Assembly (NCBI RefSeq): GCF_001439665.1
Contig: NZ_LMAK01000020.1
Coordinates: forward strand, 1-50,355
Reading direction: 5' to 3'
Length of the DNA: 50,355 bases
DNA from: Formosa algae
GTDB lineage: Bacteria; Bacteroidota; Bacteroidia; Flavobacteriales; Flavobacteriaceae
Shown: piece after piece, positions 1 through 50,355 of the stretch
How positions within the stretch are numbered: position 1 is the stretch's first letter
Layout: each line of letters starts with the position of its first letter
Made by a program: the position numbers and the translations under genes
Notes under the pieces: generated by a model
Database searches by the model: none
The model's input: the letters and a program-made list of their open reading frames with translations, nothing else
What the model was told of the DNA's origin: nothing

Positions 1-543
1 AAAAGCCGCCATATCTTTAAATATATGAATATGCTTACCGCCTCCAAATCCGACTGTGGGTTTACTTATTATAGGAAAATGTAAAGCCTTTACAGTATCT
101 AATTCTGATAAATTAGAGACCAAACACGATTTAGGATGCGGAATATTAAACGCCTGTAAATGTTCCGACAATAAGGCTTTATTGTTAGCGGTATCAAAAG
201 TTGAGAGGTCTGTAACCAACATTAATTTTTCAGATGCTTTTAATAGATGTTTGTTCGCGATAAGTTTGCGAATGCCAGGTTCTGAAACGGGCATTATAAA
301 ATCTATGTCGTAAGTATCTACCTCGCTATCAATAATAGTCATCCAAGCCTCTGCAGTTTTAGGTTTGGACACATATGAAAAGTGATGCACATGCCTAGAA
401 AACCGTGTTGGCGTATATTCTAAAGTCGACATGACATAAATCTTGTACCGTTTTGTTGCTGCCAAGCAATTAATAACAGATAATGTTAAGAGGTTTTCTC
501 CATCTGGAATTAATACTGATGTCTTACCCTGTGTATTCCTCAT
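1..543 (-). CDS. ATP-grasp family protein, N-terminal part (cut by window edge)
   Basis: The frame is open from the ATG at 543 to the window edge (181 codons, no stop), so the C-terminus is missing. The start reads MRNTQGKTSVLIPDGENLL; a Rossmann-like pre-ATP-grasp domain follows, then a stretch near residues 145-181 with KPTVGFGGGKHI. This resembles the nucleotide-binding lysine and glycine-rich loop of ATP-grasp carboxylate-amine ligases such as the CarB-like enzymes. Such enzymes join a carboxylate to an amine or thiol through an acyl-phosphate; the substrate here cannot be told. The start overlaps the end of the upstream membrane-protein gene by 20 bases, which argues for translational coupling. 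The ATP-grasp call is from motif shape only, because the catalytic C-terminal half lies outside the window. Confidence 0.72.
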   Translation of the reverse strand, partial: MRNTQGKTSVLIPDGENLLTLSVINCLAATKRYKIYVMSTLEYTPTRFSRHVHHFSYVSKPKTAEAWMTIIDSEVDTYDIDFIMPVSEPGIRKLIANKHLLKASEKLMLVTDLSTFDTANNKALLSEHLQAFNIPHPKSCLVSNLSELDTVKALHFPIISKPTVGFGGGKHIHIFKDMAAF

Positions 544-1669
544 ATTTTTTTCGTTTTAATAGGTTGCATAACAAGGGGATAAAAAACAACAGTCCCGCCC
601 ACGTTATCACAACCTGTGTGAATTGCATAATTTCATTATTAAAAAGTAGGCGCACGGTGTAACTGGTAAAAAAATCTAACCCAAACAGAAGAATGTAGAA
701 GTTACTACTGTATTTTAAATATGTCCGAAGGCCGCTCCAATTGTATGTAACGGTTTCGGGCGTGCGTATTTCTAACCAATGCGTGTCTAATTTGGGGGTG
801 ATGGAGCTATAAATAATGTGTGTATTAAAATTGAGACGAACCATGAGTTTTTTTAAGCCTTTAAATCTGTGTTCATCTATAGCCACCAAAAGTTTGTCTT
901 TCGGCCAATCTAAAAAGATGAGTAATCCTAAGACAATGTCTTCATAAAAATGTCCGAAACGATGAAGGGTTAGCGTATACAGTAACGTATGAAAAATAAG
1001 AATGGCCCATACAGCAATGCGTTGTGTACTCTTATTTAATATAAGAACGGCTATGGTTAATTCAATACACATAGAACTCCAAGATAAAAGCTTGGCAAAC
1101 ATAAAATCTGGCAGCCAAGAAGCTATGGTAATATAAGTCTGATTTTCCCGCGCATACCGTAACCAATTATCCATAAATTGTCCCGACCACCAATCTGCTT
1201 GAGGCGCTTTATTAATCACCGCACCAATATAAATTAGTGCAAATTGAATATAGAGTAACCAAGGATCGTGCTTGCTATCTGACAAGCCGGCTAAAAAGAA
1301 AAAACAGCCTAAAATAAACAGATGATTTCTAAATACAGGTTTAGAAGACAGTAAAACCAATATAACGGTTAGTCCCAACAGCAAAGCCATAGTTCTTACC
1401 CTTACATTAAATAATAACAAGATGCCAGCCGTAATAAATAGGTTTTGGGTTACGACTTTATACACTTTGGGAATGTGTTGAAAATGCTCGAATACTGTTA
1501 AGAATGGAATATACGGATCATCAATTTTACCCACGAAACCGTATAAGCAAAGCATGATAAAGCCAAGCTTACATAATAATAGAATATTAGGCAGCATGGC
1601 GGTATCTGTAACACGCAGAGGAAAATACACCGATGTTGTAAACGTATTTATTGTTTTGGAAAACTCCAT
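524..1669 (-). CDS. HTTM-like multi-pass membrane protein
   Basis: A 381-residue protein with about ten hydrophobic segments, including residues near 28-46, 77-128, 136-152, 195-260 and 320-375. The layout, with charged or aromatic loops such as RHRFGHFYED-like text after a long membrane section (HTLLYTLTLHRFGHFYEDIV), resembles HTTM proteins, the bacterial relatives of vitamin-K-dependent gamma-carboxylase. Known members have diverse or unknown roles, so no reaction is assigned. The gene overlaps the upstream small-protein gene by 22 bases and the downstream ATP-grasp gene by 20 bases, so the three are very probably one transcript. A DoxX-like or otherwise unrelated membrane family is the main alternative. 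Confidence 0.6.
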   Translation of the reverse strand: MEFSKTINTFTTSVYFPLRVTDTAMLPNILLLCKLGFIMLCLYGFVGKIDDPYIPFLTVFEHFQHIPKVYKVVTQNLFITAGILLLFNVRVRTMALLLGLTVILVLLSSKPVFRNHLFILGCFFFLAGLSDSKHDPWLLYIQFALIYIGAVINKAPQADWWSGQFMDNWLRYARENQTYITIASWLPDFMFAKLLSWSSMCIELTIAVLILNKSTQRIAVWAILIFHTLLYTLTLHRFGHFYEDIVLGLLIFLDWPKDKLLVAIDEHRFKGLKKLMVRLNFNTHIIYSSITPKLDTHWLEIRTPETVTYNWSGLRTYLKYSSNFYILLFGLDFFTSYTVRLLFNNEIMQFTQVVITWAGLLFFIPLLCNLLKRKKYEEYTG

Positions 1670-1992
1670 ATCTTTTCGTCATGACCATTAGTACGGTAAA
1701 GGACTTGTACTTTAGCATGCTCGTCTTTGCTATGGCTTGTCTCGTACTGTCGTATTACACTAAAAACATTATCTATTGCTCGCGGTTCCCACCCAACTGC
1801 TTGGTAGTGGTACCTTTGTTCTGTGTCTTTTTTAGATAGTAACTGACCATTGACTTTTACGGAAATATCATAATACGTATGCTCATCGTAAGGCGCCCAG
1901 CAAAAATAACGCTCGGGGATAAATCGGGCATATCCAATAGATCCTACTTGTAATAGTAGAAAGCCGATTCCAAGGGCATACTTAAATTTCAT
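1648..1992 (-). CDS. Small exported or membrane-anchored hypothetical protein
   Basis: A 114-residue protein not assigned to a family. Residues 1-22 (MKFKYALGIGFLLLQVGSIG) form a signal peptide or single membrane anchor with no lipobox cysteine. The rest is polar and rich in Tyr and Trp, with an APYDEHTYYDISVKVNG segment like a small beta-rich periplasmic domain. It is the first gene of the overlapping three-gene run on the minus strand and overlaps the HTTM-like gene by 22 bases. This suggests a periplasmic accessory to the membrane protein. No function is claimed. Confidence 0.65.
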   Translation of the reverse strand: MKFKYALGIGFLLLQVGSIGYARFIPERYFCWAPYDEHTYYDISVKVNGQLLSKKDTEQRYHYQAVGWEPRAIDNVFSVIRQYETSHSKDEHAKVQVLYRTNGHDEKIWSFPKQ

Positions 1993-2407
1993 TCAGATGT
2001 AATTTTGGTCAGTAAGTATCTGAATTTAAGCAAATAAGAAAATAATGTTAGAGATTTGTTAAAATAATCGATGTAACGCGAATTTATTTCGTTAAAATAT
2101 TGATTTTCAACACACAAATACTGTAAAAACCTTTCAAAGGGTATAGAAGAAGAAAATTGTGCTAAAGGTAAATCTCTAGATATAAAACACTTAAAAAAAA
2201 TGTAAAATGAAGGAACTAAATTGAAGTTTGAAATATGAAGAAAGACTTCACATTAGCAATGACCAACTGATATTAAGTTATTTGATGACAACATTAAAAT
2301 TCAATCTTTAAGATATAATCATGAATAAAATAAACTCTAGCCGATTAAAAGTATGAGCTAAGTTTAAGAAACAGATTGACTGTTTTAAAAACATCAAAAA
2401 CGTTGAT
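1993..2407. other. AT-rich intergenic region, no gene seen
   Basis: About 415 bases between two minus-strand genes. I found no credible coding frame, RNA motif or strong hairpin. It must contain the promoter of the small-protein/HTTM/ATP-grasp run and the 3' end of the repressor transcript, but I could not place a consensus promoter with confidence. Confidence 0.5.
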
Positions 2408-3007
2408 TTACAACTTAATCACATGCGCCACCACACCTTGTACTTTAAAGTCGGTTGTTAAAATAATAGGCTGATGTTTCGGATTTGTAGAATGCGGTTT
2501 TAAGACTATTGTACTGCCATTGCGTACAAATTCTTTTACCGTGGCATCATCATCTAATAAGGCTAAAACCAAATCGCCAGTTTCAGCAGTATACTGTCGT
2601 TTAATTAATAATAAATCGCCACTATCAATGCCTTTGGTATTCATGGAATCTCCAGCAGCTCGTAGTAAAAAATAGTCTGCAGCGTTTTTAACCAATTGTG
2701 TAGAAATTGGAATTTTAGCTTCTATATGGGCTTCTGCAAAAACAGGTAATCCACAGGCGACAGCACCTATTAAAGGAATTTCAACAGTATCACTTTCTCC
2801 GGTATTATTGTAAACGTCCTTATTAACATCTAATAAGTCTCGGGCTTCAACATTCAGAATATGAGCAATCTCGTACAACATCTCAATACTGGGTTGCCTC
2901 CTATTTTGCACATAAGCATTCACCATATTATAGCTTTTATTTAGCTTTTCTGCCAACCAAGTTTGTTTGATGCCTTTGTCTTCTAAAACGGCTTTAATAC
3001 GATTCAT
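2408..3007 (-). CDS. LexA/UmuD-like self-cleaving repressor (XRE HTH + peptidase S24)
   Basis: Numbering is from the longer possible start at 3028 (206 residues). Residues 8-62 form a Cro/C1-type helix-turn-helix (KQTWLAEKLNKSYNMVNAYV). Residues 83-206 form a LexA-like S24 peptidase: a cleavage site at Ala91-Cys92-Gly93, nucleophile Ser128 (GDSM) and general base Lys165 (ATVKEF). The Ser-Lys distance of 37 matches LexA and UmuD. Such proteins repress genes until RecA filaments trigger self-cleavage. I prefer the ATG at 3007 because a good -7 box (TATATTTG, minus strand, 3032-3039) lies so close to 3028 that the first ATG would fall at or before the transcript start. The gene is divergent from a radical SAM DNA repair gene, with a palindrome between them. 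No function beyond repression is shown; it could also be a prophage-type regulator. Confidence 0.9.
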   Translation of the reverse strand: MNRIKAVLEDKGIKQTWLAEKLNKSYNMVNAYVQNRRQPSIEMLYEIAHILNVEARDLLDVNKDVYNNTGESDTVEIPLIGAVACGLPVFAEAHIEAKIPISTQLVKNAADYFLLRAAGDSMNTKGIDSGDLLLIKRQYTAETGDLVLALLDDDATVKEFVRNGSTIVLKPHSTNPKHQPIILTTDFKVQGVVAHVIKL

Positions 3008-3031
3008 ATTTAATCTATTGATATTCAACTA

Positions 3032-3039
3032 CAAATATA
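3032..3039 (-). promoter_or_regulatory. -7 promoter box of the repressor gene
   Basis: On the minus strand the bases read TATATTTG, a full match to the Bacteroidetes -7 consensus TAnnTTTG. The matching -33 TTG is not perfect (TGA at about the right place). The box ends 4 bases before the ATG at 3028, so transcription would start about there and translation from the ATG at 3007 is more likely. Confidence 0.55.
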
Positions 3040-3052
3040 ATGAATTCATAAT

Positions 3053-3075
3053 AGTATATCATATTATGAGATACT
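3053..3075. promoter_or_regulatory. Candidate operator: 23-bp near-perfect palindrome
   Basis: The half-sites AGTAT-n-TCATA and TATGA-n-ATACT are complementary except for one mismatched pair around a central base. An overlapping inverted repeat, TCATAATA (3046-3053) with TATTATGA (3062-3069), adds a further TCATA half-site. The site covers the -33 area of the repressor promoter and lies 92 bases before the radical SAM gene. Autorepression and repression of the divergent operon are the natural reading, by inference. Confidence 0.6.
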
Positions 3076-3166
3076 TTTTATTACTATTTTGAGCTTTTTT
3101 ATTAACATCACCCCTTTTTTATAAGATTAGATTGTATCTTTACGGCTTAAACTTAAACACTTAAGA

Positions 3167-4429
3167 ATGTCTTTTGAACGGGTACAGGAAAAACTAAATA
3201 TTCTTGCAGATGCTGCTAAATACGATGTGTCTTGCTCTTCTAGCGGAAGTAATAGAACCAATACGAATAAGGGATTAGGTAATGCTTCAAATTCTGGAAT
3301 TTGCCATACCTATACCGAGGATGGCCGATGTGTATCCTTATTAAAAATACTGCTTACTAACCATTGTATATTCGACTGTGCGTATTGTGTCACTCGTAAA
3401 AGTAACGACATTAAACGGGCCGCATTTCAGGTACAAGAGGTCGTAGATTTAACTATAAACTTCTACAGACGAAATTATATTGAAGGCCTATTCCTGAGTT
3501 CTGGTATCTTTAAGAGTGCCGATTATACCATGGAACGCTTGGTATCTGTGGCCAAAAAGTTAAGACTAGAAGAAAACTTTAATGGGTATATTCATTTAAA
3601 ATCTATTCCAGGTGCTAGTGACGAACTGATGCGTGAAGCGGGATTATATGCAGACCGATTGAGTGTAAATATTGAAATTCCGACAAAAGAAGGTTTAAAA
3701 TTATTGGCTCCGGAGAAAAATAGAGCCGATTTTATTAAACCTATGGAAAAGGTGAAAAATGAAATCATTCAATATAAAAGTGAAAAAAAACTGATTAAAA
3801 GCACTCCCAAATATGCGCCTGGCGGACAAAGCACACAGATGATTGTGGGCGCTAGTGGCGAAAACGACATGCAAATCATGTACACCTCCAATTACTTTTA
3901 TAAGAATTTTAATTTAAAACGGGTGTATTATTCAGGCTACGTCCCTATTAGTTACGATACGCGATTACCACAAATCGGTACACCAGTGCCCATGTTACGC
4001 GAAAATAGATTATATCAGACCGATTGGTTATTGCGATTTTATGGTTTTAATATTGAAGAAATATTAAATGTAGATCATCAGCATTTAGATTTAGATATTG
4101 ATCCAAAATTAGGTTGGGCGCTACGGAATTTACATGAGTTCCCGGTAGATGTGAATAAAGCCGATAAACGTATGTTGGCCAGAATTCCGGGCTTAGGAAT
4201 GAAATCGGTGTTTAAAATATTAAATGCCAGACGCTATAGACAACTCAATTGGGAACATTTAAAAGCGATTGGTGTGTCCTTAAATCGGGCAAAATACTTT
4301 ATGATTTGTGCATCTAACCAATTTGAAAGTCGAGATTTAACGGCTGAAAAAATTAAAGGGTTAATTCTGCAAAACTCCAAAAGTAAATATACCGACATGT
4401 TGAGTAACCAACTAAACCTGTTTGGATAA
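3167..4429 (+). CDS. Putative DNA modification/repair radical SAM protein (TIGR03916-like)
   Basis: A 420-residue protein. Cys67, Cys71 and Cys74 form the CX3CX2C radical SAM cluster motif (HCIFDCAYC). The TIM-barrel core runs to about residue 260. A helix-hairpin-helix element near residues 335-360 (ARIPGLGMKSVFKILNARR) suggests binding to DNA. This arrangement and the pairing with a DUF4130 gene match the family named putative DNA modification/repair radical SAM protein, which elsewhere sits beside, or beside a fusion with, a uracil-DNA-glycosylase-like domain. The reaction is not known. It is six bases ahead of its partner gene and divergent from a LexA-like repressor, so damage-inducible expression is inferred. 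Spore photoproduct lyase is a distant relative but does not share this context. Confidence 0.88.
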   Translation: MSFERVQEKLNILADAAKYDVSCSSSGSNRTNTNKGLGNASNSGICHTYTEDGRCVSLLKILLTNHCIFDCAYCVTRKSNDIKRAAFQVQEVVDLTINFYRRNYIEGLFLSSGIFKSADYTMERLVSVAKKLRLEENFNGYIHLKSIPGASDELMREAGLYADRLSVNIEIPTKEGLKLLAPEKNRADFIKPMEKVKNEIIQYKSEKKLIKSTPKYAPGGQSTQMIVGASGENDMQIMYTSNYFYKNFNLKRVYYSGYVPISYDTRLPQIGTPVPMLRENRLYQTDWLLRFYGFNIEEILNVDHQHLDLDIDPKLGWALRNLHEFPVDVNKADKRMLARIPGLGMKSVFKILNARRYRQLNWEHLKAIGVSLNRAKYFMICASNQFESRDLTAEKIKGLILQNSKSKYTDMLSNQLNLFG

Positions 4430-4435
4430 CACCTT

Positions 4436-5200
4436 ATGGAAACTACACTGATTTACGATGGCACATTTGATGGTTTTTTAACGGCTGTTTTTACGGCATA
4501 CGAGATGAAACTGAAAGCAGTTGTTATTGTCAACCAACAACAGTTTCAGCAGCCTTTATTTGGTACAACTGAAACCGTGTACACCGATCAGGAGAAGGCA
4601 AATCGGGTGTGGAAGGGCTTAAAAACCAAAATGTCGTCTAATGAATTACGCCGTTTGTATTATGCGTTTCTAAGTGAAAAACCGAGCGTAGAACACACTT
4701 TATATCAGGCTATTTTATATGTGTTTGCATCTAAAACCAATGTGGCTTCAGATTATACCAATCCACATATCCTTGAAGTCTCTAAACTCACAAAAAATGT
4801 AGGACGCGAAAAACACCGGATGGAAGCCTTTGTGCGCTTTAAACTCACCAAAGACGGGATTTACTTTGCCAATATAGAACCTGATTTTAATGTGTTACCA
4901 CTTATAAAAAATCATTTCGAAAGGCGCTATGCCGACCAAAAATGGCTGATTTACGATTTAAAACGGAAGTACGGCATCTATTACGATTTAGAAAACGTGG
5001 AGTTAATTACGCTAGATTTTGGAGACGACTTCGATCCCTCTAAAACAGATCCAAACCTATTTGCAGCGATAGAATTAGAATTTCAGCAATTATGGAACGA
5101 CTACTTTAAAAGTACAAACATCAAGTCTAGAAAAAATATGAAACTGCATATACAACACGTGCCTAAACGTTATTGGAAATATTTAAGCGAAAAACAGTAG
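4436..5200 (+). CDS. DUF4130-type DNA metabolism protein, partner of the rSAM enzyme
   Basis: A 254-residue protein that opens METTLIYDGTFDGFLTAVF, the usual start of the DUF4130 family (TIGR03915, linked to the rSAM protein). Middle conserved text includes VGREKHRMEAFVRFKLTKDG and FERRYADQKWLIYDLKRKYG. In many bacteria this domain is fused to a uracil-DNA-glycosylase-like domain; here the length and the ending MKLHIQHVPKRYWKYLSEK show only the DUF4130 part, with no glycosylase in the window. It starts six bases after the rSAM stop, so the two are co-transcribed and probably act together on damaged or modified DNA. The biochemical role is unknown. Confidence 0.85.
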   Translation: METTLIYDGTFDGFLTAVFTAYEMKLKAVVIVNQQQFQQPLFGTTETVYTDQEKANRVWKGLKTKMSSNELRRLYYAFLSEKPSVEHTLYQAILYVFASKTNVASDYTNPHILEVSKLTKNVGREKHRMEAFVRFKLTKDGIYFANIEPDFNVLPLIKNHFERRYADQKWLIYDLKRKYGIYYDLENVELITLDFGDDFDPSKTDPNLFAAIELEFQQLWNDYFKSTNIKSRKNMKLHIQHVPKRYWKYLSEKQ

Positions 5201-5215
5201 TAGTATGTTTTACAG

Positions 5216-5350
5216 GGTGTTCGAGCGGAGTCGAGAACTAGGATTATACTACAATAGCATTTAGTATGTTTAAGTACGATGTTTATTAAAACCTTATAAA
5301 CTTGTTGGTAATAAATTATAATTTAAACTTCTCGACTCCGCTCGAAGACC
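5216..5350. repeat. Extragenic inverted-repeat element, family A, copy 1
   Basis: The left arm carries TTCGAGCGGAGTCGAGAA and the right arm ends in its exact reverse complement, separated by an AT-rich core that includes TTTATTAAAACCTTATAAACTT. The element lies just behind the DUF4130 gene and may fold into a long hairpin that ends or protects that transcript. Confidence 0.85.
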
Positions 5351-5378
5351 ATACTACTAACATCTTGAGCTTAACAAG

Positions 5379-5536
5379 GGTGTTCGAGCGAAGTCGAGAA
5401 CTAGAATTACTACAATAGATTTTATTATGTTTAAGTGTGATGTTTATTAAAACCTTATAAACTTACTAGTAATAAATCAAAATTTAAACTTCTCGACTCT
5501 ACTTCGACTCCACTCAGCACAAGCTTCTCGAAAACC
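5379..5536. repeat. Extragenic inverted-repeat element, family A, copy 2
   Basis: It has the same left arm with one base change (TTCGAGCGAAGTCGAGAA) and the same core as copy 1. The right arm is longer because an insert (TACTTCGACTCCACTCAGCACA) splits the complement. A lone third left arm follows at 5560-5582 without a right arm. Confidence 0.8.
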
Positions 5537-5559
5537 ATAACTAATAACATGTTGATCTA

Positions 5560-5582
5560 GGTGTTCGAGCGAAGTCGAGAAC
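5560..5582. repeat. Solitary left arm of family A repeat
   Basis: GGTGTTCGAGCGAAGTCGAG matches the left arms of the neighbouring elements, but no complementary right arm follows before the next gene end at 5596. It is probably the remnant of a deleted copy. Confidence 0.7.
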
Positions 5583-5595
5583 AATAAAAACATCA

Positions 5596-6195
5596 TTAAT
5601 AATACAATCTAAAATCAAGTAATTTACAAAGCGCATAATGTTTTTGATGTAACTCCTCTACAACCTCTAGCATATCATCGTCTTCATTAAATAAATTGAA
5701 GAACACTTGATCCAAGTTTAAGCTATCTATGCCATTATAAAAATTACCATAACCAGAAACACCTCTTGCTCCTGTGATATCTAAAAAATATTGTGCGTCT
5801 TCTTCATCTAAATCAAGAATTTTAGCGTTAGAAAAATGTAAAATTTTGCCTTGTAAACGCCCTTCAAAAATTTCGGCTACTTCTTGTAGACTATAATGGT
5901 AATCGTTTAAACAAATCGTGTTATTTGCTCCCGACATTACCAAGTAGATGATTTCATAATCCGTAAAATGATGATCGTCTAAAACCAAACTATTTAAGCT
6001 CTCCTCTAGCCCTTCTATGGTATCGCAGGTTTTATAGATACTTGCTATGCCAAATTTTTGAACCAAATGTTCTAAGCTCTCTTGCGCTTTGGTAACGGTA
6101 TCAGTATCTATATCGGGAACCCCTTCTAAGCAGTAAATGAAATACTCTGAATCGGTTACTGTGTTTGGAGAATGTTTCGGCTGTTGTTCTAACAC
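5596..6195 (-). CDS. Conserved hypothetical protein, DUF6642-like
   Basis: A 199-residue soluble, acidic protein with no signal peptide. It has FIYCLEGVPDI near the N-terminus, EIIYLVMSGANN in the middle and GKILHFSNAKILDLDEEDAQYFLDITGARGVSGYG towards the C-terminus. This order (CLEG, then a hydrophobic strand with a small-residue loop, then a HFS/CS-like turn and a GA..VSGYG motif) recalls the DUF6642 family, which has a caspase/CHAT-like fold in outline; the expected His and Cys catalytic residues are not evident here. Function is unknown. It is boxed in by family A repeats on its downstream side. Confidence 0.6.
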   Translation of the reverse strand: MLEQQPKHSPNTVTDSEYFIYCLEGVPDIDTDTVTKAQESLEHLVQKFGIASIYKTCDTIEGLEESLNSLVLDDHHFTDYEIIYLVMSGANNTICLNDYHYSLQEVAEIFEGRLQGKILHFSNAKILDLDEEDAQYFLDITGARGVSGYGNFYNGIDSLNLDQVFFNLFNEDDDMLEVVEELHQKHYALCKLLDFRLYY

Positions 6196-6245
6196 ATTAT
6201 TGAATTTATCTAAGCTAAATGAAATACAAAATTATAACAAGACTT

Positions 6246-6824
6246 TTAATCTTTGACGTTTTTGGCTAACTTTTCTTTAAGCAATTCAATATCTAAAGAT
6301 TCTAATAACGGAATTAAATTAGGATACATCTTTTTATGATATCCAAAACGTGAATCTGTAAACTCGGCTATAGCTTGTTCTTTACTCCAATCTTCAAAAA
6401 CCATGCGAGACGCCGCAACTACAGCTCCTGTACGATCTGATCCATGCCAACAATGAACGAGTACAGGCTTTTCTGCTTCTTGAATCGTTTGTAGTGCATT
6501 AAAAATATCATCGACATCTAATGTCCCTGCTTTTAACGGTAGATTATACAAATCTAAATCCAGGTCTTTAAGTTTGTTTTCATCTGTATGTTTTCGTCTG
6601 AGATTTACAACCGATTTAATTCTCATCGCTTGCAGATCTTGCATTCCTTTTTTAGAAGGCTGTTCCGAACGGTATAAATTAGGATTAAGCTTGTATAAAT
6701 TATGAAAATTCGAAGCTTCTATTTGCTTAAAAGATAACGCTTGCGCTTGCAAATGAGTTGAGCATAAAACAAAACATAGGAATGAAAAAAAGTGTAATAA
6801 AGGGTGTTTTAAGGATGTTTGCAT
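6246..6824 (-). CDS. Exported dual-specificity/tyrosine phosphatase-like protein
   Basis: A 192-residue protein. Residues 1-28 form a signal peptide that ends at HLQAQA. The active-site loop HCWHGSDRTG places the nucleophile at Cys125 and the phosphate-binding Arg at 131, the CX5R signature of protein tyrosine phosphatases. An upstream Asp in DVDDIF could be the general acid. The compact size fits the DSP/PTP-like group of secreted bacterial phosphatases. The substrate (phosphoprotein, inositol phosphate or other) is not visible. It lies 50 bases upstream of the DUF6642-like gene on the same strand, possibly in the same transcript. Confidence 0.85.
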   Translation of the reverse strand: MQTSLKHPLLHFFSFLCFVLCSTHLQAQALSFKQIEASNFHNLYKLNPNLYRSEQPSKKGMQDLQAMRIKSVVNLRRKHTDENKLKDLDLDLYNLPLKAGTLDVDDIFNALQTIQEAEKPVLVHCWHGSDRTGAVVAASRMVFEDWSKEQAIAEFTDSRFGYHKKMYPNLIPLLESLDIELLKEKLAKNVKD

Positions 6825-6865
6825 AGGAGTATATGTGTAGCTTTTGCAAAGATAAAAAAATCAAA

Positions 6866-7048
6866 GGTGTTCGAGCATTAGTGAGGAAGAATAGTAAGAT
6901 TCTATCGAAACTAGCAAACGAAGTTTGTCGAGAACAAGTATTATACTACAATAGCATTTTAGTATGTTTAAGTTCGATGTTTATTAAAACCTTATAAACT
7001 TATTAGTAATAAATTATAATTTAAACTTCTCGACTCCGCTCGAAGACC
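6866..7048. repeat. Family A inverted-repeat element, copy 3 (long left arm)
   Basis: The left arm GGTGTTCGAGC is interrupted by a 50-base insert (ATTAGTGAGGAAGAATAGTA and onward) before GTCGAGAAC. The core repeats that of copies 1 and 2, and the right arm is the standard TTCTCGACTCCGCTCGAAGA. Confidence 0.8.
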
Positions 7049-7075
7049 ATACTAATAAAACCTTTAGCTTTTCAA

Positions 7076-7214
7076 GGTGTTCGAGCATTAGTGAGGAAGA
7101 ATAGTAAGATTCTATCGAAACTAGCAAACGAAGTTTGTCGAGAACGAGATTACTCATTATTAGTATGATTTATTTTGAAGTGATATATTAGCTTCTCGAC
7201 TCCGCTCGAAGACC
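7076..7214. repeat. Family A inverted-repeat element, copy 4 (long left arm, different core)
   Basis: It carries the same long left arm as copy 3, base for base, but a short unrelated core before the standard right arm. The exchange of cores between identical arms suggests recombination. Confidence 0.8.
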
Positions 7215-7241
7215 ATACTAATAGAACCTTGAGTTTTACAG

Positions 7242-7397
7242 GGTGTTCGAGCGGAGTCGAGAACAAGAATACGTTGAATATATTTTTAGAATGTTTTCAG
7301 CATGACAACTATTTAAACATTAAGAACTTATTAATTATTGAACTCTTTTGAATGCTTCTCGACTCTACTTCGGCTCAGCACAAGCGCTTCGAAGACC
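7242..7397. repeat. Family A inverted-repeat element, copy 5
   Basis: The standard left arm (TTCGAGCGGAGTCGAGAA) is followed by a core unlike copies 1-3 and a long right arm with a TACTTCGGCTCAGCACAAGC insert, similar to copy 2. From 7398 to about 7620 I see only AT-rich sequence that should hold the promoter of the next gene. Confidence 0.8.
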
Positions 7398-7629
7398 ATA
7401 TAAATAACGTCTTATGAGTTCAAGAAATATTCCAACACCATTTAAAATTCTTAATAGACAAATAATTATGGTCACTTCCCTCCTAGTATAAATTCTTTAA
7501 AATCAACACACTAATAATAAACGTGTTCATTAAACTGAAAAAGAAATCATATCATCAACTTAATTTTTTAAGATTTAATGTTGTGATTTATATATTTTTA
7601 CGACGAACCGTGTATTAAAATCAGAAATC

Positions 7630-8334
7630 ATTATAAACCATAGCACTACCGCCGTACTTGTATTTGCGCTTTCTCCAGAAGAGGACAGAAAGCACAAGCG
7701 GTTTATGGATTCTGATCAGCTTTCTAAACAGCTCACGACAAGCAGTCTTAAAAAAGCAAAATCTACAGGTTTAGATTGTATCTTATTTACTGAACACCAA
7801 CAGCAAGGGAATACTTTTGGTGAGCGATTTACACATGCCATCGCAACAGTGTTTAATATGGGATACCATCATGTCATAACCATTGGAAACGATACGCCTC
7901 AATTAACCTCTAAGCATATTACAGAGGCTCATCAAAGATTGCAACAGCATCAAATTACCATCGGACCAAGTATAGATGGCGGATTTTATCTATTGGCCTT
8001 GTCTAAACACCAATTTGACGTCAATTCATTTAAGGCAGTCGACTGGCAAACTAATAAAGTTTTCAGACAAGTTCATTGTTTTCTTTCAACGGCTCAGACA
8101 GCATCCAAAAACACACACGGCATACATTGTCTGCCGGCATTTTACGATTTAGATCAACACTCTGCTATTACAAAGATACTTGCCCAATTGGGAACGGCTT
8201 ATAAAAGTATCTTGGTGTGTTTGCAAGCGCTTTTAATTAGTGAAAAGCCTACATTGCAATATTTGCAAATTGGTACATTAAAAGCCTCCACTACAATATT
8301 TTACAACAAAGGATCTCCTGTTACAATGCTTTAA
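7630..8334 (+). CDS. DUF2064 (TIGR04282-type) glycosyltransferase with non-ATG start
   Basis: GT-A-fold protein with GNDTPQLTSKHI and IGPSIDGGFYLLALS, the signature of DUF2064 nucleotidyl/glycosyl transferases, which include the family named after arsenosugar biosynthesis. The first ATG is at 7705, but the frame stays open back to 7579 and encodes TTAVLVFALSPEEDRKHKRF just before it. This is the conserved first beta-strand and sugar-nucleotide-binding end of the family. No ATG, GTG or TTG occurs in that stretch; ATT at 7630 (or ATC at 7627) is the best candidate start. A decayed start codon is the alternative. The TonB receptor gene starts 55 bases downstream, so co-transcription is likely. 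Nothing nearby suggests arsenic metabolism. Confidence 0.78.
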   Translation: MINHSTTAVLVFALSPEEDRKHKRFMDSDQLSKQLTTSSLKKAKSTGLDCILFTEHQQQGNTFGERFTHAIATVFNMGYHHVITIGNDTPQLTSKHITEAHQRLQQHQITIGPSIDGGFYLLALSKHQFDVNSFKAVDWQTNKVFRQVHCFLSTAQTASKNTHGIHCLPAFYDLDQHSAITKILAQLGTAYKSILVCLQALLISEKPTLQYLQIGTLKASTTIFYNKGSPVTML

Positions 8335-8389
8335 ACTTTGTTTTAATGTAATGTATCAATAGCATCTTCGGATGCGTTCAACAACACTT

Positions 8390-11300
8390 ATGAAAAAATT
8401 TTTAGGAATAGCATGTATGCTATGCTTTACTGTGCTGTATGCACAAGAAGATGTGGTGGTATCTGTAATAGATTTTAACACTAATCGGCCACTTACAAAT
8501 ATCACCGTAAGCTTAGTCAATACCAATATGGCTTACGAGGTCCATAAAACAACCAATACTTCTGGGACAGTATTCTTCAATTCTATCCCGGTAGTGAATG
8601 GCTATCAAGTTGTTTTTGATGGAAATGACATGTATGCTCCACAAGTGTCAGAGGGTTTAGATGTACGTTCTAACCAAGAACTCAGTGTGCAATTGTTTTT
8701 AGTTCCGGCAGCTTCGGTGACTGAAAACTTAGATGAAATCGTTATCTCTTCAGTGTCTGGCGCACGTATTAATACCAAGTCGGCAGAGGTCTCTTTTGAA
8801 CTCAAAGAAGCAGAACTTAAAGCTTTACCAGTTGAAGGTCGCGATATCACGCGAGCGTTATTTAGATTGCCCAATGTTTCACAAGCGACAGGCTTTTTTC
8901 CAGAATCACCTAACGTGAGTATTAATGGTGGAAATGGATTATATACCTCCTATCTTATTGATGGGTTAGATAATAACGAACGCTTTTTAGGTGGACAAAA
9001 ATTCGCGATTCCTGTTGGGTTTACTAAAGATATTACGGTACTCACCAACAACTATTCTGCAGAGTTTGGCCTATCGAATAACGGAGTAATTAACGTCACC
9101 ACCAAATCTGGTGGAAATACGATTGAAGGCGAAGTCTTTTTTGTTACACGTCCAGGTGCAGTGATTGATGCGAGTTCTGCTTTTGCACAACGGGATTTAT
9201 CCGGAAATCAAGTGCAAGATGGCTTTCAACGGTACCAACAAGGGTTTGCCATTGGCGGTCCTATAGTTAAAGATAAAACCTTCTTTTTTGTAAATGCAGA
9301 GTATACTCGAGACTTAAAGGATAACCTTCTTAATTCGGAGCAATTAAATGTAAATGAAACCGTTAGAGGAAATAATAATTTCACCTACCTCTCTGCAAAA
9401 ATAGACCAGAACTGGTCTAAACGCTTTAGAAGTTCGCTACGTGCTAATATTGGATTAGTTACTATTGAACGACAAGGTGGCGGATTAGAAGGTGGTGTGC
9501 TTTTTCCTTCTGCAGGAAATTTTCAAGATCGCAACTCGCTAAACCTAGCGTTTAAAAATGATTTTATAGGAGATACTTACAGTTTACAAAGTAACGTGCA
9601 ATATTCACGTTTTAGATGGGATTATAGCCGACCGATAGATTCTGATAGTCCACGTGTTACCCTATTAGATCCAGCCTCGTCAGCCATTGCAATTATTGGT
9701 CGGCCTGGTTTCGATTTCGATGAATTAGAAAACACGTTTCAGTTTCAACAAAAAGGAAAATTCTACATGGGGCCACATACTCTTAAAGCAGGTTTAGGTC
9801 TGATTTCAGGAAAACATAGACTTACAGGCGGAGGAAATCCTAACGGCAATTATACCGTACGGTTAACTCAAGACCAATTAAACGACTTAAGCAATGCGAA
9901 TTTGGGGAGCAATATAAGTATTACTGATATTCCGTCGGATGCTACTGTAACCTCTTATGATGTCGAACTTCGGCCGCAATCGTTCGGAGCGACACAAAAT
10001 ATTTATTCGTTGTATTTAGAAGATGAATGGAGCGCTACAGATAAACTTAAAATCATCTACGGTTTGCGCTACGATTACGATAACTTGTCTAAAGGCGGTA
10101 ATACTAAAGGTGATGTTAATAATATTGCTCCACGATTTAATTTTAATTATAAATTAGGCGATCATGCGAGTATTCGCGGAGGTTATGGCGTATTTTATGA
10201 TAAAATAAATTATGCATTATATAGCGATGCCTTGCAACAGAATACAGATGGCGCCGACTATAAATTGCAAATTCAAGAGTTTATAGATTTAGGAATTCTG
10301 CCATCAGACACTAATATTGATCGGGTAACCTTTCAAGGCAATTTATCGGCTTCTTTTGTGGAAGATGATAACATAACATATTTAAATGGGCCCTCTGGAG
10401 AAAGTTTACAAGACCAAAGGGAAAGTGTATTTAGTAACGAGCGCCGTATTCTAAATCCTAATGGGTATAAAAATCCGTATACCCATCAGTTTTCTTTGGG
10501 ATATCAATTACAAATCAATCAAAGCAGCTTATTTTATGTCGATCTGGTGCATAATGAAGGTCGAGATCTATTCAGACTCCGTAATTTAAATGCTGCAGCA
10601 GAGTTTCCTATAGCTGAAGATTTTACACAAAATGATGTGCGTACAGCAGCCGAAGCAGATTTGTCCAGACCCATTCCTATAGACAATAGCGGTGCCACGA
10701 TTAATGGACATCGGGTTACGGGAATCGCACGTAGCGTGATTATAACAGAAAGTGAAGGACGTTCGCGTTATACAGCTTTAAGTTTTAATTACCAACAAGA
10801 TCGTGGCGACGGCATCTTTGGGTATCGCCTAAATTATACGTTATCCTCGTCTAAAAACGATACAGAAGGGATTAATTTTAGAGCGATGGATGCTAATAAT
10901 TACGATCAAGAATTTGGGCCGTCAATAAACGATCGTACACATCTTATCAATGCGATTGGAAATCTATATCCTGCTAAAGGATTGGCAATTACTCTTGCAG
11001 GGTTATTGCAAAGCGGACAACCCATTAATAGAATTCCAAATACCAGTATTGTATCAAGTGAGTTTGAACAATTTCTAACCCGAGATTTAAATGGAGACGG
11101 CACAGGGTTTGGAGAAAACTATAGCGGGAACAGTGACCGCTCGCCAGGAGAAAGCCGAAATAGTGACCGATTGCCTTGGTCCTACACTTTCGATTTTGCG
11201 ATTCAGTACCAATTTAAATTGACTGAAGGACATCACATAGAATTACGCGCAGATGTGTTTAATGTATTTAATACCGTAAACCTAAGTGGGTTTAGTAATA

Positions 11301-11410
11301 ATGCCACGCAAAGTAATCAAATTCAAGAAGGTCCTGCAGGAAGTGGCATTGTAGCAAGAAATGCAGCGCCACCAAGACAGTTTCAGTTTGGAGCTAGATA
11401 TTTATTTTAA
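8390..11410 (+). CDS. Oar-like TonB-dependent outer-membrane receptor
   Basis: About 1,006 residues from the ATG at 8390, chosen because MKKFLGIACMLCFTVLYAQ is a typical signal peptide; an in-frame ATG six codons earlier (8372) is less likely. Residues about 20-110 form a carboxypeptidase-regulatory-like beta domain (NTNRPLTNITVSLVNTN). A plug follows (LPVEGRDITRALFRLPNVSQ, then DGLDNNERF and TVLTNNYSAEFGLSNNGVIN), and then a long beta-barrel ending in FQFGARYLF with the terminal Phe of outer-membrane proteins. The plug wording and length fit Oar-type receptors rather than SusC. The substrate is unknown. The exported nucleoside hydrolase gene starts 33 bases downstream, which hints at nucleoside uptake. 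Confidence 0.92.
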   Translation: MKKFLGIACMLCFTVLYAQEDVVVSVIDFNTNRPLTNITVSLVNTNMAYEVHKTTNTSGTVFFNSIPVVNGYQVVFDGNDMYAPQVSEGLDVRSNQELSVQLFLVPAASVTENLDEIVISSVSGARINTKSAEVSFELKEAELKALPVEGRDITRALFRLPNVSQATGFFPESPNVSINGGNGLYTSYLIDGLDNNERFLGGQKFAIPVGFTKDITVLTNNYSAEFGLSNNGVINVTTKSGGNTIEGEVFFVTRPGAVIDASSAFAQRDLSGNQVQDGFQRYQQGFAIGGPIVKDKTFFFVNAEYTRDLKDNLLNSEQLNVNETVRGNNNFTYLSAKIDQNWSKRFRSSLRANIGLVTIERQGGGLEGGVLFPSAGNFQDRNSLNLAFKNDFIGDTYSLQSNVQYSRFRWDYSRPIDSDSPRVTLLDPASSAIAIIGRPGFDFDELENTFQFQQKGKFYMGPHTLKAGLGLISGKHRLTGGGNPNGNYTVRLTQDQLNDLSNANLGSNISITDIPSDATVTSYDVELRPQSFGATQNIYSLYLEDEWSATDKLKIIYGLRYDYDNLSKGGNTKGDVNNIAPRFNFNYKLGDHASIRGGYGVFYDKINYALYSDALQQNTDGADYKLQIQEFIDLGILPSDTNIDRVTFQGNLSASFVEDDNITYLNGPSGESLQDQRESVFSNERRILNPNGYKNPYTHQFSLGYQLQINQSSLFYVDLVHNEGRDLFRLRNLNAAAEFPIAEDFTQNDVRTAAEADLSRPIPIDNSGATINGHRVTGIARSVIITESEGRSRYTALSFNYQQDRGDGIFGYRLNYTLSSSKNDTEGINFRAMDANNYDQEFGPSINDRTHLINAIGNLYPAKGLAITLAGLLQSGQPINRIPNTSIVSSEFEQFLTRDLNGDGTGFGENYSGNSDRSPGESRNSDRLPWSYTFDFAIQYQFKLTEGHHIELRADVFNVFNTVNLSGFSNNATQSNQIQEGPAGSGIVARNAAPPRQFQFGARYLF

Positions 11411-11443
11411 GACGACGTTAATCACGTTAAAAAAAGAAATCAG

Positions 11444-12382
11444 ATGTTTATAAAACTATTAAAATTCAGTGTACTGTGTGTTATTATATTAACACTTCAG
11501 ATTAGTAAAGCACAATCAGATATTCAAAAAATCCCTATCATTATTGATGCGGATACCGCCAATGAAGTAGACGATTTATTTGCTATTGTGCGTGCTGTTG
11601 GCGAACCTAAATTTAATCTGCTCGGGATTACCTCGGCTCAGTTTCATACTTCTCCTTATGCTACAGATAGCACAGTTGTAGAAAGTCAGCATATTAATGA
11701 ACGGCTTATGACGTTAATGAATAGAACAGATATACCATTACCCTTAGGAAGTAACGACGCCTTAAAGGCTCCAGATCAGCCTCAGGATTCTGAAGCAGCG
11801 CGTTTTATCATTAAAAAAGCCCATCAACTTAAGGCAGGACAAACCTTACAGCTCGTTATTTTAGGGTCGTGCACGAATGTGGCATCTGCGATACTTTTAG
11901 ATGAAACCATCATTCCTAAAATTCAAGTGAACTATTTAGGGTTTTGGCACAATCCAAAAGCTAATACCTATGATAAAAAAGAGTTCAATTCAGGAAATGA
12001 TACCCTTGCCGTTAATGTCCTTTTAAACCATCCTAAACTAAACTTAAGAGTTATGACGGCGACCACGAGTCAGCATTTGGTATTTAAGAAAACTACGGTC
12101 GATACACAACTAAAAGGTAAAGGTAATATGCCTGATTATTTGGTGAACCGTTGGGAAACATATACCCGCTGGTGGACCAAAAAAGATCCTGAAAAAACCA
12201 CTTGGATTATGTGGGATGTAGCCATTATAGAGGCTCTAATCTATCCGGAATGGACTACATTAGAAACCTTTAAAACACCGAAAGAAAATACGCAACGGGA
12301 TATTAACATCTATACAAAAATTGATGTCGTTAATATGAAACGTGATTTTTGGAGGCATATTAATACACTGTTACAGAAATAA
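11444..12382 (+). CDS. Exported nucleoside hydrolase (IU-NH family)
   Basis: A 312-residue protein with a signal peptide in residues 1-23 (VLCVIILTLQISKAQS). The metal and ribose-binding motif IIIDADTANEVDDLFAI (DxDxxxxxDD type) starts the mature protein, as in inosine-uridine-preferring nucleoside hydrolases, which split N-ribosides into ribose and base. The later QLVILGSCTNVASAILLD matches the family's second conserved block, and TWIMWDVAIIEALIYPEW holds the C-terminal Asp region. It probably acts in the periplasm, directly behind a TonB receptor gene that may bring nucleosides or modified nucleosides in. Base preference cannot be read. A secreted relative acting on other N-glycosides is possible. 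Confidence 0.88.
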   Translation: MFIKLLKFSVLCVIILTLQISKAQSDIQKIPIIIDADTANEVDDLFAIVRAVGEPKFNLLGITSAQFHTSPYATDSTVVESQHINERLMTLMNRTDIPLPLGSNDALKAPDQPQDSEAARFIIKKAHQLKAGQTLQLVILGSCTNVASAILLDETIIPKIQVNYLGFWHNPKANTYDKKEFNSGNDTLAVNVLLNHPKLNLRVMTATTSQHLVFKKTTVDTQLKGKGNMPDYLVNRWETYTRWWTKKDPEKTTWIMWDVAIIEALIYPEWTTLETFKTPKENTQRDINIYTKIDVVNMKRDFWRHINTLLQK

Positions 12383-12390
12383 AGCTGCCC

Positions 12391-12471
12391 CTAATACCTA
12401 GCAGAAGTAAATAGTGTGGTTTTACCAGCACCTAAAAAACCACTTAACACGGTTACAGGTAATTTTTTCAT
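12391..12471 (-). pseudogene. 26-codon remnant of a second COG0523 (CobW-like) GTPase gene
   Basis: From the ATG at 12471 the minus strand reads MKKLPVTVLSGFLGAGKTTL and then FTSARY and a stop at 12391. This is the exact N-terminus of a COG0523 GTPase up to and including the Walker A motif GFLGAGKTT, after which the sequence leaves the family and stops. The remaining 300 or more codons are gone; the convergent nucleoside hydrolase stop is only nine bases away. It sits directly downstream of an intact paralogue whose own N-terminus (ITVVGFLGAGKTTLLK) is similar but not identical, so it is a deletion relic of a different paralogue and not a copy of the intact gene. Confidence 0.82.
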
Positions 12472-12527
12472 GTATGCTATCTATTTTATAATTGGGAAAT
12501 AACTGTACTAATGTTTAGTATGAAAAT

Positions 12528-13430
12528 TTAATCTTTTAAAAGCATTGCTGTAATGAGTTGCTCTAAAGCAGAAGGATCACTCCCTGGTCCAATAGTGAGC
12601 AATTTAGAACCCGTTATAGGTACGCCGTTAAAGGGCCTAATGTGAACTTCTCCACTTGGAGTCCGTTCAAAATAAGTGTAATTCGTATCGTCGCCAAGTA
12701 CGGTACAGCCTTTTACTCTTAACAGATGTTTTGGCAAGGCGTTACATAAGGTATGAATGTAAGTCGCGTTCGGTAAATTTGGTAAATCGACTGAGCAGGA
12801 TGCCCAATGTGCCTTTATATGGTCTAACTGTTGCACTGCATTCTTAGAAGGCATTAATTCTGGAAGTAATAATACGTCCAAATCATCCATAGGTATAATC
12901 TTAGCTGTAGCGTTTAGGTGTTGTAATTGTGAAATGACTTCTCTTTTTCTAGTATCAATAACCTTATCAAGATGTGTTAAAACCAATAGAGAAGATACTT
13001 GAATCTGATTGGCTTCAAGCTCATTATGTTCGCCACGTTGTTGCCAATGTTCAACATCGACCACAGAAATTTGTATGGGTGGTAAAAAGCGAGAATCGAG
13101 CCCAACACCTAAAAATTCCATTAACGCACAAGCATCAGATGTTCCGTTAGCTTCAATTAAAGTAATCCCATGTTTGCGTTCAGGTATATTATTTACTGTA
13201 TTTCTAAGTTCCATAATACCACTACAACAAATGCAACTGCCGCTTAAAGGCTTAATGCATTGTGGCGACATTTGATCCATGAATTGTTGGGCATCCATAT
13301 TGGCATTCTCATAATCGTTAAGTATGACAAATGGATTCCAACCTTTAGCGACATAACTGTTAATTAAGGACTTTAACAAGGTGGTTTTACCAGCGCCTAA
13401 AAAACCGACTACAGTAATAATGGCTTCCAT
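12528..13430 (-). CDS. COG0523 family GTPase (CobW/ZigA-like metal-handling protein)
   Basis: A 300-residue cytosolic GTPase. Walker A is GFLGAGKTT at residues 9-17. The family-defining CxCC metal motif is C66-I-C-C69 (SGSCICCSG). LIEANGTSD corresponds to the Walker B/switch area (usually E(T/A)(T/S)G), and LVLTHLDKV to the base-specificity motif. The C-terminal half carries a CobW_C-like domain. Members deliver Zn, Co or Ni to proteins; those in Zur regulons are thought to supply zinc to key enzymes during scarcity. Position downstream of a folE and a MerC-domain gene under Zur-like operators supports a zinc role here, by inference. The gap of 160 bases to folE may hold its own promoter. Confidence 0.9.
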   Translation of the reverse strand: MEAIITVVGFLGAGKTTLLKSLINSYVAKGWNPFVILNDYENANMDAQQFMDQMSPQCIKPLSGSCICCSGIMELRNTVNNIPERKHGITLIEANGTSDACALMEFLGVGLDSRFLPPIQISVVDVEHWQQRGEHNELEANQIQVSSLLVLTHLDKVIDTRKREVISQLQHLNATAKIIPMDDLDVLLLPELMPSKNAVQQLDHIKAHWASCSVDLPNLPNATYIHTLCNALPKHLLRVKGCTVLGDDTNYTYFERTPSGEVHIRPFNGVPITGSKLLTIGPGSDPSALEQLITAMLLKD

Positions 13431-13590
13431 AAATTAGGATATAAGTGTTTTAATTATTAAAATTCAATTTTATTCAGGAAATTCATTTTCTCAATAAAAT
13501 CTCCCGTGATACTTTCCCCGCATCTTTACCGATTGTATGTCATGATATCTTATATTTAATACGATATATAAAAATAAGTTATAAAAGGTC

Positions 13591-14256
13591 TTATAATTTT
13601 TGTTCGCCCACAATATTTAAAAATTCATTTCGGGTTGCTCGTTTAGAAAAACATCCTCCATACTCTAAAGTTGTGGTATAACTATTCTGGTCTTTTATCC
13701 CTCGAGAGGATACACATAAATGTTTTGCATTTATAATTATAATCACATCTTTGGTTTCTAAGACATCTTGTAAATCGTTTAAAATTTGGACTGCTAGACG
13801 TTCTTGTACCTGCGGACGATGAGCATAATAATCGACTAAACGATTAATTTTTGAAAGTCCAATCACTTTTTTGGTGGGTATATATCCTATATGTGCATGT
13901 CCTACAATAGGTAAAAAATGATGCTCGCAAGACGAATCGATATTAATATGCTGTTCTACAAGCATTTTCTTATAACCATACGTATTATCAAACGTTGATA
14001 GTTTTGGTTTATTCGCAGGATTTAGTCCGTAAAACAATTCTTTAATATACATTTTTGCAAAACGATACGGCGTGCCTGACAAACTATCGTCTGTGACATC
14101 TAATCCCATCTCCTGCATTATCATTTTAAAATGATGCTGTATATTTTCTATCTTTTCATCATCAGACTTTTCAAAAGCATCAGCTCGTAATGGCGTTTTT
14201 ATATTTGCAGAAAAGTGATGATCTCCTACGGCTTCGATATGTTCTTTATCCTTCAT
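13591..14256 (-). CDS. folE: GTP cyclohydrolase I
   Basis: 221 residues from the ATG at 14256. This start was chosen because MKDKEHIEAVGDHH is the common flavobacterial FolE start and gives normal length; 32 further codons upstream are open but would overlap the MerC gene heavily. Active-site text includes CEHHF (zinc Cys and His), KVIGLSKINRLVDYYAHRPQ and AKHLC (second zinc Cys). The enzyme makes dihydroneopterin triphosphate from GTP, the first step of folate and pterin synthesis. The start overlaps the MerC stop by 11 bases. Placement in a Zur-like regulon suggests a standby FolE used in zinc limitation, though it keeps the zinc ligands of the ordinary type I enzyme. A housekeeping copy elsewhere is likely but not seen. 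Confidence 0.95.
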   Translation of the reverse strand: MKDKEHIEAVGDHHFSANIKTPLRADAFEKSDDEKIENIQHHFKMIMQEMGLDVTDDSLSGTPYRFAKMYIKELFYGLNPANKPKLSTFDNTYGYKKMLVEQHINIDSSCEHHFLPIVGHAHIGYIPTKKVIGLSKINRLVDYYAHRPQVQERLAVQILNDLQDVLETKDVIIIINAKHLCVSSRGIKDQNSYTTTLEYGGCFSKRATRNEFLNIVGEQKL

Positions 14257-14656
14257 AAGCACAACATTTAACTTGGTTACAGGTACAGTATTTTCTATTA
14301 TATAAATGCAACGCAATGAGTGATAATGCGGGAACATAAATATAATTTTCATTTAAATAAAACCAAGTGTTTTTTTCATTTAATATCACAAAAAGTAACA
14401 TTAAAAAACTTAACCAAAAGGCTGGTTTAATCCAATATAAAGTAGTAGTTTTTGTAGAGCGATAAATGGAAAAGAACGCGATCACTAAAAACACATAATC
14501 TATAAATCCCCACCAAGTTGGCACCGCATCTGCTTGACATCCATCCAAAGCACAACTTTGTACCATAAATAAAACTGGGGTTGCAATACAATGTATAAGG
14601 CAAAGCGTACTAGCTATAGCTCCTACACTATCTGGTTTTTCTTTTAATAATATCAT
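14246..14656 (-). CDS. MerC-domain inner-membrane protein
   Basis: A 136-residue protein with four hydrophobic segments and the MerC start pattern DSVGAIASTLCLIHCIATPV, in which a Cys and a His-Cys pair sit in the first membrane helix. The C-terminus is Cys-rich (YCTCNQVKCC). MerC proteins carry mercuric ions in mercury-resistance operons, but in Bacteroidetes many belong to zinc-starvation regulons and probably bind or move zinc. No other mer genes are present. It is the first gene of the minus-strand island, with a consensus promoter and two Zur-like sites immediately upstream, and it overlaps folE. Confidence 0.85.
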   Translation of the reverse strand: MILLKEKPDSVGAIASTLCLIHCIATPVLFMVQSCALDGCQADAVPTWWGFIDYVFLVIAFFSIYRSTKTTTLYWIKPAFWLSFLMLLFVILNEKNTWFYLNENYIYVPALSLIALHLYNRKYCTCNQVKCCAYEG

Positions 14657-14668
14657 ATAATATCTTAA

Positions 14669-14683
14669 TACAACTTAGTTGCA
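14669..14683. promoter_or_regulatory. Zur-like operator site 1
   Basis: TACAACTTAGTTGCA contains the palindromic core CAACTTAGTTG. It overlaps the -7 box of the MerC promoter on its downstream side, so bound repressor would block open-complex formation. It matches sites 2 and 3 in the same intergenic region. Confidence 0.75.
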
Positions 14684-14711
14684 AATATATAACTATTAAT
14701 TGTTAACGCAA
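14682..14711 (-). promoter_or_regulatory. Promoter of the merC-like/folE/COG0523 unit
   Basis: Minus-strand -7 box TATATTTG (14682-14689) and -33 TTG (14709-14711), with a 19-base spacer, exactly the Bacteroidetes consensus. The -33 lies inside operator site 2 and the -7 touches site 1. Confidence 0.75.
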
Positions 14712-14723
14712 CTAAGTTGCGTT
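14705..14723. promoter_or_regulatory. Zur-like operator site 2 (perfect 19-bp palindrome)
   Basis: AACGCAACTAAGTTGCGTT is a perfect inverted repeat around one central base. It is centrally placed between the two divergent promoters and covers the -33 of the MerC promoter. The Fur-family gene next to it makes it the obvious target of that protein. Confidence 0.85.
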
Positions 14724-14741
14724 TATTTTAATAAGGTATTT

Positions 14742-14772
14742 TTGTTTATACAACTCAGTAGCGTTATCTTTG
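14742..14772 (+). promoter_or_regulatory. Promoter of the Zur-like gene, probably leaderless
   Basis: -33 TTG (14742-14744), a 20-base spacer and a perfect -7 box TATCTTTG (14765-14772). The ATG follows at 14777, so the first transcribed base is likely to be at or within a few bases of the start codon. Confidence 0.7.
14750..14766. promoter_or_regulatory. Zur-like operator site 3 (imperfect)
   Basis: ACAACTCAGTAGCGTTA matches site 2 (CAACTAAGTTGCGTT) with two changes. It fills the spacer of the repressor gene's own promoter and touches its -7 box, which fits negative autoregulation with a weaker site. Confidence 0.65.
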
Positions 14773-14776
14773 TATT

Positions 14777-15190
14777 ATGGGTGTATTAAGAAAAACAAAA
14801 TCGGTAGACATAGTACTCACCGCCTTTAATCAGGATACCACAGCAATTTCAGTAATTGCTTTAGTAGAACAGTTGCATTCAGAAATGAATAAAACAACTG
14901 TATATCGTATCTTGAATAAATTGGAAGATGATGGTATTTTACATTCATTTTTAGGTAAAAACGGACACAAATGGTATGCGAAATGTCATAATTGTTCATC
15001 CAGTGTACATCAAGATATTCATCCTCATTTTCAATGTATAAATTGCGGAAAAGTAGAATGCTTAGATATTAATGTTCAAATTCCTAATATCCCCAATCGT
15101 AAAGTAGAGGTTTCTCAAATCTTGCTTCAAGGGAAATGTGAAGATTGCTACAACTCACAAAAACCTGAACACAACGTAAATGCTAAATGA
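14777..15190 (+). CDS. Fur-family metal-responsive repressor, Zur-like
   Basis: A 137-residue protein. The N-terminal winged helix (SVIALVEQLHSEMNKTTVYRILNKLEDDGILH) has the TTVYR recognition helix of the Fur family. The metal and dimer half shows CHNCSSSVHQDIHPHFQCINCGKVEC and a final GKCEDC, giving the paired CxxC structural zinc site plus His-rich sensing site. Three related palindromes lie between this gene and a divergent MerC/folE/COG0523 unit, a gene set typical of Zur regulons, so zinc is the inferred signal; an iron or general Fur role is less likely. Transcription probably starts at the ATG itself and is self-repressed. Confidence 0.88.
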   Translation: MGVLRKTKSVDIVLTAFNQDTTAISVIALVEQLHSEMNKTTVYRILNKLEDDGILHSFLGKNGHKWYAKCHNCSSSVHQDIHPHFQCINCGKVECLDINVQIPNIPNRKVEVSQILLQGKCEDCYNSQKPEHNVNAK

Positions 15191-15332
15191 TGGTGATTCA
15201 CTTTTGTTTTACATCATAAAATTTCATTTTTCACTTCATTTTTAAAGCTGCATATAATTCATCTATCACTTGTATAGACAAGCATAATTTAATGTGATAA
15301 CCAGGCCTCTCAAATAATTCTGTTATTTTTAT

Positions 15333-15345
15333 TTATTCTAAATAA
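15333..15345. promoter_or_regulatory. Fur-like motif before the siderophore-type receptor gene
   Basis: TTATTCTAAATAA lies just upstream of a -7 box TAGTTTTG (15352-15359). Its left partner half (TTATTT at 15323-15328 area) makes an imperfect longer palindrome. The same 12 bases, TTATTCTAAATA, recur upstream of the convergent acyl-CoA dehydrogenase gene. Iron control is inferred. Confidence 0.45.
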
Positions 15346-15351
15346 AGTTTT

Positions 15352-15359
15352 TAGTTTTG
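15352..15359 (+). promoter_or_regulatory. -7 promoter box of the siderophore-type TonB receptor gene
   Basis: TAGTTTTG fits TAnnTTTG, 20 bases before the ATG at 15380. No clear -33 TTG stands at the expected distance, as is common for activated or iron-regulated genes. Confidence 0.5.
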
Positions 15360-15379
15360 CAGCAAAATTTTAAATTAGA

Positions 15380-17731
15380 ATGAAAATCCTCCTCAAAAAA
15401 TGTAGTGTGTATTCCCTCCTATTATTATGTACTATAATTCAGGCTCAGAATACAGAGACCGTATTATCAGGTAATGTCACAGACACCCAAAACAATCCCA
15501 TTGAATTTGCACATTTAGAATTAGTAGGTTCTAAAGCCAAAACCATTTCAGATGAAAATGGGTTTTACAAATTTGTAAATCCTACAGCTGGAACCTTTCT
15601 ATTAAGAGTGTCTTATATGGGAAAAGATACGTTTACTAAACGTGTACAAATTATTAAAGACTCTGCTAATCAATTAGATATTGAATTAATAAATAAAGAA
15701 GAAAATTTAGATGAAATAGTCATCACCGGCGATAAAATGCCCGCTATTGCAAAAGCGAATTCAGAATATGTAGCAAGATTACCCATTTCTAACATCGAGA
15801 ATCCGCAAGTCTATATTACTGTATCACAAGACCTCATGGAAGCCCAAAGTGTAACAGATTTAGATGGCGCTTTAAAAAATGTGGTTGGTGCGGGTGTGCC
15901 TGTGCGATTCGATCAAAACAGAATCACGTTCTTATCTAGAGGATTTCAAGTAGAACCTAAAATACGTAATGGATTAACCACTTTTAATCAAAATGCATTA
16001 GATCCTGTAAATTTAGAGCGTATTGAAGTACTAAAAGGCCCATCGGCTACCTTATTTGGAAGTTCTGAAGTGTCTTATGGTGGCTTATTAAATAGAGTAA
16101 CTAAAAAACCACATGATAATTTTGGTGGTGCCGTAGCTTATAATGGTGGAAGCTGGAATTTAAACCGACTAACTTTTGATGTAAATACGCCGGTTAACTC
16201 GTCTAAATCTTTATTGTTTAGAGTAAATGGTGCCGTACACGGCGAAAAGAGTTTTCAGGATGCTGGATTTTTCAACAACACCGCTTTTACACCGTCACTA
16301 ACCTATACGCTTAGTGCCAATACCACTTTACATTTCGATTTGGAGTATACTAAGTCTAAAGGAACTTCTCCTGTTAGACATAATCCAGATACTGGAGATC
16401 TTTCTGAACGCAGTGCTGAAGATTTTCTAGCATATTATAATACGTCTTATACTTCTAACGACATCTTTTACGAAACAGAAAACATTGATATTTTTGGTGA
16501 AATCAGACATAAACTCTCCGATACTTGGACATCGTCTACCAGTTTTGCCAGAACAAGTGTCTTTCATGATGGCTATACCTCTCGTATTGATGGCCGCTCA
16601 GAAAACACTTTTAGAGCACGTGTAAACTCTGGATATTATGGGTATAATTCTACTAATATTCAGCAAAACTTTACTGGTGAATTTAATTTAGGTTCACTAA
16701 AAAACAGAATGGTTGTTGGGGTTAATTATTATAATTACCACCAAGATCGTGATATATCATATATCAATACGTCAGAATTTGAATACGGTAGCGCCGACTA
16801 TTATAACGAATTTAATAAAGCTTATATAGATGCAGAAATGAGCAATGGTACCAGAACGCTTAGAAATCAAACAACCAATACATATAGTGCTTATGTCTCT
16901 GACGTTATTAATATTTCAGACCGTTTATTAGCCATGTTAAGTCTGCGTTTTGATCGTTTTAATGATGAAGGCACAAATAACATGCTTACAGGTGAAAGTG
17001 ATGGTACATATAATCAGAATGCGCTATCTCCTAAATTAGGATTGGTATATGAAGTGATTCCTGATCAAGTATCGGCTTTCGGAAATTATATGAACGGTTT
17101 TACCAATCAGAATGGCACTGGGGCAGATGGCAATAGTTTTGATCCTGAACATGCGAATCAGTTTGAGGGTGGACTTAAATTTAATGTATTAAAACATAAA
17201 ATTTCAGGGTCTATTAGTTATTACAATATCGACGTGAAGAATATTGTACGTGAAGATCCGGATGATAGTGATTTTGATATTCAGGATGGCGGACAAACTA
17301 GTAAGGGAATAGAAGTAGAATTTATTGCCAATCCCCTACCTCAATTAAACCTAATTTTTGGATATGCTTATAATAAAAGTGAATTACAAAATACGGAAGA
17401 TGGTGCCGAAGATGGTTTAAGACCAGCAAGTGCAGGTCCGAAATCTTTAGTGAATTGGTGGTTAGATTATACAGTACCATTAAAACATAAAAACAACTTA
17501 GTTTTTGGTTTAGGAGGTAATTACGGAAGTTCGTCTTTTCAAACCAATACTGTTGATGCTACGGTAACCATTCCATCTTATACCGTTTTAGATTTTGGTG
17601 TAACGTACCACGTGAACCGCTTTTCGTTAGGTGTAAAACTAAATAACCTTACAGACGAAACTTATTGGTCTTACCGCTTAGCACCACAAAAGCCACGACA
17701 TCTAGTAGCAAATTTAGGATTCAAATTTTAA
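15380..17731 (+). CDS. TonB-dependent siderophore-type outer-membrane receptor
   Basis: A 783-residue protein. A signal peptide ends at about residue 22 (LLLLCTIIQAQ). Residues 28-110 form a carboxypeptidase-regulatory-like domain (LSGNVTDTQNNPIEFAHLEL). The TonB box area (LDEIVITG) precedes a plug with FLSRGFQVEPKIRNGL and VNLERIEVLKGPSATLFGSS, the wording of FhuA/FecA-type siderophore receptors. The barrel ends NLTDETYWSYRLAPQKPRHL with a terminal Phe. It probably imports a ferric chelate, or, given the Zur-like gene 190 bases upstream, a zinc chelate. The Fur-like motif at its promoter favours iron. The substrate is not readable. Confidence 0.92.
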   Translation: MKILLKKCSVYSLLLLCTIIQAQNTETVLSGNVTDTQNNPIEFAHLELVGSKAKTISDENGFYKFVNPTAGTFLLRVSYMGKDTFTKRVQIIKDSANQLDIELINKEENLDEIVITGDKMPAIAKANSEYVARLPISNIENPQVYITVSQDLMEAQSVTDLDGALKNVVGAGVPVRFDQNRITFLSRGFQVEPKIRNGLTTFNQNALDPVNLERIEVLKGPSATLFGSSEVSYGGLLNRVTKKPHDNFGGAVAYNGGSWNLNRLTFDVNTPVNSSKSLLFRVNGAVHGEKSFQDAGFFNNTAFTPSLTYTLSANTTLHFDLEYTKSKGTSPVRHNPDTGDLSERSAEDFLAYYNTSYTSNDIFYETENIDIFGEIRHKLSDTWTSSTSFARTSVFHDGYTSRIDGRSENTFRARVNSGYYGYNSTNIQQNFTGEFNLGSLKNRMVVGVNYYNYHQDRDISYINTSEFEYGSADYYNEFNKAYIDAEMSNGTRTLRNQTTNTYSAYVSDVINISDRLLAMLSLRFDRFNDEGTNNMLTGESDGTYNQNALSPKLGLVYEVIPDQVSAFGNYMNGFTNQNGTGADGNSFDPEHANQFEGGLKFNVLKHKISGSISYYNIDVKNIVREDPDDSDFDIQDGGQTSKGIEVEFIANPLPQLNLIFGYAYNKSELQNTEDGAEDGLRPASAGPKSLVNWWLDYTVPLKHKNNLVFGLGGNYGSSSFQTNTVDATVTIPSYTVLDFGVTYHVNRFSLGVKLNNLTDETYWSYRLAPQKPRHLVANLGFKF

Positions 17732-17773
17732 ATACATAGCTGACCGGCTATATAAAATGATGGCCAAAAAACA

Positions 17774-17812
17774 ACACGGTATATAAGACAATAGATGTTT
17801 TATATACCGTGT
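17774..17812. terminator. Bidirectional hairpin terminator
   Basis: ACACGGTATATAA (17774-17786) and its exact complement TTATATACCGTGT (17800-17812) form a 13-bp stem with a 13-base loop, placed between two convergent genes. A-rich and T-rich flanks are present on both sides but the T run is short. Confidence 0.75.
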
Positions 17813-17869
17813 TTATATTAAAAGCCTTAAGTTACTGCTAGCGTGCACGCTTAAGAACTGAGAAACAGA

Positions 17870-19360
17870 TTAAATGAAATTATACCACTGACTGTTTTCA
17901 TTATAATCTTCAATTTGAATCACCGTATTTTTTGAATGAAAGGAGTTAATTAAATTTGAAACATCTAGTTTTAATAGCTCTACACAATTTGTAATTAAGT
18001 CTGTTCTAAACCCTTTATCCTGCATATCTAACACAAAATTGATGGAAATGATTCTAGAAAACACTTTTCCTAAATCAATCATTTTTCGTTGTTTCATATC
18101 TATATCTACACTAAAATCGATATAATCTTTAAAATAAGCATACGATTGTGTAGTCAGATTAAATTCTTTTAAGAAGCGGTAAATATTAAACTCTTTTTTG
18201 CGTTTCATGAGTTTAAAAATCATTTCTGTTATTTGAGTATAAAGCATTTCATTAGAGCCTTCAAAAATCTGAAATGCTCTACTATCCATAATACCTCGAC
18301 CTCCAATATTTTCCATTTTAAAACCTTTAGAACCTGATAATTGGGTTAAGGTTTGTGCCGCATCTTGCATAAGATCTGTTACAAAAGCCTTCATGGTGTT
18401 GGCTTCTATTCCGCTATTCGCTAAATCATGATCAATCCCACTATGTGTACTACTTCTATAACACATCGCAGAGGCAATAGTATAAGAACTTTGAATGGTT
18501 GAAATTTGATATTTTACCTGATCTAATTCTATTAGTTTCTTTTGACCCACAACACGTTCTGTACAGTATTTAATAGACTCGTCTAACATGCGTTTTATAA
18601 AACCTAAAGCCATACCAGGAAACTGCATTCTGCTTCGGTGTAACACGTCTAACATCATTTTAACCCCAGAACTGTGCGGTTCTAATTTATAATTTTCAGG
18701 TACCTGTACATCGACTTTATTTTTCCCGTAAGGAATCATATACAATCCTAAGTTGTCGTAATACTCCTCGACTGTTATTTGTTGATTTGGCTGACTAACA
18801 TCACAGATAAAAAAGTCGATATCTCTATTTAAATTTCCATTTGCACTTTTACCACGTGAAGTGATAAGCCAATAATCGGCCATTCCGGTTAAACCTTGCC
18901 AGTGCTTAGTTCCTTTAATAGTATAGCCATCTTCTACTTTTTCGTTATAGGTTTGCATCCCAAGCGCATCACTACCAAAATCGGGTTCGGTAATCATTAA
19001 ACCACCCATGTTTTGCTTTTCTAGAAAGCGTTTAAAAATGGTGCCCTTTACACTTTCATTCGCATATTTTGCTACGGGTTCTAGAAATAAAGCGATATTA
19101 ATCCCAAATGTTAAGGATAACGGTAAAGATTCGTAAGAGGCAGCAGATAGCATTCGCAGGCATTCATTTACTTTAACACCTCGCCCTCCATAATTCTCAG
19201 GAATAGCAACAGATAAAGGCGCCTTTGCCATAATATCTCTTAAAACAACAACTGGAAGTCCGCGTTCTTTACTAAATTGATGTATATCATATCGCTGATG
19301 AAAAACATCTTTTAGTGTATTTTCAAAGTCTTTAATATATTCAGAAAAATCTTTTAGCAT
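17870..19360 (-). CDS. Acyl-CoA dehydrogenase family flavoprotein
   Basis: A 496-residue protein. It has the N-terminal helical domain (LSVAIPENYGGRGVKVNE), the middle beta-domain with MITEPDFGSDALGMQT and the C-terminal domain with GSKGFKMENIGGRGIMDSRAFQIFEGSNEMLYTQI, all hallmark blocks of FAD-dependent acyl-CoA dehydrogenases. The last 120 residues extend beyond the usual core. These enzymes make 2,3-enoyl thioesters; the chain or pathway is not visible and no beta-oxidation partners are adjacent. A Fur-like palindrome upstream and a convergent siderophore receptor raise the possibility of iron-regulated expression or a role in siderophore or lipid tailoring, by inference. It is probably monocistronic. 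Confidence 0.9.
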   Translation of the reverse strand: MLKDFSEYIKDFENTLKDVFHQRYDIHQFSKERGLPVVVLRDIMAKAPLSVAIPENYGGRGVKVNECLRMLSAASYESLPLSLTFGINIALFLEPVAKYANESVKGTIFKRFLEKQNMGGLMITEPDFGSDALGMQTYNEKVEDGYTIKGTKHWQGLTGMADYWLITSRGKSANGNLNRDIDFFICDVSQPNQQITVEEYYDNLGLYMIPYGKNKVDVQVPENYKLEPHSSGVKMMLDVLHRSRMQFPGMALGFIKRMLDESIKYCTERVVGQKKLIELDQVKYQISTIQSSYTIASAMCYRSSTHSGIDHDLANSGIEANTMKAFVTDLMQDAAQTLTQLSGSKGFKMENIGGRGIMDSRAFQIFEGSNEMLYTQITEMIFKLMKRKKEFNIYRFLKEFNLTTQSYAYFKDYIDFSVDIDMKQRKMIDLGKVFSRIISINFVLDMQDKGFRTDLITNCVELLKLDVSNLINSFHSKNTVIQIEDYNENSQWYNFI

Positions 19361-19435
19361 TTTTATATGTATTTGATGATACTTATTATTTTAAATATTG
19401 AGCTAACACAAGAACCATATTTCTCGTAAAAATAA

Positions 19436-19450
19436 TTAGAATTATTCTAA
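19436..19450. promoter_or_regulatory. Fur-like palindrome upstream of the acyl-CoA dehydrogenase gene
   Basis: TTAGAATTATTCTAA is a perfect inverted repeat of 7-1-7 form. A further TATTCTAA half-site lies at 19461-19468. It stands 76 bases before the gene start and shares TTATTCTAAATA with the motif before the siderophore receptor gene. Confidence 0.5.
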
Positions 19451-19619
19451 ATAGTTGAGATATTCTAATTTCTTTCTCAATAATAATATAGTTAAAACAC
19501 ATGCATACTAGACCTATAGGATATATACTGATACAATTGTTTGAGGTTTTAGTGTCATTTTTTTCTGTATTTTATAAAGTTAACACCACTAATTTTTCAA
19601 AACTGTTAGGCAAAAAACC

Positions 19620-20110
19620 GTGTCATTCCAAGTAACCCTATCATTCCGAGGCACGAGGAATCTCATGATTAAGACTCCAAAATAATCCTAACTAACAATC
19701 AAAAGATTCATCACTGCGTTTTGAATGACAGTAATCAATAAATCCTGTAATTACAAGTAATATTGTCATTCCGAGGCATCGAGGAATCTCATCATCAGAA
19801 CTCCAATCCAAAATCCAACTAACATTCATAAGATTCTTCACTGCGTTCTGAATGACAATAATCAATAAATCCTGCCATTACAAATATTCAGTGACATTCC
19901 GAGGACGAGGAATCTCATCATCAGAACTCCAAACATAATCCCAACCAACATTCATAAGATTCTTCACTGCGTTCTGAATGACAATAACCAATAAACCCTA
20001 TCAGTCCAAGTAACCTTGTCATTCCGAGGCGTCGAGGAATCTCATGATTAAGACTCCAAAAATAATCCTAACTAACAATCAAAAGATTCATCACTGTGTT
20101 CTGAATGACA
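19620..20110. repeat. Tandem array of a 126-bp extragenic repeat, family B (left array)
   Basis: Four units begin near 19638, 19764, 19890 and 20017, spaced 126-127 bases. Each runs from TGTCATTCCGAGG with GAGGAATCTCATCAT through AGATTCTTCACTGCGTTCTG to GAATGACA, so the ends are inverted repeats able to form a hairpin. A short degenerate head (GTGTCATTCCAAGTAACC) precedes the first unit. The array ends 15 bases from the end of the gamma-glutamyltransferase gene. Such palindromes are known in Bacteroidetes genomes and give false SERSEESF-like ORFs. Confidence 0.9.
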
Positions 20111-20124
20111 GTGAGCAATATACC

Positions 20125-21810
20125 TTAAAACCCAACAGCTGTATCATCTCCACGTTTATCTGCGCCTCCTTCTAAAGCACCATCTGTAAGCACTTTAATA
20201 GCATCGACTTTACCAATAATTGGTGTGCGTTCTTCATTAATTAAATACCCTTTAGTTTTTAGTGTATCTATTAAACCACTAGAAAACCCGTTAGGCTCAA
20301 ATATAATCTGATCAGGCAACCATTGGTGATGAAATCGCGGTGCATTTACAGCATCTTGCATGCTTAAATTAAACTCATAAACATTAATAATGGTTTGTGC
20401 TACAGCCGTAATTATGGTAGACCCTCCAGGCGTTCCAACAACCATAAATAATTTACCATCTTTCTCAACTATGGTAGGCGTCATACTGCTTAACATACGT
20501 TTTTCAGGCGCAATACTATTTGCTTCGGCTCCAATTAATCCAAACATATTGGGTACACCTGGTTTAGAACTAAAATCGTCCATTTCATTATTCATAAAGA
20601 ACCCTAAGTCGTCTATATATAGTTTAGATCCATAACCCCCATTTAAAGTGGTTGTTGCAGAAACTGCATTTCCATCCTGATCGACTATAGAATAATGAGT
20701 CGTCTCCATGCTTTCATAAATCGCGACATCACCATGACTAACATCTGAAGATAATGTTGCTTTTTCAAAAGAAAAATCAGACATTCTTTCTTTTAAATAA
20801 GTATCATTTAAAAGCATATCGTACGGAATATCTACAAAATCAGGATCGCCTAAATAATAATTTCTATCAGCATAAGCACGTCGAGATGCTTCTGTAAAAA
20901 CTTGAACTGTTTGTGCTGAATTATGACCATATTCGGCAAGATTATAAGGTTCCATCATTTTAAAAATCTGGTTAATAGTCATCCCGCCACTACTTGGTGG
21001 ACTCATAGAAATAATTTTTAATGCTTTATAATCAAACACTATTGGATCCCTCCATTTCGCATCATATTTAGCCAGATCTTCTACGGTTATTAATCCACCG
21101 CGCTCTTGAATAAAAGCGGCTAAGGTTTCTGCCACTAGCCCTTTGTAAAAGCCATCTTTTCCTTCGGCCATAATAATCTCTAAAGTATGGGCTAGCTCTG
21201 GATATGTAATGGTATCTCCCGCTTTAAAGACTTGCGCAAATTTTGTAGTTTCCCCATTAACTTTTATAAATTGTTTTCTAGTGCGTTCTAATCGTTCTGC
21301 TTGCTTATTGGTTACAACAACGCCGTGTTTTGCCAAAGCAATAATTGGTGCCATAATTTCACTTAACGGTAAACTTCCAAATTTTTCATGAACAGCCATA
21401 ACACCAGCCACTGTACCTGGAACTCCGGATGCTGTGGCTCCAGAAGTACTCATTTTAGGAATAACCTGACCCAAAGAGTCTAAATACATATCTTTATGTG
21501 AAGCTAAGGGTGCTTTTTCACGGTAATCCAAAGCGCCTACTTCGCCTCTAGCCGTTCTATACACCATAAATCCGCCACCACCAAGGTTACCAGCAAAGGG
21601 ATAAGCAACGGCTAATGAAAGCTCTGTAGCCACCATGGCATCAAAAGCATTTCCTCCTTTTTTCATGATTTCTACACCAATCTTAGAGGCTTCCTCGCGT
21701 GCAGAAACGACCATGGCTTGTTCTGAAACCAAACCTGTTGGTGTAACGGGTTGTTCTTTACAATTTAAGACTAAGAGTATAAAGGGTATTATATATATAA
21801 ATCTTCTCAT
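20125..21810 (-). CDS. ggt: Gamma-glutamyltransferase, lipoprotein type
   Basis: A 561-residue protein. The N-terminus MRRFIYIIPFILLVLNCKEQ has a lipobox-like LVLNC, so the protein is likely anchored facing the periplasm. Family blocks run in order: GGNAFDAMVATELSLAVAYP, GGGGFMVYR, DYREKAP, MSPPSSGG and the maturation site ETTHYSIVDQDGNAVSATTT, where the first Thr of THYS is the autocatalytic nucleophile. A late GTPGGSTIITAV block completes the small subunit. It cleaves or transfers gamma-glutamyl groups from glutathione and other gamma-glutamyl peptides. It is the last gene of the SusC/D-linked peptide locus, 27 bases behind the carboxypeptidase gene. Confidence 0.95.
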   Translation of the reverse strand: MRRFIYIIPFILLVLNCKEQPVTPTGLVSEQAMVVSAREEASKIGVEIMKKGGNAFDAMVATELSLAVAYPFAGNLGGGGFMVYRTARGEVGALDYREKAPLASHKDMYLDSLGQVIPKMSTSGATASGVPGTVAGVMAVHEKFGSLPLSEIMAPIIALAKHGVVVTNKQAERLERTRKQFIKVNGETTKFAQVFKAGDTITYPELAHTLEIIMAEGKDGFYKGLVAETLAAFIQERGGLITVEDLAKYDAKWRDPIVFDYKALKIISMSPPSSGGMTINQIFKMMEPYNLAEYGHNSAQTVQVFTEASRRAYADRNYYLGDPDFVDIPYDMLLNDTYLKERMSDFSFEKATLSSDVSHGDVAIYESMETTHYSIVDQDGNAVSATTTLNGGYGSKLYIDDLGFFMNNEMDDFSSKPGVPNMFGLIGAEANSIAPEKRMLSSMTPTIVEKDGKLFMVVGTPGGSTIITAVAQTIINVYEFNLSMQDAVNAPRFHHQWLPDQIIFEPNGFSSGLIDTLKTKGYLINEERTPIIGKVDAIKVLTDGALEGGADKRGDDTAVGF

Positions 21811-21837
21811 TAGGTTTTCGTTTTGGGTTCTAAAATA

Positions 21838-23154
21838 TTAATTAATTGTTTTAATGTTTTCAAGCATTAGTTTCATAAGCGCATTGGCTCCCATAATGGC
21901 TTTGGTTTTAAGAAAGTCTCTAGAGGTATTGTCGCCCACTTCAAAAACTAAAGCTTCTGCACCATGTTTAACAAAGAAATAATTTCGAGACACTGCTGTA
22001 GGGATTAAGTTATCATTCGGACTAATATTCGGGTCGTAACCTGGAATTTTTTCTTTTAATTGCTCTAACCAATCGGTGACTAAATTAGGCATATTTCCTT
22101 TTAGTTTCGGATCGACCGTATAATAAATATCATCCCAGGTGGAATGGAAATCGATACCGAAATAAAACTTGCCTTGATGTTTTGCGACCACACCTTCCAT
22201 GAAATCTTTTACTGCACGTGTTTCTGGCTGATTGAAGTTAGCCCAATCTCTATTTAAATCTATACCACCTGCATTATGCCTCCAAAATCCACCATCTACT
22301 CCATCAGGATTCATTAAAGGGACCACAAAAGTGGTGAAGGTTTTTCTGAACTTTTTCGCTAATTTAGAATCTGAAGAAAGAGTCTCTACAAAAGCTTTCA
22401 TAGCCAGATAACCTGTAACTTCTGGCGGATGCTGTCTAGAAATAATCATAATCATGTTTTTAGGTGTTTTTTTCCCTACACGAATCATGTTTAATGGCCT
22501 GCCTTCCGTACTACTCCCAATGGTATTTTTGGTAATGTATGAGCGTTGTGTTAAACTATCCATCCAACTATTTACAAGATGTGAATTTTGCAACTCCTGC
22601 CCTGCGACCCATAAAGTATCTGGACTAATATCTAATTGTAATTTAACAGATTTTGGTAAAGCGCGACTGCCAAAGGTTTCATCGCCTTTATCAATAGCCT
22701 CATACCGTAAAGAATCTAAGGTTGTCCAATGTTTACCATCATAACTCAGTTTAGGATAATACCGATGTTTAATAGATTCTTGATAGGTTAATACTAAATT
22801 TATAGTTTGTTTTGAGTTTCCCCAAACTTTAAAAGCGTACCACGGACTCATATTTACGGGCGTATTTTCTGAAGTAATCAAAGCCGTATATGTACTATCA
22901 TTATTTTGAATAATTCCGTTTAATCGAGCACCATCAAAGGTGTTAGAAAAGGTGATGCCATGATCAGGAAAATTATAGTCGCCTTTCCACTGTTTCTGGA
23001 CGGGTTTAGACGTTGTAGGTACAATCTTAATCGGAGGTTGCCCTTTAAATTTTTCTTTTTGTCCAAAACTTATGGCTATTGTAAACAGAAAAACAAATAG
23101 TAAGCCTTGATTCTTAATGCTATACATACTGAAGTAAATGGTCTTATTTTTCAT
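21838..23154 (-). CDS. M14 family zinc carboxypeptidase, exported
   Basis: 438 residues from the ATG at 23154, chosen because it overlaps the amidohydrolase stop by 11 bases; the 17 open codons before it lie deep inside that gene, and an internal ATG at 23127 (MYSIKNQGLLFVFLFTIAIS) gives a cleaner signal peptide. The M14 zinc site is visible as SRQHPPEVTG (His and Glu), the substrate-binding text as NPDGVDGGFWRHNAGGIDLN and RDW, the third zinc ligand as DFHSTWDD, and the catalytic Glu in VFEVGDN. An N-terminal beta domain of about 190 residues is typical of bacterial M14 enzymes. It trims peptides from the C-terminus, probably in the periplasm. Confidence 0.92.
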   Translation of the reverse strand: MKNKTIYFSMYSIKNQGLLFVFLFTIAISFGQKEKFKGQPPIKIVPTTSKPVQKQWKGDYNFPDHGITFSNTFDGARLNGIIQNNDSTYTALITSENTPVNMSPWYAFKVWGNSKQTINLVLTYQESIKHRYYPKLSYDGKHWTTLDSLRYEAIDKGDETFGSRALPKSVKLQLDISPDTLWVAGQELQNSHLVNSWMDSLTQRSYITKNTIGSSTEGRPLNMIRVGKKTPKNMIMIISRQHPPEVTGYLAMKAFVETLSSDSKLAKKFRKTFTTFVVPLMNPDGVDGGFWRHNAGGIDLNRDWANFNQPETRAVKDFMEGVVAKHQGKFYFGIDFHSTWDDIYYTVDPKLKGNMPNLVTDWLEQLKEKIPGYDPNISPNDNLIPTAVSRNYFFVKHGAEALVFEVGDNTSRDFLKTKAIMGANALMKLMLENIKTIN

Positions 23155-24460
23155 GATTAAATTTGTCTGAATACATTTTAAAATTCTCCTGATGCGGGCC
23201 CTCAAGTATTAATTGTTTACCACGAATAAAGGCTAGAGATAAGATATTAGACTGAATATCTAATGCATCACCAGCAGAGACAAATAAACTGGCATCTTTA
23301 CCTACTGCAATGCTCCCTATACGATCATCAATACCTAATATTTTAGCAGGATTTAAGGTAATAGTTTGTAATGCGGTTGCTTTGTCTAAACCAAAGGCAG
23401 CTGCTGTTCCTGCATAAAACGGTAAATTCATAGCGTTCGATAAGGATCCTGAATGATTTAAAGCGACAACAATCCCTGCTTTTATAAGTGTATTAGGTAG
23501 ACTGTAATACATATCGTAATCCATGTCTGGAGATCGTGGTAAATTATAAGTTGGTGGAAGTATCACGGGAATGTCATGTGCTTTTAAAAAAGAGGTGATT
23601 TCTAATACAGAAGCTGAAGCTTCTAACGCTATACGTTTAACTCCAAATTGTTCAGCAAACAGTATGCCTTCAATAATTTCTTTAGATTCCTTGGCATGAA
23701 TGATGAGTGTTTTATCGCCTAAATATAAACCTTCCAAAGCTTCTAGCTTTAAGTTCATCCGCCTCGTTTTAGTATTGTGATAGGTTTTAGATGAAGTAAA
23801 TAAATGATCTAGGGCTTTAAGATGTATGTTATATGACGGATTAGTATTCATTTGCAACGTATTGGTTGCTTCATCTGTTACTGTTTTTAATGAAGACGGC
23901 CAATGTAAATGAATCGCGGCTTCTTTTTTAAATACAGCATCTTGCCAATTCCAACCATCTAATTCCATTACCGCAGAGGTACCAGAAATAATGCCTCTTG
24001 GACGGATTGACTCTACATATAAAATCCCATTAAAACGCAATGTTGGGATGTAACTCGATCCGGTATCGAATGCATAAACGGTATTTAGATTGGGATTAAA
24101 ATCGCCTTCTTCCAAAACATCGTTAGAGTGTGGAACAGCACTTATTTCCTGAATGCCGATAGTCGAATTTAAAAGAATAAAACCTGGATAAACTTGTTGT
24201 CCAGAAATATCCATAATGGTATACATTTTTTTTTCTTCGCCTAGTGCATCCTCAGGACCTAAATAAGTAATTTTTCCTTCAGTAAAACCAACGGCTGTAT
24301 CTTCTAAAACACGTCCGTCTCCGGTGTGTACAGTTCCGCCGACCAACAACACTGGAGCTGTTTGGGACTGTGGCGCAAGTGGTAACTGCCCGTACATGTT
24401 GCTTGAAAATAAAACGGACACCATGACTAGCAAAAGGGTTATGTATGTATAAACTTTCAT
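23144..24460 (-). CDS. Amidohydrolase-like protein lacking the HxH metal motif
   Basis: A 438-residue exported protein (signal peptide to about residue 25). It has the amidohydrolase frame: an N-terminal beta domain (LLVGGTVHTGDGRVLEDTAV), a barrel, and the C-terminal block TLNPAKILGIDDRIGSIAVGKDASLF. However, the position after strand 1, normally PGFIDxHxH, reads YPGFILLNSTIG, with no His. The late metal Asp region (usually SDS) reads ALNHSGSLSN, with no Asp. One His survives in LIIHAKES. It therefore looks catalytically dead, or uses different residues. It lies 16 bases after the 1,003-residue amidohydrolase gene, whose N-terminal half has the same loss, so the two may form a complex with an intact domain. 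Confidence 0.8.
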   Translation of the reverse strand: MKVYTYITLLLVMVSVLFSSNMYGQLPLAPQSQTAPVLLVGGTVHTGDGRVLEDTAVGFTEGKITYLGPEDALGEEKKMYTIMDISGQQVYPGFILLNSTIGIQEISAVPHSNDVLEEGDFNPNLNTVYAFDTGSSYIPTLRFNGILYVESIRPRGIISGTSAVMELDGWNWQDAVFKKEAAIHLHWPSSLKTVTDEATNTLQMNTNPSYNIHLKALDHLFTSSKTYHNTKTRRMNLKLEALEGLYLGDKTLIIHAKESKEIIEGILFAEQFGVKRIALEASASVLEITSFLKAHDIPVILPPTYNLPRSPDMDYDMYYSLPNTLIKAGIVVALNHSGSLSNAMNLPFYAGTAAAFGLDKATALQTITLNPAKILGIDDRIGSIAVGKDASLFVSAGDALDIQSNILSLAFIRGKQLILEGPHQENFKMYSDKFNHEK

Positions 24461-24476
24461 AATTTAAATGTTTTTG

Positions 24477-27400
24477 TTAATTGGCCATTTGAATGTATTC
24501 ACAATCAAACTCAGGTTTTTCACGAGATATTTTAGCAGGAATAGCGCTGTTGTCTAATCCATCCATTTTACTTAAAATCCGAGCACGTTCGTCTTGTATA
24601 AGAGTTCTAAGCGCTCGGTCTTGTTCTATATCAAAATATATAGCGCCTTCAATTATGGTTTTTTCTGCTTTAGAATATACAGATAACGGAGGTCCTGACC
24701 ATAAAACCACATCTGCAGATTTCCCAACCTTTATGCTCCCCATGCTATCATCCAAGTGTAATAATTTAGCAGGATTTAGAGTCACCATTTTTAAAGCATC
24801 TTCTGCAGAGGTTTGCCCGTATTTTATAGCCTTAGAGGCTTCGTGATTTAAATGTCTAATTGTTTCTCCACTATCCGAATTAATAGCTGTAACCACACCT
24901 TCATTATTCATAATAGTAGCATTATAAGGAATCGCATTTCGGGTTTCCCATTTAAAATTCCATCGGTCAGAAAAGGTACTACCTCCTACACCATGTTCTC
25001 GCATTTTATCGGCAATTCTATAGCCTTCCAAAGCATGTGTAAAGGTATTTATGGTAAATCCAAAACGGTCGGCCACATCCATAAGCATGAGCATCTCTTT
25101 TTGTTGATAGGAATGTGACGAAATAAACCTCTCCCCTTTTATAACCTCTAACATGGCTACATGGACTAAATTTTTCCGAGGCATAATAGCTTTTGCTTTC
25201 TTTTTCTTTGATAATTGATTGTAGGCATTCCAACTTTTTTCATATGCTAAAGCTTCTACAAAAGCATCGGTATAAAATTGTTCCATTCCCATTAAACTTC
25301 TAGGGAAGCGAATAGATGGTGCACTTTTAGAACGTTTCGGATTCTCACCCAATGCGAATTTTATAAAATGGTCTGCCCCTTTTATTTTAAGGTCTTCAGG
25401 TGATGCGCCCCATTTTAATTTAATTAAAGCAGACTGACCGCCAATTGGATCTGAAGAACCATGCAGTAACTGTGCAGCAACAACTCCACCCGCCAAGGCT
25501 CTGTAAATCCCTGGATCTTCAGAATCTATAACATCATTCATACGTACCATACTCGAATTTGGGGCGACTTCATTAATACCATTTAAGGCGATATGCGAAT
25601 GTTCGTCTATAATTCCAGGCGTTACATGTTTGCCTTGTCCATCTATAAGCCTCGCATCGTTTACAACTAAATCTTTTCCAATTTTTGCTACTTTACCATT
25701 TTCTAAAAGTAGATCTGTATGTTCAAGAATCCCAGCAGCTTCATTGGTCCAAATGGTGACATTAGTAATTAATAACTTTTCAGATGTCACTTTATCTGGA
25801 CGTCCATAAGCGACAAAAGGATAATATACAGCTCCTAGTTCGTCTTGGTGTTTAACGGATTGTGTTTTATCTGCTATTGCAGGAGTGCTTATTTTTTCTG
25901 CAGTCCATTGTACAGAATCATGAAAATTAACAACTCCAGTGCCTTTAAAAGAAAGACTGTCGCCTACAACACGCTTCCACCCTTTTAAGTTGAATTGATT
26001 GCCTTGCGATGTAAATTGTAACACAGGAAGTTCGCCATCCATTTTAAAATCGGCTTTACTTTTTTGTCCGTCTGCTGTAATAACTTCAGCCTCAAATTTT
26101 CCTTTCTTGTACGCCACTTGCAATGTAATACTCTCAGTTCCTGCTTTCAAAGCATACATCCCTATAAGATCATGGTCTATAGTGTTTTGTACTGGGTAAG
26201 CTGTACCTTTAATCCAATTCTCTAATAGTAAAGTTTCGGCTTCAAATAGGTCGCCATCAGCAATAATAAAATTGGCAAGTGTCCCCTGTTTTAATGTTCC
26301 AACCAAGTCCTCTACCTTTAATAATTTAGCAGGTGTTGTGGTTAAACTTGCTAGGGCTTCTGTTTTAGATAATCCATAACTTACGGCTGTTCTTAAATGT
26401 TCTAAGAAATCTGAAGGTTGTTCTTGCGGATATGTTGTAAGTGCAAACGGAATATCATGCTGCTCTAGTCTAGATGGATTTGTAGGGGCTAATTCCCAAT
26501 GCTTTAAATCGGTTAAAGTAATCTTGTTGGTAATTACAGGATCGGATACATTATATGCCGACGGAAAATTTATAGGGATAATTAAAGGCGAATTTAGTTC
26601 TTTAATCTCTGCGATACGTTGATACTCATTTCCTCCTCCTTTTATAATAAAGTCGATATTAAATTCTTCTCCAATATTACGGACCTGAATATCTGTTAAC
26701 CAATCTTTAGCCTCAAATATTTGTGGCAAGTTTTTATTGGCTTCAATAGCTTCTAAACCTAAGTCTGTAAACGAACGATCTGGATTTGCAGTATACCATT
26801 TGGCATCGTAAAAGGTTTGTCTTAATAATGCAATAGACCCCATAGGTGAAATTGGATAATCTTGTGTAGATGTGCCCTTATTAAACGAATAATGACTGGC
26901 TACATTATTTTTTAACACCATAGTATTTTCATTGCCATCACCAAGGGCTACAAATGTTGCCGTACCACGAGCTATACCATCTGGCCGCATACTGGCTACA
27001 GTACCGAAACCTTGGGCTCTTAAGGTGATTGCGCGTTTATGATCTACACCAAAATGCGCTATACTGCTATAATCCGATTTAATAGCTTCATTCCCATTAT
27101 AAGGTCCGGGAATACTAGACTGTATTTGTTCTCTTTTAATAAACGGATTTTCTCTTTTAGGGAGTTTAACTTCTGGTTGACCGTACGTGCTAAACATATC
27201 TATAAATGAGGGATATATGTATTTTCCTTTCAGATCTATTGTTGTGTATCCGTTGGGTATCGTTTTACCTGTTGTCACAGACACAATTACACCATCTTTT
27301 ATGAGTAAGGTGGCCTGATCTAAACGGGTTAACGGATCTATAAAGATAGTCGCATCTGTAAAAGCGATGCGTTGCGGTCGGGAATCGGTAACGTCATTTT

Positions 27401-27488
27401 TTGGAAAGGTCTCCTGACTGTACATTTGTGCTCCTGAGGCACAAAAACTGAGTACCAAAAGATATTTATAAACGGTTGTATACTTCAT
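24477..27488 (-). CDS. Tandem amidohydrolase: degenerate N-terminal and intact C-terminal domains
   Basis: 1,003 residues from the ATG at 27488 (MKYTTVYKYLLVLSFCASGA signal peptide); 16 open codons upstream look like leader. The N-terminal domain to about residue 440 has YPSFIDMFSTYG in place of the HxH motif, but keeps TTTPAKLLKVEDLVGTLKQG. After a small beta domain, the C-terminal half has a full set: TPGIIDEHSHIALNG (HSH), a His in SSHSYQQKE, THALEG, NSDSGE (metal Asp) and LNPAKLLHLDDSMGSIKVGK. It belongs to the imidazolonepropionase/prolidase-like exported amidohydrolases. The likely substrate is an amide or peptide within the SusC/D locus. Gap to the next gene downstream is 16 bases; upstream gap is 144. 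Confidence 0.9.
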   Translation of the reverse strand: MKYTTVYKYLLVLSFCASGAQMYSQETFPKNDVTDSRPQRIAFTDATIFIDPLTRLDQATLLIKDGVIVSVTTGKTIPNGYTTIDLKGKYIYPSFIDMFSTYGQPEVKLPKRENPFIKREQIQSSIPGPYNGNEAIKSDYSSIAHFGVDHKRAITLRAQGFGTVASMRPDGIARGTATFVALGDGNENTMVLKNNVASHYSFNKGTSTQDYPISPMGSIALLRQTFYDAKWYTANPDRSFTDLGLEAIEANKNLPQIFEAKDWLTDIQVRNIGEEFNIDFIIKGGGNEYQRIAEIKELNSPLIIPINFPSAYNVSDPVITNKITLTDLKHWELAPTNPSRLEQHDIPFALTTYPQEQPSDFLEHLRTAVSYGLSKTEALASLTTTPAKLLKVEDLVGTLKQGTLANFIIADGDLFEAETLLLENWIKGTAYPVQNTIDHDLIGMYALKAGTESITLQVAYKKGKFEAEVITADGQKSKADFKMDGELPVLQFTSQGNQFNLKGWKRVVGDSLSFKGTGVVNFHDSVQWTAEKISTPAIADKTQSVKHQDELGAVYYPFVAYGRPDKVTSEKLLITNVTIWTNEAAGILEHTDLLLENGKVAKIGKDLVVNDARLIDGQGKHVTPGIIDEHSHIALNGINEVAPNSSMVRMNDVIDSEDPGIYRALAGGVVAAQLLHGSSDPIGGQSALIKLKWGASPEDLKIKGADHFIKFALGENPKRSKSAPSIRFPRSLMGMEQFYTDAFVEALAYEKSWNAYNQLSKKKKAKAIMPRKNLVHVAMLEVIKGERFISSHSYQQKEMLMLMDVADRFGFTINTFTHALEGYRIADKMREHGVGGSTFSDRWNFKWETRNAIPYNATIMNNEGVVTAINSDSGETIRHLNHEASKAIKYGQTSAEDALKMVTLNPAKLLHLDDSMGSIKVGKSADVVLWSGPPLSVYSKAEKTIIEGAIYFDIEQDRALRTLIQDERARILSKMDGLDNSAIPAKISREKPEFDCEYIQMAN

Positions 27489-27632
27489 TTTTGAGGGTTT
27501 AAAATTACTGTAATAATTAGAGACAGTGATAAACACCTGCTTTTAAGAAGACAAAAAGCAAGAGTAAATTGGCGGTAATAAAATTCTGAGAGGCTAAAAT
27601 AACCTCCCAGAACTGACTATTAAATAAAAAAA

Positions 27633-28607
27633 TTAATGAATGAGTTGTTCTAAAGCTTCTAAATATTGTGTAACAGATTTAGAAAAGGCTTTAGAAAATG
27701 CTATCCGATTGTCCTCAGAATCACGAACCCCCTTATAATTAGCTTCTATTTGTAACCCAAATACTTTAGGATACTTTAAAGATGTATAGCGTCTGGTATT
27801 ATATCCTCCCGTAAAATAAGGCTCATCTGCCTTTGGAAAAGGGTCTTGTAAACTTGGAACCGCAGGAAAACCATTGGTTTCAAAGAATGTTCCTAAAGCA
27901 TGTTCTCCAATTAATAAATCTTTAGTCGATTGGTCTTTTGTCATATCCACTAAGTTTTGAATAGACGATTTAGAATCTATAACTAAGTCACTAGTACTAG
28001 TCTGCTCTAAATCTGTTTTAGATAAAGCGTAACCTAATTCTAAGCGTTTAATAGGATGACTCTGACCATGTAAATCGATATAAAGTGCATAGCCATATTC
28101 TGCGATGGCCTTAGACAGAGCTGCTTCAATATAGGTGTGGTATTGCTTCCAAGTAGTATACATATCTGCATTTCCACAAGTTGCTTCTTCCATATCGCGA
28201 TTCAAATCTATTTTAGTCCGTGCAATTTGTGCTACAATTAAATAAGGTTCTTGTCCTTGCGCTTTAAATGCGTCCCTAATATTGTAAGCTAACAAAGCTG
28301 TATTATCGTCTGCAACACGAGCACCACAGGTCCGGTCTGCTATAGTTGTGGGTTTTATACCTCCACCATGTGGCACACTAATCACCACAGGAATGTTCCC
28401 TTGAGTTGCTTCTAACCAAGATGCATCATAAATTTCAGCTATCTCAACAGGACTACTAGTTTGTGTTACCGTTTTTTTGCTGCTACACTGCAATTGTAAA
28501 AATGCAGTGGTAACTAACAAACATAAAAGGCTGTTATTTTTATTAAAAACGGATGTAAACACGCCTTTTACATACAATGTATTATCTGATACTTTATATA
28601 TCTTCAT
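27633..28607 (-). CDS. N-formylglutamate amidohydrolase-like lipoprotein
   Basis: 324 residues from the ATG at 28607, ten bases after the SusD stop; 27 open codons before it lie inside the SusD gene. The N-terminal region carries LLCLLVTTAFLQLQCSSKK, a lipobox whose Cys is followed by Ser-Ser-Lys. Family motifs are VVISVPHGGG, DLNRDMEEAT, LYIDLHGQSH and LQIEANYKGVRD, the blocks of the N-formylglutamate amidohydrolase fold, a zinc enzyme releasing formate from N-formyl-glutamate. Here the enzyme is exported and not in a histidine pathway, so it more likely deacylates N-acyl amino acids or peptides imported by the adjacent SusC/D pair, by inference. Confidence 0.82.
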   Translation of the reverse strand: MKIYKVSDNTLYVKGVFTSVFNKNNSLLCLLVTTAFLQLQCSSKKTVTQTSSPVEIAEIYDASWLEATQGNIPVVISVPHGGGIKPTTIADRTCGARVADDNTALLAYNIRDAFKAQGQEPYLIVAQIARTKIDLNRDMEEATCGNADMYTTWKQYHTYIEAALSKAIAEYGYALYIDLHGQSHPIKRLELGYALSKTDLEQTSTSDLVIDSKSSIQNLVDMTKDQSTKDLLIGEHALGTFFETNGFPAVPSLQDPFPKADEPYFTGGYNTRRYTSLKYPKVFGLQIEANYKGVRDSEDNRIAFSKAFSKSVTQYLEALEQLIH

Positions 28608-28617
28608 AACTGTTTTA

Positions 28618-30021
28618 TTATTGATTAACTGCTGTTGCTTCATATAAACCAGGCTCTGAAGGCGCATTGGTATTCGATAACATTTCATCTTCAGGATATA
28701 ACATACGTTCTACATTTTCTGTACTTGTAGCTACATTTAAAGGAAAAGGTACAGCAATATCAGAATCTGATTTCTGCAACCTTCGTGTATCATCAAAGGC
28801 CATAAACGTGGTGAAACCAGACACATAACGTTCTTCAATAATTTCTCTTAATAAAGCACGATCGGTATCAATACTATCAGTATTTTCTATCCCGCCAGCT
28901 GCAAAATCATCTGTAGTATAGGCCTCATAAGTATAAGGTTCTGAAGCAAAATTATCGTTAAGAAAATTTCCTGTACTTAAATACGCTCTTAAGGTATTTA
29001 AATGCTCTAGTCCTGTAGAAAATCCACTACTTCTAAGCCCTGATTCTGCCAAAATTAGAAGATTCTCTTGATACGTAATCATAGGCTGAGATTCTAATTC
29101 TTGTGCGATTCCGAGATTAGAATCTCCACTGGTTTGATCTATAAAATAGTATTGCGATCTTGCAGTTTCGTCTGTTTTCGCATTATTACGCGATGCACTA
29201 TTGCTAGCATCTAATAAGGTTTCAAGATAACTGCCAGTTGTTCCCATATATGGTCCCGCTTCTAATAAAACGTAAAGCTTATTTTTAGTACTATTTTCTC
29301 CGGTGATGTCTAACGGATTAAACATCATATTATTTTCACTAGACGAAATACCATTTATAGCGGCACTATATGCTAAACTATACGCTTTGGTGTGAGTGTA
29401 ATAACGGGCTTTAAGTGTCCACGCAGATTCTAACCATTTTTCACTATCACCATCAAAAATATAATCTTCAAGCACACCATAATCACCTGCATTTTCAAGG
29501 TTAACTATAGCTTCATCTAAAAGCAATTGCAATTGTTCAAATACAACAGCTTGATCATCAAAAGCTGGGTTTTCAATATCTGTTAAAGCTTCTGAATACG
29601 GAATATCACCAAATAACGAGGCGTACGTCCCTACCAAATGTGCTTCTACGACTTGAGAGATCCCTAATAATAGGGTGTTTTCTGTAGTTCTATCTTGTAT
29701 CTCACGTAAGGGTGTTAATACACTTTGGTAACCATCCCAGTCAAATGTACTACTCGTAACATTGTACTGATAGCGTTCTAATTCTGTTTGTTCATAGCCA
29801 ACAAGTTGTCCAGACCAATACGCAGACATTCTGCTGTAAGATCCTAATTGAATGGCGATATTTGAGAGTTCTGCACCATTTAAAAACAGCCCAGCATCTA
29901 TATCATCTAAAGTTAATTGATTCGGATTTTCATTTAAATCGTCGACTAAGTTTTCACAACCAAAAGAAATAAAGGCCGTGAAAATCAATAAATATATTTT
30001 ATATGTGGATTTCATATGCAT
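28618..30021 (-). CDS. SusD/RagB-like nutrient-binding lipoprotein
   Basis: A 467-residue protein with a lipoprotein signal (LLIFTAFISFGCENL). The mature part begins DDLNENPNQLTLDDIDAGLF, typical of the SusD-like_2 group, and has TPR-like helices (AHLVGTYASLFGDIPYSEAL, the usual Y-GDIPYSEA block). The C-terminus shows EIIEERYVSGFTTFMAFDDTRR. It sits six bases after the SusC gene and forms with it the lid-and-channel import complex. Most SusD-like_2 members serve peptides or unknown polymers more than classic starch, which fits the hydrolases downstream. Confidence 0.93.
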   Translation of the reverse strand: MHMKSTYKIYLLIFTAFISFGCENLVDDLNENPNQLTLDDIDAGLFLNGAELSNIAIQLGSYSRMSAYWSGQLVGYEQTELERYQYNVTSSTFDWDGYQSVLTPLREIQDRTTENTLLLGISQVVEAHLVGTYASLFGDIPYSEALTDIENPAFDDQAVVFEQLQLLLDEAIVNLENAGDYGVLEDYIFDGDSEKWLESAWTLKARYYTHTKAYSLAYSAAINGISSSENNMMFNPLDITGENSTKNKLYVLLEAGPYMGTTGSYLETLLDASNSASRNNAKTDETARSQYYFIDQTSGDSNLGIAQELESQPMITYQENLLILAESGLRSSGFSTGLEHLNTLRAYLSTGNFLNDNFASEPYTYEAYTTDDFAAGGIENTDSIDTDRALLREIIEERYVSGFTTFMAFDDTRRLQKSDSDIAVPFPLNVATSTENVERMLYPEDEMLSNTNAPSEPGLYEATAVNQ

Positions 30022-30027
30022 TGGATT

Positions 30028-33000
30028 TTAAAAATTAGCTTGAATGTTAAACAAAAAAGATCGTGTCCCTGGGTTGTTAAAGTAATTCATACCGAAAGCA
30101 TTACTCACCCCGTAGTTATTGGTCTCTGGATCGACATCTAAAATGTCTGTCCATAAAATTAAATCTCGTCCAGTAACCGAAACTCGTAAAGATTCTAAAG
30201 CTAGTTTTTTACTCAACTTCAGGTTTGTTAAAGTATACCCTACCGTCACATTTCTAAGTTTGGTCCATGTCGCATCTTCAATATAAAGATCATTAGTCTT
30301 ATTAAATCCTAAGCCACCGCCTATACCGCGATACCAAGATTCATCTAGTAATACATTTCCATTCCCAAAATCTCTTATATTTCCACGAACTGTAGTTCCT
30401 GCAGCAAACACATCGCCATTTACATTAACTAACTCTTCCGATAAGGTGATTTCTTTGGCCACATTGGCATGGTTTCCAAAACCGTAAAGCACAATATTGG
30501 TACGGTTTATATAATCTCCTCCATGAGAGTGTTCAAATAAGAAATTAAAATCGAAGTCTTTATATTCAAAACTCATCCCTAAGCCACCACGCCAATCTGG
30601 GTTTGGATCGCCTAATACACGACTTTCGGTATCTAATTGCGGAAACCCGTTAGCGTCTAAGTCTAAACTATTATCAGCATTTCTTAAAGTTCCTGGTAAA
30701 TAAAAAGAACTCATTGGATAACCTTTAACGGCTTTGGAAGTCCCTCCAATATCTACTGTTTCTGCGCCAGCAATATCAACAACTTTATTTCTATTGTTGT
30801 TATAGTTAGCATTTAAAGACAATCTTAAATCTTCTGTTTGCATCAACTTACTTGTAAAATCTATTTCAAGTCCTTTGTTTTCGATAACTGCTGCATTTTT
30901 ATAATTGGTACTGAAACCTGAACTCGGATTTGCTTTTACAGCAAATAAAATGTCTTTGGTTTCATTACTATAGTATGTAACTCCTAAACTAATCCAATCT
31001 TTAAAGAATCGTAAATCTGTACCAACTTCCCATTCTGTTTTAATTTCTGGTCTTAAATTAGAGTTCCCTTTTTCTGAATCGACCATAAATGCACCACCAA
31101 AAGATGAAAATCCTGTAGTCGCCAAAGTTTCAAATTTATAAGGTTCGGGTTGTATCCCTACTTTACCCCATGTGGCTCTAAACTTTCCAAAGCTCATTAC
31201 TTCTGTTGGTAAGATATCTGTAAATTGCCAAGCCAATTCAACTGAAGGATAGAAAAAACTACCTTTAATGGTTGATGCAGCTTCCATAGCTCCAGATAAA
31301 TTGATAAATAATTGTTCGTAAAGGTTAATACCTAAAATACCGTAACCACGATTAGATCGTATTTTTGTTAGTGTTCTATCCCAAGAGGTTGCAGACTGAT
31401 CAGGATTTAAATCGGGAGTGGTTAAATCTGAATCTACTGCAAACGGGCTAATCGTATTATAATTTACTACACGGTCTCTATCATTATAGTTAAATCCTAA
31501 AGTTGCAGAAACTTCTATGTTTTCATTAAAATCGTGATTAGCGATAGCAATTCCATCAAAATTAAGTTCTTTATTTACAATATCTGTTTGGCTCCAGTAA
31601 CCACCACTACGTGTACTACTAGCCGATCCTATGGGGTAAAACTCACTTCTGGTATCGTTATAATAATCCATACCTCCACGTAAAATAATTTTTAACCAAT
31701 GTACAGGATCTACAGTTAATTCCGGATTGATAATAAATCTGTTTACATCACTCGGTGCTTTTTGTTCATTTAGTGTCCAAAGCGGGTTGTTATAAATCGG
31801 GTTTTCTGCTTCTCCTAAATGTCTTCTGTAAGAACGTTGGCGGTTGGTATAAATATCTCCGCTTGCTGTAGTATAAGTCCCTTTATAATCTGTGATATCA
31901 AAATCTGGCGAACCTCTTAACAAACCTAATAATACGCCATTAGTTGTTTCTCCGGCTTGTACAATTCGGTTAGATGTTGTATTGGTGTAAGACACTCTGT
32001 TGTTCCATGTTAACCAATCGGTGACTTGAAATTTAGTGTTCAGTCTAATGTTTTGGCGGTTGTAATCGTAGTTTTGTATAATCCCTTCTTGAGCTAGATT
32101 TTCGTAACTAAAAAAGTAAGAGGCTTTTTCTCCACCTCCATTCACAGAAATATTGTGTTGGTCGTAACTTCCTGTTCTAAATACTTTATCGTAATTGCTG
32201 TCTCTATACGTTGCTGTAGAGTTTTTATCAATCACATTGTAATAGCGTTCACCTGTGGTGTTCGATACAAAAAAAGCACCATCCGTATCTACAACATCGG
32301 CTTCTCCTGAACGATCTGCTATTTTATCTCCCCAAGATTCACCATAAGATACATTGTAAACACCATCTCGTCCTTGTCCGTAAGCGTTTTGTAAACGGGT
32401 TTTAACACTAATATCATCATAAGATTTTGAGAACGAATATTGTACCGTAGGTTTCTTATTTAGCTGACCACTTTTTGTAGTAATCATTATCACCCCGTTT
32501 GCAGCACGAGATCCCCAAAGCGCTGCTGCCGATGCACCTTTTAATATTTGTACCGAAGCAATATCTTTTGGGTTAATATCATCTAATCGGGATTGCTGGC
32601 TTACAGTGACACTCCCAATATTATCATTACTTACTGGTATACCATCTAAAATGATTAAAGGCTGACTGGCACCTTCAATTGTATTGGCACCACGAATTTG
32701 AATGGAAGATCCAGCTCCAGGATCTCCGTTAGACTTTCCAATACGTACTCCAGAAGCTTTTCCAGCCATAGAGTTAATTAACCCTGTTTCTCCAGAGCGT
32801 TCAATATTATCAGATTTAATAGAAGAACTGGTCGCTCCAGATTTATCTTTTAATTGTGTAGTTCCAATCGCTGTAATAATAACTTCATCTAAGTTATTTA
32901 ATCCAGGTGTCATAGCCACATCTATGGTTTGTTCTACACCAACAATGCGTTCTGTGGTCTCATAGCCTACGTAAGAGAATACCAAAGTTTTACCTTGATC

Positions 33001-33513
33001 AACATCCAAGGCGTAATTTCCATCAAAATCTGTAGAAACCCCAATATTACTTCCTTTAACTATAACACTCACTCCGGGTAGTGGTAAATTGTTCTCGTCT
33101 GTTACATTTCCTGTTATACGAATAACATCTTCGGAGCTTTGTAAAGCCTTGTTTGGTATAGTATCTTTTGCAATCAATACAATTAGCTTTCTCCTAATTT
33201 CAAAAGACACATTGCATTCTTCTAACACGAGTCCCATTAGGGTTCCTATTTCTACATCATGGACGTCTACCGACACTTTTCTATTTAAATCAAGCGTGGC
33301 ATCTTTATAAAGAATGTTATAATCTGTGTTACGTTCAATTTCATTAAAAATGGTACTTAAAGTGGCATTCTCCATTTTCATTGAAATGAATTGCAGAGCA
33401 TGAGAGGGTTTAGCGCTAACCTGAAACAAGACTGCAAATAAAAATAAGGTCAGCATTTTTATTTTCAGCTTTATTTTTGCTCTAAAATAATCTCTGTATA
33501 GTGCGTTTTTCAT
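30028..33513 (-). CDS. SusC/RagA-type TonB-linked outer-membrane transporter with STN domain
   Basis: A 1,161-residue protein. After a long leader (signal to about residue 40), residues 45-115 are an STN/secretin-like signalling domain (MKMENATLSTIFNEIERNTD), which talks to an anti-sigma factor. Next is a CarboxypepD_reg-like domain (ITGNVTDENNLPLPGVSVIV), then the plug with LIILDGIPVSNDN and VQILKGASAAALWGSRAANG, the SusC signature, and the barrel ending at LFNIQANF. It sits between a FecR gene 91 bases upstream and the SusD gene six bases downstream. The STN domain, FecR and a divergent ECF sigma factor together show a trans-envelope induction circuit. The cargo is inferred to be peptide-like from the downstream enzymes. 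Confidence 0.95.
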   Translation of the reverse strand: MKNALYRDYFRAKIKLKIKMLTLFLFAVLFQVSAKPSHALQFISMKMENATLSTIFNEIERNTDYNILYKDATLDLNRKVSVDVHDVEIGTLMGLVLEECNVSFEIRRKLIVLIAKDTIPNKALQSSEDVIRITGNVTDENNLPLPGVSVIVKGSNIGVSTDFDGNYALDVDQGKTLVFSYVGYETTERIVGVEQTIDVAMTPGLNNLDEVIITAIGTTQLKDKSGATSSSIKSDNIERSGETGLINSMAGKASGVRIGKSNGDPGAGSSIQIRGANTIEGASQPLIILDGIPVSNDNIGSVTVSQQSRLDDINPKDIASVQILKGASAAALWGSRAANGVIMITTKSGQLNKKPTVQYSFSKSYDDISVKTRLQNAYGQGRDGVYNVSYGESWGDKIADRSGEADVVDTDGAFFVSNTTGERYYNVIDKNSTATYRDSNYDKVFRTGSYDQHNISVNGGGEKASYFFSYENLAQEGIIQNYDYNRQNIRLNTKFQVTDWLTWNNRVSYTNTTSNRIVQAGETTNGVLLGLLRGSPDFDITDYKGTYTTASGDIYTNRQRSYRRHLGEAENPIYNNPLWTLNEQKAPSDVNRFIINPELTVDPVHWLKIILRGGMDYYNDTRSEFYPIGSASSTRSGGYWSQTDIVNKELNFDGIAIANHDFNENIEVSATLGFNYNDRDRVVNYNTISPFAVDSDLTTPDLNPDQSATSWDRTLTKIRSNRGYGILGINLYEQLFINLSGAMEAASTIKGSFFYPSVELAWQFTDILPTEVMSFGKFRATWGKVGIQPEPYKFETLATTGFSSFGGAFMVDSEKGNSNLRPEIKTEWEVGTDLRFFKDWISLGVTYYSNETKDILFAVKANPSSGFSTNYKNAAVIENKGLEIDFTSKLMQTEDLRLSLNANYNNNRNKVVDIAGAETVDIGGTSKAVKGYPMSSFYLPGTLRNADNSLDLDANGFPQLDTESRVLGDPNPDWRGGLGMSFEYKDFDFNFLFEHSHGGDYINRTNIVLYGFGNHANVAKEITLSEELVNVNGDVFAAGTTVRGNIRDFGNGNVLLDESWYRGIGGGLGFNKTNDLYIEDATWTKLRNVTVGYTLTNLKLSKKLALESLRVSVTGRDLILWTDILDVDPETNNYGVSNAFGMNYFNNPGTRSFLFNIQANF

Positions 33514-33604
33514 ATATTAATGTGGTTTAATGGTTAATTTTTAGCTATTAAATATTTGGTAGCTCTGTTGGTTTAATGCAGAGGCTTCACAATGTTAATT
33601 GGGT

Positions 33605-34768
33605 TTATGGCATAGGCTTTTTGGTGTTATGAGTTAATATAATATGATCGTCTTTTAAAACGTATTCAAAGGTTTTAAGTCTTTGAAAACCTTGTAGTAC
33701 TTCTTCTATACTTTCGGTTTTAAAGCGTCCTGTAAATTTTTCTGATTTTAAACTGTCATTTTCAATATCAATTTTAACAGAATAGTGTCGTTCTAATTTT
33801 TTTGCAATGTGAGAGAATGTTTCATTTCTAAAATAAAGTATTCCTGAGATCCAAGCGGTATAGCGGCTTACATCTACATCGGTCACTTCTATATCATCTT
33901 GATTCGGACTATAAGTGGCCATTTGATTGGGTTTTAAAAACACTTCAGCTGAAGCAAGGTTTTCTTGTTGAGACACAGCCACACGCCCTTCAACCAGAAC
34001 CACATGTGCAACATCATCGTCCGGATAACTTGAAAAGTTAAACTCTGTTCCTAAAACACGCGTCTCTAATAGTTTAGATTGTACCATAAAAGGTCTTAAC
34101 GAATCTGAAGTCACCGAGAAATAGGCTTCTCCGATCAATTCCACATGTCGTTCTCCAGTGGTATAGAAAGCAGTCGGGTAAGTAAAAGTAGTTCCTGAAT
34201 TTAAGTGGACTTCTGTACCGTCAGACAAAACCACCTGAAAAGTTTTTCCATAAGGTACATGTACGGTATTGTAAACGAGCGGCTGATGTTCATCTATGGT
34301 ATTGACTTCATCTACATTGTATATAAGTTTTGTTCCTTCCTGTTTCGCTACAACGGCATTGGCGTTAGAGATAACATGAAAAGCTTTAGTATTCAATATA
34401 TCTTGTTTTCCATTTCCAAATGTAATAGTTACTTCTTGTTGGACTTTAACAGCCGTTCCAGATTGCTTTAAAAACAAATAGCTTGTGCCAGCTAAAGCCA
34501 CAATTAATATAGCAGCATACTTTAACCACACTTGTGCACGCTTCTGTTTTTTAAACATACTATTAAATTTAAACAGTAAGTCTTTTTTAAAATGTTCGGC
34601 TTCGCCATTGTTTTTATCGCGCGTAATTAAATAGTGCAGTTCTACATAATCCTTATAAGCCTCAGGGTTTCTCTTGATCCAAGCCGTTAAAACTTGAATT
34701 TCTTCTGGACTCGCTGTATTATTCAAAAATTTGTTAATGATTATCGAAATATTGTTGTTTTTCTTCAT
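33605..34768 (-). CDS. FecR-type anti-sigma factor
   Basis: A 387-residue protein. The N-terminal 80 residues are cytoplasmic (ASPEEIQVLTAWIKRNPEAY), a membrane helix lies near residues 80-102 (WLKYAAILIVALAGTSYLF), and the periplasmic FecR domain follows (VPYGKTFQVVLSDGTEVHLN, GEAYFSV, TRVLGTEFNFSSYP). The C-terminus has the DUF4974 extension (FRNETFSHIAKKLERHYSVK). It relays signal from the STN domain of the neighbouring SusC and holds or releases the divergent ECF sigma factor. The 91-base gap to SusC may contain the sigma-dependent promoter. Confidence 0.93.
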   Translation of the reverse strand: MKKNNNISIIINKFLNNTASPEEIQVLTAWIKRNPEAYKDYVELHYLITRDKNNGEAEHFKKDLLFKFNSMFKKQKRAQVWLKYAAILIVALAGTSYLFLKQSGTAVKVQQEVTITFGNGKQDILNTKAFHVISNANAVVAKQEGTKLIYNVDEVNTIDEHQPLVYNTVHVPYGKTFQVVLSDGTEVHLNSGTTFTYPTAFYTTGERHVELIGEAYFSVTSDSLRPFMVQSKLLETRVLGTEFNFSSYPDDDVAHVVLVEGRVAVSQQENLASAEVFLKPNQMATYSPNQDDIEVTDVDVSRYTAWISGILYFRNETFSHIAKKLERHYSVKIDIENDSLKSEKFTGRFKTESIEEVLQGFQRLKTFEYVLKDDHIILTHNTKKPMP

Positions 34769-34834
34769 CGTTCGTTGAGAATTGTCGAATTGTTATTAGT
34801 GTAACGATTGGTTTTTACAAAACCCTTGGTTATT

Positions 34835-34878
34835 TTCAATATTTATTAATAATATTGAAGTGTTTAAAAGAAAACACT
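34835..34878. promoter_or_regulatory. Two inverted repeats before the ECF sigma gene
   Basis: A 25-base palindrome at 34835-34859 has 9-base arms (TTCAATATT and AATATTGAA). A second hairpin follows with arms AGTGTTT (34859-34865) and AAACACT (34872-34878), ending two bases before the ATG at 34881. The first could be an operator, the second an RNA hairpin that influences initiation. Both are direct observations; their roles are inferred. Confidence 0.5.
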
Positions 34879-34880
34879 GT

Positions 34881-35480
34881 ATGAATCCTAACGAATTACT
34901 TAATAAAGATGATATTATCGCAATGCAAAACAGCGATAAAAAAGTCTTTGTTAGAGTAATCGATTTGTACTATAACGATATGTATGTTTATTCCAAAAGC
35001 CTCTGCAGAGACGAGCTTTTAGCAAAAGATTTAGTCCAAGACATCTTCTTTAAATTATGGGAAAAACGGGACACCTTAAATGAGAATACCTTTATTAAAG
35101 GATGGCTGTATAAAAGTATTAAACACAAATACCTAGACCATATAAAAAAATACAGTCGAGAGACATATTTTCTTGAAAAAACCTTTTCGGATACCTTAAC
35201 CACGGTAATTCAACAGGAATATGATGAAAACCTAAATAGAAAATTAGCTTTGCTAGAACAGGAAATTGAAGTCCTTCCAAAAAAATGCAAACAGGTTTTA
35301 ATCATGAGTAAAAAAGAAGGTTTGACTAATATAGAAATTGCTGATTACTTAGGTATTTCTATTAAAACTGTAGAAGGCCATCTTACTAAAGCCTTCAAAA
35401 TTCTAAAAGATAATTTAAACGGTAAATACCAATTACTATTCACTTTTATGTGCCTTGATAGCAACGAGCTTAATGAATAG
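34881..35480 (+). CDS. ECF RNA polymerase sigma factor, FecI-like
   Basis: 199 residues from the ATG at 34881. A GTG at 34860 would add seven codons, but these run through a hairpin and an ATG start is more usual. Sigma region 2 is clear (YYNDMYVYSKSLCRDELLAK, DLVQDIFFKLWE), region 4 follows (LPKKCKQVLIMSKKEGLTNI, EIADYLGISIKTVEGHLTKA). It directs RNA polymerase to the SusC/D promoter when released by FecR. Unusually it is divergent from FecR rather than co-directional, so both are probably controlled from the shared intergenic region. It ends 39 bases before the right family B repeat array. Confidence 0.94.
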   Translation: MNPNELLNKDDIIAMQNSDKKVFVRVIDLYYNDMYVYSKSLCRDELLAKDLVQDIFFKLWEKRDTLNENTFIKGWLYKSIKHKYLDHIKKYSRETYFLEKTFSDTLTTVIQQEYDENLNRKLALLEQEIEVLPKKCKQVLIMSKKEGLTNIEIADYLGISIKTVEGHLTKAFKILKDNLNGKYQLLFTFMCLDSNELNE

Positions 35481-35518
35481 TATTGTCATTTAAAGAACCC
35501 TGTCGTACCAAAAACCAT

Positions 35519-36245
35519 GTCATTCCGAGGTATCGAGGAATCTCATCATCAGAACTCCAAACAAATCCCAACCAACAATCAAAAGATTCTTCACTCCGTT
35601 CTTAATGACAGTAACCAATAAACTCTATCAGTCGAAGTAACCTTGTCATTCTGAGGCATCGAGGAATCTCATCATCAAAACTCCAAACAAATTCCAACCA
35701 ACAATCAAAAGATTCTTCACTCCGTTCTGAATGACAGTGAGCAATAAATCCTGTAATTACAAGTAATATTGTCATTCCGAGGCACGAGGAATCTCATGAT
35801 TAAGACTCCAAAAACAATCCTAACTAACAATCATAAAATTCTTCACTGCGTTCTGAATGACAATAATCAATAAACTCTATCATTCCATATAACCGTGCCA
35901 TTCCGAGGCATCGAGGAATCTCATCATCATAACTCCAAGTAAATTCCAATTAGCATTCAAAAGATTCTTCACTCCGTTTTGAATGACAATAATCAATAAA
36001 CCCTATCTGTCCAAATAACCGTGTCATTCCGAGGCATCGAGGAATCTCATCATCAAAACTCCAAACAAATTCCAACCAACAATCAAAAGATTCTTCACTG
36101 CGTTCTGAATGACAGTGAGCAATAAACCCTGCCATTACTAATATTCAGTGTCATTCCGAGGTATCGAGGAATCTCACGATCAAAACTCCAATCTAATTCC
36201 AACCAACATTCAAAAGATTCTTCACTCCGTTCTGAATGACAGTAA
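35519..36245. repeat. Tandem array of the 126-bp extragenic repeat, family B (right array)
   Basis: Six units start near 35519, 35644, 35770, 35896, 36022 and 36149, spaced 125-127 bases. Each has the same outline as the left array: TGTCATTCCGAGG at one end, GAATGACA at the other and a shared interior such as ATCATCAGAACTCCAAACA. Orientation is the same as in the left array. Short reading frames inside give CHSERSEESFDC-like peptides, which are artefacts. From 36246 to 36354 only the esterase promoter region remains. Confidence 0.92.
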
Positions 36246-36354
36246 CCACAACCATATGTTAATGTATCTTCATATACTGTTAAAATTAGCCCTCCGTCAG
36301 CCAATGTTTTCGGCAATTAGCTTATATTATTTGCTGTAAAAATAATACATCAAA

Positions 36355-37257
36355 ATGCCTTATAAGTTATTACTAGTGCTATTATGTTTTAATGGTTTAT
36401 ATAGCCATGCGCAAACCCGATATGTAGATCGCGTGTTTCCCACGTTTACCACAAAAACACTAACCTATTCCATTAGAGCTAAAGACACTCTAAAACTAGA
36501 TATTTACCAACCCGAAAACGATTCGCTTAAAAAACGCCCCTTATTTGTTATGGTACATGGTGGCGGATTTATCTCTGGAGCAAGAAACGATAATTCCAAT
36601 GTTTCCTTGGCACAAGGGATTGCCAAACGTGGTTATGTGGTCGCTTCTATAGATTACCGATTGGCAACAGATAAAAAGATATTCAGTTGTCAATCCCCGC
36701 TACTGGGAGCCATGCAGACCTTTAATAATGCCGAAGAAGATATTCGCGATGCCTTAATATATCTCACACGATATAAAGACAGTTTTGGTATAGACGCTTC
36801 TAAAATTATACTGTTTGGAAGTAGCGCTGGTGCAGAAATCGTACTAAACATTGCCTATAACAAAACAGTTTTCGCACAAAAGGCAGACGACTATAAAAAA
36901 ATTAAAATTGCAGGTGTTGTCTCTGTTGCAGGCGCCATTCTTAATAGCGAATCTATAGACAAATCTAATGCGCTACCTACAGTTTTGTTTCATGGGATGG
37001 ACGATAAAGTAATTCCTTACGACCATGGTGCACACCACAACTGCTATAAAACAGCTCCTGGCTATTTTGCCATGGACGGCTCAAAAAAAATAGCAGAAAA
37101 ATTGGATCAACTCAATACCAGTTATATGTTGTATAGTTTTAAAAATAGAGCCCACGATATTTTTAACCTCCCGGAAGAAGACAGTCAAGAGGCCTTTAGT
37201 TTTATCAATAAAGTCGTCTTTAATAAGATGTTCCACCAAACCAAAATCATGAAGTAA
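36355..37257 (+). CDS. Exported alpha/beta-hydrolase esterase
   Basis: A 300-residue protein with a signal peptide in residues 1-20 (LLLVLLCFNGLYSHAQ). The oxyanion motif HGGGF and the nucleophile elbow GSSAG (Ser) with a later DDKVIPYD Asp and RAHDIF His give a full catalytic triad of the hormone-sensitive-lipase/carboxylesterase type. It probably hydrolyses short-chain or acetyl esters in the periplasm. Its substrate is unknown and it is not co-transcribed with neighbours: the repeat array is upstream and a terminator is downstream. Confidence 0.9.
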   Translation: MPYKLLLVLLCFNGLYSHAQTRYVDRVFPTFTTKTLTYSIRAKDTLKLDIYQPENDSLKKRPLFVMVHGGGFISGARNDNSNVSLAQGIAKRGYVVASIDYRLATDKKIFSCQSPLLGAMQTFNNAEEDIRDALIYLTRYKDSFGIDASKIILFGSSAGAEIVLNIAYNKTVFAQKADDYKKIKIAGVVSVAGAILNSESIDKSNALPTVLFHGMDDKVIPYDHGAHHNCYKTAPGYFAMDGSKKIAEKLDQLNTSYMLYSFKNRAHDIFNLPEEDSQEAFSFINKVVFNKMFHQTKIMK

Positions 37258-37270
37258 GTTAATCTGATAC

Positions 37271-37347
37271 TGTCATTCCGAGGCTCGAGGAATATCTTGA
37301 TAAATGTTATGTTGATGTTGTAATTCTGAGGTAAGAGGAATCTGTTG
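37271..37347. repeat. Two partial family B repeat ends
   Basis: TGTCATTCCGAGGCTCGAGG at 37271 matches the left end of the 126-bp unit. A weaker TGTAATTCTGAGGTAAGAGG follows at about 37318. Neither has its right-hand half, so they look like decayed copies. Behind them, 37390-37450 has a loose repetition of CCATA/ACTCCATAG words without obvious function. Confidence 0.6.
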
Positions 37348-37472
37348 AGGTTTACTCTAAAATTCTATTTATATAGAATCAAACCCCACTTAAACCCAAT
37401 GCCATACCTACTCCATACCAAAGCCATAGATACTCCATAGATAGTCCATGGAAACCTTATGGATAGAAATGC

Positions 37473-37503
37473 AAAAAGCGCCATGAAATTCACGGCGCTT
37501 TTT
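37473..37503. terminator. Bidirectional rho-independent terminator
   Basis: AAAAAGCGCC and GGCGCTTTTT form a 10-bp stem around an 11-base loop with partial further pairing. The A and T tracts make it work in both directions, between the esterase and the convergent arylsulfotransferase-like gene. Confidence 0.88.
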
Positions 37504-37554
37504 ATATATAGGCGATATAACATCGCCTAATTGAGAGTCTGGTATCATTTACAT

Positions 37555-39006
37555 TTACTCACACGTATAATCTGAACCAGATTCTATCGTGCCTTGATTA
37601 CTTAAGGCATAGTTTTCTAGTCCAACATAATCTGTAGCATATTTAGAAACTCTAAATACAGAATTACTGCTAGCCACAGCATACTGATCGACTATACCAC
37701 TTTCTGAAACAGGATTCACATATTCCCAAACGGTTTCTCCTGCATAATTCACTTCTGTAAACGTTCCTGAAGACCCGACTCCAATTAATGTGTTACCGTT
37801 AGATAAACGGCGTGCACCAGATATATAAGGAGAGAACATATTACTCGGTGTTTCATCAGTATACGTCCATTGGAACGCTGAAGGGGTGTATGCACCATCT
37901 TCTAAAGTATACGATCCGTCGGCACTCACTTCAGTATCGATGACATTAACCGAAGAATAACTCGATCCGGTTGCGCTTCCTGCCTGATTATTAAACACCA
38001 TAATCATACCGCCATCAATATAATCAGTATCAATCCAATTCGCATCATGCTGATTGAATAATTGCTGATCGCTAGAACTTCCTTGATCGTAGGTTTGCGG
38101 ATTCCCCCAACGGTATAAGAAATCGCCTCCTTGGCCATGTGTTCCGCCTTCGTGAGTTGCGGCTTCAGCTGTAGTTGTAGAGTGATCTATAATATAAAAT
38201 TCACTATAACTTCTGCTGCTAACTACAATTTGGTCTAAAGTCTCGTTATAATCGATAGCATTAAAATGTAACCAATCGGCTTCTTCATCACTTTCGTAAT
38301 CGTAATTAATATTTAATAATCCAGGATTATCGGCAACCACACCGTAATTATCGGCAGTGGCATCTTCATCTTGTACAATATGATCCCAAGCATGCCATTC
38401 CCAAATCACTTCTCCTGTACCAGCAGTTAAATCGGGTTGAATTTCAATAATCTTTTCAGACCATAATTCTGAAATGTAATCGGTACGTCCTGCTGTTGCC
38501 ACTTCTGTAGCTGTCTTTTTTTCCCAAGCAATCACGAGTATATTACCATTATCCATATATTCCACATCGTGGTGTTGTAATTCGGTGGTAGAGGCTACAT
38601 CATAGTCCCAAACAACAGTACCTTCTGCATCTAGCAATTCTATAATTCCACCTTGTCCGCCAGCCACAAAACTGGTGCTACCCACATCGCCAGGACGTAA
38701 TAAATAGCCATTTTCTAAAAGGTAAAAAGAGTGAGCTGGTAAATAATCAGACGCCCAAGTATACATTAAATCACCACAATTATCAATAAGATATGTATTC
38801 ATGCTGCGTAATGGAGAAAATAAGGTGTAAGCATCTTCAGCTTCCGATGTATTGAGTTTTAAACCCACGGTATAATCAGAATTAGATGTTGTACCATCAG
38901 TAGTTGTATCGTCTGTGGTATCTGTTTCTGTGTAACTGTCGTCGTCACTACAATTGGTGAGCGTTAATGCTAAAAAGAATAAGGATAATAAAGGGATATA
39001 TTTCAT
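37555..39006 (-). CDS. Arylsulfotransferase (ASST)-like lipoprotein
   Basis: A 483-residue protein. The signal MKYIPLLSLFFLALTLTNCS ends in a lipobox Cys followed by Ser-Asp-Asp-Asp, the export tag for surface lipoproteins in Bacteroidetes, and then a Thr/Asp-rich linker. The body shows beta-propeller repeats (YLIDNCGDLMYTWASDYLPA, VVWDYDVAS, VIWEWHAWDH, WHAWDHI, LFNQHDANWI, GNTLIGVGSSGTFTEV), as in arylsulfotransferases. The histidines in LQHHDVEY, NQHDAN and DWLHFNAID could be the active-site set. Classic ASST transfers sulfate between phenols; members in marine Bacteroidetes are uncharacterised, so the substrate is open. Confidence 0.8.
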   Translation of the reverse strand: MKYIPLLSLFFLALTLTNCSDDDSYTETDTTDDTTTDGTTSNSDYTVGLKLNTSEAEDAYTLFSPLRSMNTYLIDNCGDLMYTWASDYLPAHSFYLLENGYLLRPGDVGSTSFVAGGQGGIIELLDAEGTVVWDYDVASTTELQHHDVEYMDNGNILVIAWEKKTATEVATAGRTDYISELWSEKIIEIQPDLTAGTGEVIWEWHAWDHIVQDEDATADNYGVVADNPGLLNINYDYESDEEADWLHFNAIDYNETLDQIVVSSRSYSEFYIIDHSTTTAEAATHEGGTHGQGGDFLYRWGNPQTYDQGSSSDQQLFNQHDANWIDTDYIDGGMIMVFNNQAGSATGSSYSSVNVIDTEVSADGSYTLEDGAYTPSAFQWTYTDETPSNMFSPYISGARRLSNGNTLIGVGSSGTFTEVNYAGETVWEYVNPVSESGIVDQYAVASSNSVFRVSKYATDYVGLENYALSNQGTIESGSDYTCE

Positions 39007-39219
39007 AAGTCTTAAGATATTTAATACTTACAAATGTCAATATTATACCGCTAAAACAGTAACCATATTACATGTATTCTGTGAAACCCATTCCCTACTC
39101 TGCATGTGATATTTTTCACTCTGTAGGTCCTTAAATAAAATAGCAGATTAGCCGATTTTAGGTCTTAAAATTGTTGTTTTACTAGGCTGAAATCTACGAA
39201 AAGTCAATAAAAAAAATGA

Positions 39220-40461
39220 TTAACCTGCTTTGGTATTTAAATCTTTAATTAAATGAAACGCATAATACAATATGATAGCTGCTGATATCCCGATACAACA
39301 CCACATAAACCAGGGTTGTTGCCATAAAGATATTGGCTCTGTCTGTGGCTTTTCTGGAGTTACAGTGGTTAAACTACGCATACGGACTACAGGTAAAGCG
39401 CGTGTTTGGGTTTGGGCTACTTCTGAGAGATCGTACTCTGGAGCTTGTAATTCGGGATCGCCTGCCGAAAACGTATAAGCTTGCTTGGCATTTAAATGTG
39501 CAACCACATACTTTGGAGTCTGTAACAGTTGAATTTGAGGAATAACTAATTTAGGATTGTCCTTATTTTCAATCTCTATATACAATTCTTTTGTTTTTAG
39601 CATCGGAATATCAAAAACCAAAGGCGCATCGGAACGGATCTCAAAACTAGTAATCACATTAGTATATGTTTCCATAACATGATTCACTTCGCGTTCACGT
39701 AAAGTATATACTTTAGCTTGTCGGCTATACAACTCAGGTGATGTAATGGCCATGGAAATCTGATTGACAACTTCTGGCTCTGCAAAACGGATTTGAATTT
39801 GTGTGCTTTTATCTTGCTCTGTATAAGATATAGATCCTAGTGGAAGCACCTCTTTATCTACAGGAACCAAATTTACCATTTCGGCTGATGCTGTTCCGAT
39901 ATTTATCAGATTTATGGGTAAAGACTGTGCATCATCAAACACCAATTTTAAATACGGATAGTCACATTTAGGAAACTGAATGACTTTATATACACTGGTT
40001 GCATCAGCATGATTTAAATCCTGAAGCAAACCATTATTAACGAGTCCGTACCATTGCTTAGTATCATAACTTCCAGCTAATTGATACCCTTTATTGCCCT
40101 GATAATTGGCTATAGAAAGTACAGCTTCGGTGAGAGTTGCTTTAGGGTTTTTAAAGATATAAACAGAACTGCTATCGCCTACTCGTGTATTAGATAGAAT
40201 ATCGAAAGCGCTAAAATTAGACACCGTAGTCCGGCTATATGCACGAGTTGGGTGTATAAAATACGGCACCTGTTGCCCTGTCGCATCCCAAATCCTAAAG
40301 TCATTTAAATTAGATTGCGCATAAGATAACACTGAATGTGATATGGGAATAAGATATAACCCATCAGCAGGTACAGTGTCTAAATTACCAGTGATAGTGG
40401 GACGCTGACCAAAGGCAGAAACCACACTAAGTAGCACACACAATTTAATCCATAGTTTCAT
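39220..40461 (-). CDS. DUF3999-family exported membrane protein
   Basis: 413 residues from the ATG at 40461 (MKLWIKLCVLLSVVSAFGQ signal peptide); a start at 40482 is open but less likely. The large beta-rich periplasmic part (NLNDFRIWDATGQQVPYFIH, YKVIQFPKCDYPYLKLVFDD) fits DUF3999. A single membrane helix near the C-terminus (FMWCCIGISAAIILYYAFHL) anchors it. The gene overlaps the upstream DUF2339 gene by 17 bases. DUF2339 and DUF3999 genes are often paired, and a joint cell-envelope role is thought likely but is not known. Confidence 0.82.
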   Translation of the reverse strand: MKLWIKLCVLLSVVSAFGQRPTITGNLDTVPADGLYLIPISHSVLSYAQSNLNDFRIWDATGQQVPYFIHPTRAYSRTTVSNFSAFDILSNTRVGDSSSVYIFKNPKATLTEAVLSIANYQGNKGYQLAGSYDTKQWYGLVNNGLLQDLNHADATSVYKVIQFPKCDYPYLKLVFDDAQSLPINLINIGTASAEMVNLVPVDKEVLPLGSISYTEQDKSTQIQIRFAEPEVVNQISMAITSPELYSRQAKVYTLREREVNHVMETYTNVITSFEIRSDAPLVFDIPMLKTKELYIEIENKDNPKLVIPQIQLLQTPKYVVAHLNAKQAYTFSAGDPELQAPEYDLSEVAQTQTRALPVVRMRSLTTVTPEKPQTEPISLWQQPWFMWCCIGISAAIILYYAFHLIKDLNTKAG

Positions 40462-43129
40462 GTTCTGTTGTATTGTCTTCATCGGTGACTAAAACTTTGA
40501 TTTTTTGATATATAAATGAAATAACTAAGATAAGTACTCCTAATAATATAAAGGCGATAATCTTTCCGGTTTCAGACACATTACTGATGTCGTACACAAA
40601 CAGCTTAACAATAGTCAGTCCTAAAAGTGATAACGCAATAATACGTAAGTGTTTCAGCTGTTTTTTGATACCCCATAATAACAAGCCAAAAGCAAGTACA
40701 CCCCATAATATTGGAAGTCCCGTTTTTATAATCTTATACTTAGCGGCGTAAAACTGCTCATAAGCACTTGTAAATTCATCTGAAATTGTTGAGAAATCCA
40801 TCATATACAACCCTTGTAAAATCACTTCGTTACTCGCAATGAGCACCAAAATAAATACAGCAAACCACAATGCTAATTTATGATTAAAGATCTGAAACAC
40901 CTTTTTAGGCGTATTGGTTTTGTAAATCAGTATCCAGAAATACACCATACACACTAAAGACACCAAATGCAGATAATATGCCAAAGTAGAATCTAAACCA
41001 TAAGCAACATTATCCTCTAATTCTGCAAGCGGAAGCTGAATAAACAATACGGCAAAAGCGAAAATATTTAAGACCGCCAAGATATTAATAAGTCTAATGG
41101 CTTTAACTGATGCATTTCTATACAATACCGCACAAAATACAGTGGTAAAGACCACATGATAAAACACAGAAATGGCTATGGTATTTTCAAAATCGTAATA
41201 CGCTAAAGATTGGTAAACAACTTCTGCTAAACCAACAATATATGCAAAGATTACAGCAAGCCTACCACTTAGTTGTCTATAAGTAACCGGTTTAAAATGT
41301 AAGCCGAATTTAGATATGATTTCTGTGTCTTTACGCAATAATACGTTTACGCCTACAAAAGACGCTACGACTAAAAGTCCAGCTATAAATATAGGATTCA
41401 GAATTAAGGCTAAGTCGGAAGCATTAAAATACACTTCCCAATCCATAATCAAACTTCCAACCATTAAAGTTTGTACAATAACAGTCGCAAAACTATAGCT
41501 TTTTATTTGTGATTTTTGAGACAACCAAAGCAACATGACCGCTTCTACAGCCCAAAATATCGTTATGCTATGTCCTGAGAACTGCACCGGAATAGCCAAC
41601 GTTATAAAGGTTAAACTGAGGCCTATTAACAAGTAAATACCTCTTTTATCTAAACCAAACTTCTTATACAACAATACAGAATACCCCATGTTTAATAGGG
41701 CTAAAAGCGCTGTAAAAGCACCTGTATATTCAGGTTTAAATGCCGTTAACACATACATACCTATACCATAAAACACAAAATTGTTAATGGTTAGCATGCT
41801 TAATTGTATAGTAGTAAAGCGGCCTTTATCGCGTAAATTATTAATGATGTTGGTAATGATAAAAATGATATAGAATGCAAAACCAAATACTAAAGCACCG
41901 AAGTGATGTGGTGCATCTGTTAGTTGATCTTTTAATACCCAACCGCCAAACAATACCATAGTAAATATAAACGCCAGTATGTGTAATAGTTGCCATTTTT
42001 TAAAATAGGCTAAAGTCAGTATTCCAATATCTAAAATAGCGATATATGTAAACAGTACCAGGTAGTTGCCACTGCCAGTACTAATCATAAAAGGTACAGC
42101 AAAACCACCAATAAGTGAGAGTATAGCGAGTTCCATGCGGTTATACGACAAGGAAATTAAACAACTAAAGGCAGTAATTACAACCATAATGGCAAAGGCG
42201 ACTTCTTGTCCGAAGAGGCCGTATTCATGAAACGCAATGGCTATGGTAAAGTAAAAAATAGCAATGGCTCCAGCTACCAACACCGAACTAAATGGTGCAT
42301 ATTTTTTTCGGAGTTTATGCGCTATAAATAACACTAAACTTCCCGCTAAAATACCAATCCCTACACGTGCAGGTTCGTTAATCCAGTTTTTATCAATCGC
42401 AAATTTCACAAAATAACTAATCCCTAACACCAGAATTAGAATACCTATTTTATTAATTAGATTCTCCCCAATAAATTTCTCTAAATCAGGGTTCTTTTGT
42501 TTAAAACGTTCCCAAAGTGAAAGTGTTGGCGCCTCAGATTCTGAAGGTTCTGGCATGGTATAAAGCTCTGGCTCTGCCGCCTCAACTTGTGGTGTTGGTG
42601 ATGCTTCCTCTGTTTTTGTTTCTGTAGCTGCAGACTCATCTAACGGCTGTGCTTGATAATAATCATAATCGGCGATTATAGTACGTATAAATGTCATATC
42701 AGATTGCGATGGCATATCATCTAACCCTAAAACGTCTATAATTTTCGCTCGTAATGGTGCAAGTTGTGTATAATCTGTAGTAGCTTCTGCTGTTTCAAAA
42801 AGAGATCTAATCACCTTCATATCCTTAACAGATAAGGCTGCAGCTTTTTTATACGTTGGTATATAAGGCGTTTCTATAGGTTCTGAATACACACTTTCTT
42901 CTGCGTATGAAAAGTCTACAGGAACCTCGACATGCTCCGTTTCAACAGGCTTAACCGTTTCTTTTTCAACAGTTTTAGAAGATGTATCTGACGATAATGC
43001 ATCTGACAACCGATTTATCTTATCGTTTAAACGCGCTATATCGTCCTGTAGTAAAGTCCGATCTTTATGAGAGCGAGACCTTTGAAGGATTAATAAAAGT
43101 ATAATAATACAAGACAGAAAATATTCCAT
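40445..43129 (-). CDS. DUF2339-family large integral membrane protein
   Basis: An 894-residue protein. It has one N-terminal hydrophobic segment (YFLSCIIILLLILQRSRS), a coiled-coil and acidic low-complexity stretch to about residue 205, then about 24 closely spaced membrane segments. The block FIGENLINKIGILILVLGIS followed by YFVKFAIDKNWINEPARVGI is the DUF2339 signature. Function is unknown. It is the first gene of a two-gene unit with the overlapping DUF3999 gene. A transport or envelope-assembly role is possible but not shown. Confidence 0.88.
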   Translation of the reverse strand: MEYFLSCIIILLLILQRSRSHKDRTLLQDDIARLNDKINRLSDALSSDTSSKTVEKETVKPVETEHVEVPVDFSYAEESVYSEPIETPYIPTYKKAAALSVKDMKVIRSLFETAEATTDYTQLAPLRAKIIDVLGLDDMPSQSDMTFIRTIIADYDYYQAQPLDESAATETKTEEASPTPQVEAAEPELYTMPEPSESEAPTLSLWERFKQKNPDLEKFIGENLINKIGILILVLGISYFVKFAIDKNWINEPARVGIGILAGSLVLFIAHKLRKKYAPFSSVLVAGAIAIFYFTIAIAFHEYGLFGQEVAFAIMVVITAFSCLISLSYNRMELAILSLIGGFAVPFMISTGSGNYLVLFTYIAILDIGILTLAYFKKWQLLHILAFIFTMVLFGGWVLKDQLTDAPHHFGALVFGFAFYIIFIITNIINNLRDKGRFTTIQLSMLTINNFVFYGIGMYVLTAFKPEYTGAFTALLALLNMGYSVLLYKKFGLDKRGIYLLIGLSLTFITLAIPVQFSGHSITIFWAVEAVMLLWLSQKSQIKSYSFATVIVQTLMVGSLIMDWEVYFNASDLALILNPIFIAGLLVVASFVGVNVLLRKDTEIISKFGLHFKPVTYRQLSGRLAVIFAYIVGLAEVVYQSLAYYDFENTIAISVFYHVVFTTVFCAVLYRNASVKAIRLINILAVLNIFAFAVLFIQLPLAELEDNVAYGLDSTLAYYLHLVSLVCMVYFWILIYKTNTPKKVFQIFNHKLALWFAVFILVLIASNEVILQGLYMMDFSTISDEFTSAYEQFYAAKYKIIKTGLPILWGVLAFGLLLWGIKKQLKHLRIIALSLLGLTIVKLFVYDISNVSETGKIIAFILLGVLILVISFIYQKIKVLVTDEDNTTEHETMD

Positions 43130-43290
43130 AAACTCAGTAATTAAGATTCTCCTACAGAGATAATACGCAATGTAGTATTTATTTTAAGATTATGACTTAT
43201 GATGTAACGGAAGCTTGATTGTAGTAAATTTTAATAATTAAGTTCCATAATACAGATTAAAAAAGGGGAAAATCACAGCAATTAAATCCT

Positions 43291-43298
43291 TAAATTTG
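43291..43298 (+). promoter_or_regulatory. -7 promoter box of the thioredoxin-like gene
   Basis: TAAATTTG fits TAnnTTTG, 27 bases before the ATG at 43325. No -33 TTG is seen at the expected place. Confidence 0.4.
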
Positions 43299-43324
43299 TA
43301 CTCATCTTAATATAAAAATGTGCA

Positions 43325-43792
43325 ATGCAGACTCCCATAACATCCATACCCGTTTTAGACTTAGAAGATGTTCCTGTAAATCTAATGTCTGCTTATAAAA
43401 ACAAAGTGTTGTTAGTTATTATATACAACAACGATTGTTTAGGATGTACGGGACGCGCTATTCCTTTGGCTTACGAGTTTCAGCAGACATTTCCCAACAT
43501 ACAAGTGATAGGTATTCATGCCGATTTTGTAAACAGAGAAGGCACAAAAGACAATATAAAACAAGTCTTTACAAGTGGTGAAGTACCGTTTCCAATATAC
43601 ATAGATAAACAACATCAGGTGTTCGATCAGTTTCATGCAGAAGGGACACCACAATGGTTACTAATTGCTGAAGATGGCACATTATTTCGGTCTATTTTCG
43701 GCTCTCAAGATAACGCCCAAAACCGCTTGCATTATGCCTTAGAGAGTCTAGCAGGAAATACAAGCCATGAGGCTACTGCTGAGGATTCTTAA
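43325..43792 (+). CDS. Thioredoxin-like/TlpA-type redoxin
   Basis: A 155-residue protein with no signal peptide. VLLVIIYNNDCLGCTGRAIP holds a CxxC active-site pair, and PFPIYIDKQHQVFDQFHAEGTPQWLLIAEDG contains the cis-Pro (GTPQW) of the thioredoxin fold. It resembles AhpC/TSA or TlpA-like cytosolic oxidoreductases. The partner is unknown. Its 3' end overlaps the convergent MFS gene by 20 bases. Confidence 0.82.
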   Translation: MQTPITSIPVLDLEDVPVNLMSAYKNKVLLVIIYNNDCLGCTGRAIPLAYEFQQTFPNIQVIGIHADFVNREGTKDNIKQVFTSGEVPFPIYIDKQHQVFDQFHAEGTPQWLLIAEDGTLFRSIFGSQDNAQNRLHYALESLAGNTSHEATAEDS

Positions 43793-45083
43793 CTACTACC
43801 GATCCTAATATTAAAAATAGTAAAAACGCCAAAGCAATATATCCGATATAGGCATAAGAGCCTAACGTGGTAAAACAATAACTGAACAGACTTGGAGCAA
43901 TGGCACTTCCAATCACTAAAAAACTCATCACCTTTCCGCTAATGGCTCCTAAATGTAGTCGTCCATAATAACGCGGCCATGTTACAGCATTAATCACTGC
44001 AAATAGCCCACTCATAATTCCCAAACCAGCTACTAATCCGTAAATACCTAACGGATGAGATAATCCAATTAAACCGCTTGCCGCCAAAACTCCTGCGGTT
44101 AACATGATATACAAATATATTTTATGACTGATGTAATCACTTAAAATATTACAACATGTAGAGACTGATAGCGCAATGATGGATATGGGAATAAAAATAG
44201 CAATGGCATGAGACTTATCATAGCCTTGCGTTGCAAAAATAGACACCACATGAAAGGTGAATCCCGTAGCAAAGAAGCTATTAAATGCCAATATTAAACC
44301 AAACATCCAAAAGCCACGGGTGCGTTTTGCTTCAGTTAAAGTAAAATCCTTCACTATTTGTTTTGGAGTATCTGCCACTTTCTTAATATGTTTTCGGACA
44401 CCATCGGGAACCAGATTAAAATCTTCAGGTTTATTACGATACAATTGAAGAATACAAAAACTAAAAAGGAACAAACCTACAGCAAGAATTTGCCAGCTGC
44501 GTTCCCATCCGTGGTTATCTATCAAATAATTCATTACTAAAGGTGAACTCGAAAACCCTAAAGAAACGGTCACGCTACTTACGGCATTAACTTTCCCCCT
44601 ATTTTTATCGAACCACAACATAATCATGTTTCTAGATGCCATAGTCAGCACACCTTGTCCGCTAAATCGAATTAAAAAAAACAACACACACATGATACCA
44701 AATGGAACTGTCCATGAATGAATATCCAAAAAGGATTGCATATGTTCACTCATTTGAACAGATACTGCACACAACATTAATGAAAACCCTAGAAGAATAG
44801 TTGCACCAAAAGCCACATATCGCGCTCCAAAACGATCGAATAATAATCCGGCTTTAGACACAAAGAATGCACTCAACAACGTACCGATCATATAGGCATT
44901 GCTAAACTGATTCCGACTTAAACCTAAAGCATCTTTTACCGGATCTGTAAACACAGACACTCCTACAGTTTGTCCAGGAATACTAGCCAAAACACCTAAG
45001 CTTCCTATAACAAGCACAACATAACCGTAAAAAAAAGGGACTTTATTGGGATTGACGAAGGAGTAAGAATTGGGCGTAGACAT
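43773..45083 (-). CDS. MFS transporter, OFA-like
   Basis: A 436-residue protein with 12 predicted membrane helices. The start YGYVVLVIGSLGVLASIPGQ and the loop KAGLLFDRFGARYVAFGATI (the MFS motif A region, DRFGAR) identify the major facilitator superfamily. The general outline resembles oxalate/formate-antiporter-like members (monocarboxylate-type). The substrate is not readable. The gene stands alone, with direct repeats in its upstream region. Confidence 0.88.
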   Translation of the reverse strand: MSTPNSYSFVNPNKVPFFYGYVVLVIGSLGVLASIPGQTVGVSVFTDPVKDALGLSRNQFSNAYMIGTLLSAFFVSKAGLLFDRFGARYVAFGATILLGFSLMLCAVSVQMSEHMQSFLDIHSWTVPFGIMCVLFFLIRFSGQGVLTMASRNMIMLWFDKNRGKVNAVSSVTVSLGFSSSPLVMNYLIDNHGWERSWQILAVGLFLFSFCILQLYRNKPEDFNLVPDGVRKHIKKVADTPKQIVKDFTLTEAKRTRGFWMFGLILAFNSFFATGFTFHVVSIFATQGYDKSHAIAIFIPISIIALSVSTCCNILSDYISHKIYLYIMLTAGVLAASGLIGLSHPLGIYGLVAGLGIMSGLFAVINAVTWPRYYGRLHLGAISGKVMSFLVIGSAIAPSLFSYCFTTLGSYAYIGYIALAFLLFLILGSVVVKNPQQ

Positions 45084-45329
45084 GATTGATTTTAAAGCCC
45101 TTAAAAGTAAGCCATTTAATTGATTGTTCTTTAGTAATAGGTCCGTTTTTTAACACTAAAATTAATCCGTTTTTAACTTGGTTTAGATCTTTAATAAATC
45201 CCACGTGACATGAATAACGGCAATAGTATATTCGAATGCATCAATGTAAACCTCTTATCCTTTCTAACTTGAAAAAAAAGTCATCGGATTTTAAATACAT
45301 CCGATTGAATACGTAAATATAAAAGTTAT

Positions 45330-45767
45330 ATGATCAATTTAATGCCAAAATATGCCGCTGCAGGAATCTTAGGAACTGTAGCAATGACCATGTTTTTGAT
45401 AATCGCACCTGTTATAGGAATGCCAAAGATGGCACCTTGGGAATTATTATCAGATATCTTAGGTGTGTCTTTGGTGTTAGGCTGGGTATTACATTTTGCG
45501 ATCGGGATACTTTTTGGAATGGGATATGGATTTATTTTTGCACCCAAAATACACATGCACAATATCTGTTTAAAAGGAACTACGTATGGTATACTTTCTC
45601 TAATTATAGCACAAACAAGTATCTTCATTTTAAATATGTTATTTCAAATATCACTAGTACATGATATTGTGCTTTGGCAATTAATAGTAATGCTTGTCGG
45701 ACACATTGTGTTTGGTATAGTAACCGCCATGTTAATAGAAGAAAACAATGTACTTCATGCCTTTTAA
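45330..45767 (+). CDS. Small four-helix membrane protein, DUF6789-like
   Basis: A 145-residue protein with four hydrophobic segments. YAAAGILGTVAMTMFLIIAP and VIGMPKMAPWELLSDILGVS at the N-terminus, WVLHFAIGILFGMGYGFIFA in the middle and LIVMLVGHIVFGIVTAMLIE at the end fit the DUF6789 outline of small bacterial membrane proteins. Function is unknown. It lies 83 bases before the flavodoxin-fold oxidoreductase gene on the same strand and may be co-transcribed. Confidence 0.65.
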   Translation: MINLMPKYAAAGILGTVAMTMFLIIAPVIGMPKMAPWELLSDILGVSLVLGWVLHFAIGILFGMGYGFIFAPKIHMHNICLKGTTYGILSLIIAQTSIFILNMLFQISLVHDIVLWQLIVMLVGHIVFGIVTAMLIEENNVLHAF

Positions 45768-45850
45768 TATCATAATTAGCGTCCATATAATTAAATACAC
45801 CACATATAAATCAAGAATTTAAAAGCAATATTAATTTTATACAACAACTT

Positions 45851-46585
45851 ATGAAAGACATAGATTTCAGTAATTTAAAAGCCGTATTTGTTAACTGTAC
45901 TTTAAAGCAATCACCTGCTGAAAGTCACACCCGTAACCTTATGGATGTTTCTATAAATATTATGAAATCTGAAGGCGTTTCTGTGGAAGTTATTCGCCTT
46001 GCAGATTACAATATTCCTCCGGGAGTACAACCAGATATGACAGAAGAAGGTTATGACAAAGATGAATGGCCAAGCCTTTACGAAAAAATTAAAGCTGCCG
46101 ATATTTTAGTTATCGGGACACCCATTTGGTTAGGAGAACGCTCTTCGGTTGCGTCTAAATTAATTGAACGCTTATACGCCATGAGTGGCTATCAAAACGA
46201 TAAAGGCCAATATGTATATTATGGTAAAGCTGGTGGCTGTATTATTACAGGAAATGAAGATGGTGTAAAACATTGTGCTATGGGCATGCTATATGCTTTA
46301 CAACATTTAGGATATAGTATTCCGCCACAAGCAGATGCGGGTTGGATTGGACCGGTCGGACCTGGACCTAGTTATGGCGATACCGAATGGAAAGGCGAAA
46401 CTATAGATCCGCCAGTGGGCTACGACTCCGAATTCACCAATAGAAATACAACCTTTATGAGTTATAACTTAATGCATCTTGCCAAAATGCTAAAAGCACA
46501 AAAGGGTTATCCGGCATATGGAAATTCAAGGGAAGCTTGGGATGATGGTACACGTTGGAATTTCTCCAATCCAGAATATAGATAA
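45851..46585 (+). CDS. Flavodoxin-fold NAD(P)H-dependent FMN oxidoreductase
   Basis: A 244-residue cytosolic protein. KAVFVNCTLKQSPAESHTRN is the phosphate-binding first loop of the NADPH-dependent FMN reductase group, ADILVIGTPIWLGERSSVAS the flavin-binding second loop, and GGCIITGNEDGVKHCAMGML the third. The C-terminal part (TTFMSYNLMHLAKMLKAQKG) fits the family. It probably reduces a quinone, nitro compound or flavin, but the acceptor is not known. A strong terminator closes the transcript nine bases after the stop. Confidence 0.88.
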   Translation: MKDIDFSNLKAVFVNCTLKQSPAESHTRNLMDVSINIMKSEGVSVEVIRLADYNIPPGVQPDMTEEGYDKDEWPSLYEKIKAADILVIGTPIWLGERSSVASKLIERLYAMSGYQNDKGQYVYYGKAGGCIITGNEDGVKHCAMGMLYALQHLGYSIPPQADAGWIGPVGPGPSYGDTEWKGETIDPPVGYDSEFTNRNTTFMSYNLMHLAKMLKAQKGYPAYGNSREAWDDGTRWNFSNPEYR

Positions 46586-46593
46586 ACACACTT

Positions 46594-46638
46594 AAAAAGC
46601 TTTAATCTTGTTAATTACAACAGCATTAAAGCTTTTTT
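46594..46638 (+). terminator. Rho-independent terminator after the FMN oxidoreductase gene
   Basis: AAAAAGCTTTAAT and ATTAAAGCTTTTT form a 13-bp stem, with a further small inner pairing (TGTT/AACA), followed by a run of eight T. It isolates the oxidoreductase gene from the NhaC gene. Confidence 0.9.
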
Positions 46639-46792
46639 TTGTTTAATTTATAAGTTTATATATAGTTATATATAAATACCATAAAGAATGTCTACAAAAA
46701 ACAAGAACAGCTAATACACTTCACAAAAACACAGCCTATTAAAATTAACATTTTTTAAAGGTATTGTATTATTTAATATAGTATTTTCGCCG

Positions 46793-46870
46793 GCTTAAAA
46801 TAATTATCAAGAATCTCAAACAAGGAGATAGCAACCTGCAATAACAAGCAAGGTGCTAAAGAGATAAGCC
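46793..46870 (+). promoter_or_regulatory. Compact S-box-like (SAM-I class) riboswitch before the NhaC-type gene
   Basis: The leader keeps the S-box core in order: TTATCAAGA (46804-46812), a short P2 stem ATCTC/GAGAT (46813-46817 and 46825-46829), GCAACC (46831-46836), P3 CCTGC/GCAAGG, GGTGCTAA (46852-46859) and the closing GATAA (46863-46867) that pairs with TTATC as P1. GGCTTA at 46793 could extend or compete with P1 through TAAGCC. The usual long P2 with its kink-turn and the whole P4 arm are absent, so it is only about 78 bases. The core matches are seen directly; SAM binding is inferred. A CCAATTAATTGG palindrome right behind it may be part of the expression platform. Confidence 0.7.
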
Positions 46871-46941
46871 AATTAATTGGAACAAATGTTAATCCAAATG
46901 TCTTATTATTTGCGACTCATCTTCTTGTAAAAGCATCTCAT

Positions 46942-48252
46942 ATGGACCATACTATACCCAATACTCCAAAGTTTACCGCTTTAATTCCATTACTCGTTTT
47001 TGTACTTACGTTTTTAGGCGTAGGGATTTATCAAGACGATTTTTATGCCTTACCCTCACCTATTGCTGTTATTGGTGGTATTATCGTAGCATTTATTATG
47101 TTTAAACAGTCTATCAATTCAAAAATTGAAACACTATTGAAAGGCTGCGGGGACACCAAAATTTTAACCATGTGTTTAATTTATTTACTCGCGGGTGCCT
47201 TTGCAGCCATAGCAAATGAAACGGGTAGTGTTGATGCTATTGTTAATCTGGGCTTAGATTATATTGCCATTCAATATATTTATGTGGGGATATTCATTAT
47301 TGCTGGGTTTTTATCAGTATCGACTGGAACATCTGTTGGAGCCATAGTCGCTTTAGCACCTATAGTCGTGAGTTTTGCAGATAAAAGTAGTGCAGATTTA
47401 GCCATACTTTGTGGTGCATTATTAGGCGGAAGTATGTTTGGTGATAATTTATCAGTCATCTCGGATACGACCATTGCAGCAACCCAATCTTTAGGCGTTA
47501 AAATGAGCGACAAGTTTAAGCAGAATGTCAAAATAGCCATACCTGCTGCCCTATTCACTGTTGTATTATTAATATTTCAGGGCTTAGGACTTAAATCTGA
47601 AGCTACAGAAACAGTGGTGTACAGCTATTCCATTATAAAAATACTACCTTATATTCTAGTTATTATATTATCAATAGTTGGTGTAAATGTATTCGTGACT
47701 TTACTTTTAGGGACACTAACTGCTGGACTTTTAGGGATTATTTATGGGGATTTCTCTTTATTAGAAGCCACTAAAATTACTTATGATGGTTTTACAAACA
47801 TGACGGAAATATTCCTATTATCCTTACTCACTGGTGGTTTAGCTGCCTTAGTAGAACGCAATGGTGGAATTGCTTACATCTTAACGCATATAAGAAAACG
47901 TATTAGCAGCACCAAGACCGCAGAACTAGGTATTGCAACCTTGGTAAGTACTATAAATATGGCCATTGCAAACAATACGGTTTCAATTATAATTGCAGGA
48001 CCAATTAGTAAAACTATTAATGACGAATATGGTTTAGACAACAAAAAAACAGCTTCAATTCTAGATATTTTCTCTTGTATTTCTCAAGGCTTATTACCCT
48101 ATGGTGCACAAGTTTTAATGATTTTGAGTTTCTCTAAAGGTCAAATAGATTATCTGGATTTAGTGAGTAATACGTGGTATTTACTCTTATTATTTCTATA
48201 TACTATTGCATTTATCACCTTAAAACCGTTAGCATTTTTAAAACGCCAATAA
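46942..48252 (+). CDS. NhaC-family transporter, probable methionine carrier (MetT-like)
   Basis: A 436-residue protein with about 11-12 membrane helices. YLLAGAFAAIANETGSVDAI, STGTSVGAIVALAPIV and SMFGDNLSVISDTTIAATQS are the conserved blocks of NhaC-type sodium/proton antiporters. By sequence alone that name would be used. An S-box-like SAM leader directly upstream instead suggests the methionine-transporting branch of this superfamily, predicted earlier in Firmicutes by S-box genomics (MetT). A sodium-coupled methionine importer repressed by SAM is therefore my inference. It ends ten bases from the convergent kinase gene. Confidence 0.85.
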   Translation: MDHTIPNTPKFTALIPLLVFVLTFLGVGIYQDDFYALPSPIAVIGGIIVAFIMFKQSINSKIETLLKGCGDTKILTMCLIYLLAGAFAAIANETGSVDAIVNLGLDYIAIQYIYVGIFIIAGFLSVSTGTSVGAIVALAPIVVSFADKSSADLAILCGALLGGSMFGDNLSVISDTTIAATQSLGVKMSDKFKQNVKIAIPAALFTVVLLIFQGLGLKSEATETVVYSYSIIKILPYILVIILSIVGVNVFVTLLLGTLTAGLLGIIYGDFSLLEATKITYDGFTNMTEIFLLSLLTGGLAALVERNGGIAYILTHIRKRISSTKTAELGIATLVSTINMAIANNTVSIIIAGPISKTINDEYGLDNKKTASILDIFSCISQGLLPYGAQVLMILSFSKGQIDYLDLVSNTWYLLLLFLYTIAFITLKPLAFLKRQ

Positions 48253-48269
48253 ACTTTAGATTTAAAGTT
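48252..48269. terminator. Weak hairpin between convergent genes
   Basis: AACTTTA and TAAAGTT form a 7-bp stem with a four-base loop, in the ten-base gap and running into the kinase 3' end. It may act in both directions, but no long T tract follows. Confidence 0.35.
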
Positions 48270-49602
48270 TTGGAAGGGTAAAATAAAACGTACTGCCTGC
48301 TCCTTCTGTACTCTCTAGCCAAATTTCACCATGGTAATGAGATATGATTTTCTTGACAATAGAAAGTCCAATCCCAGAAGATGAGCCTGTACTTTCTAAT
48401 TTGGTAAAGACTTTAAAAATCTTATCAAAGTAATTGGAGTGAATGCCCATACCATTATCTCGGATAGAAAACATTAAATCGTCTGCCGTTTCGGTACAAC
48501 CAATACTAATTTCACCCGTCGGTTTATCGTTGTATTTGATGCCATTTTGAATTAAGTTCTGAAAAACTTGCTTAAAACGCCACGTATTTCCACGATATTT
48601 AGGTAAGTGATCTTGCACCTGAATCTGAATATGGCTAGGTACTAAAAGCGTTTGCAATACATCTGTTATTATCACATTAAAATCTATGGTGGTATCGTCT
48701 GATTCTAAACGTTCAATTGTAGAATAATCTAAAATCCCGCGGATTAAGAAATCCATTTTCTCTACATTAAACAAGACCTGTTCTAATGGTTTTAATTGTT
48801 GCGCACTTAAGGTGTCTTGATGATCTTCCATATACCAGCCAATTAGCGTATGTATGTTAATTAGCGGGGCTTTCAAGTCGTGAGACACCACATGAGCATA
48901 TTCATTTAAAGCTTCATTCTGTAAAGATAAATGTTGTAATAACTCCTCTTTTTTTCGTTCTTGTGCTTGAATCCGTAATTCTGTTTCCTTCCGTTGCCTG
49001 ACATTTACCAACATATTGGCATACACAAAGAGAATTTCTTTTTCGTTATCGTCGTACTTATTTATATGCTGTACCGAATCAAAACCTATAAAACCTATCA
49101 ATTCGTTATTTTCAAACTTAGGTATGGTAATCAAACTTTTAATGCCTTGAGGTTCTAAAACCGCTTTTAAACCCAATTCACCATCATCGGGTAATAAACT
49201 TACATCTTCCACATAAAACGGTACCCCTTGCTTGTGCGCTTCAACCCAATCCGGAATGTAATCCATTGGCACGTTTTGTAAATGCTCTATTTCAGGCGCA
49301 ATACCTTCAGCACACCATTCATAGGTGTTAGAGGCCGTATTATTTACAAAATCATATGAAAAGATATAACTCCTATCCGAAGCTACGAATTCTCCTATTT
49401 GGTGTAAAGAGGTATTAATAAGCGCATCTATATCAGATAAATCGGAATTAATATAAGTGGTAGAAATACTGATAAGTAATTGCTGAAAACGCAGCTGGCG
49501 TTCTATAATCGCATCTTTTTCAGATTGATTTAAAGCTGCTGGTGGCTGACTCTCAAAATGCCCAGATAGTTTTTGGATGTCGTTGGTAGGTTTGTCTTGC
49601 AT
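48262..49602 (-). CDS. GAF-domain sensor histidine kinase
   Basis: A 446-residue protein without membrane segments. Residues about 60-205 form a GAF sensory domain (IGEFVASDRSYIFSYDFVNN, NELIGFIGFDSVQHINKYDD). A short coiled-coil leads to the HisKA domain with the phospho-His in HVVSHDLKAPL. The ATPase domain has QNLIQNGIKYN (N box), IRDNGMGI (G1), IFKVFTKLES (F box) and GIGLSIVKKI (G2). It is a complete soluble kinase, probably sensing a cytosolic cue. No response regulator is adjacent, so the partner is unknown (orphan kinase). Confidence 0.93.
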   Translation of the reverse strand: MQDKPTNDIQKLSGHFESQPPAALNQSEKDAIIERQLRFQQLLISISTTYINSDLSDIDALINTSLHQIGEFVASDRSYIFSYDFVNNTASNTYEWCAEGIAPEIEHLQNVPMDYIPDWVEAHKQGVPFYVEDVSLLPDDGELGLKAVLEPQGIKSLITIPKFENNELIGFIGFDSVQHINKYDDNEKEILFVYANMLVNVRQRKETELRIQAQERKKEELLQHLSLQNEALNEYAHVVSHDLKAPLINIHTLIGWYMEDHQDTLSAQQLKPLEQVLFNVEKMDFLIRGILDYSTIERLESDDTTIDFNVIITDVLQTLLVPSHIQIQVQDHLPKYRGNTWRFKQVFQNLIQNGIKYNDKPTGEISIGCTETADDLMFSIRDNGMGIHSNYFDKIFKVFTKLESTGSSSGIGLSIVKKIISHYHGEIWLESTEGAGSTFYFTLPKL

Positions 49603-49759
49603 GTTCTAGGTTTAGTAGTGTATCTAAAATTTAACGGCACTTTTAAAGATACAATTATCCGAACTAATATAAAAATTTAAACAATAAAAGACCTTCTAAC
49701 AGCAACCGTAATACGCTAAAAAAGAAGTACCTTAATGGGTTCAAACTAACCTTTTAATT

Positions 49760-50355
49760 ATGAGTACAAAACACACCACCTATTCCAGAAGAACCTTTTC
49801 AAAACTATCGGCATTGGGTTTAGTCGGCCTGCCATTATTATCGTTTCAAGAAGCCTTAGATCCCATTGAATGTTCTGCTCCAGAATCTTTACAAGTACAT
49901 TTGTTTTCTAAACATTTGCAGTTCTTAGATTATAATGCAATGGCAGCAGCAACAGTTGCAATGGGGTTTGATGGTGTAGATTTAACAGTACGACCAAAAG
50001 GACATGTGTTACCAGAACGCGTGACAGACGAATTACCAAAAGCGGTTGAAGCGATGACAAAACACGGACTATCGCCTCAATTAATGTCCACTAACGTTTG
50101 GGATATTACAGACCCTATACAACATACCGTTTTAAAAACAGCCAGTCAGTTGGGCTTTACCCATTACCGTACGGCTTGGTTAAAGTATCCAGAAGATCGT
50201 TCAATTACAGAGAGTCAGCTACTATACGCCCAACAAGCAAAAGTTCTAGAAAGGGTCAATTCAGAATTAGGATTGGTTGGTGGTTATCAGAACAATTCGG
50301 GCATGAATGTGGGCGCCCCAGTTTGGGATTTAATACCCATTTTAGAAGCTACTAA
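49760..50355 (+). CDS. Tat-exported sugar phosphate isomerase/epimerase-like protein (5' part)
   Basis: The frame is open from the ATG at 49760 to the window edge (198 codons, no stop), so the end is missing. Residues 9-16 (SRRTFSKL) with a following hydrophobic stretch (LGLVGLPLL) form a twin-arginine signal. The mature part (VHLFSKHLQFLDYNAMAAAT, MGFDGVDLTVRPKGHVLPER) matches xylose-isomerase-like TIM-barrel proteins of the sugar phosphate isomerase/epimerase group. In Bacteroidetes such Tat-exported members usually act on keto-sugar steps in the periplasm, but the substrate is unknown. The AT-rich 49603-49759 gap holds the promoter. Confidence 0.85.
   Translation, partial: MSTKHTTYSRRTFSKLSALGLVGLPLLSFQEALDPIECSAPESLQVHLFSKHLQFLDYNAMAAATVAMGFDGVDLTVRPKGHVLPERVTDELPKAVEAMTKHGLSPQLMSTNVWDITDPIQHTVLKTASQLGFTHYRTAWLKYPEDRSITESQLLYAQQAKVLERVNSELGLVGGYQNNSGMNVGAPVWDLIPILEAT

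Follow-up and report, generated by a model that had tools for sequence, protein, structure and literature searches.

The window analyzed here, 50,355 nt of the Formosa algae contig NZ_LMAK01000020.1, carries between positions 2408 and 5200 a gene for a repressor of the self-cleaving type, which lies divergent from a gene pair encoding a radical SAM (rSAM) protein and a DUF4130 protein. This arrangement raises the question of whether the repressor is an SOS-type switch dedicated to the pair, as the initial annotation had proposed. The cleavage residues of the repressor, its conserved operator, and the single genomic site of that operator speak for the proposal. On the other hand, the SOS link of the rSAM/DUF4130 families is not new, and what is new is the switch; the COG1573–COG4277 operon has been described as a damage-regulated part of the Bacteroidetes SOS network (PMC8565304). 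With a probability of about two in three, we favor the reading that the repressor acts locally as an SOS switch dedicated to the rSAM/DUF4130 operon.

The repressor and the divergent gene pair

The repressor gene (2408–3007, reverse strand) encodes 199 amino acids. Its ORF could be extended to a TTG at 3028, and the ATG at 3007 (MNRIK) was taken as the start, which is kept among relatives. Profile searches of the ORF at 2408–3028 matched HTH_3 with 38.8 bits and Peptidase_S24 with 95 bits, giving a Cro/C1-type HTH domain at 2837–2998 and a peptidase S24 domain of the UmuD/LexA type at 2429–2776, both on the reverse strand. The full LexA/UmuD self-cleavage set that had been ascribed to the protein was recovered, with the predicted cleavage site Ala84-Cys85-Gly86 at 2750–2758, the catalytic Ser121 codon at 2645–2647, and the catalytic Lys158 codon at 2534–2536 (all on the reverse strand), Ser and Lys being 37 residues apart. 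Cys85, Gly86, Ser121, and Lys158 were invariant in 15 of 15 aligned repressor relatives, and Ala84 was present in 14 of them. The score against the canonical LexA model TIGR00498 was 110.8 bits, which is below the cut-off of 110.95, and the match was limited to the C-terminal half; the winged HTH of canonical LexA (PF01726) was not found in the repressor, which has HTH_3 in its place. The repressor of the window heads no defence operon on its own strand, where a 114-aa ORF with no family match follows 415 bp behind it, while the gene divergent from it is rSAM. Carriage of the repressor by a phage or plasmid was rejected, because among the matches listed (12 of 30 plasmid records and 12 of 41 phage records) those with at least 80% query cover were only 28–35% identical. 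Three phage records at 60–80% identity matched only the HTH, and the matches from viral contigs were 24–47% identical.

The rSAM gene (3167–4429, forward strand) encodes a 420-aa protein of the TIGR03916 (rSAM_link_UDG) family, which scored 670 bits against a cut-off of 343.5, and its CX3CX2C cluster motif (Cys67, Cys71, and Cys74; 3365–3388, forward strand) was invariant (37/37). The helix-hairpin-helix that had been assigned to this protein received mixed backing, as the segment of residues 326–356 (4142–4234, forward strand) was under the Pfam cut-off (21.1 versus 27), while a profile comparison matched RuvA there with an E value of 5e-4. The DUF4130/TIGR03915 gene (4436–5200, forward strand; 254 aa, 293 bits, cut-off 112) starts six bases past the rSAM stop, and both this spacing and the lack of a fused glycosylase agree with what had been annotated. 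UdgX was found neither as a fusion to DUF4130 nor among the UDG-fold proteins of the genome; the hallmarks of UdgX given in PMC10359453 are GEQPG in motif A and KRRIH in the R-loop, whereas the two such proteins found have GQAPG and GQDPY, and both lack KRRIH. The predicted model of rSAM was poor (pLDDT 58). The DUF4130 model (pLDDT 85) matched the DHH-family phosphatase 8a8k (E 4e-5, TM 0.43, rmsd 7) and, weakly, RecJ-type DHH proteins, but this likeness is only a lead, because the DHH motif is absent from the DUF4130 consensus. The DUF4130 profile had no match among solved structures up to an E value of 1. We take the TIGR03916–TIGR03915 pair to be the COG4277–COG1573 operon named in the literature of PMC8565304, with rSAM taken as the COG4277 type by name. 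In the accessible passages of the sparse literature naming DUF4130 or COG4277 no reaction was found for either.

The predicted operator and the two putative promoters

The predicted operator is the conserved 23-bp palindrome AGTATATCATATTATGAGATACT at 3053–3075, which pairs at 10 of 11 positions and contains the core TATMTCATNNNATGAKATA at 3055–3073. As had been described, it is located over the promoter of the repressor itself. The 19-bp operator pattern, which was derived in part from the window site, scored 19 of 19 at this site and at most 16 in 1973 random 150-mers of the window. The expectation that the palindrome would be conserved in relatives was borne out, because the pattern precedes 14 of 14 XRE-S24 repressors with scores of 18–19 of 19, its center being 54–59 bp from the repressor ATG. 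Four of these repressors (L215, L216, L217, and L218) were found after the pattern had been fixed, and each scores 19. In the genome of the window the operator with zero or one mismatch was present in one place, while two mismatches gave nine places, versus seven for the reversed control. This single operator suggests that the repressor is a dedicated switch. A wider regulon in this genome was considered and rejected on the same count.

Bacteroidetes promoters have a −7 box of the form TAnnTTTG. The putative −7 box of the repressor promoter (TATATTTG; 3032–3039, reverse strand) has the operator center 25 bp upstream, and the distance is 25–26 bp in eight of the nine rSAM-linked loci. The putative −7 box of the rSAM promoter (TATCTTTA; 3135–3142, forward strand) conforms to TTGTAKCTTTR, which is present in all nine of these loci, and its distance to the operator center is 71 bp in five loci, including the window, and 50 bp in four. 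A second full operator over the rSAM promoter was rejected, since the next-best PWM sites were at the level of the shuffled control; a possible half-site, TTTTGAG, lies at 3087–3093. The 21-bp step between the two spacings was also rejected as proof of helical phasing; in the window the T-rich segment CTTTTTTAT recurs, by eye, in imperfect form within the longer spacer (period 20 bp), so a duplication or deletion could account for the step. Because the −7 box of rSAM is 50–71 bp away from the operator and a second full operator was not found, rSAM might escape control.

From these features we infer the following course of regulation. A repressor dimer bound to TATMTCATNNNATGAKATA would block the promoter of the repressor, and the same dimer would hold down the divergent rSAM promoter. 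Upon DNA damage, RecA filaments (the genome has one recA) would induce the repressor to cut itself at Cys85-Gly86 by means of Ser121 and Lys158, which would release the HTH dimer and allow rSAM and DUF4130 to be made. Damaged or modified bases would then be the substrates of the two enzymes.

Distribution of the switch and its relatives

The proposed search for the same neighborhood in relatives was successful, but the arrangement proved rare. The repressor–rSAM–DUF4130 neighborhood was found in the window and in 5 of 79–80 close loci, and in 4 of 397 sampled family genomes including that of the window, hence it is no rule for the rSAM operon. At the level of the phylum 55 genomes matched, and 20 places among them were retrieved; the contexts of L219 and L220 are at contig ends and were left unjudged, and that of L227 is ambiguous. 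The rSAM-linked repressors formed one clade (95/98), and so did the rSAM genes of those loci (SH-aLRT 86). In the tree and counts, L070, which has an in-frame stop and no upstream DNA, was omitted from the rSAM tree and from the motif and neighbor counts, and L037 has 100 N among its 250 upstream bases.

In the same divergent place, 14 of 79 loci have an unrelated HTH+S24 repressor of about 255 aa with GGA-N5-TCC sites, which is a GGA-class relative of the Bacteroidetes LexA (L066 type), and this provides independent support for damage control of the operon. GGA-N5-TCC was present near rSAM in 15 of 74 loci without the window-type repressor, versus 0–1 of 74 for four control patterns, while the published CTAA-N5-TTAG was found near rSAM in none of 80 loci. 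Neither type of repressor was beside rSAM in 60 of the 80 loci whose nearest upstream gene could be read (the window and 79 others), which indicates that the operon can do without such control; GGA-N5-TCC was present in one of these 60 (L044). As judged from the gene contexts, the window-type repressor of the Formosa/Cellulophaga clade occupies the position that in other genera belongs to a GGA-class repressor of the LexA type.

The repressor of the window is similar to the non-canonical LexA of Bacteroidetes (Sanchez-Osuna et al. 2021, PMC8565304) in its N-terminal PF01381 HTH, its C-terminal S24 domain with Ser-Lys and a cleavable bond, the palindrome at its own promoter, and the presence of an rSAM/UDG-type operon among the predicted targets. 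However, the published protein has about 255 aa with a terminal helix past S24 and governs a multi-gene SOS regulon, while the window protein ends with S24 at residue 199, the helix difference being judged by protein length, and appears to have one target only. The published COG4277–COG1573 (TIGR03916–TIGR03915) operon is taken to consist of the same two genes, but here DUF4130 is without a uracil-glycosylase domain and the regulator seems to be private. As comparison proteins for the LexA clusters, L066 and L084 stood in for the reference proteins of PMC8565304. In BLASTP the window repressor had no significant match to the GGA-type L066 (E 1.3), and with the 255-aa L084 it aligned only over 34 aa of the HTH (E 2e-4), while L066 and L084 match one another (E 9e-16). 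In the six tested loci with the window-type repressor, neither GGA-N5-TCC nor CTAA-N5-TTAG was found within 250 bp of rSAM. By sequence and motif, then, the repressor is neither published Bacteroidetes LexA class, and its identification with the known LexA of the phylum was rejected.

The closest likenesses of the two repressor halves were found elsewhere. The HTH is 64–80% identical to stand-alone XRE regulators of 63–80 aa (11 examined), nine of which precede methylase, restriction, or helicase genes, and the operator pattern scored at least 17 of 19 at five of the 11. The repressor is similar in its HTH to the small, C-protein-like XRE regulators of restriction-modification operons, which are, however, without the S24 domain. 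In the clade that contains the S24 half, most of the other members stand at the head of CBASS, Pycsar, Avs, or ThsB genes, or of recA, and the full-length relatives found away from rSAM all head CBASS operons (5/5), an affinity that the initial annotation had missed. The S24 tree did not resolve the older context, and in it the XRE-S24 proteins of CBASS loci did not group with those of rSAM loci. By these affinities the repressor is a chimera of an HTH of the restriction-regulator kind and a LexA-like S24 half of a defence line. In the available passages of PMC13373217, the damage-responsive regulators CapW/BrxR, CapH+CapP, and CapK/CapS are described, which are likewise repressors located before CBASS, Pycsar, or other immune operons and de-repressed on DNA damage. 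The S24 relatives reported here would respond to damage as well, but differ in being single proteins with their own cleavage residues. No S24 regulators of CBASS were found among the papers listed, by title and abstract opening, or in passages of PMC13373217 and PMC9122588.

Alternative readings and implications

The position of the operator, much nearer to the −7 box of the repressor than to that of rSAM, and the lack of a second full operator could also mean that the repressor controls only itself and, in some genomes, the genes behind it, with the rSAM operon a chance neighbor that has its own promoter and is unregulated or otherwise regulated. The defence- or SOS-like genes that follow the repressor on the same strand in four loci, which are PDC-S46 (L006), Ppl (L115), a weakly REase-like GHKL (L004), and DinB-DnaE (L005), fit this explanation. 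Nevertheless, we consider it rather unlikely, because repressor and rSAM are divergent in nine of nine rSAM-linked loci while the genes on the other side of the repressor change, because the spacing from the operator to the rSAM −7 box has two values only versus six for the distance to the repressor ATG, and because an unrelated type of repressor occupies the same place in other loci.

The rSAM operon could instead belong to the ordinary SOS regulon of the phylum, under the known LexA, with the local repressor redundant. Next to a GIY-YIG exonuclease gene, the genome indeed has a gene for an HTH+S24 protein of 255 aa, as in the published LexA group, but this explanation appears improbable given the absence of both LexA motifs near rSAM in the six tested loci. 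The same two motifs were also missing from the 256 bp upstream of the 255-aa protein, and none of the three motifs was found in the 142 bp of the umuC promoter. Still less probable, in our view, is that a defence-type switch drives rSAM/DUF4130 as a DNA-modifying effector of an anti-phage element. Both repressor halves resemble defence regulators, and PADLOC matched the gene behind the repressor strongly in two of nine loci (L006 and L115) and weakly, with 23 bits, in L004. On the other hand, PADLOC had no match for either rSAM or DUF4130, published work connects their families with repair and SOS, and in most close relatives the pair is without such a switch.

A dedicated local SOS switch remains the reading that we prefer for this locus, and its single private operator offers a clean handle on the pair. 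If this reading is true, deleting or freezing the repressor would change the rSAM/DUF4130 operon only, and the phenotype could be read apart from the rest of the SOS response. In a broader and tentative proposal, to which we give less credence, single-protein S24 self-cleaving repressors would link the RecA damage signal to CBASS/Pycsar/Avs/Thoeris-like immunity in Bacteroidota. They may have arisen by the joining of HTH domains, some of restriction type, to a LexA-like switch, and in Formosa/Cellulophaga one would have been placed before rSAM/DUF4130, a damage-induced base modifier or repair enzyme for phage- or restriction-inflicted damage. The presence of this line of S24 switches at the head of CBASS, Pycsar, Avs, and ThsB genes suggests another damage-driven way of turning on immune operons, and hence a further route from damage to immunity beside CapW, CapH/CapP, and CapK/CapS.

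The repressor and its putative operator

The repressor reading frame (2408-3028, minus strand) encodes an HTH_3 and a Peptidase_S24 domain, and its start was set at the ATG at 3007, which gives a protein of 199 aa, because its relatives begin at MNRIK. The self-cleavage residues proposed in the initial annotation were all found (Ala84-Cys85-Gly86, Ser121 and Lys158), which predicts cleavage, and Cys85, Gly86, Ser121 and Lys158 were unchanged in 15/15 aligned relatives. The protein scored narrowly under the cut-off of the canonical LexA model (110.8 versus 110.95 bits), which it matched in the C-terminal half only. The genome contains one RecA match and three S24 proteins: this repressor, a UmuD-like protein adjoining a Y-family polymerase gene, and a 255-aa HTH+S24 protein adjoining an exonuclease/GIY-YIG gene, which the repressor matched only in the HTH.

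The 23-bp palindrome described between the divergent genes was also confirmed, as AGTATATCATATTATGAGATACT at 3053-3075, with 10/11 positions paired. Five close loci, two from Formosa and three from Cellulophaga, kept its core, with much of the surrounding intergenic DNA changed. The 19-bp core pattern TATMTCATNNNATGAKATA scored 18-19/19 in 14 full-length relatives, its centre lying 54-59 bp before the repressor ATG, so the palindrome is indeed conserved. The pattern was derived from the first relatives seen, and the four loci identified once it had been settled (L215, L216, L217 and L218) each scored 19, while the score did not exceed 16 in any of 1973 150-mers drawn at random from the window. 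The whole genome contained one occurrence at 0-1 mismatch; at two mismatches there were nine places versus seven for the reversed control. Because the pattern is conserved, exceeds random 150-mers and occurs once in the genome at 0-1 mismatch, the palindrome would appear to be a private operator, serving a repressor with a single target.

In 8/9 rSAM-linked loci the operator lay 25-26 bp from a TAnnTTTG box in the promoter of the repressor gene, and with this box and spacing the operator should presumably cover the -33 region of that promoter. The distance to the conserved -7 box of rSAM was 71 bp (five loci) or 50 bp (four loci), and no second full operator was found in the rSAM-linked intergenic regions. 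By eye, a TGAG/TGAT half-site was seen about 14 bp beyond the operator in 5/9 rSAM-linked loci (the window, L003, L115, L116 and L217) and in 5/5 CBASS-linked loci. The motif TCAT-N3-ATGA occurred within 250 bp of rSAM in 6/6 loci with the window-type repressor and in 2/74 without it.

The first ~60 residues of the repressor shared 64-80% identity with stand-alone proteins 63-80 aa long. Among the genes scanned near 11 of the best-matching ones, nine encoded DNA methylases, type I restriction-modification subunits or restriction-type helicases, one DUF3800 and one a GHKL ATPase; the helicase at locus L124 also matched a defence model (403 bits), and at L133 the methylase was the second gene after the regulator. 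The large Tenacibaculum phage PTm1, which carries a restriction-modification set, has a small XRE regulator, 74.6% identical to the repressor HTH, between an annotated restriction-modification methylase and a type II endonuclease (L251 1773-4205). The operator pattern scored ≥17/19 at 5/11 stand-alone genes and below this in the other six; PTm1 lacks the complete pattern, and its upstream dyad is the variant TACTCAT-TTG-ATGAGTA (13/19). Since its HTH resembles small regulators near restriction genes, the repressor can be read as a LexA-like switch fused to an HTH of the restriction type.

The rSAM/DUF4130 pair and the two repressor types beside it

The rSAM gene (TIGR03916; 3167-4429; 670 bits, cut-off 343.5) is divergent from the repressor, and its CX3CX2C motif was invariant (37/37). 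The helix-hairpin-helix assigned to it matched RuvA (E 5e-4) but scored below Pfam's cut-off, and is better called a helix-hairpin-helix-like segment. The DUF4130 gene (TIGR03915; 4436-5200; 254 aa; 293 bits, cut-off 112) follows after the six-base gap noted earlier and, as also noted, has no glycosylase fused to it; the fold of its model hints weakly at a DHH-like one. In passages of the literature, thymine modification by DUF4130-linked enzymes is suggested as a possibility (PMC3765255), and COG1573-COG4277 is treated as a base-excision-repair pair (PMC8565304). The rSAM gene of Algoriphagus ratkowskyi (L070 150-1409) is interrupted in frame by a stop at codon 203, due to pseudogenization or sequencing error.

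The rSAM-linked loci differed in what follows the repressor on the repressor's strand. This was PDC-S46 (L006 1831-4005, 825 bits), Ppl on two ORFs (L115 1906-4736, 227 + 80 bits), a GHKL protein weakly similar to an REase (L004 1983-3974, 23 bits), DinB followed by a DnaE-type polymerase (L005 <2671-3888), a LytTR protein (L116) or a secreted-type protein (L002); in the window the next gene, 415 bp away, is a 114-aa ORF without family match. A DUF6642 relative (5596-6195) lies downstream of DUF4130 on the opposite strand, likewise in 6/8 same-repressor loci (L002-L006, L115), and was absent from the stretches examined of L116 and L217. This gene and a phosphatase gene are surrounded by a dispersed intergenic repeat, the 18-bp TTCTCGACTCCGCTCGAA, with seven copies at 0-1 mismatch on both strands (5220-7263; none in 100 shuffles).

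Among the best 80 of at least 578 rSAM candidates from titled genome records, the window-type repressor lay within 5 kb of rSAM in five loci besides the window; with L115, L116 and L217, the proposed three-gene neighbourhood was found in nine loci in all. The nearest upstream ORF, readable in 79 loci, was the window-type repressor in five and a divergent ~255-aa protein in 14; neither type was beside rSAM in the remaining 60 of the window and these 79 loci. All 14 proteins were full-length homologues (57-100% identity) of the L066 protein, whose S24 domain was verified by Pfam, and GGA-N5-TCC sites lay between their genes and rSAM in 14/14. Such sites occurred within 250 bp of rSAM in 15/74 loci without the window-type repressor and in 0/6 with it, compared to 0-1/74 for four control patterns; the other published motif, CTAA-N5-TTAG, occurred near rSAM in 0/80 loci. 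The window repressor did not match the GGA-type protein significantly (E 1.3), whereas the latter matched the genome's 255-aa protein (E 9e-16). A phylogeny of 83 rSAM proteins placed the nine with the window-type repressor in a single clade (SH-aLRT 86), with no intermixing of the two repressor types. The same divergent position has thus been occupied by two unrelated repressors of the self-cleaving type, an argument for selection of damage control of the operon in those lineages.

In the proposed mechanism, RecA would trigger self-cleavage of the repressor, lifting it off the intergenic region common to its own gene and rSAM. Repression of its own gene is likely, because the operator adjoins that gene's -7 box. 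The distance and the single operator make repression of rSAM less certain; in its favour are the conserved divergent orientation and the parallel arrangement, in which the GGA-N5-TCC sites are located 20-89 bp upstream of the rSAM ATG. The SOS setting suggested for the pair agrees with passages of PMC8565304, where SOS control of the Bacteroidetes COG1573-COG4277 operon is already published, and hence it is not new.

Relatives of the repressor in defence contexts

A search of 299 genomes of the source family with the window protein gave ten strong matches (≥157 bits; own genome included), three beside rSAM/DUF4130 and seven heading a CBASS or Pycsar operon. A profile built from these ten and L002-L006 (E≤1e-40) matched 15/397 family genomes, adding one rSAM locus, three CBASS loci and one at contig ends, which makes four rSAM and ten CBASS/Pycsar contexts and one cut off. 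PADLOC called a cyclase in 10/10 CBASS/Pycsar loci. Among 395 genomes of the class, eight more matched. The neighbouring gene was of CBASS, Avs4 (461 bits), ThsB (200 bits) or KAP-type NTPase type (31 bits to PifA, at the end of a contig) in one genome each, the repressor gene preceded recA in three, and one had no clear context; 395 phylum genomes gave one further match at this threshold, with CBASS. All five full-length XRE-S24 relatives away from rSAM (L117, L118, L215, L216 and L218) headed CBASS operons. Nineteen phylum loci with lower scores (L176-L194, 96-125 bits), which encode LexA-like proteins, served as a control; their neighbouring ORFs were read by eye, and no CBASS was seen among them; 15/19 had an uppS-like gene within the stretch, and L189 and L194 a Y-family polymerase gene nearby. 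In the S24 tree, the nine rSAM-linked proteins formed one clade (95/98), nested in a 29-row clade (100/99) with defence- and recA-linked proteins, the inner order of which was without support.

The same S24 line was found before an Avs4-like gene (L223 5365-11001) and a ThsB-type TIR gene (L228 4420-5939). Three loci from a single genus of the class (family code f60; L222 5122-7123, L224 4511-6255, L225 3868-5700) have a winged-HTH LexA-like S24 gene directly ahead of recA, the RecA being verified by Pfam, in contrast to the absence of LexA homologues from Bacteroidetes reported in PMC8565304.

S24 repressors with the self-cleavage residues, carrying XRE or winged HTH domains, lie upstream of CBASS/Pycsar operons on the same strand in L117 (5562-9320), L118 (5926-9232), L119 (3755-6234), L120 (7455-10524), L121 (2850-5687), L122 (5899-10972) and L123 (4819-9421), as well as in L175, L215, L216, L218 and L226; some of these operons contain patatin, E1-E2/JAB or HORMA+TRIP13. 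Among the papers listed in literature searches that covered no subscription papers, no S24/LexA-type regulator of CBASS was recognizable by title or abstract start, and none was found in passages of PMC13373217 and PMC9122588; one listed paper, PMC10233336, concerns an ImmR/cI-like repressor of an ICE and also mentions CBASS. The S24 repressors ahead of CBASS/Pycsar operons could represent a further family of damage-responsive immune regulators.
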